From assembly GCA_025024175.1 (NCBI GenBank), contig QCXZ01000064.1, positions 37,097,325-37,161,324 on the forward strand: a stretch of 64,000 nt of DNA, given 5' to 3'. The translations under genes and the position numbers were made by a program. The first letter of the stretch is position 1. The number at the start of each line of letters is the position of its first letter. The notes below the pieces were generated by a model. That model worked only from the letters and a program-made list of their open reading frames with translations, searched no databases and was not told the DNA's origin. Below are positions 1 through 64,000 of this stretch, piece after piece. The DNA comes from Rhyzopertha dominica. Taxonomy: Eukaryota; Arthropoda; Insecta; Coleoptera; Bostrichidae.

Positions 1-1181
1 ACCTGCTTAATTATTAATTTACTTGTAAATGCCTGTCACTGCTACATAATCGATTATGCAAAAACTCTAAAATTCTAGTTTGCAAACATTTTTACTTCAA
101 AATAAGATCATTCTTGGACCGCTAATATTTAAATCCAAAAAAGACGACCAACCTGTTATACAACTGCTTCGATTAAACTGACTGACTTCCACCTNTACAA
201 AACACGCTATTTTCAACGAAATCCAGCCGAGATCAGCTTTACGCAATTACACTCTGTATTTAAGCTTTGCCATGGAAAAGGCCGATTACAGGACGAACCG
301 AGCTGGCTTTGCTTCCCGGCTGCTAATGTGTTTGTGTTACGTATATTTGTGTACGTAAGTACTTAGCTTCTGCGTTCCACTACCGAGCTTTAGATCTGTA
401 ATAAAGATAGGCTCACGTGTCTCCATTTCGTTTTAGTACATATATTTATTGTCATGTTTAGGGTTCAGATTAATCTGGCATAGGCATCAACATATTTGCG
501 CAAGTATAATGTAATTTTCGCCGGGGTAACGTTAGGCTCCCGGTTCTTAGTTTAAATGATCGGATGAATTATATTTATTATCTGAAGGTTACCACAGAAA
601 CCCTGACCTTACTAAGGAAATACGTCAATCAACACAGAAACCTCTGTATTTCGTATTACTAGAAGAGCATGGATAAACATTGTTAAATATTTCATCCTTT
701 AGAATAGAAAAATAAAAAAAACTAAAATTGAATTTGATGCGTTTTTAATATGTTTATCCCAAAGAATCAGTTCATATTAAGTTTACTTTTTTTATTGCCT
801 GTCCAAAGTTGGACAGTTTTTATTGAATGATAGGTGCTGTATACTATGGCTTATTTACTATTTTGCATTAGGATTTCTGCATTTGCATTCATGTCTCCTG
901 TTACATTTTTTACATTATCTTGTTATTCGAAAAACTAAAAACAGGTAGAAGCCCTTTTACAATACTTTTCATAATGGTTGAATCTATTACAGTGGAAACA
1001 CTTCTTCGTCACTTAATATAAATTTTAAATCTTTCGAATTTTGGCCCGTTACGGGTAGTTTTTTTATCCAGAAATCTCCGACACTTAGACGACCGAACCT
1101 GATCTTTAAAATCCTCCTGGTCATCATTTAGTTTTGTCGTTTTGCACAGATATGTTGACGTTTTTGGGATTTCGTCAATAT
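1..1181. other. AT-rich sequence without recognised genes
   Basis: I see no recognisable coding region, RNA gene or repeat boundary here. The open frame running antisense through 1009-1428 is the shadow of the LINE fragment that follows. Confidence 0.5.
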
Positions 1182-1482
1182 TTGCCAGTTTGTCAGTTAA
1201 ATATCGAAGGAATTTCGGAGAGTAAGTACGATTTCTTGTCGAAAATGGCTTCGAGGGGTCGTATGGATGACGGCGTTCTTCAAGAGGCTCACATTTCATC
1301 GGAACTGGATCTCTTTTTCCATGGACAAATTCCTGGCTACACTTGTTGGAGAGCTGCGGAAAACCTATATTGTCGATGTGCCCAAGCGGAGTAAATTGCA
1401 CATTTTGTCCAAGAACGTCGATTTTCAAGAAGGCTTTATTAAAATTTATGAGTTGCCTCCAGAAGTTAGAGTCAAAAGTTAA
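1182..1482 (+). pseudogene. LINE (jockey-like) endonuclease N-terminal fragment
   Basis: This is the start of an apurinic-type endonuclease domain from a non-LTR retrotransposon, the enzyme that nicks target DNA. The frame beginning near 1182 reads a CQLNIEGIS block, then KYDFLSKM, then VLQEAHISSELDLF and IPGYT, which follow the usual order of the domain (an N-terminal LNI block, then the LQETH motif with the catalytic glutamate). A frame change near 1340 moves the similarity into the frame that ends at 1482. The rest of the element is missing. An A-rich stretch (aaataaataaataa) at about 1516-1530 may be a LINE tail. The clade is inferred from motif wording and was not searched. Confidence 0.6.
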
Positions 1483-1745
1483 TATCTTATATATACTTTT
1501 ATCTTGTCATACGAAAATAAATAAATAATTATCTTATCTTATTTACTTTTTTCGCTCATTATATTCTGTTTGCATTTATTTTTAACTCAGTGGGATTTAT
1601 AGAATTTTTAATATGTTGTCTTGTTTTTGTAGAACGTCGTGGTACTTTTTGTTTTGTTTAATTTGCAGTGTTCAAGTCTGGGACTACCTCCACTTTCATT
1701 GTTTAGATTATATCTTATTGCAGCTCCGCAGTTTAAAATACTGTA

Positions 1746-2770
1746 CGGGGTCCGCCACCTAAAACTCCCCATACTCGTATTTTCTTTATTTTTTTACGTA
1801 CAACCTTAAGTTATATGTCAATTTGTAGGTCTTTTTAAACTCTTTAAAAATAGCATAGTGAGGAACCAAAAATTTTTTTGCATATTGTGATATTTTGCAA
1901 GTAAAGTTAGTCTTTGTAAATGTTTTTTAGCCTTACCCCGTATAATAAATATTGCTTCATAATTGGATGCCGATTTTGGTCTTCTTCAATTTGTGTCATT
2001 ACCACGTATGTCTAATTTTTACTCCTTCTTAGTAAAACACAAGAAAAACTAGTCGCCGCCATGTTCTGTTATATATAGGGCCGTTCACAATTTCTTAGGT
2101 GTTAGTTTAGTAACTTATTATGCTACAAATTATGCCTGCATACCCATCGCTGCACACAAAACCCCAAAATTTTGAGTAACTTTTAAATAAATCAAGTACA
2201 AAGTTCGTTCTAAAGAGAGAGAGGCTAGAAAGCGAAACCCTGCGATGAGGCTAGTTTGGTTTTCTACATCGCCTCGTCACCGGGTTTCATTTCCTAGCCT
2301 CTCTCTTTAGAACGTACTTTGTACTTGATTATTTAAAAGTTACTTAAAATTTTTAGGTTTTGTTTGCAGCGATGGGTATGTAGGCACAATTTTTACCGTA
2401 ATAAGCTACTAAACTAACACTTAAAAATTCTGAACAACCCTATTTAAAGAACATGGCGGCGACTAGTTTTTCTTGTTTTTCACTAAGAAGGAGTAAAAAT
2501 TACGCATACATGGTAATGACACAAATTGAATAAGACAAAAGTCGTCATTCAACTGTGAAGCAATATTTATTATACGAGGTAAGGTTAAAAAATATTTACA
2601 AAAAATAACTTTAAACACAAAATATGATAATCTGCAAAAAAAATTTTTGGACACCTACCAAGCTATTTTTAAAGAGTTTAAAAAGACCTACAATTTGACA
2701 TATAACTTAAGGTTGTACGTAAAAAAATAAAGAAAATACGTGCGTGGGGAGTTTTAAGTGGCGGACCCCG
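1746..2770. mobile_element. Foldback (long inverted repeat) DNA element
   Basis: The segment is one near-complete palindrome. It opens with CGGGGTCCGCCAC and closes with the reverse complement GGCGGACCCCG. The two arms of roughly 500 bp can be followed inward (CCTTAAGTTATATGTCAA, the TTTAAAGAG block, the GAGAGAGGCTAG block) to a short loop near 2250-2270. TA lies directly outside each end (1744-1745 and 2771-2772), which fits a mariner-type TA duplication. No transposase is encoded, and open frames inside the arms have no recognisable content. The arms differ at scattered positions, so the element is not fresh. The family is unknown. Confidence 0.8.
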
Positions 2771-3000
2771 TATAGTATCATGCAGCATCATTTCATTGAG
2801 TTCTCGTATTAAGTCGAGAAGGAATTCCGTGGACTGCTGTCTGGACGGCTTTGGCTATTTGTTACGGCTCTCGCACTGAAATTTTACTAAACGGGACTGC
2901 AATTTAAGACCTCGAATTTTAGTTACAGTAGTTTTATGACACTGAAAGCAGTAGGTGTAGATGTAGGAATTACAACTTATTCTACTTTTCGTTTCCTTAG

Positions 3001-3158
3001 TGGGATATATATGAGAGTTTTTGTTAGTACCAACTTTTTGCTAGTTCTTTTTGTATGCATGGCACCACCTGTGTGAGCAATGAGTGGCCAGTGGTGCAAT
3101 AAACGGTGCACTGAATGGTTATGTCTTTCTCAAAATCCCAAATCCCACAGATCTTACA
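3001..3158 (+). repeat. 5' LTR of the gypsy element
   Basis: 158-bp repeat starting TGGGATATATA and ending ATCTTACA. It matches 8340-8482 along its length with several substitutions and small indels, so the insertion is old. The AATAAA-like run (CAATAAACGG) near 3100 could be the polyadenylation signal within the LTR. Confidence 0.85.
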
Positions 3159-3159
3159 G

Positions 3160-3172
3160 TGACGACGAGGAT
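3160..3172 (+). promoter_or_regulatory. Primer binding site, serine tRNA type
   Basis: TGACGACGAGGAT lies one base after the 5' LTR. It is complementary, with one mismatch, to the 3' end expected for an insect tRNA-Ser (TGGCGACGAGGAT would be the perfect match, from memory). mag-clade gypsy elements are known for this kind of primer. Confidence 0.65.
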
Positions 3173-3260
3173 ATTGGAACGTAAAGACTTGCGGAAAGTC
3201 GCGTATAACATTGTTTAGTAGTCACGGATACTGTACCAGTGATTGTGAAAATATATAAAA

Positions 3261-3878
3261 ATGCCGTTGGACATACCGCCGGCAACTTCCCCGAGTCATA
3301 TTATATGGACGCCTGCGAGAGTTTCATCCATCTGTAGCCGACTGGACAGTGTATCAGCGCAGTATGGAAAATTGTTTTATTGTAAACAAGGTCCTTGACG
3401 ACAAAATGAAGCGGGTGATGTTGCTGGATGCCCTAAGTGAAGAAGCATATCAACTGATGTTTAATTCGTGTATGCCAGCAGTTCCAGAAGAGCAGCCTTT
3501 TGGACATTTGTTGCTATTGTTCAATACACATTTTAGGTCAACAGAATCCTCGTTTGTAGCGAAGGAAATCCATGGGTCCGCACAGGAGTGAGCAGAGCGT
3601 CTTCGAAGTCCTGCAATTAAGTGCGAATTTCCCGAAGCAACCTTAGAAATAAATTTATCATGGGATTTGAAAGGGGGTCGGTTCAAGAGAGGCTTGTAGA
3701 GGAAAAATTGACATCAAACTTTTTGATGTGGTGGCGTCAGCAGCAATCAAGATGGCAGCCAAAACGGTAAAATCCGAGTCAATCCGGAACTTTCCATCAT
3801 CTCATTCCACATCAAGGGCTTCAGCGCAGAAGCGGGTGAAGGAAGATAACGAAGGTGGTAGTGCCAAAGTGCAATGTA
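3261..3878 (+). pseudogene. gypsy gag, N-terminal part, broken
   Basis: An ATG at 3261 opens a frame starting MPLDIPPA that stops after about 45 codons. The gag similarity then shifts frame near 3320 and continues as DWTVYQRSMENCF and KRVMLLDALSEEAYQLM up to the stop at 3591. This is the capsid-like region of a small mag-type gag. Further downstream the frame through 3728-3876 reaches the first zinc-knuckle cysteine, where the foldback element at 3879 cuts it. Gag would form the virus-like particle. At least two frameshifts or stops make it non-functional. Confidence 0.65.
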
Positions 3879-5015
3879 CAGGGAGTCCCATTTTCGTTGT
3901 AATTGTAGGGTATCTCGGTAACTATTAATGCTAGAGCGTTGCGGTTTCGACATTACTTTATTACTTTTTTGTTGTGAGTTGAGCTGTACCATCGCCATTT
4001 CTGTATCGTCTTTTGTTTTAAAGCCATAGCCAACTTTTGAAAAATGTAACATTTCTTCGGTTCTCAATATTTCGATTGGCTATGTAGGCACGAAAAAACT
4101 GTAGAGACATTTTTATAGATATTTTTATTCTGAATCCAATAGCGTACTCAGAATTTTTTTAGGGATCACATTTTTGAGATATAACATAAACTTGCATTTT
4201 TTAAATGGAAACCATAGTTGGCTTTGCTATAGTTGAAAAGAACTATTTTTTCTGATTAAGAAAATGTATACATTGTTAGGTTTTAATTTTGGTATTATTC
4301 CAATTTTTGTAATAATTTAATGAGATTTTACGTTTTTTTGTCAAAATGGATGTAAATACTTGATGAGAAACAATGCATAGGTTCTAGTGTCCAAATAAAC
4401 AATCATTTTCATTAGTTACATGGCCTCCTAGATTCCTTAGTATTCAAATATGCATATATTATTTTCAAAGCATTAAATTTTTTACTTAATAATATAAATT
4501 ATATCGTGTGTTTTATCTTATTCCATAGCCTACTGGATGTCGACTTAAAATATGATTAAATTATTTAAAAAAAAATGCAAATAATGCCAAAATTAGTAAA
4601 AATAAACCTAACAATGTATACATTTTTTAATCAGAAAAAATAGACCTTTTCAACCATTGCAAAGCCAACTATGATTTCCATTTAAAAAAAAGTCAAATTT
4701 GTGTTATATCTTAAAAATGTGAACTCCTAAAATATTACGGGGTACCCCAATGGATTCAAAATAATCATATCTGCAACATATGTCTTTACAGTTTTTTTTT
4801 GTATCTACATACCCAAGCGAGAAATTAAGTGCTAGAGGAATATAACATTGTCCAAAAGTTGGCTATGGCTTTAAAACAAAAGACGATACAGAAATGGCGA
4901 CGATACAGCTGATCAAAAAAGTAATACAGTACCTAATGTCAAAACCGCAACCGTCTAGCATTAATATTATAGTTACCGAGATACCCTACAATTACAACGA
5001 AAATGGGACACCCTG
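3879..5015. mobile_element. Foldback MITE inserted in the gypsy gag
   Basis: Termini are CAGGGAGTCCCATTTTCG on the left and the reverse complement of CAGGGTGTCCCATTTTCG on the right, with TA directly outside both ends (3877-3878 and 5016-5017). The arms pair through most of the 1137 bp, including the GCCATAGCCAACTTTTG block and the CCTAACAATGTATACA block, with the centre between about 4400 and 4560. Removing it rejoins the gypsy zinc-knuckle codons, which confirms the boundaries. No protein is encoded. The TA duplication and the CAGGGTGTCCC end suggest a mariner/IS630-type non-autonomous element. Confidence 0.85.
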
Positions 5016-5017
5016 TA

Positions 5018-5170
5018 CAGTTTGTGGACGGCGTAATCGCGTAATCATAGCGCCAATAAGTGCCGGTTTAAAGCGTATAGGTGTCACGTATCTAAAGTTG
5101 GACACCTGGCACCCATGTGTCCAGCAAGGAAGCAGGAGCACGGACGCAGGCAGATTTGACCCGGAGTAGT
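5018..5170 (+). pseudogene. gypsy zinc-knuckle (nucleocapsid) region
   Basis: Joined to the cysteine codon before the foldback element, this gives CTVCG, then after a frameshift HSANKC, and then a second knuckle reading CHVSKVGHLAPMC. That is two CCHC modules of the kind that bind element RNA. The second cysteine of knuckle two is serine here. The order and spacing support the mag-like assignment. The frameshift between the two halves of knuckle one is an inactivating change. Confidence 0.6.
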
Positions 5171-5208
5171 ACACCAGGTTTGATAATAAGCAAGTAGGAC
5201 CATTTTCG

Positions 5209-5547
5209 ATGCGCTCCTCAAAACGTGGTCCGATCGTGCTCGAAATTTTATTGAACAATGTTAACATTAGAGGTCAATTAGACTGTGGAGGTAGCGTATC
5301 GGCAATGTCAGAAAAATTTTGGCAAAAGTATTTTGCGAATGTATTAATAAATGCGGATACAGATATAGACTGGTTTGTTTGGCACACAGAGATAATCTGG
5401 TAGTGTTAGGTTATTGTACATTTAACATTACGTTTAAAAATGTCCATCGCACGATTAAATTTTATGTGGTAAGACACGGTGGCCCGGTGGTCTTAGGGAG
5501 AGACTTTGCGGACCTATTTAAAATTCAATTAACACAAATTAATAAGT
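5209..5547 (+). pseudogene. gypsy aspartic protease fragment
   Basis: The frame from about 5209 reads RGQLDCGGSVSAMSEKFW, matching the active-site loop of a retroviral-type aspartic protease but with DCG where DTG or DSG is usual. The frame stops at 5403, and the similarity continues in another frame (5319-5549) through VLGYCTFNITFKNVHRTIKF and VVLGRDFADLFKIQL, the usual protease C-terminal LGRD block. It would process gag-pol. The frameshift and changed active-site loop indicate decay. Confidence 0.65.
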
Positions 5548-5598
5548 AGTCATAAAGAAAAGTTATTCGCCAAATTTCACAAGGTATTTTCGTCTGGT

Positions 5599-6735
5599 TT
5601 GGGTACTTTATACAAAAGTATGGTGACATTTAAGTTAAAGGAGGAAAATGCAGCTCCAAAGTTTTTGCGTGCAAGACCCTTGTCATTTGGTATCAAGGCA
5701 AAACTTGAAGCTGAGTTAAAACGATTAATTCATTTAAAAGTACTTAAACAAGTTAATTTTTCGAATTGGGCAACACCACTTGTACCAGTGTTAAAGAAAA
5801 ATGGTTCAATACGTATTTGTGGTGACTTTAAATAAACTATAAACCTAGTTCTAGAAGTCGACCAGTTTCTTCTGCCGCATATCAAAAATCTCTTTGTGAC
5901 GTTGAGTGGAGCCACAACTTGTTCTAAAATAGATTTATCACAAGCGTACAACCAGTTGTGTCTTGATGATAAGTCAAAAGAGTTGGTGACAGTGTCAATG
6001 CACAAGGGACTTTTTCGCTACGAAAAATTACCCTTTGGGGTGGCCTGTGCACAGAAAATAATTGAGCCGCTTCCGAGTGCTATTGAAAGGGTCGTATACT
6101 TTTTAGATGATATGTTAGTTTGTGGCCGTTGTGTGGAGGGAAATGTCACACGACATGAACTAGTTTTATCAAGACTACAAGAAGCAGGGTTAAAAGTTTC
6201 CATTGATAAGTGTAGTTTTTTTGAGAATCGCGTGGAATATTTAGGATACGTAATCGATTAAGATGGATTGCATACTTCATCAAAAAAGATCGAGGCAATT
6301 CAATACGCTCCGGAGCCCACTAATTTAACAGAACTAAAATCGTTGTTAGGGTTAATTAATTACTATGGGAAATTTGTTCCTAATTTAGCGACAGTCTTAG
6401 CTCCTTTATATAAGCTAATGAAAAAAGATATTCAATGGGAGTGGAACTCCGCTTGCCAAACCGCATTAAATAAGGTTAAACATTTATTGACACGTGCGCC
6501 GATAACACACTTCACCCGGACAAACCGATTAAATTGACAACTGATGCGAGTTCGGTCTGCGTAGGTGCGATGATTTCTCATATTTTACTGGGTAATGAAG
6601 AAAAGCTGATTGCATATGCATCTGGCACTTTGTCCGAAACTCAACGTGGTTGGAGTCAGATTGAAAAAGAAGCTTATGCGATCGTTTTTGGACTAACTAA
6701 ATTTCACCAGTATTTGTATGCTAGAAAATTTTAAT
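5599..6735 (+). pseudogene. gypsy reverse transcriptase and RNase H, broken
   Basis: Reverse transcriptase blocks appear in order: VPVLKKNGSIRICGDFK ending in a stop at 5833-5835, TCSKIDLSQAYNQL with the first catalytic Asp near 5930, FRYEKLPFGVA, and YFLDDMLV near 6100-6120, with both active-site aspartates kept. After a stop near 6259 the connection domain reads LLGLINYYGKFVPNL, then RNase H begins TTDASSVCVGAMIS and runs on through QIEKEAYAIVFGL to a stop near 6734. The enzyme would copy element RNA into DNA. At least three stops or frameshifts interrupt it. Confidence 0.85.
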
Positions 6736-8110
6736 TAACATGCGATAATAAACCAATGATAGCAATTTTCAATCAAAAAAAGGTATCCCTCAATATTTTT
6801 CCAATCGTTTACGTCGTTGGGCGGTATTTGTATCCAATTATCAATACGAAGCATTAAATCATTAATTAAATCATAAGAGAACATAGCAGATTTTTTAACG
6901 CGAATGCCGACTGAAAAAGCCACGACAGCACCGGATATCGATTACATCAATTACTTTGCGAATATGCCTTAGATAAATTTCGCTTGTGTACAGGAAAAAA
7001 TTTAATTCGATCCAGTCTTACCTAAGGTTATTAATTGTATTAGAAACCAGAATTGGATTAAGTGTGCAAAAAAAGATTAGCTTGTCAAACCATATAACGA
7101 ATTAAGAAATCAATTAACGGTTGAGAGGGGACTGTTGTTGTGGAATCAAAGGGTAATTATTCCACAAAACTTAAGAAAGATTATGTTGCCTCACCTTCAT
7201 TCTTTACACTTAGGCGTAGTGAAAATGAAAAGTATAGCTCGATCATACTTTTATTGGCCGGGAATAAATGATGACGTTGAACACGTGGCTAGAGCTTGTG
7301 ACAGTTGCGCACAAAACAGAAACAATCCTCCTAAATTAGAAGTTCAGAATTGGTCTTGATCAGAAGAAGTTTTTTCTCGAATTCACATTGAGTATTTTGG
7401 TCCGTATTTCGATAAATATTTTTTAGTAATTTTGGACACACACTCAAAATGGGTTGAAGTACTTTGGACTACAAATGCAATGACCTTTAGCATTGCGGCT
7501 TTAAAAAATGTAATTGCTCGATTCGGGATACCTAAATGTGTTGCTTCGGATAATGGAACTAATTTAACTTGAGCTACCGAATTTCCGGTTTTGTTACAGC
7601 TATTTCAGATTAAACAAATAACTTCTCCAGTACATCACCCATCTTCAAATGGGGCAGCTGAAAATTCAGTAGGCACGGTCAAAAAGGCACCAAAAAATGC
7701 ATTCGGTGAGATAAAAATCTGGACATTACAGACAAGTTAACAGACTTTTAGTTTGATAATCCGCAGTACCCCACATAAAATTACAGGGCTCCTTCAGTAC
7801 TGATGTTAGAACGCGATATCAAAACGAGGTTGAATCTTCTGCGACCGGATTTATCCGTGAAAAAAAAGGATTCAAGGTGAACAGGCTAAACAGAAATTTT
7901 ACTCGGGCAGAAAGAAAATAAGAGAATTTGCAATTGGGGAAAGGGTTCGTGTGCGTGACTGTCGTTTTAGTCAACCTAGTTGGGCTCGTGCTGTCATTAC
8001 AAAAAAAGTTGGACGTTGTACTTATATGTTTAGTTAAGTTGGTGGAGAGTTGACATGTTTGGAAAACGCACACCAACCAAATCCAGTCGGGTGTTCAAAG
8101 TAGTCTAACT
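6736..8110 (+). pseudogene. gypsy RNase H end and integrase, broken
   Basis: After a badly decayed stretch (6736-7130), the integrase HHCC domain reads LHLGVVKMKSIARSYFYWPG, then CDSCAQNRNNPP, up to a stop at 7357-7359. The catalytic core continues as YFLVILDTHSKWVEV (first Asp) and CVASDNGTNLT (second Asp), then a stop. It resumes as VHHPSSNGAAENSVGTVK, with the catalytic Glu in GAAEN. The C-terminal region near 7900-8100 is scattered over frames. Integrase would join element DNA to the host chromosome. Many stops make it inactive. Confidence 0.8.
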
Positions 8111-8339
8111 ATTCCCGAGCAAAAAGTAAAAGAAAGAGATTTTACGGAATTAGTAGCCGGAAAAAGAGAGGCTACATCACCTCCACGAATTGTTCGAGAG
8201 CAATGTAAACAATTTAAAAAATCAGATTCACCTGCTGAACGACCTAGGCGTCATAGAAGAAAGCCGGATCGCTTAATGTATCATAAAATAACAGAAATTA
8301 TGGTAAATGTATGTGTTAACTAGTTTAAAGGGGTAATAA

Positions 8340-8482
8340 TGGGAGATATATAAGAGTTTTTGTTAGTACCTACTACTAGTACCAGTACCTACCTGTGTGA
8401 GCAGGGAGTCGCCAGTGGGACAATAAATGTTGTACTGAATAGGCGTGTCTTTCTCGAAATCCCAAATCCTCCAGATCTTACA
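8340..8482 (+). repeat. 3' LTR of the gypsy element
   Basis: 143-bp copy of the 3001-3158 repeat, starting TGGGAGATATA and ending ATCTTACA. It follows a purine run (AAAGGGG) that would serve as polypurine tract, and is followed by the CTTAG duplication. Confidence 0.85.
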
Positions 8483-8487
8483 CTTAG

Positions 8488-10205
8488 TATTTCCTTTTTT
8501 CTGCATTTTGAAGACGTTTCAATATTTTTTACTCTATTTATCCCACTTTTCTCCTTTTCATTTTCTGAGTCCTCCATGATTTTTAAAATGAGAGTTTATC
8601 CTCCTCTTTCCGTGAACAACTTCCTGCATTTGCCATGCAATCCTTGCAGATTTTTAGCATTTTTCGTAGTTAAATAATTAATTTTAGCTGACTTGAAAAA
8701 CACGTGCAAAGCCTTGATGTTTTGATTATTTTTGTATTAAAAAGATGACTGTCATATTGTGAAGAGAAGCGAAGAGAAACCCAACATTTACCGGTCATTC
8801 TGAAATATTGTCATACAATGTTGTGGAAAAATTTACGATACAAATGAAAACCGCCGAATGTCGTAACAGTTCAGACCTTTAGAACCCTTACTCTAGAATG
8901 TTTACTCTAGAGCACCTTATGGTGCACTTGCAAACAGTATATAGAGAAAAAAAGAATACACAGCATGTAAGTGTAGTCCTTAATAATGATCATCAGTCGT
9001 TGGTTAAAAATCCCGTAACAAAACACACTCAAAACTCACTTGCTTCTTTCTATTTAATTAATTCATTTAAGTAAACAGATCTGATACGTGGAGGATAAAC
9101 CAACAACAGCACTGACGAAAAGCAGAGCTTTCGTCTTTTGTTCACATTGTCTACGCCCCGTTACATTTAGAATGTCAAGGCGTACAAAGAAAATCCAGAC
9201 CTACAAAACGATACCAAATCAGCTTATAGGCCCACTCCAATGGCCAGGGGTAACAACCAAACATTTCTTACACTTCCTACACCCATATCACATAACGTCA
9301 CATTACCAATTTGCAATGTTAACATAGACTTAATGGTAACAAAATGAGTACTTTTAATTTGAAAATTTATGTTATTAATTTTGTGTATGGTTACTTTCAA
9401 ATATGAAGGTCTTACCAGTATCGACACTCGAAAATGAGAAAATTTTATAAATGATTACGAGGGCTGGGAATATTATGGGGTCTTAACTTCTAGACAAGCC
9501 AAGCTCTGAAAAACCTTTTTCAAGTGAGTTGCAATAGCGGTAATTGCGGGACAAAACAAATTGTTTTAGCGTATCGCCCACATATCCTACGATAAATCTT
9601 AACAAGCTGTAGATACTGTCATTAGGTACTTCGCTCACTAACAAATTTCTAGATATTATAGCATGCTTCATTAAGGCAGCTACTTTCCTTGCATAGCGAC
9701 CTTATCTGAATAGTGGTCTATGAATACTACTTTAGATTATTAGTTTCAAAGTTATTAAAGTTCCCTTATTCAAGCTCCCTCAAACTTAACCGTACAAAAA
9801 CACAAAGAGGTTAATTCCGACAGCACACAGCATTTCGCTTTTTCAATTACCGACCTAGAAAATGTTTTAGAATTTCTCTTTGAAACAACGTCTAGCCTCT
9901 ATGATTCCAGAAACGGTGGAAAATTAATAGACGTTTCAATTAGTACGTCCGCTTAAAATTTCTTTGAAGTCATTTAGCGAAGCAATTATTTTTGCGCTAT
10001 AGTCGATGTACCCGGTAAAGTTAAATTCCTAATTCCTAGTATTATAATACGAGCTACAACCGTTCGCAATAGAAAGCATATAGTGTATATAAATTAATGA
10101 CTTGTTCAGCACGTTTATTATTTCTTAAGATATCGTCTGTCGTACTAGCAGCCACTAGTATTTGTTATAATTGCCAGAGCGCCGTTGCTGGTTAGTACAA
10201 AATAT
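8488..10205. other. Unassigned AT-rich sequence
   Basis: Short open frames at 8360-8677, 9088-9327 and 9224-9427 have no recognisable domain and look like chance frames. No inverted or tandem repeat stands out. Confidence 0.45.
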
Positions 10206-10213
10206 TGTATTAC

Positions 10214-11498
10214 CAGAGCTGGGCATGCTACTCGTAAAAATAATTAACTACAAACTACAGTACAGAACAATACAGTACTTGATGACAAATTATTTTAACC
10301 TCGCATAATCAAACTACTTTTGGAACAAAATCTTTGAAGTACTAACTACGTTCTACGTAGAAGTTGAAGTAATTAAGTACTTTTTCAACTACTTCAAGAA
10401 TATTTAAACAAAACAAGATTTTAGAAATGTTTTTAATATTAATACGTACACAAGGTTACAAACGAAACACCTACAATAAACATAACAAAAATATTTTTTT
10501 AATAACGAAATTTCTTTCTCCAGTACTATTAGTTGTTTAAATAGTATATCGCATGGTGCATTATGCCTCAAAGAATTTATATGAGTAGCAAACAAAGTCT
10601 CAACCGGAGCCAACGACCTTAAGCACATGTATCTAATAAAAATATGTTTTTGTCATTTTATAGTCATTTAACGTATCACAGTTGGTGCGTCTCTTTTTCA
10701 AGCATTGTAACAGTTCTAGTTCTAATTTTAGTTATAGACATTTGGCTATTTTCTGTGAGTGTCAGGCAAGTGACACGACATCTGGCGGCAGATACATAAA
10801 ATATTAAGAACAGTACTTTAATGCTGGAAAAGGCGGGATTGTTGTGTAATAGGGGTTTCTGTTATATCGTATAAGCATTTTTAAATTGTGAGCATTGAAT
10901 ATTATTAATAAAAAGAGGATAAATGTAAACACAAATAGCATATCTGATATTATATTGTAATTGTAATATGCGGTTATGCGGTTAAGCGGTTATCACATAG
11001 GTTATTGCCATGATAGTGTGTTTTGGTTACCGTTACCAGTTCCTTTGTAATAATTATATTGAATACACTCATTTGCGAACCCATCTGTTTAATTACGCGA
11101 TAAAGACGAGTATATTATAATAGCGAGTACTGTTCATTTCCGCCATATGCAAAGCCACACTAGCGCCACCAATGGTCGATAAATTCTCCTATTGCATGCC
11201 TGAACTTGCAATATTAGTAATTGAAATATTAAAAAAGGTAATTGAGTTAGTTTTTATTCGGGTAATTTAATTACTGGAAGTTAATCTACTTTTGTAAACT
11301 ATAGTAATTGAAATATTAAGAAAGGTAATTGAATTATTTTTTATTTAGGTAATTTAATTACTGGAAGGTAAATCTACTTTTGTAAAATATACAGTTAATT
11401 TTTTCTAAGAGTAGTTAACCTACAACTAATTTTTCGTGAAAATACTTAAATAAGTAGTATAATTAAGTACTCTTGTAGTTAACTACTGTCCAGCTCTG
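10214..11498. mobile_element. Non-autonomous hAT-type element
   Basis: It begins CAGAGCTGGGCA and ends with the reverse complement of CAGAGCTGGACAG. Flanks are TGTATTAC (10206-10213) and TGTATTAA (11499-11506), an 8-bp duplication with one mismatch. Next to the ends, both subtermini carry repeated TAGTTAACTAC and AAGTAC-type motifs in inverted orientation. The 8-bp duplication and the CAGRG-type terminus are hallmarks of the hAT superfamily. No transposase frame is present. An internal duplication of about 89 bp is listed separately. Confidence 0.85.
11215..11392. repeat. Tandem duplication of about 89 bp inside the hAT element
   Basis: Two adjacent copies share GTAATTGAAATATTAARAAAG, GGTAATTTAATTACTGGAAG and AATCTACTTTTGTAAA with a few differences. 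Confidence 0.75.
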
Positions 11499-11506
11499 TG
11501 TATTAA

Positions 11507-13223
11507 ACAACATTTAAACCAGAACAAAAATGGGTTATCTGATAGTCTGATGATTATGTTTTAAACAACCGTCACTGCTTCCCAGGTTCGCTGCTCGTGA
11601 TACGTGTACAACGCAGCAATTTCTGAACACTTGACAATAATTAATTTCTATCGAATCAAGATAAGTGTTTGTTTTTATATTTTCTGTTGACTATGTGAAA
11701 CACATCTTTTCTTGTATTAAAATCAGGTATACCCAAGAAAAAACAAATATGTACATGTGGCTATAAAACTGTAGCAACTTAAAATTCAAATAAAATCGTG
11801 TTTTTGGCAATGAATTATGTAGGAAGGCCTGGATAAGTGATGTTTTGTACCGTAGTTGTCTTGCGCTGCGGTACCAAACCCCTAATACCCATAATAAAAC
11901 GTTTTGAGGTCTTTAAAAAAATAGAAATCTTTTAGTAGCTAGTGGATGAATCTGCACTCTGTTGCGGGCATATTTTGCATTAAAGTGCATACACAATAAG
12001 CCCTATCATTTCAACTCATGTAACCTATACTATTGGCAGATTATATGAAGCAACTTTAACGAAACTTTATTAATGACTTTTTTTGTACTTGCACAAACAT
12101 AAATAGCAAATTGAGCCACATCGAATAACTTTTGTCAAAATCGCTTTATTTTGTTAAATACCTTATTAAAAATTTATTAAATACCTTATTATAATAACTA
12201 CGTTTCAACATGTGGTAGGCGTTTTCGCATACCGTTTTTCGCGTTTTTCCCTAACCGGCCAACTATGTGGAGAAAGACGTGAGTTAGGAAAGGCTATAAA
12301 ACAAAACAAATGAATATCTATAGAGTTTGAATTGATGCCGAGTAGTTCGTCAAATATAGAGCAGCGAAGGCGAAGCACTACCAAGTTCGCAAACGATTAA
12401 GTTCTGTTGTTATCAAGCAAGGAAAAGAAAATACTGTGAGTAACAATAACAGGTATAATGAGCCACATGAGACGCTTACACTCAAGCAATATTGAGTTTC
12501 TAAGAGTAAATCAACTTAAGCAATTAAATGAAAAACATCCACTAGCATTTCATTCTTATAACTATAGAGAATAACATGAAACTCAACAAGCTCTTCTTTT
12601 GACTACCGATATTGAGCTTATTAGGCAATAAAGGTGGTCGCTCTTGCAAGAATGGAGGGGCTTAGGGTGGCACAATACTTGAGTCAACCGCCTGAAATCC
12701 TCACAAATCGTAGACTTAACTATTATTAATGGGCTGCTGAAGGCCGGGTTCCTCGATTATGCTACTATTAAATAAGTGGCTGAAGGCCGCGTTCTTCGAT
12801 GAGGATTGCTAAATGTTGTGCTTCGATAGAGATCGGTTCTTGTGATATAATTCTAAGATATTAATGACACTTCAATAGCGGGTTCGTTTTCTATCAAGCT
12901 ATCTATTAATTGCTGAACGGAAAAATACCACGGTTGAACGACAATAATTATAACAAACAAATAACAGCGATAATAAATTCCCAAGTCGGGTTACTAAGAG
13001 CGGTGCCTTTGCCAGTATCAGCGGACACGATGCGACGAGCTCCTTCCTAATCTTAGGCCACAGTCCTAAGTCCTGAACGATCTCTGCGAAGAAGAAGAAG
13101 CATCGCCCATTTCGACACGCCTTCGCCAGACAGGATAACAGATAATCGTCTAAACAATTATTGAGAGTCATCAGTAAACTAAACTAAACTAGAAGACCGG
13201 TACTCACTCCCTGTACGGAGACG
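11507..13223. other. Unassigned sequence with a short degenerate repeat
   Basis: No gene is recognised. Around 12730-12805 a GCTGAAGGCCGSGTTCYTCGAT block occurs twice about 48 bp apart. The open frame at 12899-13171 on the minus strand has no recognisable features. Confidence 0.45.
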
Positions 13224-13231
13224 ATGGTAGC

Positions 13232-14294
13232 CAGTGATGGGCGTTTACGCGTAAATTATAATTTTCTACATTACCCGCGTAGAAAATGTAGATAAAGCAT
13301 TTTGGCGTAGATTTTGAGTAGAAAATATGTGACGAGTATATTATGGCTATTGTATATTAAGTGTATTGTGCAAATTATTTTGTTCTAATTTCCCTGCTTT
13401 ATGGGTCAACTCTTAAATATTTTTAAAGCGCTATAGTTTTTTAATATTTATATTACAAATTTGCATAACTTATTTTAGTAAGTCATCAGAATACCCAAAC
13501 GGTTTTCTTACTTCTTTCGGACAAAACATGCGTTTCGAAGTCTTTTCTTCTACGAGTATATTAGGTATAATGGGTAGCATATGAAATAGCCAGTTCTCTT
13601 CCGTTTATAGACAAGAAAGATAATAAAATCATAGTTTACAGTCATTTAAGAACCCATTGACCGATTGAGGGCTCCAAAGCACGCTTGTGCCTTCTGACCC
13701 TAACAAATGTATGTCGAAACGAGTTATTGTTGTTTAACGTGGCTCTAGTTATTTTAATTACAACGAAGTAGTATTTTGTTTAGTTAGGAAGCAACAACCA
13801 GTGGAATCGTCCAAAACGAAAAAAACGTTCTCCTATGATCGACTCCAGGTAGTTCCGATCGTGGTCCACGCGTAGTTCCAACTTACTGACGTTAGTGTAC
13901 GGCGATCTGCAGCAACTTTGATGTCCTGTAACTTTTGAACGGTGAGATTCTACAGCATAGGGCTCCGGATTGGAGCTCAGAAGGTCATGGGCTATTACCA
14001 TACCAAGTTTGGTTGTGATCGGATCAACTCCGTTCCATTGAGTGATATATATGGTATATAGTTCTCTTTTTCACGTATCTCGCGGTACGATCGATGGGAG
14101 AACGAAAATAATAATATACAAAATAATACTGTCATTTGTGGCATTTGGAGCTGTTAAAAGTACTAAATATTACTAGTTTGCTGTTTATCTACATAAAGTT
14201 ATTTTCTACAGTAGACTTTTAAAGTAGAATATTACATAGTTTACGCGTAGATAATGGCGTAATCTACATGGAGTATTCTACGCGCCCATCACTG
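13232..14294. mobile_element. Non-autonomous hAT-type element
   Basis: Termini are CAGTGATGGGCG and its reverse complement, flanked by an exact 8-bp duplication ATGGTAGC (13224-13231 and 14295-14302). Subterminal regions on both sides repeat GTAGATTA/TTTACGCGTAGA-type motifs in inverted orientation. The 1063-bp interior encodes no transposase; the frame at 13780-14001 is unremarkable. The exact duplication suggests it is younger than the element at 10214. Confidence 0.88.
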
Positions 14295-14302
14295 ATGGTA
14301 GC

Positions 14303-16416
14303 CACAACAATGTGTTGTGTATATGCAAAAGAAGTGGGCTTACACAACCTCGCTGATAGCATGATGCGTTAAATAACGTTTCTAGTGCCACAACTAAAAT
14401 GCACGCACGGGAAGAGAACCACAGTGAACTGAACTAGTGCTGTGTATATGTCTGATCTCGAAGATAAGGTGAGACTAAAACTCCCGCAAAAGTGATCCGA
14501 TGCGAATGTGCAGCTAAACAAATAAGATATCAAACTATAATGTGAGAGTATATAACAGTAATAGCGCGCTATTTTCATCAGTCCAATAAACAAGGAATAC
14601 ATCAAATGGGCCAAATGTGGAATATTCATCAAATTGTATGAACTATGTTACGAACAAAGGTACAAAGAAAAAACCTTCGTTTGCTTGACCCGATTTTTTA
14701 TGAACGCCCATTAGCTAGGCTTGAACAAGTTTTTGGACGGCCCGTGTTTTAGATATTAGTGCAGAAAGGGAGATAAAATGGTAAATTAATCTAAGTGGTT
14801 AAATCATTGTTGTCGTAAAATTATATAATATCTGCTTTCTAAGAAGCATTAGTAAACGACTCATTCGTTGCTTATTGCCTACTTATACTTGTNCCAACAT
14901 TGTGCCTGTAGAACCATATTTATGAGTTTTGCCTAAATATATATAGATAAACAACTGTGAATATAGATAACCGCCATCACATACTTCAATATTTGAGTAT
15001 TAAAAATTTGTTTAAAATTATATAAAATACCCAATTGCATTGTAAAAATCTTTCAAAAATAGGGGTATCAAAGAAAAGAGTGTATTCTAATCTTGATGAT
15101 ATCTTAAGAAACTCTGGGAGTGATGAGGTCGAAACACCATTTACATCGCTGTTTACAGTTTATTTTCAATGTACAGGAGAGCAACTAGATAATCATTTTG
15201 AGCAGCCTTCCACGCCCCCTTTTTGTATGAGATAAGGTTTTTGCTGTTGATATACGTTAGGCATTACAAAATTATCTACGCAGTACCTTAAAACAGCACA
15301 TGTACAAAATAAATACCTATACCCCACGATAAAATCTGTAAAAAAGGACTGAACTCGACACTGAATAACTGCTACATGTATATGCATGCTGTTCGCTCTA
15401 CAGAGATGCCAATGTAATTCATTCGATGTTCCCGATATTAAGTTCTTTCAAAACCCTTAGAGCATTTCAAAAATAGTGATTGTTACAAGGAAGACTCCGG
15501 AATTTTCAAGCTACATTTATTTTAATAACTATTTCTCCCCCATTTCAAACGGTCTTTTGGCATGGAATTCCTAAGTGTGCTAACTCTCAAACCGAGGGCG
15601 TCGAATGTCACTTTGAGTCGTGGAATAGTCGTTGAAATACACACGTAACTTGCGTTAATTAAAGGGGAAACGCCTGAAGCGTGTTGCTTCTCCTGTAATC
15701 TCATCCGGTACGAGTTAGGTAAATAAAGACTCTGCTTTGCGTAATTTCGTAATTAATAGAATAAGACAACATAATCAAACGTTGAGACGTAGGGAGAAGT
15801 CACACTAAATGGCCTCTGTGAACGTCGAATCGGCCTAGATGTCGTTTGGTTGCTGTTAAACGGTAGGGTACACAGCGTGGTATAGTTAATGGTGGAGGGA
15901 ACGCATAGATTGCTGTTTGCGAACAGAATACAGCGTTTGTTATCTTTCAAAACTTTGAATGTATTCCAACACACTAAAGCTTGTGTCAGCGACCTGGAAT
16001 ATAAATTTATGTATGCTGATGCGTTCGTACAACTTGTAGTATGTCACTGGTGGTGATAATAAGTATTTTTACATGTATGCTTAACTTTTACTGACGTACA
16101 ACTCTATTTCCTATTACTTCAAACGGTTATTAAAGGAATGTTAACTGAGTAAGCCGTACTGGCCTTGATAGTTTAGAGGTTTTATGGGTTTTTAGGGGTT
16201 TTTTATTATAGGGGTTGTTTACGTTTTTCTGTACTATAATATTGCTCAGCTGTTAGCAATACAGTAACTTCACTAACATGTTTAGTACATGAATATATAC
16301 CCCATAACCGTGCGCCATTTTCAGATTTCTGGTATCTTCAACGATGGTTATGTACTGTTATAGAGGTAGGTATATTGCTATTGAAAAAAAATAATATAAT
16401 ATAACGGCGAAGGAGT
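14303..16416. other. Unassigned sequence
   Basis: Several short frames (14369-14632, 15035-15235, 15753-15974) show no motif I can name. One ambiguous base lies at 14893. No repeat boundaries are seen. Confidence 0.45.
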
Positions 16417-16712
16417 GTGGACGAGGTGATCCTGTGGTAGTCCAATTCGAAGCCGAGGTCTCTCGCACTGGTAACCCCCATTGCCGACGCCAGGTCATTC
16501 GTAGACGAGGTGACCCTTGTGGAAGTGCCAGACCTGTTTCACCGTAGGTAAACCCAATTACTGACGCTCATTCCTCCGTGGACGAGGTGACCCCTTGGAG
16601 AATTACCTGTCTTAGTTCCAACCGGGTGCTCCATTGCTGACGCCAAGTCCTCCGTGGACTAGTTGACTCTTCGGTGCAACTATCAGCATCTTAGCACTTA
16701 ACACCAAGGGCA
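16417..16712. repeat. Minisatellite, about 3.5 units of 76-84 bp
   Basis: Units start at 16417, 16501, 16578 and 16654, each with GTGGACGAGGTGAC or a variant; the complete units end in a TTGCTGACGCCAAGTCCTCC-like tail. The tract is markedly richer in GC than its surroundings. Units differ by 20 percent or more in the middle. No coding meaning is evident. Confidence 0.7.
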
Positions 16713-17476
16713 CCGTTCCGTGAGTAGCACAACAAAGGCAGCGCTCTGTAACCCTAACTGATGGTTTCCATTCTATCCCAGGTCTACGTAGCCGATGACG
16801 CCTCACCCGGAACCCACCACGACAGTTACCGAGCTAGGGATGTCACGACAGCTAGCGGAAGAACATTATAAGCGTTAGGTAACACAACTCCTCATAAAAA
16901 TCTTCGTATATACCATTGAAATAATCTCTTTCATACCATCAGATTCGTCACAAAAATATTTATGCTAGTATTTTGTGTTTTTGTTTTCTGAATTTATTTA
17001 TTGTGTCATTAATGTGGTTCATGACGTCGCCCTATCCACAAGCTCCCTATTTCGTCTAAGCTATCGTTCTTATTGTGTATTAGGCCACTGCAGGCGTGAC
17101 TTCTTGTTGACCATGCCTTTAGTAGAGATTAAATGCTTTAGGCTACCAAGATTATTCTACAACGTGGGTGCTCTCGAAGCTCAAAAGGCTTCATCTGAGA
17201 AGACAGTGATGATGATCTCCTTCGAACTCAAGGCAGTACAATGGCAGCATAACACCACGTACAAAATACCGAGTCGTGATTTACTGCGGAACATGGGATT
17301 GTTTGTGTGTTTAATAATATTCCTTTACAGCTTAATTCTACAATTGCTTCACATCAACAAATATTCCTGGTCATTGTCGCCGCTACTTTAACAGTTCGGT
17401 TTGTTTTTCACCAAACATATTCAGATCCCTGCTGCATAGCTGACCCTTGTGAGGAGCCAACGATTTATGACACAAT
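16713..17476. other. Unassigned sequence with one open frame
   Basis: An open frame of 138 codons runs plus-strand through 16975-17391, but it matches no family I recognise and begins in low-complexity hydrophobic codons, so I do not call it a gene. Confidence 0.4.
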
Positions 17477-17481
17477 AGTGG

Positions 17482-17736
17482 TGTAGGGACCCGTACTAAA
17501 GATTAATTTCTTTTGGTAATCAGGTTACCCCGTTGCGCTGGCGAAGGACCAGTGTATTTTTTTATAAAAGAAACACACGAAAACTTTAACATTATGTCTA
17601 TTAACAACACTTACATCTTTCATACATGGTCTCTGTGCGCTGTTCGGCACAATACCCTTTACAGTTGGGTTTATTTGGGGGTGGCCGACAACCCCTCTAC
17701 CCAGGCAATGCCATAAATCATTTGGGCGACCAAACA
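17482..17736 (-). repeat. 3' LTR of the BEL element
   Basis: 255 bp, reading TG...CA on either strand (TGTAGGGACCC on plus, ending ACCAAACA). Identical to the other LTR except for one base seen. The sequence just inside it on the minus strand, ATGGGCGGGTGCA, is an imperfect polypurine tract. Confidence 0.93.
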
Positions 17737-17950
17737 TGCACCCGCCCATTGAAATAATGATTTCAATTAAACTGAATAAAGTCACAAAAGATTATGAGGT
17801 AAAAAAATGAAAATACTATATAAAAATATTAAACTAACCTAAAGATGTATAAAAACAATACAATACGGAACAAGTTCATACATGAAATAATGAAATAAAA
17901 GCACTATAAAAAATATAAGAGTCACTGGCTACCATTGTTACCTTGGCGCA

Positions 17951-19317
17951 TTAGTCATTAGCACTGGGCAATACACAAATCTTGGTAATGCCTCTTTTAA
18001 AAGTTCCAGACACTGTTTTTACACTAACTGTTCGTATTTTGTTATCTTCTTCCGGATACACCTTAACAATTCTTCCTCTTTGCCATTGTAAATGTGGCAA
18101 ATTATCCTCCTTTAGAATGACCAAGTCCCCGACTTTTGGAGGNGCTGCTGCGTTGCCTTTCCACTTGCTTCGTTGTTGCAGCTCTGTCAAATACTGTTTT
18201 GACCATTTCTTCCAGAAATTTTGCTTCAATCGTTCTGTGTATTGCCATCTTGATAACGTATTTAAAGCTAGTGGTTGCAAATTAGGCTCTACTGGTGCCA
18301 TTAACGATTCACCAATAAGAAAATGTGCAGGGGTAAGGATCGAAAAGTCATTTGGATCGGAAGAAAGGGAGTTTAAAGGACGCGAATTTAGACAGGCTTC
18401 GATGCTTACAAGTATAGTATACATCTCTTCGTATGTTAAAAGTGCATTTCCGACAATTCTTTTAAAATGATATTTGAACGATTTAATTGCTGCCTCCCAC
18501 AGACCTCCAAAATGAGGGGTTCTGGGTGGTATAAAGTGCCAGATAATATTAATTTTCAAAAGTTCTTTGTTTACCTCAGTTTTTGCAAGTTGTGATGAAA
18601 AAATGTTCAAATCTTTATTGGCACGAACAAATGTAGTTTGATTGTCAGAAAACAGATTTGCTATATAACCGCGTCTAGCTATCATCCTTTTTAATGTGCT
18701 TAAAAAACTGTCAGCTGTTAAATCAGTAACTAGTTCTAAGTGGACTGCCTTAGTGGCGAAACATACAAACAAAACGACATACGCCTTTATGATTCGTTTT
18801 CCTCGTCCTTTACTTTCTTTTATGTTGAAAGGTCCGGCATAATCGACTCCGCAGTTTAAGAATGGCCTTGCTGGCTCTACACGGTGTTTAGGTAAATTTC
18901 CCATCAGTTCCGTACAATTTTTAGGTGAATTGCGATAACATATTATGCATTCATGTAACAACTGTCGTGTAACATTCTTTGCTGAGGTTATCCAGAACGC
19001 TTGTCTCAGAGAACTTAATGTAGCCGTAATACCGGCATGTAAAAGGCGTTTGTGTTCTTTGAGGACCAAAAGTTTAGAAACATGTGATTTTCCAGGCAAA
19101 AGTATAGGACGTTTTTGGTTATACTGTATGTGTGGTGCATATTTAAGTCTGCCACCAACTCGGAGTAAACCATCTTCACTTACAAATGGATTTAGGGACA
19201 GAATATGACTGTTGCGTTCTAGTGATTTACCAGCCTTTAACTTACTTATTTCAGTTTTATATTCAATAGCTTGAACTGTCTTAATTATGAAAAGCTGAGC
19301 GTCGTGTACCTCATTTA
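17951..19317 (-). pseudogene. BEL pol, integrase part
   Basis: On the minus strand the frame is open from about 19317 to a TAA at 17951. It starts with TVNEVHDAQLF, passes LLRVGGRLKYA, and carries the HHCC zinc domain (EHKRLLHAG, then CIICYRN). The catalytic core has its three acidic residues: GVDYAGPF (D), LFSDNQTTF (D) and FGGLWEAAIKS (E). A BEL-type C-terminal domain follows (PPKVGDLVILKEDN, LQWQRGRI) and the protein ends LPSAND. SDNQTTF departs from the usual SDNGTNF. One unknown residue comes from the N near 18143. A frameshift near 19318-19335 cuts it off from RNase H. The integrase itself could still be intact. Confidence 0.9.
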
Positions 19318-19776
19318 CAGTAAGTGGAATGTTAATTTATTTTTGTTCTTTAAGTTGTGTACAAATCTTAAAACATAAGCGAAGACTCGTTGAAGTTTAT
19401 TAAAGTCAGGAAAACGTTCAAAAATTTGCAATAATTCCGTCTGATTAGCGATAGAAACAGAACAGAAGTTTACTACCCGCCTTTCAGGTATGTCATTTGC
19501 GTTTTTTAGGGCTTCCTTTGGAACTACCGTATTCGGTCCGTTCCACCACAAATCTAAGCTAATTAATTTGTGTAAAGTGGTGCCTCGTGAAATGAGATCG
19601 GCGGGGTTATTTTTTGAATTGACGTAATGCCATTGAGAATAATCACTGTAATTTTGAATTTCTGCGACTCGGTGAGCAACAAATACTTTCCAATTGTGAG
19701 GGGCTTCAGCGAGCCAAGAAAGAACAATTTTTGAATCTGTGTAGTATTCAGTACGATTTATTTTTAAAAGAGGCAA
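19315..19776 (-). pseudogene. BEL pol, RNase H part, frameshifted
   Basis: This frame carries EYYTDSKIVLSWL, HRVAEIQ, WHYVNSKNNPADLISRG and LWWNGP, the RNase H C-terminal half and the BEL linker before integrase. It is one frame away from the upstream gag-RT frame (shift within about 19765-19790, beside runs of T and A) and one frame away from integrase. It has no proper ATG, as expected for an internal piece of a polyprotein. Both shifts are of the same type and sit near homopolymers, so draft-assembly error is a fair alternative to true mutation. Confidence 0.85.
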
Positions 19777-22700
19777 GATTGCAATTTATTTACGAGTTTA
19801 ACTAGCAAGACTGCTGCGCAGAGTTCTAGTTTTGGAATTGTAATGGTTTTTAAGGGTGTGACCTTTGATTTTGCTGCAACTAAATGTTGCGTTACATTTC
19901 CTTCATTATCTGTAGATTTTAAGTATACGCAAGCGCCGTATGCCTTTTCCGAGGCATCTGAAAATCCCAGCAGTTCAAAGTTGGTTGCTTTAATTGTGGA
20001 TATATGTCTTGGGATATTAATGTTGGTCAAATGAATAAACTGAGATATAAAGTGTTGCCACTCTATTGCGATTTCTTTAGGTACTCGTTCTTCCCAGGTT
20101 AATTTGGAAGACCACAATTTTTGCATGATTATTTTTGCTGTCACTATAATAGAACCGATTAAACCCAGAGGATCAAACAATTGAGATATAGTGCTCAAGA
20201 TCTGACGTTTGGTAATGATTTCAGATGTCGCAAATGACTTACTGCAATATTTTAATTCATCATTATGACAGTTCCAAACAAGACCCAAAGTTTTAGTTTC
20301 ACCTTGCTGATCTAGAGAAATTGTTGTAGGGGAGTTATTGTGTAATGGTAATAATTCGTTTTGGATTGACGCCCATTGGCGTAGTTCAAATCCCCCCAGT
20401 CCTAGTATGTAATTTAAATCATCGCGTAGTTTGATGGCTGATTCAATATCGTTGGTGCCAGTCAACAGATTTTCCACATAGAAATCTCGTAATATTATAT
20501 TTGACGCGAAGTTTGCGTAATCGCTTGAGTCCATAGCTAACTGACAAAGAGCTCTGATTGCTAGGTATGGCGAAGCAGCCAAACCAAACGTTACAGTTTT
20601 AAGGCGATATGTTGTAATGGAGTCTTCAGAATTATCTCTCCACAATATTCTCTGGTAATCCCGATGCATTGGATCGACTAGCACTTGTCGATACATTTTG
20701 CTTATATCCGCGGCTAGTACATATGCATGTGTGCGAAATCTAATTAGTATTGAAAACAGGTCGTCTTGTACAGTTGGACCTACCATGAGAGTGTCGTTCA
20801 AACTAATTCCTGTAGTGGTTTTTGCGGAACCGTCAAAAACAATGCGCGTTTTGCTTGTTAAACTATCTTCCTTTATAACCGCGTGATGAGGTAAATAGTA
20901 TGAACGCGGGTTGGACAGCTCATTAGGAGGAACAATTTCGATATGTCCTAAATCTACGTATTCTTGAATGACCGTTTGATAATCATGTTTTAGTTTTGGA
21001 TTTTTGCTAAGTTTATTTTCCAATGCATAGAAACGTTTGAGGGCCGTAGTTCGAGAGTTTCCCAATTCAGAAATATTATCTTTAAATGGTAATTGTACCA
21101 TAAACCGACCGTTTACTTTACGATGGGTTTTTACAAATAAGTTCTCGCAGGCAACCTCTTCAGCAGACCAGATGTTATTTTCGTGGTAGGTTTCACTTTC
21201 CCAAAATTTGCACATCTGCGTTTTTAAGGTATTGAGATTTACGGTAGTGTTTGCGGTACCAATTGTAGAAGTATTAAATTTACTGTTTATGTTTATGGCA
21301 CCCCCAATAATCCACCCTAATTCGGAGGACTGAAAGAATGGTTGGTTTTTACCCGTCTGAATCCTTTCCGGCTTAATAACCTCCCAAAACGTATCCGCGC
21401 CTAAAAGCAGGTCTACAAGTGCGGGCTCATAAAATTTATCATCCGCAAGCTGCATTTTAATGTTCTCGGGTATTTGTACCTGTTTCGCAGGTATAGGTAT
21501 GATTGGCACGGTAGATGTAATTGTAGGTAAAACAAGACATTCAATAGTTTTGCTAAATTTAGTAAATCGCGATTTAAAAGTAACCCATATTTTGTATTTG
21601 ATTGAACTGGTAACTTCATTGACCCCACACACCGTGACGTCAATTTCAATAAGCTTTAGATCTAGTTTTTTACATACTTCTAGCGTAATAAAATTTGATT
21701 GCGAACCGACGTCTAAAAGAACACGTAATTCGGAATGTGTTTTAGGTACCTGTACAATCGCAGTTGACAACAGCACTTGTTTTGTTGAATCGCTACTAAA
21801 ACAGCTAGTAGTTGCCGTAGTTGGTGTTATTTTATTTTCTTCATGATTTTTAGAAATTGAATTTGTAATTGCGTCAGAATTGTGCAATAATGTATGATGG
21901 CGTTTGTTGCATACACGGCAATTAACACGACCTTTACAGTTACTTGTAAAATGATTGGATTTTAGGCAGTTCTTGCATAGTTTAAAGTCTTGTGAAATTT
22001 TAAATCGATCAGTAACACTTAAATTTTTGAATTCTTCACATTCCCCGATGTTGTGAGAATCCTTGCATAGAATGCATTTTATTAAATTGTTGTTAGCCGT
22101 AACGTGGAGGACATTACGAGGTGTATTAAATTTACGAAAAGTATGCTGGTTAGGTTGAACAGATACAACTGATTTAGTGTTTTTGTCTATCCCTAACGAC
22201 TCTAAGATCTTACAACGTTTGTTTAAGTATTCCATAAACTCTTGGAACGTGGGAATATCCTTTAAGTTGGTTTCTTCCCATTCGCGTTTTGAATTAAAAT
22301 CAAGTTTCTGAAGTATAATATGAATCAATAAAACGTCCCATTTGTCAGTTGGTAAATCTAGATTCTTTAGAACTTTGATATGTAAATTAACACTATCAAC
22401 AAGGTTTCTTAAACTGCTTGCAGTAGCTTTACTTATAGTGGGCAATTCAAACAAAGCATTAAGGCGATTTTTTATTATTAATCGTTTGTTGTGATATCTT
22501 TCCGTTAAGAGATCTAATGCAATTTGAAAATTTTCGGATGTAGTTGGTAATGTAGAAATTAGGTTAGCAGCTTCATTTTTTAAGCACGATTTTAAATAAT
22601 TTAGTTTTTGAAAGTCTTTTAGGTTTGGTTCATTGTGTATCATTGACATGAATATTTCATGAAAATTTAACCATTGCTCATGTGTACCGTCAAAAGTAGG

Positions 22701-23084
22701 TAGTGATATAGATGGCAATTTTAGATGTGACGGCAGATTGTCATTAGATACAGATGAATTTTCACTTATAGTTGCGGCTTGCAAATGTTGACTGGATTCA
22801 AAATGGCTAATGATTTCTTGTACTTCAGTGCAAGTATCATAATATGCGTTTTCAAACTCATCTCTGTGATGATCTTGATTAGGATCGAGTAGCTCAATCT
22901 TAGCTTGAATTTGATCAAATTGATTTAGTATGTCTGTAAAGTTTTCATAACGAATTTTCAAGTTTAAAATCTGTTTTCTGTCAGGATTTTCAATGTTACG
23001 CACAAAATTGCAAAATTTTGTTAACTTTGATTTAAATACAGTTCGATTGCCAATTAAAGGGGTTAATTCTTCTTTGGATGTCAT
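19764..23084 (-). pseudogene. BEL gag-protease-RT polyprotein, catalytic residues changed
   Basis: A 1106-codon frame starts at ATG 23084. Gag covers roughly residues 1-330, including the FDGTHEQWLNFHEIF block of the DUF1759 region. Three zinc-binding clusters follow near residues 335-405 (CILCKDSHNIGEC, CKNCLKSNHFTSNC, CRVCNKRHHTLLH). The protease loop near residue 455 reads LLDVGSQSNFIT, keeping Asp but with V where S or T is normal. Reverse transcriptase runs from about residue 740: IVFDGSAK, YVLAADISKMYRQV (first catalytic Asp), VTFGLAASPYLA, then FYVENLLTG near residue 866, where YVDD is expected. RNase H starts near residue 1040 (FSDASEKAYGACVY) and the frame stops at 19764 by frameshift. 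Enzyme activity is doubtful. Confidence 0.93.
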
Positions 23085-23224
23085 TATTTATTGTGTTTAA
23101 AGAAAATGGTAAGGTATGTATACTATATGCTTGCAAGAATGAGGTCGTAATGACAAAAGGTAAAAAATGGTAAGAAAATAGGAGAGCACTGACCTTGTTT
23201 ATGGCGAATTCTTGCTCTTCTTGA

Positions 23225-23480
23225 TGCAGACGATGCTTGATAGTGGATATCGCAATGTATCCGACGGATCTCTTGATGTAACGTGTTGCTCAGCGGATAT
23301 CGCAATGTACCCGATGATTTTTTGTTGGGACGTGCCTTGTGGATATCGTAATGTATCCGACGATGCAGACGTACCTTGGTGGATATCGCAATGTATCCGA
23401 CGATGTATATAACCTTGGTGGATAACGCAATGTATCCGACGCTGTGTATTTGTTGAATATCGCAATGTATCCTATGACTT
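23225..23480 (-). repeat. Tandem repeats in the BEL leader
   Basis: Six imperfect units contain GGATATCGCAATGTATCCGA on the plus strand, spaced about 36-50 bp, between the primer site and the gag start. Spacers between the conserved blocks vary in sequence and length. The tract could be a packaging or regulatory region, but only the repetition is shown. Peptides translated from it are artefacts of the repeat. Confidence 0.85.
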
Positions 23481-23519
23481 TCTGTTCATCTGATGTCCGG
23501 GATGTGGCTCAGAAGAAAG

Positions 23520-23537
23520 ATCCGGCCCGAAGGACCA
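23520..23537 (-). promoter_or_regulatory. BEL primer binding site, tyrosine tRNA type
   Basis: On the minus strand, three bases inside the 5' LTR, TGGTCCTTCGGGCCGGAT matches the complement of the tRNA-Tyr 3' end (ATCCGGCTCGAAGGACCA, from memory) at 17 of 18 positions. Confidence 0.7.
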
Positions 23538-23540
23538 AAA

Positions 23541-23795
23541 TGTAGGGACCCGTACTAAAGATTAATTTCTTTTGGTAATCAGGTTACCCCGTTGCGCTGG
23601 CGAAGGACCAGTGTATTTTTTTATAAAAGAAACACACGAAAACTTTAACATTATGTCTATTAACAACACTTACATCTTTCATACATCGTCTCTGTGCGCT
23701 GTTCGGCACAATACCCTTTACAGTTGGGTTTATTTGGGGGTGGCCGACAACCCCTCTACCCAGGCAATGCCATAAATCATTTGGGCGACCAAACA
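23541..23795 (-). repeat. 5' LTR of the BEL element
   Basis: 255-bp copy of 17482-17736 with one observed difference. It is followed on the plus strand by the AGTGG duplication. Minus-strand transcription of the element would begin here. Confidence 0.93.
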
Positions 23796-23971
23796 AGTGG
23801 ATATTTCAGTGAATTCAAGTCTAGCCTGATTTGTTACAATACAAGTGTATTTTTCATAGTTAAATATAACATGTATTTACTAATACCATGTAGAGAATAG
23901 AGCTTTTCCTGCTGTTTTCTTCAGTATACTGTAAGCACTCCGCAGTTTTTCGGTGCAAAATATACTATATA

Positions 23972-24533
23972 CAAAGTGTTCCATTAGTGCGCATTTCTGC
24001 TGTATCTCCGGGTATTAAAGATATGAAGATATTCATAAAATTTAATAATAGTGAATTGGTTTCAAATTCTCTACAACATAAAATTATGTACGCCTACACA
24101 GGGTGGTCCATAATAGCGCTGTAGGTACTAACTTTCTTATTTTAAATAGAACACTGTATATTATTGCATTTTTGGATTCTGCGTTGAATATTAATATAAC
24201 TTTGTGCAAGGTTTACCATTAGCTACATATTACCGTTTTTTTAATAATAAAACTTTTTTTAATTTGATATTCGTAGAGGTTCACAGAAATAAAGATTTTT
24301 AATAAGAAATTTGGTAAATGTAATTTTAACTAATTAAATATTAATGCATGCTTTATAGCTGGATACTAGTTTTTATTGTGTTACTCGTACAGGGTGTTTA
24401 GTAATTGAGGTTAAAGAATACAATTTTTAAATGACAATGACTTCTTTGCCAGTTCACTTTGCTTTATAATTTTTTTTCGTATCTTTAATACTCTCGGAGA
24501 TACAGAAGAAATACGCACTAATGGAACACCCTG
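23972..24533. mobile_element. TA-flanked MITE with nested CAGGGTG sequences
   Basis: The left end CAAAGTGTTCCATTAGTGCG and the right end, reverse complement of CAGGGTGTTCCATTAGTGCG, form inverted repeats of about 65 bp that continue through the CTGTATCTCCG block. TA is directly outside both (23970-23971 and 24534-24535). Inside lie two more CAGGGTG starts, near 24098 and 24390, which may be remnants of another insertion. No coding content. Mariner-type by TA duplication. Confidence 0.75.
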
Positions 24534-24747
24534 TATATGTAACATCCAATTATGCGTCGTTTGTTACCTTTCCGTTGTAGAGTTACTTATAGAACTAATT
24601 CAAGCACAACGTAGTTTTTGGGTTCTACTAAATACGAGATGGTCACAATTATAAAGCAACTTACTCATAGTATTATGAACTTTCTAACTTTAAATATTTG
24701 GCTTGGGTAGGTTATGCAACAATACCTTACGCCATATGTATGCCACA

Positions 24748-25104
24748 TCATAGGATCGCTTGTTGTAGCTTCAACATGCTTGCCGTCTGCCATATCCTGA
24801 CCCGTGTTCCTAAACGCGTAAACATCAGAGCTGCTGCGTAAGGAACCGCGAACATTGCAAAGAAAACGTCCGACAAATCCGTTTGAACAGTTATGCGAGA
24901 AATGTCCGCTATGTGTAGGTCGACGGTTAAGATGGACGATTCTACGCCTATTGGGATTCCTGTCAGTGTGATGAACGAGCTTTTCTCGTCACTCACGCCG
25001 TGACAAATTACGTCGATGCTTTTGTTTCGCGTTAGACTGGAACAGAGACGAACAAAAACAGCTCCAACTCTAAACAGGGTGAACTGAAAAGATTCCGGGG
25101 GCAC
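24748..25104 (-). CDS. Unidentified open frame, 118 codons
   Basis: I do not recognise this protein. The frame runs minus-strand from an ATG at 25104 to a stop at 24748, in a stretch that is richer in GC and CpG than its surroundings. The predicted product has mixed, non-repetitive composition (for example SFITLTGIPIGVESS and VDLHIADISRITVQTDL), with a hydrophobic stretch near residues 80-95, and lacks low-complexity runs. These points favour a real exon or a decayed gene over chance, but there is no second exon, promoter or family match that I can point to. It sits alone between a MITE and an empty stretch. Confidence 0.3.
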   Translation of the reverse strand: MPPESFQFTLFRVGAVFVRLCSSLTRNKSIDVICHGVSDEKSSFITLTGIPIGVESSILTVDLHIADISRITVQTDLSDVFFAMFAVPYAAALMFTRLGTRVRIWQTASMLKLQQAIL

Positions 25105-27078
25105 TACGTGCTACGTCGCCGAGTGATCCCAACACCTCCAAAGCTTAAAAGAAGCAAAAAAGTGTGCCTTTTAAATTTTCGATTAACCTCTTCGGACCCA
25201 AGAATGTACTCTACTATTGATCTACTTAAAATTAATAAATTATATTTGATCTGCCGTTTTTTTTAAATACTGGTATATCAATAATATGTTGATTCTGTTA
25301 CTACAATAATATCTCTGGTCCAGCCTGGAACATAAAAATTCGAGAATAAGTTATTTATTTAACATTTGTTTGAGAAATTCAGGAAGACAATCCTAGTACT
25401 ATAACACAGACGAGCTTATCCGGAGCAAACACTTACAAAATGATATGCCTCTACATCTGAATATATTTTCAGGTTCGCGAAACAATTAATATCGTGCGAC
25501 ATATTTTGTGAGACGAAATATTGGGAAATCGTATTTATTCTTGTGGAAAAAAATGCAACAAACAGATAACTCCCGAAACAATTAAATTATCTAACATATG
25601 CTACATATTTGCTAATAGAAATGAAATTAGTATTGTTTTAGTTTTGAAAAAAAAATAATTTTACTTAAAAAAGTAGGCAAAATTACATTATGCGTTATGA
25701 CTGAATACATTTAAATAGTACTCAGGACTTATGTCTATAATAAAAAGTAAAATGGCGTCCTATAATTTACACGGCGAAAAGCCGCACAAAAGAAGGCAAC
25801 GCCCAGATATATACCGACATAAAATTTGACATCGTCCAAGGTATTTATTTAATTAGCGCGGGCTTTCTCCTGGACACGAAACCTTATGAGAGAACTAAGC
25901 TTAGCCGGGTAGAGCTTTGCGCGGGCTTGCAATATAATTTGTGGTTTTTGGGACGGTATTCTTAAATCTACAAGGATTGGTTGAGTTGGCTAGAAAAAAC
26001 ACTTTGATTTATAATAATGTATTAGTGGCACTGATCGTTATAGGAACTTTGTACAGCAGCTTGCTAGCTGCACCTTTTACTACGAGTACATACTTAAGTC
26101 GATAGTGTTTACTTTTATACACTTACCAAAGCGTTCTAAACAATTATTGTACTTTCAAACCAATTTGCTTTCTACAATTATTTAGCAAGGGTTTATTTAT
26201 AGCCTCAAACGAATCAGTTTTATTTCTAACCTACAGGGAGTCTCTTATTGTTAGCCGCAAAAGAAATGGAAAGACACAAATAAATGTAGCTAATATATTC
26301 AATTTAAGAAGCTTCAATCTGGATACAGACTGCAATCAGACCTCACAATTAATGAAAGCTTTCAATTCACGCAAAACAGAATTGCAACTTGCCCGTATAA
26401 ATTAAAAATTTCCACTCTATAAATACTGCAATAACTGTTGGTATAAAAAATATTTTAATAAAAATAAAGAAATCAAAAGCTTATGTATAAACGTAAGGTT
26501 AGATTGTGACGACACTTGCGAGATATGGCGAAAACAAACTATATCTTTTACCTGTCTTGTGTTTTACTGCTGACGCCACAAATGTCTTCGTGCAACCAAC
26601 ATTTGCACGGAATGTACTGGATCTCATTTTATCGCATTCTGAAATTCTTCGTCCCCTAATTGATTCGAAATTAAAATCTTGCATCTATTTGCAGTTGTTT
26701 ACCGTTTCAAAGTCATAAAACAAAAGTTACCTCTGGCTATTTGCGGGCTCTTATATTTTGCGCACTAGAAGAAATCGATTCTTCTCAGTCTTTCGTTTGG
26801 TTGCTGGTGCTCAATGTCTGCATTTATTTTTTGTTACAAATTAGTCCCAATATAGAGTAAATTCAATCGCTAGCGTATTCTTGTGAAGCTCACCTCTATC
26901 AATGAAGTGTTATGTTGGTTTTGGGCATTTTTAGCTGCATGAGGTCACAATTCTTTATCGTGTACCTATGTTATTTTAAGTACTTGACAATAATTGCAAA
27001 TTTCACTCCTCCAGATTTTATTATCTGGATTCACCGTTACATTTTTTGTAGAAAAGGAGTTATTATAATAAAATCATT
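25105..27078. other. Unassigned AT-rich sequence
   Basis: Overlapping frames of 61 and 70 codons on opposite strands near 26500-26718 are shadows of each other, without known motifs. No repeats with clear ends were found. Confidence 0.45.
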
Positions 27079-27166
27079 TGCCCTGGCCAGTCTGCTCTCA
27101 CCCTACGACTAGCTTCGCCCTGTTGGGGATCATCAGGCAGGGGTAGAGAGTAGACCGACCAGGGCA
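27079..27166. other. GC-rich imperfect hairpin
   Basis: TGCCCTGGCCAGTCTGCTCT at 27079-27098 pairs with 27146-27166 (AGAGTAGACCGACCAGGGCA) with about four mismatches. The pairing can be extended a few bases towards a loop of about 33 bases. It stands out against AT-rich flanks. A GC-rich tail continues to about 27210. Confidence 0.5.
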
Positions 27167-27702
27167 GACCGTCGCCTATAACCACGGCGAGCGGACTGAC
27201 GTACGCGTACAAGAGTTATTATGTATTGCAAAAATAATTTAGAGTGTTGCTAACATATTATTCTTTTGTAAACCAATTATGTACCTAGCTTGGAATCAAG
27301 CTGATTCTTTTTGATGTAATTCTTTGTCTCATTAGACTCAGTTTGACCTAAACGGTCATTATCAAAGAGAATACAGCGTTGTACTAAACTTAGGTTTGCG
27401 GAATTAAGTCGACGTCCCCTAGATAAAGAAAAGGATAGGGTTCTTAATTTTCTGGACTTATCTATGTTGTTAAGGATCAATAAAATTAAGCATTTCGTGT
27501 TATTGAGTTTAATAAACGGACTAGTAAATATATCAATTAAAAAAAATTGAAAAAGAATTGGCAACAATTAATCAGTTAGCTTCTAAAAACGAATATGACA
27601 CAAAAATTGTAGACCAAATACATAAGAAGGAATATAAAAGTAGAATACAAAGAAAGCTGTTCAATGTTAACATACATGATAAAGGACATACTTTCTTCGC
27701 AA
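27167..27702. other. Unassigned sequence before the ribozyme array
   Basis: No recognised gene. A minus-strand frame at 27277-27567 is low complexity. The 14-bp target sequence TAAATTGTATCAAA starts at 27703. Confidence 0.45.
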
Positions 27703-27751
27703 TAAATTGTATCAAAATGCATGTCTATGCTGTGCTGTCTACACCTCAACC

Positions 27752-27800
27752 AACTGCAGGTAGATCTATTTCGCTGTCATTACAGCTCATCAGTGCAGTT
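27752..27800 (-). ncRNA. Hammerhead ribozyme, unit 1, predicted inactive
   Basis: The minus strand has stem I AACUGCA/UGCAGUU, core CUGAUGA, stem II GCUGU/ACAGC with loop AAUG, then GAA and a stem III palindrome. At the cleavage triplet the base that should be U16.1 is C (plus-strand G at 27760), giving ACC in place of AUC and breaking its pair with A15.1. All other core bases fit. Loss of cleavage is predicted. Confidence 0.85.
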
Positions 27801-28103
27801 TAGGTCTAGTGTAGACAGCACGGCATAGAACTAGCTTTGCTTATATACCAAAGCAATGGTATGATGTAAGTAACAATTTAGNATGGCAATGCCATCTGTC
27901 AGCATTACACTGACATCATGGCAAAGCCACCTAGCTGCCTTAACGGGTACTACTTCCTAAAGGAAGTGACTTGTAGCCTGACAAATTGGCATGCAACTGC
28001 ATACTTCAATTTGACAGCAGGCCCCCACGGCACTTTATACTAGCGGACAAGAACCGACATACATTAAAATGCATGTCTATACTGTGCTGTCTACAACTCA
28101 ACC

Positions 28104-28152
28104 AACTGCAGATAGATCTATTTCGCTGTCATTACAGCTCATCAGTGCAGTT
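28104..28152 (-). ncRNA. Hammerhead ribozyme, unit 2, intact core
   Basis: Reading the minus strand: stem I 5' strand AACUGCA (28152-28146), core CUGAUGA (28145-28139), stem II GCUGU/ACAGC closed by AAUG, GAA, stem III AUAG/CUAU closed by two bases, then cleavage triplet AUC and the stem I 3' strand UGCAGUU. Cleavage is predicted between 28111 and 28110. Outer sequences (GUGCUGU.../...ACAGCAC) pair further and lengthen stem I beyond an internal loop. This is the type I layout with minimal stem III, as in newt, schistosome and insect satellite hammerheads, which often work as dimers. Confidence 0.92.
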
Positions 28153-28450
28153 TAGGTCTAGTGTAAACAGCACGGCATAGAACTGATTTTGCTTATATAC
28201 CAAAGCAATGGTATGATGTAACACTTTAGGGTGCAATGCCATCTGTCAGCATTACACTGACATAATGACAAAGCCACCTAGCTGCCTTAGCGGGTACTAA
28301 TTCCTAAAGGAAGTGACCTGTAGCCTGACAAATTGGCATGCAACTGTATACTTCAATTTGACAGCAGGCCCACACGGCACTTTTTACTAGCGGGCAAGAA
28401 CCGACATACATTAAAATGCATGTCTATACTGTGCTGTCTACAACTCAACC

Positions 28451-28499
28451 AACTGCAGATAGATCTATTTCGCTGTCATTACAGCTAATCAGTGCAGTT
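28451..28499 (-). ncRNA. Hammerhead ribozyme, unit 3, predicted inactive
   Basis: Same layout as unit 2, with AUC cleavage triplet and paired stems, but the core reads CUGAUUA in place of CUGAUGA (plus-strand A at 28487). This replaces G8, the base that acts in catalysis, so cleavage should be lost. The distance from the unit 2 cleavage position is 347 bp. Confidence 0.88.
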
Positions 28500-28801
28500 T
28501 AGGTCCAGTGTAGACAGCACGGCATAGAACTGGTTTTGCTTATATACCAAAGCAATGGTATGATGTAAGTAACAATTTAGGATGCAATGCCATCTGTTAG
28601 CATTACACTGACATGATGACAAAGCCACCTAGCTGCCTTAACGGGTACTACTTCTTAAAGGAAGTGACCTGTAGCCTGACAAACTGGCATTCAACTGCAT
28701 ACTTCAATTTGACAGCAGGCCCCCACGGCACTTTTTACTAGCAGGCAAGAACCGACATACATTAAAATGCCTGTCTATACTGTGCTGTCTACAACTCAAC
28801 C

Positions 28802-28850
28802 AACTGCAGATAGATCTATTTCGCTGTCATTACAACTCATCAGTGCAGTT
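28802..28850 (-). ncRNA. Hammerhead ribozyme, unit 4, intact core
   Basis: Core CUGAUGA, GAA and AUC triplet are all present, and stem I AACUGCA/UGCAGUU is perfect. One stem II change (C to U on the minus strand) leaves a G-U pair, so the helix is kept. Cleavage is predicted between 28809 and 28808, which is 351 bp from the unit 3 position. Confidence 0.9.
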
Positions 28851-29037
28851 TAGGTCTAGTGTAGACAGCACGGCATAGAACTGGTTTTGCTTATATATCA
28901 AAGCAATGGTATGATGTAAGTAAGAATTTAGGATGGCAATGCCGTCTGTCGGCATTACACTGACATGATGACAAAGCCACCTAGCTGCCTTAACGGGTGC
29001 TACTTCCTAAAGGAAGTGACCTGTAGCCTGACAAATT

Positions 29038-29165
29038 GAAGTATGTAGTTGCATGCCAATTTGTCAGGCTACAGGTCACTTCCTTTAGAAAGCTAGGTGC
29101 TAGGTGGCTTTGTCATCATGTCAGTGTAATGCTGACAGATGGCATTGCCATGCTAAATTCTTACT
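29038..29165 (+). repeat. Inverted partial unit closing the array
   Basis: From 29038 the sequence is the reverse complement of the unit segment that runs from GTAAGAATTTAGGATGGCAA to the CATGCAACTGCATACTT block, with a small rearrangement near 29090-29100. It ends TAAATTCTTACT right at the 14-bp direct repeat. It lacks the ribozyme. Together with the last direct unit it can fold into a hairpin of more than 100 bp. Confidence 0.85.
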
Positions 29166-29179
29166 TAAATTGTATCAAA

Positions 29180-32100
29180 GGTTTTAGTTAGTTAGTAGTG
29201 TTAAAAATAGCCTCAATAGATACGGAAGAAAAGCAATACAGGTAAATAAGTGTAATTTGGGAGGTCTTCTAGTTAACAACAAGCCAAACTCCAATAGTTT
29301 AAACAGAAACGGTATTTCTCGACTAATACGTCTATGAAAATGCCGAAATTAAGAAGCCAGGCGCGAGATTCTTACAACCCCTAAAAATAGTGGATGTAAA
29401 GAAAATTCCGCGCATCTGAATTTAATATAACGCTGTTATCTCTTTGATAATGACCATTTAAGCCGAAACGATCTTCAGGTTTAGCTTATAAGTCTATTGA
29501 GACAAAGCACATGCATTCAAAACAATCAGCTTGTTTCCAAGCTACCTAATTGATGCAGAATGTTTCACAATGAATACACCTTTGAATCCATTTATCATAT
29601 TCCTTTGTAAACATTTTTCGTCATCGTTATCAAAACAATAGTCATGGTCATTTAATCAATTAATTATTTTTATTATTAATTATTATTAACTAATTATTTA
29701 TTTATATCAATTAATTATAATGTTTAGAGTCTCGTTATATTTCTCTGTTTTTATTTATACCGATATAATTGATAAGTATTCTGTCTCTCATCAAGTAGCA
29801 CTTGTTTTTTTCCATAACATTGCCTGTGAGGTAAATGATTTATATTCCCGGTTCTGGTCCAAAAGCAAATATAACCGATGTATATATTATTACCAAATTA
29901 TTACAGAATTTAACATTTCACAGCCAACGTTCTGCAATTCCCTGTGCTTTTCTTACTTTGTCTCTCCAAATATCAACCTTCTATGCTAACAGATTCAAGA
30001 AAGTTGTCTTACTTCATTTGCTGCGGTGCCAATGGAGACTACAAAGTTTTTAAGGAAAATTGTATTATATCGTGTGCGTGTTCGAAAAAAGCGGATTTCT
30101 AACTTAACTTGTTTTAATTAAAACACCAATACCAAACAAAATACATTAAATCCGTACACAGCTATTAGGCACTTAGAATACTGGCACTTAGAATACTTTA
30201 AAGCACCTGGTTCGTTTTTGTTCGCTTCTTAAGTAGCTTCTCGCCTACGTAACGTAACTGCGTAATACCTGGAATGTTACTACACTGTTATCTGGTGGAC
30301 ATTTCCCCACCATATGTATATTACTAGAATCGCTAACTAACGTATAGCAGTGTCCTATTAACACGGTGTACTCGAGTCGCTCAACAGATATAGCAATAAA
30401 AGCAAAAGCAAAAAAAGAGTGTAGCGTTGTAGGCAACAGTCCGCTTCACACTAAGTAATTGTGTTACGTGGCGGGCCTTTTGAATCGCAACGTGAAATTT
30501 GACGTCATGAAAATACGACAGAACACAGTAGCGTTTTATTACTTTTATTATCATATCTGTTGAACGACTCGAGTATAGCAGGTCGGCATACCTGCAGCTC
30601 CGGGTCATGATGGTGCTGATGGTGTCACGACATAGACACCCGCTGATGCGTAGCAATATTTCATCATCAACATCTCCTGCATTTATGTCATAGAATATTT
30701 TCTATTGTTTTGGAATCCCCAGGTTTAAACTGCAATATCACATGTTATACTAATGACATAAATGTGAACATATTCTACAGAAATAGTATTTCTATAATTT
30801 TTTTGGAACCTGTTGTTCTAGCGGCTATTTCTGCAAGTCTGAGACACTTATGGCTTATACCAATAAAGGCACACGTTCACAAAGAATAGTACGTACAAAA
30901 AATAATATTAGACAACTTGTAGTTCCCACAAGGTGTTGCACCTACTTGCCTCCTGACATATTTGTGACATCGTTAATTAAAGATTGATTGGTCGGTTTGG
31001 TCCTGTGCGGTGGTCTCTAAGAAGTACCGATTTGAATACGCTAGATTTATTTTTATGGGAATGTTTAAAATAACTGATTTACGGTGAAGTAATTAAGACC
31101 AGATAACAGCTAACAGAAAGAATTACAATGGCTGCTAAAGAAATTCGTGGTAATTTAAATATGCGCCATGGGGATGCGTTGCAAATACGACGCGACGGAC
31201 TTATTTGACTAATGATTAATGAATTTGTTTTGCAAAAAATCCGTTGTATGTTTACACACAACTATGGCTTATTCCTGCAACTACTTTTATCGATTTACTC
31301 CGAAAGCGAGCAATTCACTGAAATTACGTAAAACTACATTCTTCTAGCAAAATAATGGAATAATCTAAAGAATTAATCCGTTTTACTGTTAGTCAGTGGC
31401 GCAAAATAGTTTTTTTAGGTTCACCATATTGATGATTCTACGACACTGACTTTTCTATTTTGCTGGCTATACGCTGGATAATAGGTGCTAGTAGTGACAT
31501 TCACTTCACCAAATTTCAAAATAATCCTTTCATACTCTTGGGAGGTATAAGAAATAAACTTTTTTTCTACATTTCGAAACCGTCTTTTTTGCAATTTTTG
31601 GATCAAAATTTTGTTTGGCGAGAAGAATCTTCATTCATTTTTTACGCATACTTCTGGACACCCTGTATAGCCTGACGAAAAGAGTGCGAGGAAATCTGAT
31701 TCGAAAATAATGAAGCGAGTGAGAACCGAGCGAACGGAGCAAACCAAGTATTTAAATTGTTCTAAGTACTAGTGAGTGCAGTATAGTATTCTGAATAGTT
31801 GTTTACTACATTAGTAGTGTTTTGAATTTAGTGTATTTCGATACAAATATGTAAATAAAGGAAGTTATGTAAGAAACTCGCATTTTTTGAACCCGTACTC
31901 ATATCAATAGTAATTATTAAAATTTATACAAATTTTTCCTGTAAATAGACGGGTACAATGGTAATTCGCATACATTAAAACAAAGTTAGTCCACGGAGCT
32001 ACTTTTCGTTTTCATGCAGAAAGTAAATGTTACATAAAACATCTAAATTCACTAATACATATGCATCTTGACTGTGGAATGAACGCTCTCACAGATTATG

Positions 32101-34444
32101 GTTTGATATTGGGCGGTTACGACACATCCACTGTCAATATCAGCTTGAGGGTCTTTCTAAAGACGGATAAACGTGGACTGCACACGGTTCAAAGAGCTTC
32201 TCCTCTCAACCTACGAGAAGTCCTTTTCTTTCCAACTGCCATTAATAGAACAAGTTAGATGCTAAACGGACTATCTCTTATTTCAAAATGAGTCCATACA
32301 GGTCTAAAATTAGCTTAAAGTATACTTTGGCATATACATATAATTTGAAACAACTGCTTTGAAAGGAAACACATACTCGGATATCAAAGACTAATCCATC
32401 CCAAAGTGCACGATCTGTCGAATTCTAAATTTTGCTTGAGTTCTTCGTCAGGCCATTCAGTGCGAGGGAAACGGATTGCTTGCTATAAATTTGAGAGCGA
32501 AACGCCGGCCAGCGTCCGCAATAATCGTTTGCGCTGATCCCCAAACGGACGTTTTCAAAAAAACACTTTAATATATATAGAACGTGTGTGGCTTTGACGG
32601 TAAATTACTTTCCCTTTAGGGTTAGTAACAGTCAATAGTGTGTTGGGAGAGGGTGGCTATTATGCCCCAAGATAAGGTATTATAGCGCGTGACTCGCTAT
32701 CAAGAGCGAGGTTTATGGAAGATCCCGGAGGCTCCCGAGGTAATCCAGATTTTTCGACATTACAAGGATATTAAAACTATTACGCATTCCTTGACGAACG
32801 ATCCCCGAGGTAAAATTGTGAGACGCCATCGGCTTTTGTTGGGTGTTTCCTGTGCAGATGTCAAAAGGCCCGCTCGGGAATTCCGTCGGTATCGGATCGA
32901 ATTTCACTGCAAAGCGGACAAACACTCCATGCCCCGCGAGCGGGTTCCAATTTTCCCTTGATGAAACGAAACTTAAAACCTGCTTTGATGAAAACGGACT
33001 CGTAGTAAGCTTTGCGAACACATTCGGCCCATTAGCGGTTCAAAGGAATACAGAAATCAACGGTTACGTGCGGACCGTTAATTTGATAAACCCAATTTGT
33101 GGCGGTAAAAAGTGTGGCAGCAATTAAATTTTTCAAGTGTATTCTTTGAAATACTGACAACCGACATGGAATGTCCATTTTCCCTGTTTATATCAAACCG
33201 CAAATGACTATCGAAAAATATGAGGAAATTATTTTCTCACTTGGCTATGTTATGTACTCTAGAGGACAAATTTTTAAAATCAAGAATTTGGAGAAGTAAC
33301 TTCACAGCCTACCAACTGTTCGTGTTTTTTTATGTTTACAAACAAAAGCAACTTTTTTACAGAAAAATTAAAAGAAGTATGCTTTAAGTTAAGCCAATGC
33401 CTTTTACTTGACGGATGTTCAGAGTGGATGGTTGTCTCAGCGTCATTATAGCTGTGCATTATGGTTATGCGAGTATTCTGCTTGAAGATAGTACTTTGTT
33501 AATTGCGAGGTAATTTTCCAGTTAAGATACCATTGCTTGAGATATTGATTATAGAGCAGCGGATATAATGCTTTACAATTGACATAAAGAATAATATAAA
33601 TATTATGCGCCACTGATAGTTTTGAATAATACCCTCCTGTGCATGTGCGTCATAGTCTTAAAACAACATGCATCGTCATACTTGGCGTCAAAAGCTGCGT
33701 TCAACGACATCCATCAAGCAATATACTAAATTTAGGATGAAAAATTGACATTTGACCTCAGGGATAGCACCTTAGTGATCCTAGTGTTTGGGCACGCCTA
33801 TCTTCTACCATCTAACGAAAACCCGAGGTCGATCCGATACCTAGCACTAGATTCCACTATGAAAGAACGGATGGACTATCTAGTATATAAGGACTACCAC
33901 CTTCAGAGGGTTGCGCTAAGAAGATGCCTCTGTATATACACATGATCACAATACTCTAATATCAGTGGACTTGATTTAATATGAGACAAACTAAAAAACT
34001 TACACAAAGTTACACAAAGCTTTCTTCTCGCGGAGTGTTCGAGCACATGCCACTTAATTTATGCTAGTGTTTATATTGTTTCAACGTGAATGACTAAAAG
34101 ACAAGTTTGATTCTAGTCATTCTAGGTTTAAGGTAATCTTCAACTTGTCAAATCTTGGTACAGTTAAGAATCCTGATCTGTGTAGCCTTTTCACCCTCAT
34201 CGACAACCTACTATAATACAGTAAATAAGACAATGGGCACACTTGTCTCTACATTACATACGTGTCACAATGTTAATTTTTCCGGGAAACAAAATATGCC
34301 GATTGTGCCACTAAAGCCTCAAATAATTTACGATAGTTGTTCAAATTAGTTGTATTTCATTTAAATGTACAATAAAAATTCAATTGGATCTGTTTTATAC
34401 TCCTACATAAATAAAAAAACTTTATTCTGTTGTGTGTGTGAAAC
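29180..34444. other. Unassigned sequence between ribozyme elements
   Basis: No gene is recognised over 5.2 kb. A 17-bp duplication (GGCACTTAGAATACT) lies near 30168-30200, an inverted repeat at 30367-30580 is listed separately, and a single CAGGGTGTCC-type transposon end occurs near 31660-31670 without a visible partner. The stretch 32450-33000 is somewhat richer in GC, with overlapping frames on both strands and no known motif. Confidence 0.4.
30367..30580. repeat. Inverted repeat with arms of about 45 bp
   Basis: TACTCGAGTCGCTCAACAGA on the left pairs with the TCTGTTGAACGACTCGAGTA block on the right, and the pairing continues through an AATAAAAG stretch. The spacer is about 120 bp. No flanking duplication was found. 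Confidence 0.6.
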
Positions 34445-34457
34445 CTAACTCTTTTAT

Positions 34458-34843
34458 TAAAATGCATGTCTATGCTGTGCTGTCTACACCTCAACCAACT
34501 GCAGATAGTACTATTTCGCTGTCATTACAGCTCATCAGTGCAGTTTAGGTCTAGTGTATACAACACGGCATAGAACTGGTTTTGCTTATATACCAAAGCA
34601 ATGGTATGATGAAAGTAAGAATTTAGGATGGCAATGCCATCTGTCAGCATTACACTGACATGATGACAAAGCCCAAATGCCGTGGGGGCCTGCTGTCAAA
34701 TTGAAGTATGCATTTGTATGCAAATTTGTCAGGCTACAGGTCACTTCCCTTAGGAAGTAGTACCCGTTAAGGCAGCTAGGTGGCTTTGTCATCATGTCAG
34801 TGTAATGCTGACAGATGGCATTGCCATCCTAAATTCTTACTTT
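34458..34843 (-). mobile_element. Retrozyme-like element, single unit with inverted end
   Basis: It has the same start (AAAATGCATGTCTATGC) and the same outer end (TAAATTCTTACTTT) as the array at 27717, but one unit only. After 34673 it turns into an inverted partial unit. CTAACTCTTTTAT (13 bp) lies outside both ends (34445-34457 and 34844-34856). Two independent insertions with shared termini and different 13-14 bp duplications show a mobile family. The perfect inverted stretch GTAAGAATTTAGGATGGCAA to AAAGCC and back spans about 60 bp per arm. Confidence 0.9.
34497..34545 (-). ncRNA. Hammerhead ribozyme, dispersed copy, intact core
   Basis: Minus strand: AACUGCA, CUGAUGA, GCUGU/AAUG/ACAGC, GAA, stem III AUAG/CUAU with UA as the two-base turn (AU in the array units), AUC triplet, UGCAGUU. 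All catalytic positions match the consensus. Cleavage is predicted between the bases at 34504 and 34503. The outer stem I is weakened by UAUACAACAC in place of UAGACAGCAC. Confidence 0.9.
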
Positions 34844-35055
34844 CTAACTCTTTTATATTAAAAACGAAATAGGAAATATTTATTCATATTTATTTAAAAG
34901 TTAATGCGTAAAAATGATATTGTGTGTGATTAATATAAATATGTTGTAGATATATCTGTAGAGATTTGTGACATGGCTGCCATTAACATTTCTTTATATA
35001 ACTTAATAAGAATCACAATTTAAAGGCCTCTGTCAGGAAAGTTTTCACATTTTTC

Positions 35056-35340
35056 TTGTCTATTATGCAGGATTTGTTTGTGAAAATTCATAAGAAAAGT
35101 AAACCCATTCAAATAAGTGGTCACTTCAACATTCATTTCCATTCCAACAATACAAATGATGTATTATTCAAAAATCTATGGCAGTCTGTCAGTTTTACTA
35201 CTCATGTAAGATGTAGCACAAGAATTAACTACTTACTACTAATGGAAATTTTTTATTAAAGTCCTAGATGCAAAATTATCTGATCATAAAGAAGTGTTTA
35301 TATCCTATAGTAAATCGATATCTTCCAGAGTTTTTATTGC
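35056..35340 (+). pseudogene. LINE endonuclease fragment
   Basis: The frame at 35056-35259 reads KPIQISGHFNIHFHSN and LWQSVSFTTHVRCSTRIN, which follows the GDFN block and the PTR block of the LINE endonuclease domain, with GHFN for GDFN. After a stop and frame change, VLDAKLSDHKEVFI near 35260-35310 matches the SDH catalytic block. The replaced Asp and the stop show decay. No reverse transcriptase follows. The clade is uncertain, perhaps jockey or CR1. Confidence 0.55.
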
Positions 35341-35736
35341 AGTCCTCTTAATTTCTCTATTCAATGGTATCACAATTATGTAAGTATACATACTTTTAAA
35401 TAATCTTTTAGATTATGTATACTAGCGCTTATGTAACCTGTAAGTAATAAGTACATATTCGCTATAACAGACATTTCGTATTTTTATGTATTCGTAGTAC
35501 AGTTTTCGTTGAACGTGGTTATGCCAGTCAAGATAGTAGATAATGAGCAACAAAATGATTGAGGAGCTAATATTTCATGCAGCAAAATCTGCACCACTTG
35601 TTGCAAGTGTACTTCTCGTAGTGTATATACTTGCATGTTATGTGAACACAATTATGATCATACTTAAAAATTTGTATGACATATGTGTACTTAAAAATGT
35701 AATAGCAACAAATAAACATTCAGAAACACGAAGACA

Positions 35737-35879
35737 AAACATACCAAGCCTTTGGTATATAGGCAAAACCAGTTCTATGCCGTGCTGTCTACACTGATGA
35801 GCTATAATGATAGCGAAATAGATTTATCTGCAGTTGGTTGCGGTGCAGACAGCACAGCATAGACATTCATTTTAATGGT
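35737..35879 (+). mobile_element. Retrozyme-like fragment in the opposite orientation
   Basis: The segment from ACATACCAAGCCTTTGGTATATA to GCATAGACATTCATTTTA is homologous to the reverse complement of the array unit around its ribozyme. The rest of the unit is missing on both sides, and no flanking duplication is visible. It is the most diverged copy, yet it keeps the ribozyme core. Confidence 0.85.
35794..35836 (+). ncRNA. Hammerhead ribozyme, plus-strand copy with compensatory stem II
   Basis: Plus strand: CUGAUGA at 35794-35800, stem II GCUAU/AUAGC with loop AAUG, GAA at 35815-35817, stem III AUAG/UUAU with a G-U pair, triplet AUC, then UGCAGUUGG. Stem II differs from the array (GCUGU/ACAGC) at two positions that remain paired. 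The AACUGCA strand of stem I and the bases before it are deleted, but GUGCUGUCU and AGACAGCAC still pair outside the core, so a stem I with a changed internal loop is possible. Confidence 0.85.
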
Positions 35880-37339
35880 ACAATACATTCTGAAGACAAA
35901 CATAAGGTGGCACAAATCTAAGAAACTGCATCCATATATGGGTTGTCAGATTTAGACTGGTATTTACCACGTCCCGTTTTGTTAACGGGATAGCGAAACA
36001 TTCAGTAGTGTATACGCTTTAACATCTAATAAATACATCCTTTAATTTTGCTTTTGTCACCGACCGATTTGGATTCAGTGACATCTTCGAATATGTCTTG
36101 ATATTTCATGATACTTTTTTCAATGATTGAACGACTGACATAGTCAAATAATCGTGGGCAAATGCTGAAAACTTTAATGTGATTTGTCGCTCTGTGAACG
36201 ACGAGCATATATCCATGTTTATTTGACAACGGTATATTTTGTAAGCTTGTTTTGTCAGGAAATACAGAAATTATGTTATTTTAAGATAGGGAAACCATTG
36301 AATTGGGTTTCTACAAACTACCTATTGAGTTATGCTTCTTTGTGGCAGCTGCTGGATGATTCAAATAAGTATTACATAATTAGTTATACAGGTTTAGTCC
36401 AAAGTATGTAAAAAATTGTGTATTTCGGCAAGTATGAACTTTATAGGATAATTTCCTTAGAAAAAGCTTCTTTGTTAATTATTTAATAACCTATTTTTTG
36501 TTTTCGCATGCCAATGCAACCTAACCAAACGCTTTTTTATGGATTTGTATTGCTTTCTTTATCCTTAAAATTAGCTGTTATTTATTTCGAATGGTCTGAC
36601 AAGTAAATTTGTGTAGTGCCGTGTTTTAAAATAAAAAGGCGGTTCTGTAGGTGTCAATAATATTTTTTATAATTCTAGAAAAAGGTCAAGTGACCTCTGT
36701 TTTTTTTTTATTTGAAGTACATTTCAATAAGTCAAAAAGTTAATTTAATAACAGCACTAAACGAATTAAATAGCAAATAGCATCATAGCAAGATGTTTAT
36801 GACCTATTTGATAACGTTCATCAAGAGAAAATCCTATTGCCTGATACGATGTACAAGTTCGTTAAAAAATTGAAAGAATTGTATGTGTAAAAATTATCCC
36901 GTGGTCCGGATGACCGAAATCGGCTACAAATGAAATCAAGGTATGCAGGAACGTAAGCCACGGCCAGAGTTAGATAAAACCTTGTTTTTTTTAAGTAAGA
37001 TCGCGCCGGTTTCGACAACAGGGTCTACATTTTTCTCCTTTGGGATTGAACTGTGATGGTTCTCACGTTAAGTGCCACATTCTGTATACCTGTTCTGATA
37101 GGGCGCCTTACAAGAGCGGGCGAAATTAAACCCTAACTCTAAAATGTAAAAAATTGCAGCGGACGTGACCTAAAAAATACGCAGTTAAAGATCTTCATGT
37201 ATTAGTTAGCGATATGGATAATTCACCTATATCAATCTAGTAACTTGCTTTGGGCATTATTCGGCAACACATGTTATAGGTATAGGTATAGGTATACTTC
37301 GTCAAAGGAAATATCAACCTACTGCGTGATAATATTTTA
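35880..37339. other. Unassigned sequence
   Basis: Frames at 36026-36229 (minus) and 36184-36411 (plus) have no recognised domain. A run of T lies near 36702. A short TATAGG repeat lies at 37274-37295. Confidence 0.45.
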
Positions 37340-37640
37340 CCTGAAATTGTACATTTATATCTTCATGAAAATCGAAGACGAATGCAAAACCGCAACATCT
37401 GGTTTCAACAAGACGGCGCGGCGCTCCGCCATTCACATGAATGTGGATAACATCTTCCCAAGTCGATTGATAGGACGTCGGGGAGCTACTAAATGACCTG
37501 CTACGTTGCCTAATTTAAGTCCATTTGATTTTTTTCTCTCAGGTTATCTAAACCGTCAGATGTACAAACAAAAACGCGAAATTTGCAGAATCAATAAATA
37601 CCACCTGGATTGCTGCAAAATTCATTGCACAATTTCTGTA
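37340..37640 (+). pseudogene. Mariner-type transposase fragment
   Basis: The plus strand near 37385-37430 reads RRMQNRNIWFQQDGAAL, which matches the WFQQDGA block holding the second catalytic Asp of Tc1/mariner-superfamily transposases. In the next frame come NVDNIFPSRLIGRRG, then PNLSPFDFFLSGYLNRQMY, the block that carries the third catalytic residue. Several frame changes and stops interrupt the segment. The N-terminal DNA-binding domain and the terminal repeats were not found. The insertion is an old remnant. Confidence 0.65.
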
Positions 37641-39332
37641 ATACACTAGGTTATAACTAAGCCGCAGGAGCTCTTTAGTTCAAACATGTAATTTTATTTA
37701 AATATAAATTTAATAAAGCACTTGAGCATTAGAATTCAAGAATAAAAAAGCAACCAAAAATCGCTTGATTGCGGTTTAAGCAAATAAAATGAATTGCGCT
37801 GCCATGGAAATGGTTTTATAAAAACAAGTTGGGCAAGAAATTAAAAAAAATATTAACAAAACCAGTTTGTAAGGTCATTAGCCGTAAAGTTCATATTTAC
37901 AATTTACTAAATTAACCTGATTGACCTTATTATCCAGTAGGATATTTGACTCTCTCTGTTGTAGATTACAAGTAAAATTAAGACAGAAGCAGCAACAATA
38001 AATGTTGAAACGGCGTCTAACGGGGACACGTATCTATTTATCTTCAAAAATCAATTATTCTTCACTAATAGATATTTTGTTTTTTAAAACATACCTTTCT
38101 ACTTTGGAAGCTAAAGAATGTCCTGCAGGTGGGTTTGTTCTTCGGGCTGCAGATGTGTCCATCGCCATTAACCATCCACCAAATGAAAATGTACACCTCT
38201 AGATACAAGTTCCACATTAGCTTAAAACACAGTCACATAAAACTGCATTCCAAGTTATTACAAATGTTAGAGCAGTGGGGTTGTGGTATTATATAAGGCA
38301 ATCTCGTAAAACTTCTCCATATGACAAGGCTTACCTAGATTACTACGCATTGAAGAGGGTATCCATTCACCGTTTTGAAAAGAGCCAGCGGGCTCAGCTT
38401 GCCATTTCACCGCGTCATATTTGCGTGCCACTCAACACCTCGTTTGCCGAAAAATGCCATAAATCGCCCGTCCCCGGCCACCCCCCGATTTAAATAATAA
38501 AACAAGCGGCTTCACTTTTCGTCCCCGGGATGAATGTGAGGCTATTTCGACAGGGGTTCGCGCCCTCCTTATCAGATTAGCAGAAGCCCGGTCACAGGGA
38601 AAATTAAGTCGGTATCTCTTAAACCGCTCCCTTCACGCTGCGGCACCCCAGACACCCCTAAGCTTATTTACTGGCCGATGACTCAACCGAATGATATACT
38701 TTATCTCCGCCACTAGACAATCGGTTTAATTATATCTGATCGACCTTAATCGCTGGGTCGAGTTTCTCTTTTTGGCGAGTGAGGCTGCCTTTATTTTTGA
38801 GACGCAATTAATTCCGCTGATAAGGGGGGTAATTTGTTGTCTGCCATTCGGAGCTACGGGTATGGTTCGGGGTAAGCTACAAAGCTAATCATTTGCCTTA
38901 CACATTTTTGTTGGCTTATACATATTATAGGCCGGCAGCTCGTGACAGAAAAAGTGCCATGATCGTATAAACTACACAGTATGCCCTTTAGAGTTTTGCA
39001 CGTTGGGTATGTGCTGCTTGATGTAAGATAAAAATTAAGGAGTGCCGCTGGGGCCTTGTAATATGAAATTAAATTTTAATTTGCATGAAAAAACGCGCTT
39101 GTTTGAGTGACAGTATACAATATGCAAATAGCCAAGGCCATACGTGCAGCTTAGGTCGTAATACAACCTACATTATAACGTAGGTTTTGACGCCAAGGAA
39201 TTACATTGACTCTCGTCTCGTATAATGTTATATACAACATGCCCTTTTGAAATTGCGAAGTTTAGGCTATTAAATACATAAAATCAAAGGGCACACGTAT
39301 ACCGATCATAGGGGTAGATCAACTAGTTTAAG
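37641..39332. other. Intergenic sequence with GC-rich island at about 38380-38880
   Basis: No gene is recognised. The island is clearly richer in GC than its flanks and holds several AGATAAG/TTATC-like and TAATTA-like motifs. It could be a host regulatory element. The open frames (38002-38202, 38275-38493) show no known domain. Confidence 0.35.
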
Positions 39333-39514
39333 TGTTTACACTGCACTGTAAAAAGAAATCATGTAAAATTACACAAAAAATCGTAGGCAACTAAATAACC
39401 AGCGATAAACTGTGTAATTTTCATGGTGCATGTAAAATTACTAACTATTTTGGGATAATACACAAGCCTTATGTACTATCACATTTCATTTGTGTAATTT
39501 TGCAGTTGGTGTAG

Positions 39515-39695
39515 GCAAAAATACATGCATACAACTTAAAACTTCAGTTATCTTATGTAAAAATACATGAATGAAACTTAAATTTCCAGCTATCTTCTGT
39601 AAAAATACATGAATGGGACTTAAATTTCCAGCTGTGTTATGTAAAAATACATGAATGAAACTTAAATTTCCATTAACATTATGTAAAAATACATC
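39515..39695. repeat. 42-bp subterminal tandem repeats, left side
   Basis: GYAAAAATACAT blocks start at 39515, 39557, 39599, 39641 and 39683, exactly 42 bp apart, with ACTTAAATTTCCAGCTAT between them. ATGTAAAAATACAT is itself nearly palindromic. Confidence 0.85.
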
Positions 39696-40137
39696 TTTCT
39701 AAATTAAATTTTCCATATATAACAGGAGAAATTACATGTGTGATATTCATAATTTGTATGTAAAATTACTTGCAGGGTTATTAATAATTAGGAGAAGAAA
39801 TGTAAAACGACAATTAAGTACTGGAAATATTTATTAAAATAAAGGAACAATGTAAGTACATGAACAGAATAATAATGTAATTAACGGAAATGAATAAATA
39901 ATTAAATGTAAAGTATAATACTTTCAGTAAAAAAACTAAACTAACAATTTTTACTCGTAACATAAATATCAACAGTTCCCAAATCGGCAACATTTTTTTC
40001 AATATATTTCTTTGATAAACCAAATTCTATGAGCTTGCTTTTTTTAACTCAAACATTAATTTTTCGAAGTGTCATTCAATTACTAGTGGTTCAAAGAGTA
40101 TGGGCCAATTAGCTTTAATCTCTTCCATAGTGGGGGG

Positions 40138-40763
40138 TTATAGGTTGTTTAAAAATAGTCGCTGCATTCCATAAGTTTCATTTAGAAGTGTTTTGTTAAA
40201 TTGGAAATGTTCACCTAAGCTCTTATTTAATTGGTCCTTCTTTTCTTCGAGTCTGTACCCTTTTTGAACTTCTGGTTGCCAATTTGTGCATCCTGTAGGA
40301 ACAAAACTTTAACAAATGCCGGTGAGATAATAGAATCTACTTACCAGCTTTACAGCTCATCTTTTTAATTTTGCTAGGAGGTTTTCAGTCACATCAGGGG
40401 TGCTATTAACAGTAACAGTTGATGATCCAGAAGAAAATGATACATTTAAGTTATTTTCTGGTCTCCACCGCTCTTCTTTTGATAACAGTATAAACGTTTC
40501 CTTATGAAATATTTTCAGAACTGCTCCAGTGTCTATTTCCGTTCCATCTGATTCCAACACAAGGGTGCTTCCCTCTATATTCAATTTTTCAGAGGCTGCA
40601 AATATTTCATTAAATAGATCTTTGTATACATTTTTAATTCATTTTGCAACTACAAACCTTTAAGAACTAAACTGCTATATAAAGCATAATCTAATTCTTC
40701 CTGTAGGGCAACAAAGACTTTTTTATCTCTGTTGAGATTCCATACTTTGAAACAGAATGGCAT
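40138..40763 (-). pseudogene. Transposon gene with CIDE-N-like domain, three exons recognised
   Basis: Exon A (40763-40658) starts MPFCFKVWNLNRDKK and ends before GTTTGT. Exon B (40595-40345) follows TTTGCAG and reads ASEKLNIEGSTLVLESDG, TEIDTGAVLKIF, then FILLSKEERW. Order and wording match the CIDE-N domain of the DFF/CIDE family: a beta-strand FKV start, the LVLEEDGTEVD block and the closing LEKGEKW-like block. The intron keeps frame. Exon C (from 40292, after CTACAG) reads CTNWQPEVQKGYRLEEKK and, past a TAA at 40138-40140, MEEIKANWPILFEP. A TGA at 40357-40359 ends exon B early; it lies two codons after a run of A, where a one-base slip would explain both the stop and the phase mismatch to exon C. 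The role in transposition is unknown. CIDE-N in known proteins mediates head-to-tail assembly. Confidence 0.7.
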
Positions 40764-41813
40764 GTTTTGGAACTAAAACATACAACCAAAATATATGTAT
40801 AAAAAAATAAGAAGCAAAATAACAAAATAAGGCATGGAGTAGTTTACATAATAGTATCTATGTGTAGTGTGTCTGTCTAGTAATTGCCCTTGTAAATAAA
40901 ATCACAGAATATACGAACGAAATTGTTAATATGACTAAAACATTTATATTAAAAATTACTCTCTATGGAAGTTGCAAACTCTTAATAAAGGTGTGTTCTT
41001 AAATATGCTTTTTAATAATCTTCTTCAAATCTTCTAGGATTGACTTTACAGGGCACATTAAATTGTATGTATAAAAAATGTGATTTTATTTTATCAAGAA
41101 AGTTACAGAGCACATGTTGCTTATGCTGACAGAGTATGCATTTGTGTGTACAAATTTTAATATCACTGGTCAGTTGATGATTTTTTATGTACATACAGGG
41201 TTAGCTCAAAGTTCTATAGCATCCAAACAACTTTGTTACTTGAGAAGAAATTGTTTTGAAATTTGATGTAAATATATTATAGTGAAAAACAAAAATGTTT
41301 ACATCACGTTTACAACTTTTAATCACCTCCGGTTTAAATGGAAATGCGCTTCCTGTACATTTTTGATAAAGAATGAAGAACTGTATTCAAAAAATATTGG
41401 TTTACAAAGAAATTGTGCAAACTTTCAAAAAATCCACCAAAAAGCTTAATCGAGGTACACCCTTACAAACCGATATTTTACAAAAACCCACCACACTTTT
41501 ATTAGTCCATTTAAATGTAGAAAATTGTAAAATTATATTATTAATAAAGATTTGACATAGTGGTTTCCATTTTCTCATCCGCTGTTGATAAGTGTGAATT
41601 TTTAGTTGAAGTAAACCAGATCGTTGAATCTTAAAATTTGTATTTCTAAGCCGACTTTGGACTCTAGTTTGTCTTTATTCATGACTACAAAAGGAAAACC
41701 AGTTATGAAGCATATTTTTCTTTTTTTATATATAATAAACATTTGACATACCTTAAAAATTCTGATATTAAAGTTACATATATAGGCTTTGCAGGATCTA
41801 ATTCTTATCACAA

Positions 41814-41998
41814 AAACACAAAATTAATTTGATCATGGAACAGTACATTGATCTACAGGGAATAAAATTCTGCAGGGAGAAAATCAGACACTACGACACA
41901 TGGTTAGTGGCTGTTCGTGTGTCTGATTTTCTCCCTGTATAATTTTATTTCCTGTAAATCAACGTACTGTTCCTTGGATTAATTAATTTTGTGTTATT
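41814..41998. repeat. Inverted repeat (MITE-like) inside the transposon
   Basis: Arms of about 75 bp (41814-41891 and 41919-41998) share ACACAAAATTAATT, GGAACAGTAC, ATAAAATT and CAGGGAGAAAATCAGACAC, with about eight mismatches. The loop is 27 bp. Confidence 0.75.
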
Positions 41999-42743
41999 TC
42001 TACAAGAATACAAACGACTCAACATTTACTGCATTCCTAGTTAAATTATCATTGTAATTCGAGGGACAACGAACTGTGTGCATGTTGAAATTAGTGTATT
42101 TCGTAAATTCCTAAGTACATTCAAGATACTTACACACAAACCTAACTCCGCGTTCGTTTCGATGCAAACGTGATTTTCGAACTTGCAAATTTACATGTTA
42201 CACAGATATAACTCATTATGGTAAACTATACTACGGCACTTACCTTACAATGAGACTTATATGTGCAAAGTGCAATGCTAAAACAACCAACAAAACCGGC
42301 AGATTGATGAACAGAAGCACCACGCTACACCAACACAAACGGATCACACCGCCCTACGATTCGCAATGGCGGATCACGTGTTCAATTTCCGCATACGTCA
42401 TAGGTATGTGCGATGCTGCCATACTATGTTAAGGTTAAGAGGCAGAAAAAGTTATACCCTGTATATGTAATTCAAAATTTTGTATAACACACGCACAGTT
42501 TTGTTTGTTTATGTCATTTTTTCTTATTACACATAATAAAAAGTAATCTCTCCGTAAGACCCGTAAGAAGTTTCTAAACATTACTGAAAATGCGGTAGAA
42601 ATATAAAGCTTTGTAGAAAATAAAACACAAAAATGATGGATTTACCGCAAATCTTCTTGTCCTGGCAGCACCGCGATACAGGGCACGCGAAGCAATGTAT
42701 GAAAGCGCGCAAATTCCATATAAGGACTTGAAGGAAATTAGCG

Positions 42744-43012
42744 GGAATTATGATTGAGGCGTTGATATGATAATAATAATGTCCAAAAATTCATAAATGA
42801 GTTATTGGCGCCACTGGATTTTTTAAGACGTATTGCACCATATACCATTGTTGTTTCTGGTAAAAACAATATAAACACCGAAATATATAAGAACGACAGA
42901 AAAAAATTACATTTGCTCTTCAACTTTTTGCGTTAATGTTTTTTTATTATCTCAGAACTTACCTTTCGGACATATGTCGTTTTTCATATCAACGCCTCGA
43001 TTATAAGTCGAG
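42744..43012. repeat. Inverted repeat with 26-bp arms
   Basis: ATTATGATTGAGGCGTTGAT at the left pairs with ATCAACGCCTCGATTATA at the right, and pairing continues through TATGA. No coding content was found between the arms. Confidence 0.65.
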
Positions 43013-44099
43013 TGTCCATAAATAATAAGTAGTGGTACATTCATAAGTACAGGGTGTTTTACCACTCCAATGCCATAACTGGTATATATGTTTCTGAGAT
43101 CATTCTGAAGCAAAAAGTATATACAATATGGAGCTATTATCTATATGTCCTAAAATGAACTGTTTTCTAGATATTCAGGGTGTCCTGTATTATGCAGGCA
43201 ATCTCTTGGAATCTGAAAACTGGTACTTACAAAACCCCCCACACTTTATCGTTTAACTTTACGGTATTTTTTTCAAAAATATGTGTCGTTTTGTTTAATC
43301 TTTGGGCCTTTTAAACAAAAAAGGTACTCTTTGTTTCTGTTGACCCTTTCCGTGAAAATTCACATTTTCAGTGCTTAACTAAATATTTTTTTATCAAATT
43401 GGCCGTGATGAATGATAAAACTGTGTTTGATGTCATTGTGATATTGACATTTTGACAATACTTTACATTATTACTGCAAAATTTCTGAAATAATAATAAT
43501 ATAAATGAATATATGCCAACGTGCTCATTTATATGAATATCTCATTACTATTATTTCAGAATTTTTACAATTTTTTTGTCCAAAGATCAATAGCCATGTA
43601 CCCTGCTTTAAAGCGCAACCGTATAATAATTATATTATATTCTATATTATATTCATGGATGTGATGAAGTATGGTGATAAAGGCAAGTCACATTGCATTA
43701 GAAGTCAGGTTTTGTTTTCGATACCCTTTACTAACTCTTCAAATCTTTAAAGTTTTCAAATCAGCTTTGTATGTACCTGATTATAAAAAATATGGTATTA
43801 TGTCTCGTATTTGTGTTATAGTATTGTCGATTGGGCCAAAGTCATTAAATAACACCACTCCTGCATTTGTAAACATTATACAAAATGTGATTTATATATA
43901 GAGAAATACCTATATAAGGCTATCACGTTTTGTTAAATATAATAATATTAAAATTGAAAAACAAACTTATTTTCAACTCAGGCACACAATATAAAGATAA
44001 AAAAATATAGTATTTAGATATAAATGATTATTAAAACCTATCTAATAATCTGATTAATTTGTTTCTTTGCTGTTTTATATATAAAATGTTACTGTGCCA

Positions 44100-45136
44100 T
44101 AGTTTAATACTTTTCAAAAAAAGAATTGTAAATTTTAGCATAATTTAGTAGTTTTACATAGATTTTCACCGTTTTCTCTGTCTAATCTGTGTAAGTTTAC
44201 ATGATTTATGTATATTTACATCCAATTTATTGTAACTATAGTTTTGCCATAAATATTAATGTAAAACTAACATGCTAATTAGAGTAAAATCGCAGTCATT
44301 TTTTACAGTAAGGTAATATTACATGCGCAGAGTTTAATATTACAACAGACTTTGTAAAAAAAACATTTGCATTGTGGCATTTTCAATAAAATATTGTAAA
44401 TTAGACACTATTTTGTAATTTTTCACAAATTTTCCACTGGTTTTTCTATTTTTCTGTGTAACTTTACATGATTTATGTATATTTGCATCCAATTAATTGT
44501 AACTTTAGGGAGCCTGTAGTTTTGCCAAGAATTTCAATGTAAAATTAACATCTTAATTAGTGTAATATTGCAGTCCTTTTTTAACGCGATGTAATAATAC
44601 TGAACTAGAGTTTAATATTACAATAAACTGTGCAAAAAACCAACTATTTTGTGGCATTTTCAACAAAACAATGTAAATTTATACACTATTTTGTAATCTT
44701 ACACAGATTTTCCAGTGGTTTTTTCTATCTTTCTGTGTAACTTTACATGATTTATGTATACTTGCATCCAATTAATTGTAACTTTAGGGAGCCTGTAGTT
44801 TTGTCATGAATTTCAATGTAAAATTAACATGTTAATTAGTGTGATATTTTTTAACGCGATGTAGTATTACACCACTAGAGTTTAATATTACAATAAATTG
44901 TGCAAAATAACAACTATTTTGTCGCATTTTCAACAAAATAATGTAAATTTATACACTATTTTGTAATTTTACATAATTTTTCAACTTCTTTTTCAATTTT
45001 TTATCCAATTTTACCTGCTTTATGTATTTGTACACCTAATTTAACTGTAACTTTACACAGACTGTAATTCTGCCATGAATTTCAGTGTAAAATTAACAGG
45101 ATAAATGATGTAAAATCACGGTCATTTTTTATAGTG
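44100..45136. repeat. Subterminal tandem repeats of about 270-280 bp, right side
   Basis: Four diverged units share a TTTACATGATTTATGTATA block (positions near 44194, 44461, 44740, 45010), a TAGTTTTGCCATGAATTTCA block and an AATGTAAAATTAACAT block. The last unit ends at the transposon terminus, and inner units carry terminus-like TTTTTTACAGT sequences. Confidence 0.75.
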
Positions 45137-45478
45137 TGTTTAAATGATTGTGTGCGGAACAAAAACAAGCGAAACATAAATTTTATACTTTGAATTGTTG
45201 ATACGTCAAAGAGCGTACGGTAAATATGAGGCAAAAAAATTTAAAAAAATTATCTAAAAGTTACAATATTTAAAGGTTATTTTTGAATGATCAGAAACAG
45301 TATTTCATTTTGGTTTTCACTCACAAGTTTAGGTGACCTTTTAAACTGAATACGAATTATTCGAGGTCATTATACCACGTTGTTTAAATTGAAAATGCAA
45401 GAACATTTGTACGACTATCACTTTTGGTACTGGAAGGTCGTCATTTTCATCATCATCGTCTTCATCATTACACAACTC

Positions 45479-45717
45479 TTAATTGTGTTCCTCATTTTCG
45501 TCATCAACCTCTTCTTCCTCCTTCACACCTTCAACAGACTTATCGTCATCGAAATCGATATTCTTTTCTTCCAAAACTTGGCTACCTTTAGAAAGATCAG
45601 AAGCTGCAAATATGTATAGATAATATGCAAATTCTATTATATATTTAAACTTTCATCGTATTTTACCTTCCTCATTGGAGGGTTCTAAAATTTGTGCCGC
45701 AACTTGAGAAATTCCTT
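45479..45717 (-). pseudogene. Acidic two-exon gene fragment
   Basis: On the minus strand, an exon at 45717-45667 (reading GISQVAAQILEPSNEE) lies between TTAG and GTAAAA. A second exon at 45603-45479 follows TTTGCAG and reads SDLSKGSQVLEEKN, then VEGVKEEEEVDDENEEHN to a TAA. The acidic frame continues past the stop as CNDEDDDDENDD, which suggests that the stop is a late mutation or that the gene is decayed. Phase agrees across the intron. The plus-strand hydrophobic frame here is its mirror image. I do not recognise the family. It lies just outside the 39339-45136 transposon and may belong to a related copy. Confidence 0.4.
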
Positions 45718-45739
45718 CTAACCAGCAGAAAGGCGGTGA

Positions 45740-48417
45740 TTATAAGTGTTATCTCTGTTTGCAGAAGAAAACACACGCCAATTTGTAGTTAATATTGTAC
45801 ACTAAATGTGCTTTCAAAACCCCAGTTAAGAGTCCACAGAGTAAAAGATGATCTTTATTTTAATCTACAGTTGAGCCCGGCAATATATAAACGATCTGAA
45901 AATTGTATTAGCACCTAGATACTTAGGAGAATATAAATGGTATTTGTTACTTACGATTTAGCCCTCAAAGCAAAGCAAAGCTATAGCAATAATATTTTCG
46001 CGCTTAGCTCCTTGCACACATCACAATCTTAATACTAAATACACACTCGTTACACTCTTGGCCAAAGTTTGCAACGTGAATAATTTGATAACACCTACAC
46101 TTTCACCACAAACGAAATATATCACGTGGGCGTATCGACCGCAGGTTCCATTTTCACATTGAATGTAACAAAATGTTCCGAATAATTTGGTTTAACCCTA
46201 ATAGCACTAAAATGGTACTACAACTACCCAAGGATCTAAAAGGTTTGTAAAAATGTGGTTTATTTGAACAACATCCAAAATATTATATAAAGTAGCATTG
46301 TGATTAAATACTTTACATTTTATACAACCAGCAGCGCCCCGTTTATCTAGTTACTTTGTGTCGTTGGCAGCGTCAGCTACCTACACACGACAGGGATGCC
46401 TGATATTTCAAACCGCAAATCAGATGGAAAAGAGTTAAATTTAAAACTTTTATTAAAAAAACACTACTTAAAAAGTGCAGTATGTACACAGTGGTCCAGT
46501 TATTGTGCTTATCCAACTGACGGCTATGCTGCAAATCTATCTTAGAGAAAACCGTTTCGAACAAAATTTAGAGCAATGTAGCATACAATAGCATTCTGTT
46601 TGACAGTATTAAAGCAAACCTACGTTTTTGTAAATAAAACTACCAACTTTTATATCGAATATTATTATACATCAAATTCTAAGCAAAAAATTAATAGAAT
46701 ACAAATCTCAGTTGGCGACTTTATTTGAAATTTTAGAGAGAAAGGCTTCGAAGAAAAGTTTTAACACATGCCGCTTTTTTTGCTCTTATAGCTTTTGTTA
46801 GTAGAAACATGTTGGCAAAGTTGTGGGTTCTTTAGTGCTTTATTTATTTTATTTGTCAGTTGTACATAAACAGTTTTTGATATTAACATTTTTGATTTTG
46901 TTTATAATTGAGCTCATGAGTTCACTTGTTGTATTATGTTTATGTTGTGGTTGTTTTTATGTATTGACTCTCCACTTATCCATGCTGATGTGTTATCATC
47001 TCCTATATTATCATATTGTATTCACTATTGTGAATTTTGATTAAATTATAATAAGCCTGGATCTTGGGTGACGCTTTTATTTTGAAGCTGTTTAATAAAC
47101 CATTTATATTTTACAATATACGCACGCTTGAAATATCTTGCTTATTCACCATAGTTCGTTTAGATAATGTAATATCCGTGTGACTCCACTCCATCGCCGC
47201 TTTCCGATTTTCTAGAAAACAAATCAGCTAGAATATTGTCAAAAATAATGGTGACCTCAAATCCGAACATCCCATAACATCGAGCTTGTGTTCAATAACA
47301 TCTGATGCCGGTGCATATCTCGGAAAGAATTGAATATTCAGCGGCTGAAACAACGCTCGCGTTATTTCTGTTTTTGCGTCCTGTGCTTTTGCCGATGCAG
47401 GGCGTAAAGGAATGTCACATGAAGTTTTGATTTATTCTATGAATAAAACCGCCGGCCGCTATGTGTATTCCGAGCCATGTTCGTCGTCCTATTATAAGTG
47501 CAAACATATTGTTTTGTATGTATTAGAATGGAAATGATGGCGTCAGATGTTCATTGAGGTAGCAAAAACTGGGGTGTTACAGTGATAAACAGTAAAACTT
47601 TCTATTCTCTCCGACACCGTGATTGATTATGCGAGGGTAGAGAAGGAGGACTAAAAGCTACTGATGTGTGAATGTGACCTATCATTTCCACTGAATATTT
47701 TCAGCTTTTTTTAATTGTAGGTTAAACAAATAAAGCAGTAATCATAAATGCCGAACCGTAAAGCCGTTTTCAATTTCACAATACATTTGATGCATTTTTA
47801 ATTTTCGACACACATTGTAACGACCAGCAGTCCATTAACTGACAATCTGTAATCTTTTGTGTACACATACGGCACTCTAATAAATTATTTTGACTGCAGT
47901 GGTAAGCGGCTGCATTTAATGTAACTTTATTATAACAATGTAGGTAAATTTTTTCAAACTGATTTAGTGCATCACGTATTGTCCAATTTTACACAGTTGG
48001 AGTGCAACAATGCAAATTTAAATTTTAATGTACATTGTAGCAAACGCCTTCTTTGTTTTAGTTATTTAGTTATGTTTTGTTGTATTTGAAACGCAGACTA
48101 CGTCTTTCAAGTGCCAATGCTTCGCACAGCGTGTGTATGTCTATGGTGTCCAAGCCGAAAGTCTCATACACTGTTCCACCTTAACAACTCATTATAATAG
48201 TTGAAAAGATTACCAATTGCATTGTATTTAACGGAAAGCCGTTTACATTACTAATTTTCAGATTTTAATGGATTAGTTACCCTACAATAAAAGATCACAG
48301 AAACAAAAACAAAGGAAGCACTTATTAACTAACACTAATTGAGATTATTCATTACTTTCATTCTAACTGCTGTTACCACTTATGGATTAGTCGTGTATGG
48401 TAATGCTATTTTCATAA
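45740..48417. other. Unassigned sequence
   Basis: A GTAAGT donor-like site on the minus strand near 45950 could end an upstream untranslated exon of the acidic gene. TGTAAATTTTACA-like motifs near 47930-48050 resemble the subterminal repeats of the 39-45 kb transposon. No other gene or repeat is seen. Confidence 0.35.
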
Positions 48418-48705
48418 GATATTCTCTACAGTTTCTTCACAAAACTGGTTAGATTTTTTTACTGGAAGTCTCATTGTGACTGGATCTGATATTAATAATA
48501 ATCGATTTAATGCAGCTATGCTGCAATGCATGCGTGAAAATATTTTGGAATAACCTATATCCACAAAAATGTTTATTTCGGGCTTCTGCGGCTTCCTCGG
48601 GTAAAACTTTTGTAGAAAGAAGTGCACCTATTAGTATTTCCATGTTGTGTCCCAAAAATTGCATTAATAGTCGATGTCATTGGATACCACCCATAAAGTT
48701 GAATA
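48418..48705 (-). pseudogene. Transposon-like protein remnant of unclassified family
   Basis: On the minus strand WYPMTSTI is followed, in the next frame, by FLGHNMEILIGALLSTK, then VLPEEAAEARNKHF, and, after a further frame change, RLLLISDPVTMRLPVKK. I recall this order (WYxM, then H..I...., then EEAxEARNK, then LLxSSDP) from repetitive transposon-like proteins common in insect genomes whose class I cannot name. At least two frameshifts show that it is dead. No terminal repeats were identified around it. Confidence in the recollection is moderate; a domain search would decide. Confidence 0.4.
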
Positions 48706-51700
48706 TACAATTTATTCGTTTATTTAGTATACTTTGATTTTACTTTGAATTTACGTGATATGCACTAGATATAACTTACAGTATTACGTTAAGACTGTAT
48801 ATAACATCTATTCCAGTAATTTTCGCACTTTTCGCATAATCGCTGAAGAAACGCCTTGATGTATTTCCATCATTGAAACCCCATAACCGGCTTGAGGCAT
48901 ATCAGCTCAAGCTCAAGGACATCTTCGTTCAAAATCTAGAATAAAATTTATTGCTGTTAATTTAGTATTGCAATGAGAATCTGAGAATTCAATTCTATTT
49001 AACCACATTAACATATAGATACATGTCCTGTAATTTCTTTTGTACCCTTCATTAACGACCTCGATGTTTCTAACTTGTCATTTCTTGATTGGCAATGTAC
49101 TTACAGGAAACATGTAGTAAATTTTCAAAAAAAAAAGAATGCTTGCACGGAGAATACATAAACCAAACTTCAAGTTTTCCATTGAAGCAGTTATTTTTGT
49201 TGTTAGGTCAATAAATTCTTTTGAAGTTGCGCCGTATATACCTATAGTAACTTGTGGTGGACGCGATATGGATTACGACATTACATTCTTTGCCGTCCAC
49301 AATTGTAAATAATAAAATGTATTTTATTGTTGTGTTCGCTTCCAAAAGTACTCAGTATGTTTATCTATTTTTGAATTGGTATAGTCAACTACATCATTGG
49401 TGACTAATATATGTACCTTATTCTGTTGTGCAGACAATAGCGTAGTGAAGAAGTTACAAGATGTTGCCAAATTACTCGTATTTTATTTTCGTGTTTACGA
49501 ACTAAATACCTGCAAAGGTACTAGGCTACTTTGTAAAATGAACGTGTCATCTATATTTTCGTTTTCATTCGTTTGTTTATATTCTAACGTATGCCCATAA
49601 TTTGTAAATAATTTCTATTTTTTTATCGGGTAAAAATGATATAAAACATTCAGTTAGCTGATATCATTAATCTTTAGTAGTAAGATTATTCATTTACAGC
49701 TATTTTGGCTCTGCAAAATGCTGAAAATGCATAATATAATCTTGTGATATTCTTATTTGTATATGATGAGCGCAAAGTCCTAAAACGGCTATACTCGATA
49801 TCGGCGTGATGTCAGCACGTTCTAGAAGGCGAACATCTTGTAGAAGTAACCTTTTGTTTAAATTGTTTGAGCTTTGAGCGTTTCACTAAGTATCTGACAG
49901 GTGTTGGTACTGTAATCTTGTTGGTTGTTTGGCAACATATCGAAAGGATAGCATTCCGTTATACCCTTTACTATCTGTGATTCGAAATCAGTACGACAAG
50001 ACTTGAGATCTTTCCGCGAGAAGACGGTCAACTTGGCTATCGCGAATAAATCAGCCTGAACTGTTTAAATTAACAAACGCCAGAGGCATGAAAGCCTGCA
50101 ACAAGCACATAATATATGAAGGTTAGCTGATTGGTTAGGTGATAAAATTAGTCAACAAATCTCTGAACCTCTCTTCAACTTAACTCCACCACATAATTCT
50201 ACGAGTACTTTATTCTTATGCTTATTCGCATCAACACCGTACCACCATAGCGATTATGGGTTCACAAATAACTAACTTTGGTATAAACCATGTGAGACAT
50301 GTGGCTTCTGCAATATGACCGCCTTTCGCAGTAGTTGATGTCCCATTCGATAAGTGGCGCTCTCACTAATTCGAGCTATTGGCTGTTTCTTTTAAACTAA
50401 ACTTAGGTTTGGATGTTTAGAAACGATCAAACTCCGTAGCTTACCATCGCGCTTTGATCGTGTACAAACTTCTAAACCTAGCACTGTGCAAATGGAGAAC
50501 GTCCAAAGTTAATGGTTTATGTAAGGTTATATCTGTTTCTATACCTCAGTAGGCAGGTGGGGCTTTTTTAAACCTTTAGACGACATGAGACGCATTGATG
50601 TCGCGCGACTCACACAACTTCATTGTGTACCGTTAAGTCAACATCTCAGTAGTTATTGATAATCTAAAGTTCCCTGTTCTGTTTATTTACTATCACTTGA
50701 TCTTATTAAGGATGTAAGTACGGGGCATTTAAAAATGAAAAAAAAAACTATACTTTTATAGATAAACATCATTATAGCTGTATATGTAAAGTCAGAATAT
50801 AACTATCCTCGAAATATCCATAACAAAAATAGTAAACCACTTCAAGGAAAACACTGTAAAAGAATAAGAATTTTCTAGATCATCGCACACAAGATGACAG
50901 CGTTTCGCATTAGGCGAATTGTGACGCGACCTAAAGTTATTGCTCGAGCCATACGTTTATTTTATCAGGAAATAAATTATTTCTCAGAATTCAACTCTTC
51001 AGAAAAAGGGTAATATAGTCAGGTTTGTGCATCAAATGCCATCACCTTTCGGTTCATGATTGGTGAAAATCGAATTATAAATAAACTTTATATTTTTTAG
51101 CTATTTTTCTATTACTAAATTAATGTGTATCAAATTCAAACTGCTATTTTAAATTAGGTTCGTTTTAATACATTTAAGTACAAACTCGTCCAACACGAAT
51201 AGTTTATTAAATTATAATCCATTCTGACAGCTTTATTGCCAGATATTTTATTAGGAAGGCCCGCACTAAATAATGCATTAACAGAAGCCGATCTTTATCT
51301 TTTGCAGCGATTCCTCAAGAGCGCTAAGCCGCGAACGTGACGGTTACGTCTGTGAAAACCTCTCGAAACTTTCCCTTATATATCATGATATATTCAATTT
51401 CCTCACAGTTCGACATGTTTATTTCCAGAAGTTTTTTAATATTCTGACTACGGTGATTTAGTGTGCCGACCAATAAGGCACCGGCGGTGTTACCTGAACT
51501 ATAAATTCGTAAAGCCTGTCGAAACCTGTGAGTGCATACGAGCAAGCAGATTCAAAGAGAAGCGGACAACAAAAAAACATATAATAGTTCAAAACGGTAA
51601 TTCACGCAACTTCCATTCGATAGGTAAATTTTACTCAGCAAAAGGTCATTATGTAAAGTTTTATTATTATCTTATTTTGCTTAGGTCTTAGGTCATTTGC

Positions 51701-52094
51701 CCATCAACATAACTGAACTACTTAAATATTTTTGTTTCCTGGATCGAGACAACTGCACGCCGACAGCGGTTTCAATAAATTAATAACTTATGGTTGCATT
51801 ACTACGAGAACAGTGGATGAGATTATCCACTGTTCATTGTTACAATCACATTCATTCATGACCAAACCTAACGCTAGTCCTAAATACTGACGGCACTTAT
51901 TCTGGTATAAACAATGAAGTGGACGTCTGTGATTGGATGCCAAAATCATATTAACTTAACGATCCCCTACTGATTCTACCATTCGAATTATGACTAACCT
52001 TTGATGATGTTCAAATAGATATGCCTTTGAAATGTGACGTTTTTGGTGTGCCGTATCAAATCATGAACTTCACCCTCACTTCTAAGGATTATCC
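48706..52094. other. Unassigned sequence
   Basis: Short frames at 49397-49600, 51324-51545 and 51461-51691 have no recognisable domain. No repeat boundaries were found. Confidence 0.4.
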
Positions 52095-53210
52095 TTATAG
52101 GTCTAGTCTAAGGATAACTCACTTATAAGGATAATGGTTTTTGCCATCTGTCATGCTACAAAAATGGTCCTCTTTAGAAAGAGGATGAATAGAGATTTCA
52201 GGAGTGACCAGTAGATGGCGGCAACTTACGGGGATATGTATAAAGCCAGTAGATAGATAAGGTACCGCAATTGTCCGTCATTGTAGTGCAAAATAGCAGC
52301 CGTAAATTTAAATGNTTATGTAGAAGACGGAGTCAAACTTATTTGGTTTATATGGTTTTGGTTTCATCCGCCATTTTAGTGCACAAATATGGATAATGAA
52401 TTGCGGTACTGTANTGTATTTAGTGACTGTAGGTATATGATTTTTACATGTATTGCTCTTTTTATCATCTTATTCAGAGTGAAACACATAATAATGGTAA
52501 TGCAATATGAGGATATGACATACGAATATGTTATACAAACTTTCAATACGCTCTGAACAGTTACAACGCGGAATAGGCTCTGTATTTAAAGTTAAGTACT
52601 GTTTCACAAATTTACCTTTTGGGTGTTTTTGAACTTTCACAGTTGTGCTAAATTCGTTGTTTAGCATTCGATTTGGCGAAATTTAAGGTCGCGCAGAAAA
52701 GCAAAAAATGTGCGGTAGTACAACCATTGTTACTATGCGGTAATTTTATACTCATGAAGATAAACTGAATGGTTTGTATTCGTAGTTTTATAACTTGAAA
52801 CGAAAATAAAACCTAACGTTTACTCAGTAAAAAAGAAATTGTGTCACATTGTGCTTAGCTTATTCAAAAATTATACACTTTACAGTCACTAAATATATTA
52901 CAGTACCGCAATTTATTGTCCATATTTTTGCTCTAAGATGGCTGATGAAACCAAAACCATAGAAACCAAATAGGTTTCATCCCGTCTTCTACATAAACAT
53001 TTAAATTTACCGCTACTATTTTGCACTAAAATGGCGGAGAGTTGCGGTACTTTATCTATCTAGTAACTTTAATACACTTTAACATGGGGCGTCATCTGTC
53101 GGCAATCCGTAAAAATTCACCGGCTAAAACAGGAACGCTGCCGAATCGTTTGTTAAGTATCCTTAGTGGAGTTATTCGTAGTCTAGTACAAGCGTTGGAC
53201 TGTCGGAGAG
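52095..53210. mobile_element. Large foldback element
   Basis: The strongest arms are 52244-52445 and 52865-53070. They share AGATAGATAARGTACCGCAA, CAAAATAG, TAAATTTAAATG, ATGTAGAAGACGG, GGTTTTGGTTTCATC and TTTAGTGACTGTA in inverted orientation. Weaker pairing continues outward through AGATGRCG and TAAGGATA blocks to about 52095 and 53210. The interior (52446-52864) has no recognisable transposase. Exact ends and target duplication could not be fixed. Three ambiguous bases fall inside the element. Confidence 0.7.
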
Positions 53211-53876
53211 TTGTCGGCGACCAAGTCTTAAGCAGCGCATGTTGCAGNTGGCTGGGTCAGGTTGAATTGCATTCTTTACGGCTCTAATCGTCTCAGTATC
53301 AAAGACCTGGTCAGTACTCACTTACTCCTATGCTCCTGAACACCAAAAACTATAATGTTCTTCCTCTTTCTCTCCCACTCAGCAACTTCCTGGTAGATCT
53401 TATTCAATATATCACTTGCTGTTGTATTACCTAGCACTTCAGAGTATGTTAGCTTTGACATAGATGTACCTAATTTAGTTATCTTCGAAGGACATCATAA
53501 CATGTTCGATTGCATCAGCCAAAAACACGTGCTTGCTTATCAATTTTATGATACTGTTNAGAAGAAATGTAAGACATCTCTAGAGCTCGCTAACCAGCTA
53601 CCCTTGCCAGTAAAAGCAAGCAAAACTCTATGTAAAAGAAACTTGTAACTCTTATTAGGTTATTATCAAAATTCTTGCAGCTGCAATGATAAAACAGAAT
53701 TTATGATCAAATTGTAAGCATCCACCGCAATCAGACTTTTAAGGTAAGCCTTTCAATTCGCTTAAGTATAATAAACCCAGTAGCAGCAGCAAATATTATT
53801 TTCTTCCCGAGTGTCCCAGCACTGCTCTGCTAATGCTTCATAATTTAACTTAAAAAACCGCTGCAAATTGAATCAA
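53211..53876. other. Unassigned sequence
   Basis: No gene or repeat recognised; one ambiguous base at 53560. Confidence 0.4.
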
Positions 53877-53878
53877 TA

Positions 53879-54721
53879 CTTCCACATCCAATTGTCAAAA
53901 TGACATTTACGTTTTTATTTCTTATATTATACGATTAGTAATCAGGTTTTGAGCATTTTTTTTCTTGACACATTTTTTCTAAGACAAACAGTCCTCGTGA
54001 TATTAGCAAAAATATATACACTTTTAAAATCGATTTTTTCCAAATAACTCGAAAATTATTAACTTAAAAAAAATTACAATAGCGCTTTCTGATCAGAAAT
54101 TTGATTTTCTATATACCATAATTTAAAAAAAAATCATACGAGCAGGGTCCAAAATAGGTTTCTTGGAAATATTTCGAAAATGTCAAAATTTTGGATAAAT
54201 TTTCAGACACTTTTTGTGAGAAATTTTATTTCTTATCTGATGGTATTTTCATTTTTTGAATATATTAAATATACTCGGAGATATTTAAGAAAAACCGTTC
54301 TCTTTAAATGACGCTTTTTTGCTAATATCTTCTAAACAGTTTGCTGTACCGAAAATTTATAAGAACTAATAATACTCGCAGTTATACTACTAATCACATA
54401 TTAAAACGAAAAAATATAAAAAAATAAAAATTTGCAAAAATGGTAGTTACCCCCTTCCCTTACCGATAACCTACTTACCCCACAAACAATAGGTCGCTTT
54501 GGGTAGTTAAGATTTATACGTTTGCCAAATTTCACGTTCATATATTACGTCTTTCGAAAGTTATCGTGTTCACAAACAAAAGCACAGACACACAAACAAA
54601 AAATTTTTTTGCTCAAATTTCGTTTTTTTGCGTTTTCGACCATTTTAAAGCGAATGAGCAAATAAAAATTTTTGAAAATTTTTTTCGCGATACAATACTT
54701 CCCATCCGTTGGATGTGGAAG
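53879..54721. mobile_element. TA-flanked mariner-type MITE
   Basis: CTTCCACATCCAATTG at the left and its near reverse complement (CCGTTGGATGTGGAAG) at the right, with TA directly outside both (53877-53878 and 54722-54723). The 843-bp interior is AT-rich and full of homopolymers, with no intact frame of note. The inverted termini are only about 15 bp long. Confidence 0.7.
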
Positions 54722-54723
54722 TA

Positions 54724-57556
54724 AAACAAGCTTTCAATCTCTGGCTGCGAAAGCTGACGTCCTTTATAAATTATAACTAGTTTAATTTTCAATGTGTCTG
54801 AACTTGCTTGGTGGCTTTTCAGTCGCTTTTTCTTATACATGTCTAAACGTTAAATAAACGTCCGCATTTCTACAACCATTCTTTCTGGCGCTTTCGGTAG
54901 CTGAAGTATTTTTGTTTGTAACAACTGTACCGGTAGCCTAAGGTTAGTGTATAATATAAGCTATTAATACATTAAATTGCACTACTATACAGCTTAAATG
55001 TAGATTTACTTTATTCTTTACTGCTGGGACACAAGAGCGTAACCAGCGATTAGTTAGTATGTCACAGAAATAAGCTATCAGGTAATCTGTATCATATATC
55101 AAAACATTGACATATCGAATCACGTTCTGATTATCATCGGTATATCAATGTACAGAAATTATGGTATGTTAATTATCGCGTTAAATCCAGAATACACACC
55201 GATGACAAAATGCGTCCAAAAGTTTGCTGATACACCAGTTTTAAAATGTCTCGATCAGTTTCGCCTTTATTAGCGCTCGTAAGTGCAGTTTAGGTCTAAT
55301 GCAGATACATATTTCATCTCAATGTTTTGCTAATAGCTTTAGTTCTATGGCNAACAGTTAATATAGCAAGTAAAACAATGCAGTAACGACCGATGGGAAA
55401 TCATCAGGTTATTATAGTTGCCCGATTTCATCATTTGAATGCCGTCCGTGAAGGCCTAAGCTAATAGCTAATACAAAAACTAATTAAATTCATAATAATA
55501 AAATTACATCTTTAGTTCTCCACAGAGACGAGTGGATAATATCAAATTGCCACTAGATGATATCCTAATTTTCGCATAAATTAAATTCATGTCACAGGAT
55601 GTTACATATTGTAAAAGAGCTGTAACACGTTTGCACCTTCTTCTAAGTTCTAAACTGGCTATAAATACAACTTGCGGTATGCTTTACTGTTACTATCCTC
55701 CCATATGTACGTGATAAAGAAAATTTTTTAACACATTTCTAACTTACTAAGGGACAATGACTCTGCGCGTATACATTTTAATAAACAAGTGATCAGCACT
55801 TGATTTAAAAACAAATTGTAAGTTCAATTTTATTTTCTTGAGAAGTCGGATATGCTCGCTAAAAGAATGAAATTGACATATNTTCCGGGGGTACACTCGA
55901 ATATCCGCGGGGTTGTAAGCGTAATTCATTAACGTCGGTGATGCTTTACAACAGTAGACATAAACATTGCAATATCTACTTACTAATTTTCTTTCTATTC
56001 AACCCCAAACAAGACACTAACTACATACTTTCGAAAATCATGCAACCGTTTCCACCATTACCACATTCGCTGGTTATAAACATACAGATATATTGCTGTA
56101 ATTCTTGTTTGCGTTGAAAGGTCGCGTTGTAAATTTTCTGTATCTCGGCTTTCTCCACTTCCTGATTTGCTCCAGCCACTTTCGTATGCATGGAACTTGC
56201 TGCGTCTGAGTTGTATTTATGTCTGAAAATTCAAAATACAATTGCCGCTGGCGCTCACGGCGAAGTTATGTACCTACAAATTCCCTTAATGAGTGCGCCG
56301 GTTCGACCCGAAGAAATAACAACGAGCGATCGGAAGTTTCTTTATATCAGAACACTCGTTAGGCAGTGATAGTATGTCGTACTTTCTCTTTTTGTCCAGG
56401 ACAGCGTAGGGCGATTGGGAGGGGATAGGGAGCGAAGGTTTAGCTTTGGGGGCCTTGGTTATTTGTGTCCATTAACCTGGAAAACTCACGAAGACATGTT
56501 CTTAAAGGGTTGTTATTGCTCTACTGCGGACCTAGTTCAGTGGTGTCTGTAGAAATCGATAGCTAAAGCGGCTGCAGTTCACTTAATTGATTAGATAACG
56601 TTTACCCTACGGATCAGTCGCTATTAGTGCAATCCTGGCATGATTTACTAAAACATGTATACAGGGTAATTGATTTGCGCAGTCCTTAATTGCGCTTTCT
56701 GGTTGCTCATATGTATAATTTATTCGAGAGCTAAACTTGGAATTGCAAGCTATCTAAGGGAAGTTTTTTCTAGACGTACAGTTAAAGTAGAGACGGCCTT
56801 ATGGGTCAGGCCATTCGATGGAAAAACTTAAGTTGGAGTTTTATTCGACCCATACAAAGCGACGGGACGGCGAATATAATTGCATTAATTATCAACGTTT
56901 ATTGAAATTTATTTCCTATATTACCCTTATTTGATCAGTCACTGGAAAAGAAAATTCTTGGTACAACTGGCAATACAGTATAAAACAATACAATATTGTG
57001 ATAACAGCATGGAGTAACTATCGTGTTATTGCGGCAGAATATTGCAAAACCGATAATCGAATATAATTAAATTCAATAAATGGAAATGCTCCAAATGTGT
57101 AAAGTGTTACTTTTTGTAGATCGTTGATAAGTGTAATATTGTTTTCTTCGCATTTCTGAGGTACGCCTTGTCAAATCATCCCGCAACTTGTAACGAAGTG
57201 GAAGTGTAAGACTCATGAACTTCTTCCTTAATAAACTTTAACCTGCTAGAACACAATGGTTTGATAAATAGTGCATGTGCACATATTCTCACATGTAAAC
57301 CGGTTAATGTTTCTTTTTATTAGCATGCCACTTTCCTTCACACACCATTATGCGAGCTACAATCTAAGTTGTATCGGTATTGCTTCTGCTATGCACTGCC
57401 ATCGGGGAGGCTGTGTGATCCACAAGCGAGAAAGCGTTATTAAATTATACTTTATACACTTATAAGCAAGTGGTTTATTTATACATATATGTATTGTAGA
57501 CTACAGCTTTTTTACGTAATTATAAACAAACTTCAAAACGACGTCATCAATATAGT
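54724..57556. other. Unassigned sequence with a small retrozyme relic
   Basis: AGTGCAGTTTAGGTCTAATG and the next four bases (55281-55304) match the ribozyme-flanking part of the 350-bp unit at 22 of 24 positions; the core beside it is decayed. Otherwise no gene or repeat is recognised. Ambiguous bases lie at 55352 and 55882. Confidence 0.4.
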
Positions 57557-58727
57557 GTCTCAATACGCTATATTAGTGCTGACGTAATGACGGCCATTTT
57601 TCTGCGGTACGTCAAAGTCCTGGATCCTGACAAACCGAGTTGTCATAACGTGCATAACGGACCTCAGTGTTAGGCGCAATTTTGTGACTTTAAAAGAATA
57701 TTTAGGAGTGTTACTGTGCTTATTTGAGTAGCTTACACTCCATCGTTGTGCTTCACAAGTATTACAAACCGAAATTACATTTAGTTTAGATCCTGAATCA
57801 AAACAAACCAAGTTGTCATAACGTGCATAAGGTAGTTCAGTGCTCGGTGCAATTTTTTAGTGTTGAAAGAATATTTTAAAGTGTTACTGTGTATGATTGA
57901 GTAGCTGACACTCCTTTGCTTCACTTAGCAAGTATTACAAACGTAAATTACATTTAGTTACAATGTAGGTATTGCCGAAAGCTTAACCTACAATAAGTGC
58001 GTGTGTAGAGCATTACAATTTACATGTTGTACCGGAAGATGGTAACGTGCTAGGTCCCTGGATGTTCTTGTTATAATGAGAGAGAAACATATAAACTTTA
58101 AGCACTTATTTTAGATTGTCTTTCAACAATAGATTGCAACTTAATGGAATTTCGGTTTGCAATACTTAATGAATACTACAAAGGTATGTAAACCACTCAA
58201 ACATACACAGTAACACTGCAAAATATTGTATTATACTATAATTTTGCTCTGAACATTGAGTGTCACTGTGTATTTTTAGTGGTTTACGTTCCTTCGTATA
58301 ATTTAGTATTACAAACCAAAATTACATTTAGTTGCAATCTATTGTTTAAAAACAACCTAAAGGAACTGCTGTAAAGATTACACTTTCTCTCTCATTATAA
58401 CGGGGAAAATCCAGGGACCCAACCCATTACCATTATCTGGTAAAACCTGTAATTGTAATGCTCCACACACGTATTTAGTGTATGTTCAGCTTTTCAGCAA
58501 TACATTGCATCTAAATGTAATTTCGGTTTGTAATACTTGCTAAGTAAAGCGAAGTAGTGTAAGCTACTCAAACATACACAGTAGCACTTTAAAATACTCT
58601 GACACTAAAAAATTACACCAAACGCTGAACCCCCTTACGCACATTATGACAACTAAGTAGGTTGGTTTGGATCCGAGATCTTCACGTATCGCAGCAAAAT
58701 GGCCGGCATCTACGTCACACTAATATA
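57557..58727. mobile_element. Large foldback element with internal duplication
   Basis: The left end (CTATATTAGTGCTGACGTAA, then GGCCATTTTTCTGCGGTACG) mirrors the right end near 58690-58727. The arms pair inward through TTGTCATAACGTGCATAA, CAAGTATTACAAACCGAAAT and GGGTCCCTGGAT blocks to a centre near 58240. In the left arm a segment of about 165 bp is repeated in tandem (from about 57630 and 57805). No protein is encoded. A separate third copy of the terminus follows at 58778. Confidence 0.75.
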
Positions 58728-58777
58728 GAGTAGAGCCATCGTAATATACCCTTAAACGGGAGGCAGAACTAAGTAAT

Positions 58778-58871
58778 ACGCTATATTAGTGTGACGTAGA
58801 TATCGGCCATTATACTGCGATACCTCAAGATCCCGGATCCAAACCAACCTGCTTAGTTGTCATAATGTGCG
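58778..58871. repeat. Extra direct copy of the foldback terminus
   Basis: AATACGCTATATTAGTGTGA followed by CGTAGATATCGGCCATTATA and the GTTGTCATAATGTGCGTAA block repeats the left end of the 57557 element in the same orientation, 50 bp after its right end. It breaks off at about 58871. Confidence 0.75.
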
Positions 58872-60129
58872 TAAACTGTGATAAGTAGAAACCCTTTGCA
58901 CCACCATACCGCTGGTACTCGTACTATCAATTTAACGGCGCATTCAAATTTTAGGTTAGAGCCTTAACTATATAATGTGGTTATGAGTAAACGTATCATC
59001 CAGTTTGTACGGCATGTTTCTCACTCCAATACTACAACGATTATCTTTTGGAAATCTGCAGACTGGTGATGAGTTCACGAAATTAACAGTCAATCATTAA
59101 CGTCATATTTATCGCAGGAGCAAACCTTTGTCAAAATTTTAGTACAAGGACCAGCAGCTAGGCGCTAAGGTGGCTTAAATCTATCACAAATAATTTACAT
59201 GTATTTTGGTATCTAAGCGACATCCAGTTATTTAGAGATCAGTGTTTAAACCGCTGTGAACTATTTTCAACCCGTTGCATCGCGAAAAAATGCCTAGGAT
59301 ATAAAATGTCAAAACCGTTAAACTGCTGATTCAGGGAATGCTGTTTTTAAGTACAAGTACATAGTTCGCTAACGAGCTAAAGAATGAGGCATCTACCAGT
59401 AAGCATACAAATAATCCTATTTTTTATTGTCCAAATATCTATCCTACGTTGGCATCGACATATATGTTACATTTGTTAGTACAGTCGTCTTAAAAATATG
59501 TTTCGGTGCAGTTTATGCTAGACTATGATTATTCATAACTATGTGACATTTCCAGCGACTGGAAAAACATGAAACATGTGGTTTTACAGTTTGACAAGGA
59601 GTGTGCATTCAATGATAAAGGTGCATGTTAAGTTAAGTATATTTGATAAATAAAAGTTGAAGTAAGTTCACTGAATCTTGATAGGTGCCGCTTTCGTGTC
59701 CGTTGGTCCGCTCGGTTCTGTACAAAATTTGCAATCCATTTTAAACCAGCTTAATTCCTGATGAGCTACAGATTGAACCTTTAAACAATTTGGAACTGAA
59801 TGGCAATGTTAATATTAATATTAACTCCCTTTTCTGTCTAATACCTATTTTTTAATAGTCTTAATAATTAAAACGGCTCCTTAATATACCAAACAAAATT
59901 GTACATATAACCTCAACGGTCATACAACGTTGGCAACGTCGGTTCTTCGGTTCTCGTCATATTATCCAGGCTACAAGAGTTAGACTAGAACTTTGAACTG
60001 ACTTCAGAACATCAATTTGGTTTTTTGACCCGCCCTTGGAACAATCCGGCAAGTACTCAGAGTTACTAATGACATTGCAGTTAATTTTAATGAAAGTAAA
60101 AATACGATTACTACTTGGTTTAAAAAAAC
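58872..60129. other. Unassigned sequence
   Basis: No gene or repeat recognised. LINE similarity begins at about 60130. Confidence 0.4.
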
Positions 60130-60286
60130 GAATTTGATAAAGTCCAGCATAAAGGCTTGATTAATAAATTAATCAAGCTACAAGTAAATGACAATTATGT
60201 CTTACTTGATTAATAGAACATTTCAAGTTAAATTAATCACATTTATTCAAACATTCACGGTGGCGTTCCTCAAGGGTCGGTGTTGT
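60130..60286 (+). pseudogene. Jockey-like LINE reverse transcriptase fragment, 5' part
   Basis: The plus strand reads KGLINKLIKLQ, then after frame changes NRTFQVKLI, and then GGVPQGSVL at about 60260-60286, matching the conserved region of LINE reverse transcriptases that ends in the GVPQGSVLSP block. The reading is cut inside this block by the element inserted at 60287. The bases that resume after the insertion (from 61721) supply the missing SP. Confidence 0.75.
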
Positions 60287-61710
60287 GGGTCTAGAACTTT
60301 TCACCTCCGTCGGTTCTAGGCCGTTCATTATAACCTATGAACGGCCTAGGCCGGTTCGCGGTCGCCGATTCGCAGCCGCTGATTCGCAGCTGGCCGTTTC
60401 GAAGCCAGACCTCTTCGCAGCCGAACCGTCCGAAGTCCGAAGTCGGCCGTTTGGCAGTCGACTGTATCGACGCCAAACTGATAACAATATTCATTCCAAA
60501 AATTTTAAAATCTGTTTTTTTTTTGAGAAAATAAGCTGTTAAGGAACTAATTTGAGTATCATAAAAGATTTTTTTCTAAAAGAAATTTTTTGTACCTACC
60601 TTATTGGTTGGGGGTACCTAATTGTTGAATGGTAAAAAAAAGCAAAATAACCTTCATTATAGTATAAGATTTGCATTCACCGGAAGATTATTCGGTGCAT
60701 ATATTATTTAATCTGATCCTGTATTATAATGTTTTTATAAATTTCTACCGTCTCTAGTGCGCTTTTCCACTGCTTTTTAAATAATTTTACATATATCTGA
60801 AAGTACCTAATAAAATTAATCTATTAACCTAAATTGTTCTAGTTTAACAAGTAAAAGAAGAAATGGTCACAAAAACGTCTGTGGCACAGAAAATCTCTAT
60901 GAAAATTTAAATGAAAAGCAACTCTTTTCCAAATTTTATTATTTAGTAATGTTAATAGAATTTGTGGATGGAACGTGCTGAAAGTACTATCCTGCAGTGT
61001 TACAATATTAGGCTGTCGTAATATGTATTTTTCCCTAAACATTAATATATGTCAAAGCGTGTGCCCATTAGTAAAAACCATGGCACTAGTTACCTAAAAA
61101 GTTTTTTATATTGAATACAGAAATATTAGCAGATGATTACTTCATTACTAAAATAGTGTAATTTCTACATAAAAAAATCAGGAATTTATCTTATCTCCAA
61201 TAAATTGTACTTTTAAATATGTGCCTAAGTTACCAACAGTAACAATTGTGAATTGATTGCGCCTCAAAATAAAAGGGAAATTAAATAGATACTTTTTACA
61301 TAAAAGTTAGAGATTAATACATAAAGATACGGTTCCGTCGAAAAAAATTACTGAAACTCAAAAGTTTACTTCTTACTTCAACGAAAAATTCATTAATATT
61401 TGGGCGAAAGAAAAGAAAAGCCATTTTTTTGCCGTAGGATCTAACAAATATTTTATAATTAATTTTTATTTGCTAAATATTATAGTGGGCACAGAATAAT
61501 AATGATTGTCCCCAAATTTCTTCAATTACAGTTAAAATTTTTGCCGTAAATATTGTTTAGTTATCAGTCTGGCGACGAAATAGTCGGCTGCGAAACGGCC
61601 TGCTTCGAAAAGGTCCGGCTGCGAAGTGGCCTGGCTTCGAAACGGCCGGCTGCGAATTGGCGGTTGCGAACCGGCGGGCTCGAACCGGCNGCGACGANAG
61701 GTCGCATTCC
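60287..61710. mobile_element. Inserted element with long GC-rich inverted repeats
   Basis: The 10 bases TCGGTGTTGT lie directly before (60277-60286) and after (61711-61720) the insertion. Inverted repeats of about 145 bp (60345-60490 and 61556-61700) consist of reiterated TTCGCAGCCG and GGCCGTTTCGAAGCC motifs, and end in a GATAAC block. A short perfect hairpin, CTAGGCCGTTCAT and its complement with an 8-base loop, lies near the left end (60316-60349). The AT-rich middle encodes nothing recognisable. A 9-10 bp duplication with long inverted repeats fits a non-autonomous Mutator-like element, but the termini are weakly matched. Confidence 0.7.
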
Positions 61711-61720
61711 TCGGTGTTGT

Positions 61721-61990
61721 CACCGAAAAAACCTCGGACTTTACGCAGATGATACAGCCATTTACGCACACTTATTTTACGCTATAGTCACCAACTGCCA
61801 ACAAACAACTTCTTATACACACAGACATACCAAACTAAATATATTTGCAAATGGAATGACACAGAAGACACAAAACATAATAATAACAAATAAATGTACT
61901 AATAACAGAACAACGCAAAACAAAGATAAACGGACAAGACATACATCAAGCTGACACTACAAGTTTCATATTTAGGATAATTTACCTTTG
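61721..61990 (+). pseudogene. Jockey-like LINE reverse transcriptase fragment, YADD part
   Basis: After SP (61721-61725) about 40 residues are missing, then a shifted frame reads GLYADDTAIYAHLFYA, the catalytic YADD block of LINE reverse transcriptases, followed by KLNIFANGMTQKTQNIIIT, matching the K.N..KT..I.F region. The frame ends near 61954. A typical LINE 3' stretch follows. Deletion and frameshift make it inactive. Confidence 0.8.
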
Positions 61991-62290
61991 TTTTGTGTTT
62001 GGTCCAATGCTCTATAATGTTAGCTAGTCTGCACTTTGGTTTTATTAATAATAATAATTTGTTTAGTTAGTTTAGTATAGTTTATTTTTTTATTACGTTT
62101 GTTGGGTACTGTGTATTTTTAGTTACGTACTCTTCACTTGAATATTAATAATTAAATGTAGAATTAGTTGAGTTTATTGTTACTTAATTTTAGTGCAAAT
62201 AGCTTTTGTCTTGCGCAACTGTTTTGCTATTTTTTACATATTTATAGAAACTCCGATGTTTTTAGTATTAGTATAATAATAATAATAATA
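61991..62290 (+). repeat. Probable LINE 3' end with TAA repeat tail
   Basis: The sequence after the reverse transcriptase fragment is non-coding and ends in a short (TAA)n run (about 62272-62290), the kind of tail used by jockey/I-type LINEs. Confidence 0.5.
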
Positions 62291-63338
62291 TGTTGATCTG
62301 TTGTTTAAATTTATTGTTCCAGGTTAACTTTAATTTTCAAAGGTTATACGGTATAAANTCGCTAAGTTCTGCTATTCAATCTTTAATATCTTTATGTTAN
62401 AACAACATATGAAGNTTCGGTTTTCACCATTTTAGTCTATATTCAATTGTTCTTTNAATGAAGTAAACAGCCTTATAGCGTTGCATTTAAAAACTTCAAG
62501 AAACATCGATATTTAGGCAGTAACTTCAGAAACCGCCCTCTTGCGGTCAACACGCAAACTATGTTCTGACACTTAAAATTGCTTTTTATAAAGCCACATA
62601 AGCTCTTGAAAATGACACCTCGTTGGTTAAAATCGGTCAATCTAAACCTGAAATATTAGTGATTTTCTATATTAAGATTCACCCGACCCCCACTCCTATA
62701 TTTGACATTTAACAAAAAAAAATGTTCTAAATAAAAATACTAGATTTTAGTCTAAACAATCTTAATATGTTTAATGGCGCAAACANTTATTACGCTAAAA
62801 ATGATGTGGATGTGCCACAGCGCCCTCTAGCGGTCACTTTACAAACTCGAAAATATTTTCCAGCAATTTCCCTTGGCCACTTTAGTTAAGAATTTTTTTA
62901 CCTCAATGCTCTAGGGCTACTGGTTTTGCTCACCCTGTACAATGGATGTATATGGGTGGTATGTATGTTAGTGGGACGTTTCTCTTATATTGTAAATATG
63001 ATAGACCATTTCGGGACATCCTATGGTTGTTCAAAATGCGGTAATCCCTAAATGAACTCTTGTGGGACGTTCCTGCTTCCTAGGTATTACTATGTCTGCT
63101 ATCTGGGTTATAACACACATACGAGAGAAAAGTGTACTGGAATGTTATTTGAAAGAAAAATGTCAACGGTGTTTACAAAGCATTATATTCCAAACAGAAT
63201 ATGCTATTGTTTGTTTTTAAAAGTACGAAAGACGATACAATAACAAAATATATTTATTGCAACAGATATGTGCCTGCTATCCTCTAATTTCGAAATAAAA
63301 GTAGCTGCGAACCGAATCTTAGGATAATGCAATAGTGT
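62291..63338. other. Unassigned sequence
   Basis: No gene recognised. Several ambiguous bases (62358, 62400, 62415, 62456, 62786). CCCTCTWGCGGTCA occurs at about 62538 and 62823 in the same orientation. Confidence 0.35.
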
Positions 63339-63740
63339 TCAACACGCATTTAAGAGCGCATCAAGAGGTCGATGTGCCACATTAATTGTAAGCAAAATCC
63401 GCTCGTCTGCCACATAAGAGCATTCGAACACAGCGTACGTGCGGAGAGGTCTCATTGTGGTCGGATATCCTCGCGAACACTTCCCAATACAATCAATACA
63501 AATGCTTGTATTGTCGCCAGTGATATAACAGGATGTAAATGGTACAGGATGTAGGCCATCATTTCCATTTAAATGGAGTATCCTGGCTGCGGATATTGCA
63601 AGCTCTTTCTTATTCTGCCAGCCCCGTTTCAGGCACCTTGCCGGTGACAAATAGTGGTTGTTGAAAGAGATGCGCGCATGATGGTGAACTGCGTATTCTG
63701 AAATGTGCGGCCGATCTGAAAGTGTTTTGACAGTAGACAA
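63339..63740 (-). CDS. Unidentified open frame, 133 codons
   Basis: I do not recognise this product. The frame runs from an ATG at 63740 to a stop at 63339 in a stretch with near-balanced base composition, unlike the AT-rich flanks. The product has mixed composition and several cysteines (for example ICIDCIGKCSRG). No domain, signal peptide or membrane segment is evident, and no exon partner is visible. It could be an exon of a host gene, a transposon remnant or chance. Confidence 0.22.
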   Translation of the reverse strand: MSTVKTLSDRPHISEYAVHHHARISFNNHYLSPARCLKRGWQNKKELAISAARILHLNGNDGLHPVPFTSCYITGDNTSICIDCIGKCSRGYPTTMRPLRTYAVFECSYVADERILLTINVAHRPLDALLNAC

Positions 63741-64000
63741 GCATTGCCCTCCTTGTCAATCATAGTTGTTTGCTATACGTTCTGGATTTATTTCGTTAAG
63801 TTTCGTTGGTGCATACCTATGTATTACTATGTATTTAAATTTATTTAATATTTTGTGTACGATACTGAATTCCACGGTAGATACGGATAATTTCTTGTTA
63901 ACAAGTACTACATACGAAATTAATCCTTCTATTTTATGTTAATATTTTTGCTACGGCGCGCACCCCGGCAAGAATGCTCCATTAAAACTTGAAGAGAAAG
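63741..64000. other. Unassigned sequence to the window end
   Basis: Nothing recognised. Confidence 0.4.

Follow-up and report, generated by a model that had tools for sequence, protein, structure and literature searches.

The array locus

At 27714-29038 of the window, by which we mean the whole 64,000-nucleotide stretch of DNA that was analysed, lies a tandem repeat of period 351, which TRF resolves into 3.8 copies with 94% matches. These 3.8 direct units of about 351 bp, whose hammerhead sense is that of the minus strand, make up one arm of an insertion, the A arm (27717-29038; TRF and BLAST), with an outer end of class A. Head to head with it stands the B arm (29028-29165, plus strand), an inverted partial unit with an outer end of class B, recognised by an inverted BLAST match and by the junction. 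Both arms are enclosed by an exact 14-bp target-site duplication (TSD), TAAATTGTATCAAA, found at 27703-27716 with CGCAA directly 5' of it and at 29166-29179 with GGTTTT directly 3'. The original prediction had noticed this direct repeat, and it occurs at 27703 and 29166 and nowhere else in the window. The same prediction had taken all of 27717-29165 as an array; the tandem hammerhead units are real, but the last ~138 bp (~29028-29165) are the inverted arm and not array. Its proposal that the array was inserted as a unit is borne out, and two recurrent ends, inverted arms and a plan like that of Penelope-like elements (PLEs) go further than it did.

The arm junction (29008-29087) folds into a strong hairpin, which is matched by several of Rfam's miRNA models, in each case below the gathering score. 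We judge the miRNA reading of these matches to be an artefact, given the sub-gathering scores and the palindromic arm junction.

The window holds further copies of the element that had escaped the original prediction. A second A/B copy (34458-34843, minus strand; BLAST and sequence) has its own 13-bp TSD and with it spans 34445-34856. The left TSD, CTAACTCTTTTAT, is at 34445-34457 with AAAC directly 5', the right at 34844-34856 (sequence); the minus-strand hammerhead core lies at 34538 and its stem III reads AUAGUACUAU. There are also two fragments: a truncated third copy on the plus strand (35741-35876; BLAST and sequence), with a core of the GCTAT/ATAGC type and the inner stem I partly missing, and an old piece of the hammerhead region (55253-55335; BLAST) at about 70-79% identity. 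Among the neighbours, reading frames of 1107 and 461 aa on the minus strand at 17951-23087 look by eye like the polyprotein of a BEL/Pao-type LTR retrotransposon, and a 141-aa frame on the plus strand at 5836-6261 looks by eye like a fragment of a gypsy-type reverse transcriptase.

The hammerhead and its constraint

How intact are the hammerheads of the array? The stems are those first described: stem I of AACUGCA/UGCAGUU, stem II of GCUGU/ACAGC with an AAUG loop, stem III of AUAG/CUAU, and the outer helix is present. In the predicted secondary structure stem I is the open helix, which makes this a type I hammerhead. A hammerhead covariance model had been expected to find the units. It does find four minus-strand matches (Rfam HH9, 24.3-28.8 bits), but all are below the gathering score of 52, and their E-values (1.1e-4 to 3.2e-3) refer to a 1.7-kb search. 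In the Rfam scan of the window zero families reached the gathering score, the best array match being the 28.8 bits for HH9.

Unit 2 (28091-28161, minus strand; 28.8 bits, E 1.1e-4) has an intact core, as does unit 4 (28789-28859, minus strand; 24.9 bits, E 0.0021), which has one G-U pair in stem II. In unit 1 (27739-27809, minus strand; 24.3 bits, E 0.0032) the cleavage triplet is altered (CTACC, U16.1 changed), and in unit 3 (28438-28508, minus strand; 25.8 bits, E 0.0011) the core reads CTGATTA (G8 changed). A competent core in all four units, as the prediction had it, is not what we find; at the core positions inspected, units 2 and 4 alone show no change. Because the core is intact in these two alone, the regular cutting of a transcript into monomers of about 350 nt is not expected for the array copy.

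Compared with 60 shuffles the majority unit has the better fold (z -7.4 as linear, -8.6 as circular RNA), with a long hairpin round the hammerhead. The ten bases of stem III read ATAGATCTAT in 93 of 127 cores and ATAGTACTAT in another 21, and are palindromic in 114; the 127, for which as many as four substitutions were tolerated, are from the window and the loci fetched, those of L077/L045 being counted twice. Counted by eye among the first 100 genome matches listed, the centre of stem III is AT in 62, TA in 35 and something else in 3. Two substitutions are needed to turn AT into TA, and they leave the palindrome intact. The covariation score is 0.080 against 0.051 for shuffled cores (0/500), slid controls giving 0.039 at most. 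This was measured on 51 of 53 distinct cores, two with a one-base deletion being left out, and the stem III centre, although its bases are adjacent, was entered as a pair standing for the palindrome. Stem II shows a change of GC to AU in 3 of the 51. Two of five covariation measures, double-change pairs and further pair types, do not stand above the shuffles (227/500 and 196/500). The double changes in stem III suggest selection on the ribozyme, as support and not as proof, for related copies can beat shuffles without structure.

By analogy, the self-complementary minimal stem III may belong to a hammerhead that works best as a dimer. Dimeric working has been reported for amphibian hammerhead repeats (PMC7229834). 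Those of newt and axolotl, as given through that source, are alike in their short helix III and palindromic tetraloop and cleave better as dimers; they differ in sequence, and the portion of the account drawn on here does not mention paired-arm insertions.

Copies in the genome

The assembly searched comprises 479 Mb in 138 contigs. It contains 3,318 matches to a 28-base core pattern in which some positions are degenerate, and 0 to the reversed control, so the matches are not chance; the stem III pattern gives 3,616 matches against 0 in the control. The search for other copies that the prediction called for thus finds them, dispersed through the assembly. One unit has at least 107 matches (best 40 of 2,197 candidates scored). 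The core count is not an insertion count, since an insertion may hold several cores. The core pattern is absent from the viral contigs searched, a set that may omit records of the host genome. The majority unit is non-coding, with a GC content of 0.443 and, in the tandem trimer, a longest ATG open reading frame of 42 aa.

Anatomy of the insertions

We compared 74 elements: 39 best-scoring unit-match loci, the first 30 core matches on contig C1, and three window copies. From the contig C1 set 28 of 30 were used, L061 and L070 being left aside because they duplicate L060 and L071; a single locus (A only) is counted twice, as L077 and as L045, and L034 is one locus split in two. Both samples select for a visible unit or core. 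Two-armed head-to-head composites account for 42 of the 74. In unit coordinates (q) the outer end A lies at about 4, immediately on the 3' side of the hammerhead in the RNA sense, and the outer end B, in inverted orientation, at about 158-160, immediately on its 5' side. By end class there are 41 A/B elements, 2 A/A (one of which, the window fragment at 35741, is based on a 5-error match), 1 B/B, 21 with A only, 4 with B only and 5 with neither. A is thus paired with B in 41 of the 44 elements with two defined ends (binomial p 8e-10 under even odds).

A TSD scores above threshold in 29 of the 41 A/B elements and below it in 12. The 29 range from 10 to 17 bp, 13 bp being commonest (13/29). AAC stands directly before the TSD in 11 of the 29 and GTT directly after it in 12, with both in 4, against window backgrounds of 1.9 and 2.0%; the limits of the TSDs have some alignment freedom. 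Since AAC and GTT are complementary, the cut on either strand tends to fall before GTT, often with about 13 bp between the two cuts. This symmetry suggests that the endonuclease is symmetric and dimeric. Among the elements there is wide variation in arm length and in inner junction, TSD length varies as well, and the element junctions displayed are without an A-tail.

Might a transposase have moved the inverted ends, as in a fold-back DNA transposon? Inverted arms and TSDs are what such an element would leave, yet here the outer ends A and B differ in sequence, arm lengths, inner junctions and TSD length are variable, and tandem units occur. We give this account hardly any credence. A second possibility is twin priming, in which a LINE enzyme inserts the RNA and the second strand primes at varied internal sites. 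Head-to-head arms and TSDs of such length are also produced in this way. In our elements, however, the second site is not varied but recurs at B, the displayed junctions have no A-tail, and the target is AAC/GTT-like where that of L1-type elements is TTTT/AA; moreover, the PLE that shares the genome has a like one-tail design, as described below. LINE twin priming is, on balance, improbable.

Form of the template RNA

If the RNA had been cut at the hammerhead before it was copied, what would the arms look like? A hammerhead-cut RNA would stop A arms after about 45 nt. The arms whose partner carries a core form a set free of this selection, for it is then the partner, and not the arm itself, that has been pre-selected. 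Not one arm of this set, out of 15 of class A and 39 of class B, has its end at the cleavage site: 14 A arms and 15 B arms run across it, and the others stop short. Since the arms cross the site without stopping, we conclude that the template RNA is, to judge from these copies, continuous over the hammerhead site, that is, circular or uncut.

We also considered whether arrays end at the cleavage site. Genome-wide there are 18 breaks at this site against 7 at a control position (raw counts), but six of the 18 read ATA and were taken as a one-base deletion; without them the comparison is 12 versus 7 (p 0.18). With no significant excess, and with arms that cross the site, the idea was not borne out.

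Are the two arms of an element copied from the same kind of RNA? Opposite arms have the same stem III centre in all 22 pairs of one set and in all 8 of a second (two loci are in both sets), and among 37 same-arm pairs a single one (L041) is discordant. Opposite arms share 32 of 449 private variants (7.1%) and units of the same arm, L031 excluded, share 44 of 458, as against 729 of 65,518 (1.1%) between loci. By this comparison both arms are from the same kind of RNA; the test of same versus different RNA for the arms has 7 informative sites only.

A further question about arrays is posed by L031, with 10.75 units. Its units 2-10 show period-3 similarity (permutation P 0.0006), but units 1 and 11, at the two ends, do not keep that phase. 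For this reason we rejected rolling-circle copying of a trimeric circle here; expansion at the DNA level fits better, and L031 probably grew by unequal crossing over. Should the whole family then be regarded as satellite DNA spread by unequal crossing over, the hammerhead being a non-functional relic? L031, with its period-3 similarity inside only, looks like just such an expansion, and two of the four array cores are altered. A satellite would, on the other hand, leave unaccounted for the large number of short, scattered copies that carry TSDs and recurrent ends, and a stem III palindrome that survives a double change; we consider it very unlikely.

Comparison with Penelope-like elements

GIY-YIG domains are common in this genome, with at least 144 matches above the cut-off (best 150 of 2,080 candidates scored). 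Among the matches listed, inverted neighbour pairs within 6 kb have their tails outward in 20 of 20 cases, and in one other neighbour pair the two members run the same way. Seven of the 20 inverted pairs were fetched, six of them chosen for the closeness of the two domains. In all seven a tail of about 38 nt, its length measured to a conserved motif and not to the TSD, is present on one arm only, and the tailless arm stops on, or no more than a few bases from, a terminus made of GAAAAA or an A-run. TSDs of 10-15 bp flank all seven (two with one mismatch); AAC precedes the TSD in 3/7, and GTT follows it in 0/7. The larger open reading frame of one pair, L078, encodes RVT_1 and GIY-YIG domains.

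Between the retrozyme unit and the PLE ends BLAST gave no convincing similarity (best E 0.04). A and B are ~155 nt apart in the retrozyme, against ~38 in the PLE, and this spacing shrinks only on folding of the hairpin (graph distance 32). In the predicted RNA fold A and B are weakly favoured as unpaired (P about 0.03). The retrozyme copies follow a plan like that of the PLE, though not identical with it: B is the short end and A the long end, with the hammerhead hairpin at the place of the PLE tail.

The plan has published counterparts. Penelope of Adineta vaga has inverted head-to-head arms, an optional 30-40-bp tail on one of them and, in several rotifer copies, a TSD of 8-10 bp (PMC3846280). 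Poseidon, a PLE of the green anole, cuts and extends both strands in vitro from two internal RNA start sites (PMC11167929). So far as these two reports are drawn on here, Penelope and Poseidon share with our element the head-to-head inverted arms, the tail on one arm and the TSD, and the anole element also the two internal starts. The retrozyme differs from both in having no open reading frame, in carrying a hammerhead between the two start sites and in its AAC/GTT-like target, theirs being ATT (PMC3846280, PMC11167929).

Two side observations concern the PLE ends themselves. In the main PLE family (L078, L079, L081) the sequence AAGACCTAAATTATAGGTCGAAACGTC upstream of the end looks by eye like a degenerate minimal hammerhead; in L097 the Rfam scan at E 0.5 gave no hammerhead. 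L080 and L086 have a second PLE-like type of 3' end, CCCTGAAGAAGATT...GAAAGCTTGG, which is hammerhead-like by eye and has no Rfam match at E 0.5.

Family assignment and proposed mechanism

To which family does the element belong? Animal non-LTR retrozymes, as described by Cervera and de la Pena 2020 (PMC7229834), are tandem 150-450-bp repeats with a type I hammerhead, dispersed, multicopy, non-coding and below 50% in GC, and each of these features is found here; so is a TSD of more than 4 bp, in the 29 A/B elements noted above. The original call, that this is a mobile element of retrozyme-like kind carrying type I hammerheads in tandem, stands, given the many dispersed copies, the TSDs, the lack of coding capacity and the GC of 44%. 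Plant LTR retrozymes have a type III hammerhead and a 4-bp TSD; our element has an open stem I and TSDs of 10-17 bp. With a PLE it has in common the head-to-head arms, the tail on one of them and the TSD, but the open reading frame for reverse transcriptase and GIY-YIG is lacking, no ATG frame exceeding 42 aa. It may work like a PLE, yet is not one. The best reading of its sequence is a non-autonomous animal non-LTR retrozyme with a type I hammerhead.

The likeness to the described animal retrozymes extends to similar unit size in short tandems, low GC, a TSD of more than 4 bp when present, thousands of copies, and PLEs in the same genomes (PMC7229834). They are given there as tandem repeats, and inverted paired arms, two recurrent ends and a target motif are not mentioned in the part of that account used here. 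Among titles and opening lines of abstracts, mostly of papers outside subscription, we did not find the paired A/B arm anatomy in retrozymes. The pDo500 satellite of Dolichopoda cave crickets is likewise an insect repeat with a hammerhead; in the part of the report considered here it differs in being described as a satellite family (PMC2837043).

How, then, might the retrozyme be inserted? We think it quite probable, from the record of the insertions, that we are dealing with an animal non-LTR retrozyme whose insertion is primed in the PLE manner, by both strands of the target and at two sites within the RNA. Its transcripts would carry the type I hammerhead, whose stem III is minimal and palindromic and which perhaps acts best as a dimer, and the RNA to be inserted would be unbroken across the hammerhead site, either as a circle or as uncut RNA. 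The GIY-YIG endonuclease of a PLE-type protein would nick the target on both strands, with a distance of most often about 13 bp between the nicks. The 3' end at each nick would then prime reverse transcription internally, one at A, 3' of the hammerhead hairpin, and the other at B, 5' of it. Joining of the two cDNAs head to head would yield the A...B composite between TSDs, and a cDNA that ran past more than one RNA unit would yield tandem units. In this scheme we infer the PLE as enzyme source, the circularity of the template and the dimeric cleavage.

That PLEs are the mobilisers of retrozymes and circles their intermediates is a published proposal, a hypothesis on the enzyme and on the RNA form that move animal retrozymes (PMC7229834). 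The insertion anatomy now adds evidence: as read here, it supports mobilisation by a PLE and is compatible with circular intermediates. A large number of insertions preserve the starting points of priming, the position of the target cuts and the state of the hammerhead, cut or uncut, and they resemble those of a PLE of the same genome. Two priming sites and one target motif are thereby named, and are directly testable by the published type of PLE assay.

What part would the hammerhead play? In a variant compatible with PLE-type priming, a linear RNA would be used without processing, and the hammerhead would offer a structure to land on instead of acting as a nuclease. Arms that cross the cleavage site would suit such an RNA, and hammerhead mutants of the anole PLE retain insertion in vitro (PMC11167929). 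The double changes in stem III, with the selection on the ribozyme that they suggest, and the abundant circles produced by relatives (PMC7229834) argue the other way. The variant deserves serious consideration, though we incline against it. A different role, on PLE-type priming of a sealed circular RNA, would be that of a clamp: the hammerhead hairpin would join A and B for a dimeric PLE complex that primes both nicked strands. We offer this tentatively and think it rather doubtful. If it were true, the role of the ribozyme in transposition would be to seal and to present the template, in replacement of the PLE tail.

A last observation concerns the ends of contigs. The start of contig C136 (L087, 1-900) consists of CCCGA (= TCGGG) repeats followed by TGTCA-rich repeats, TCGGG being found in 1 of 9 contig-end stretches. 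TCGGG has been reported as the telomere repeat of the darkling beetle (tenebrionid) Dendarus foraminosus (PMC12756591). The host is therefore likely to be a beetle, and the original prediction's placing of the family among insects is plausible. TGACAG/CTGTCA-rich repeats fill both end stretches of contig C3 (L083, L084).
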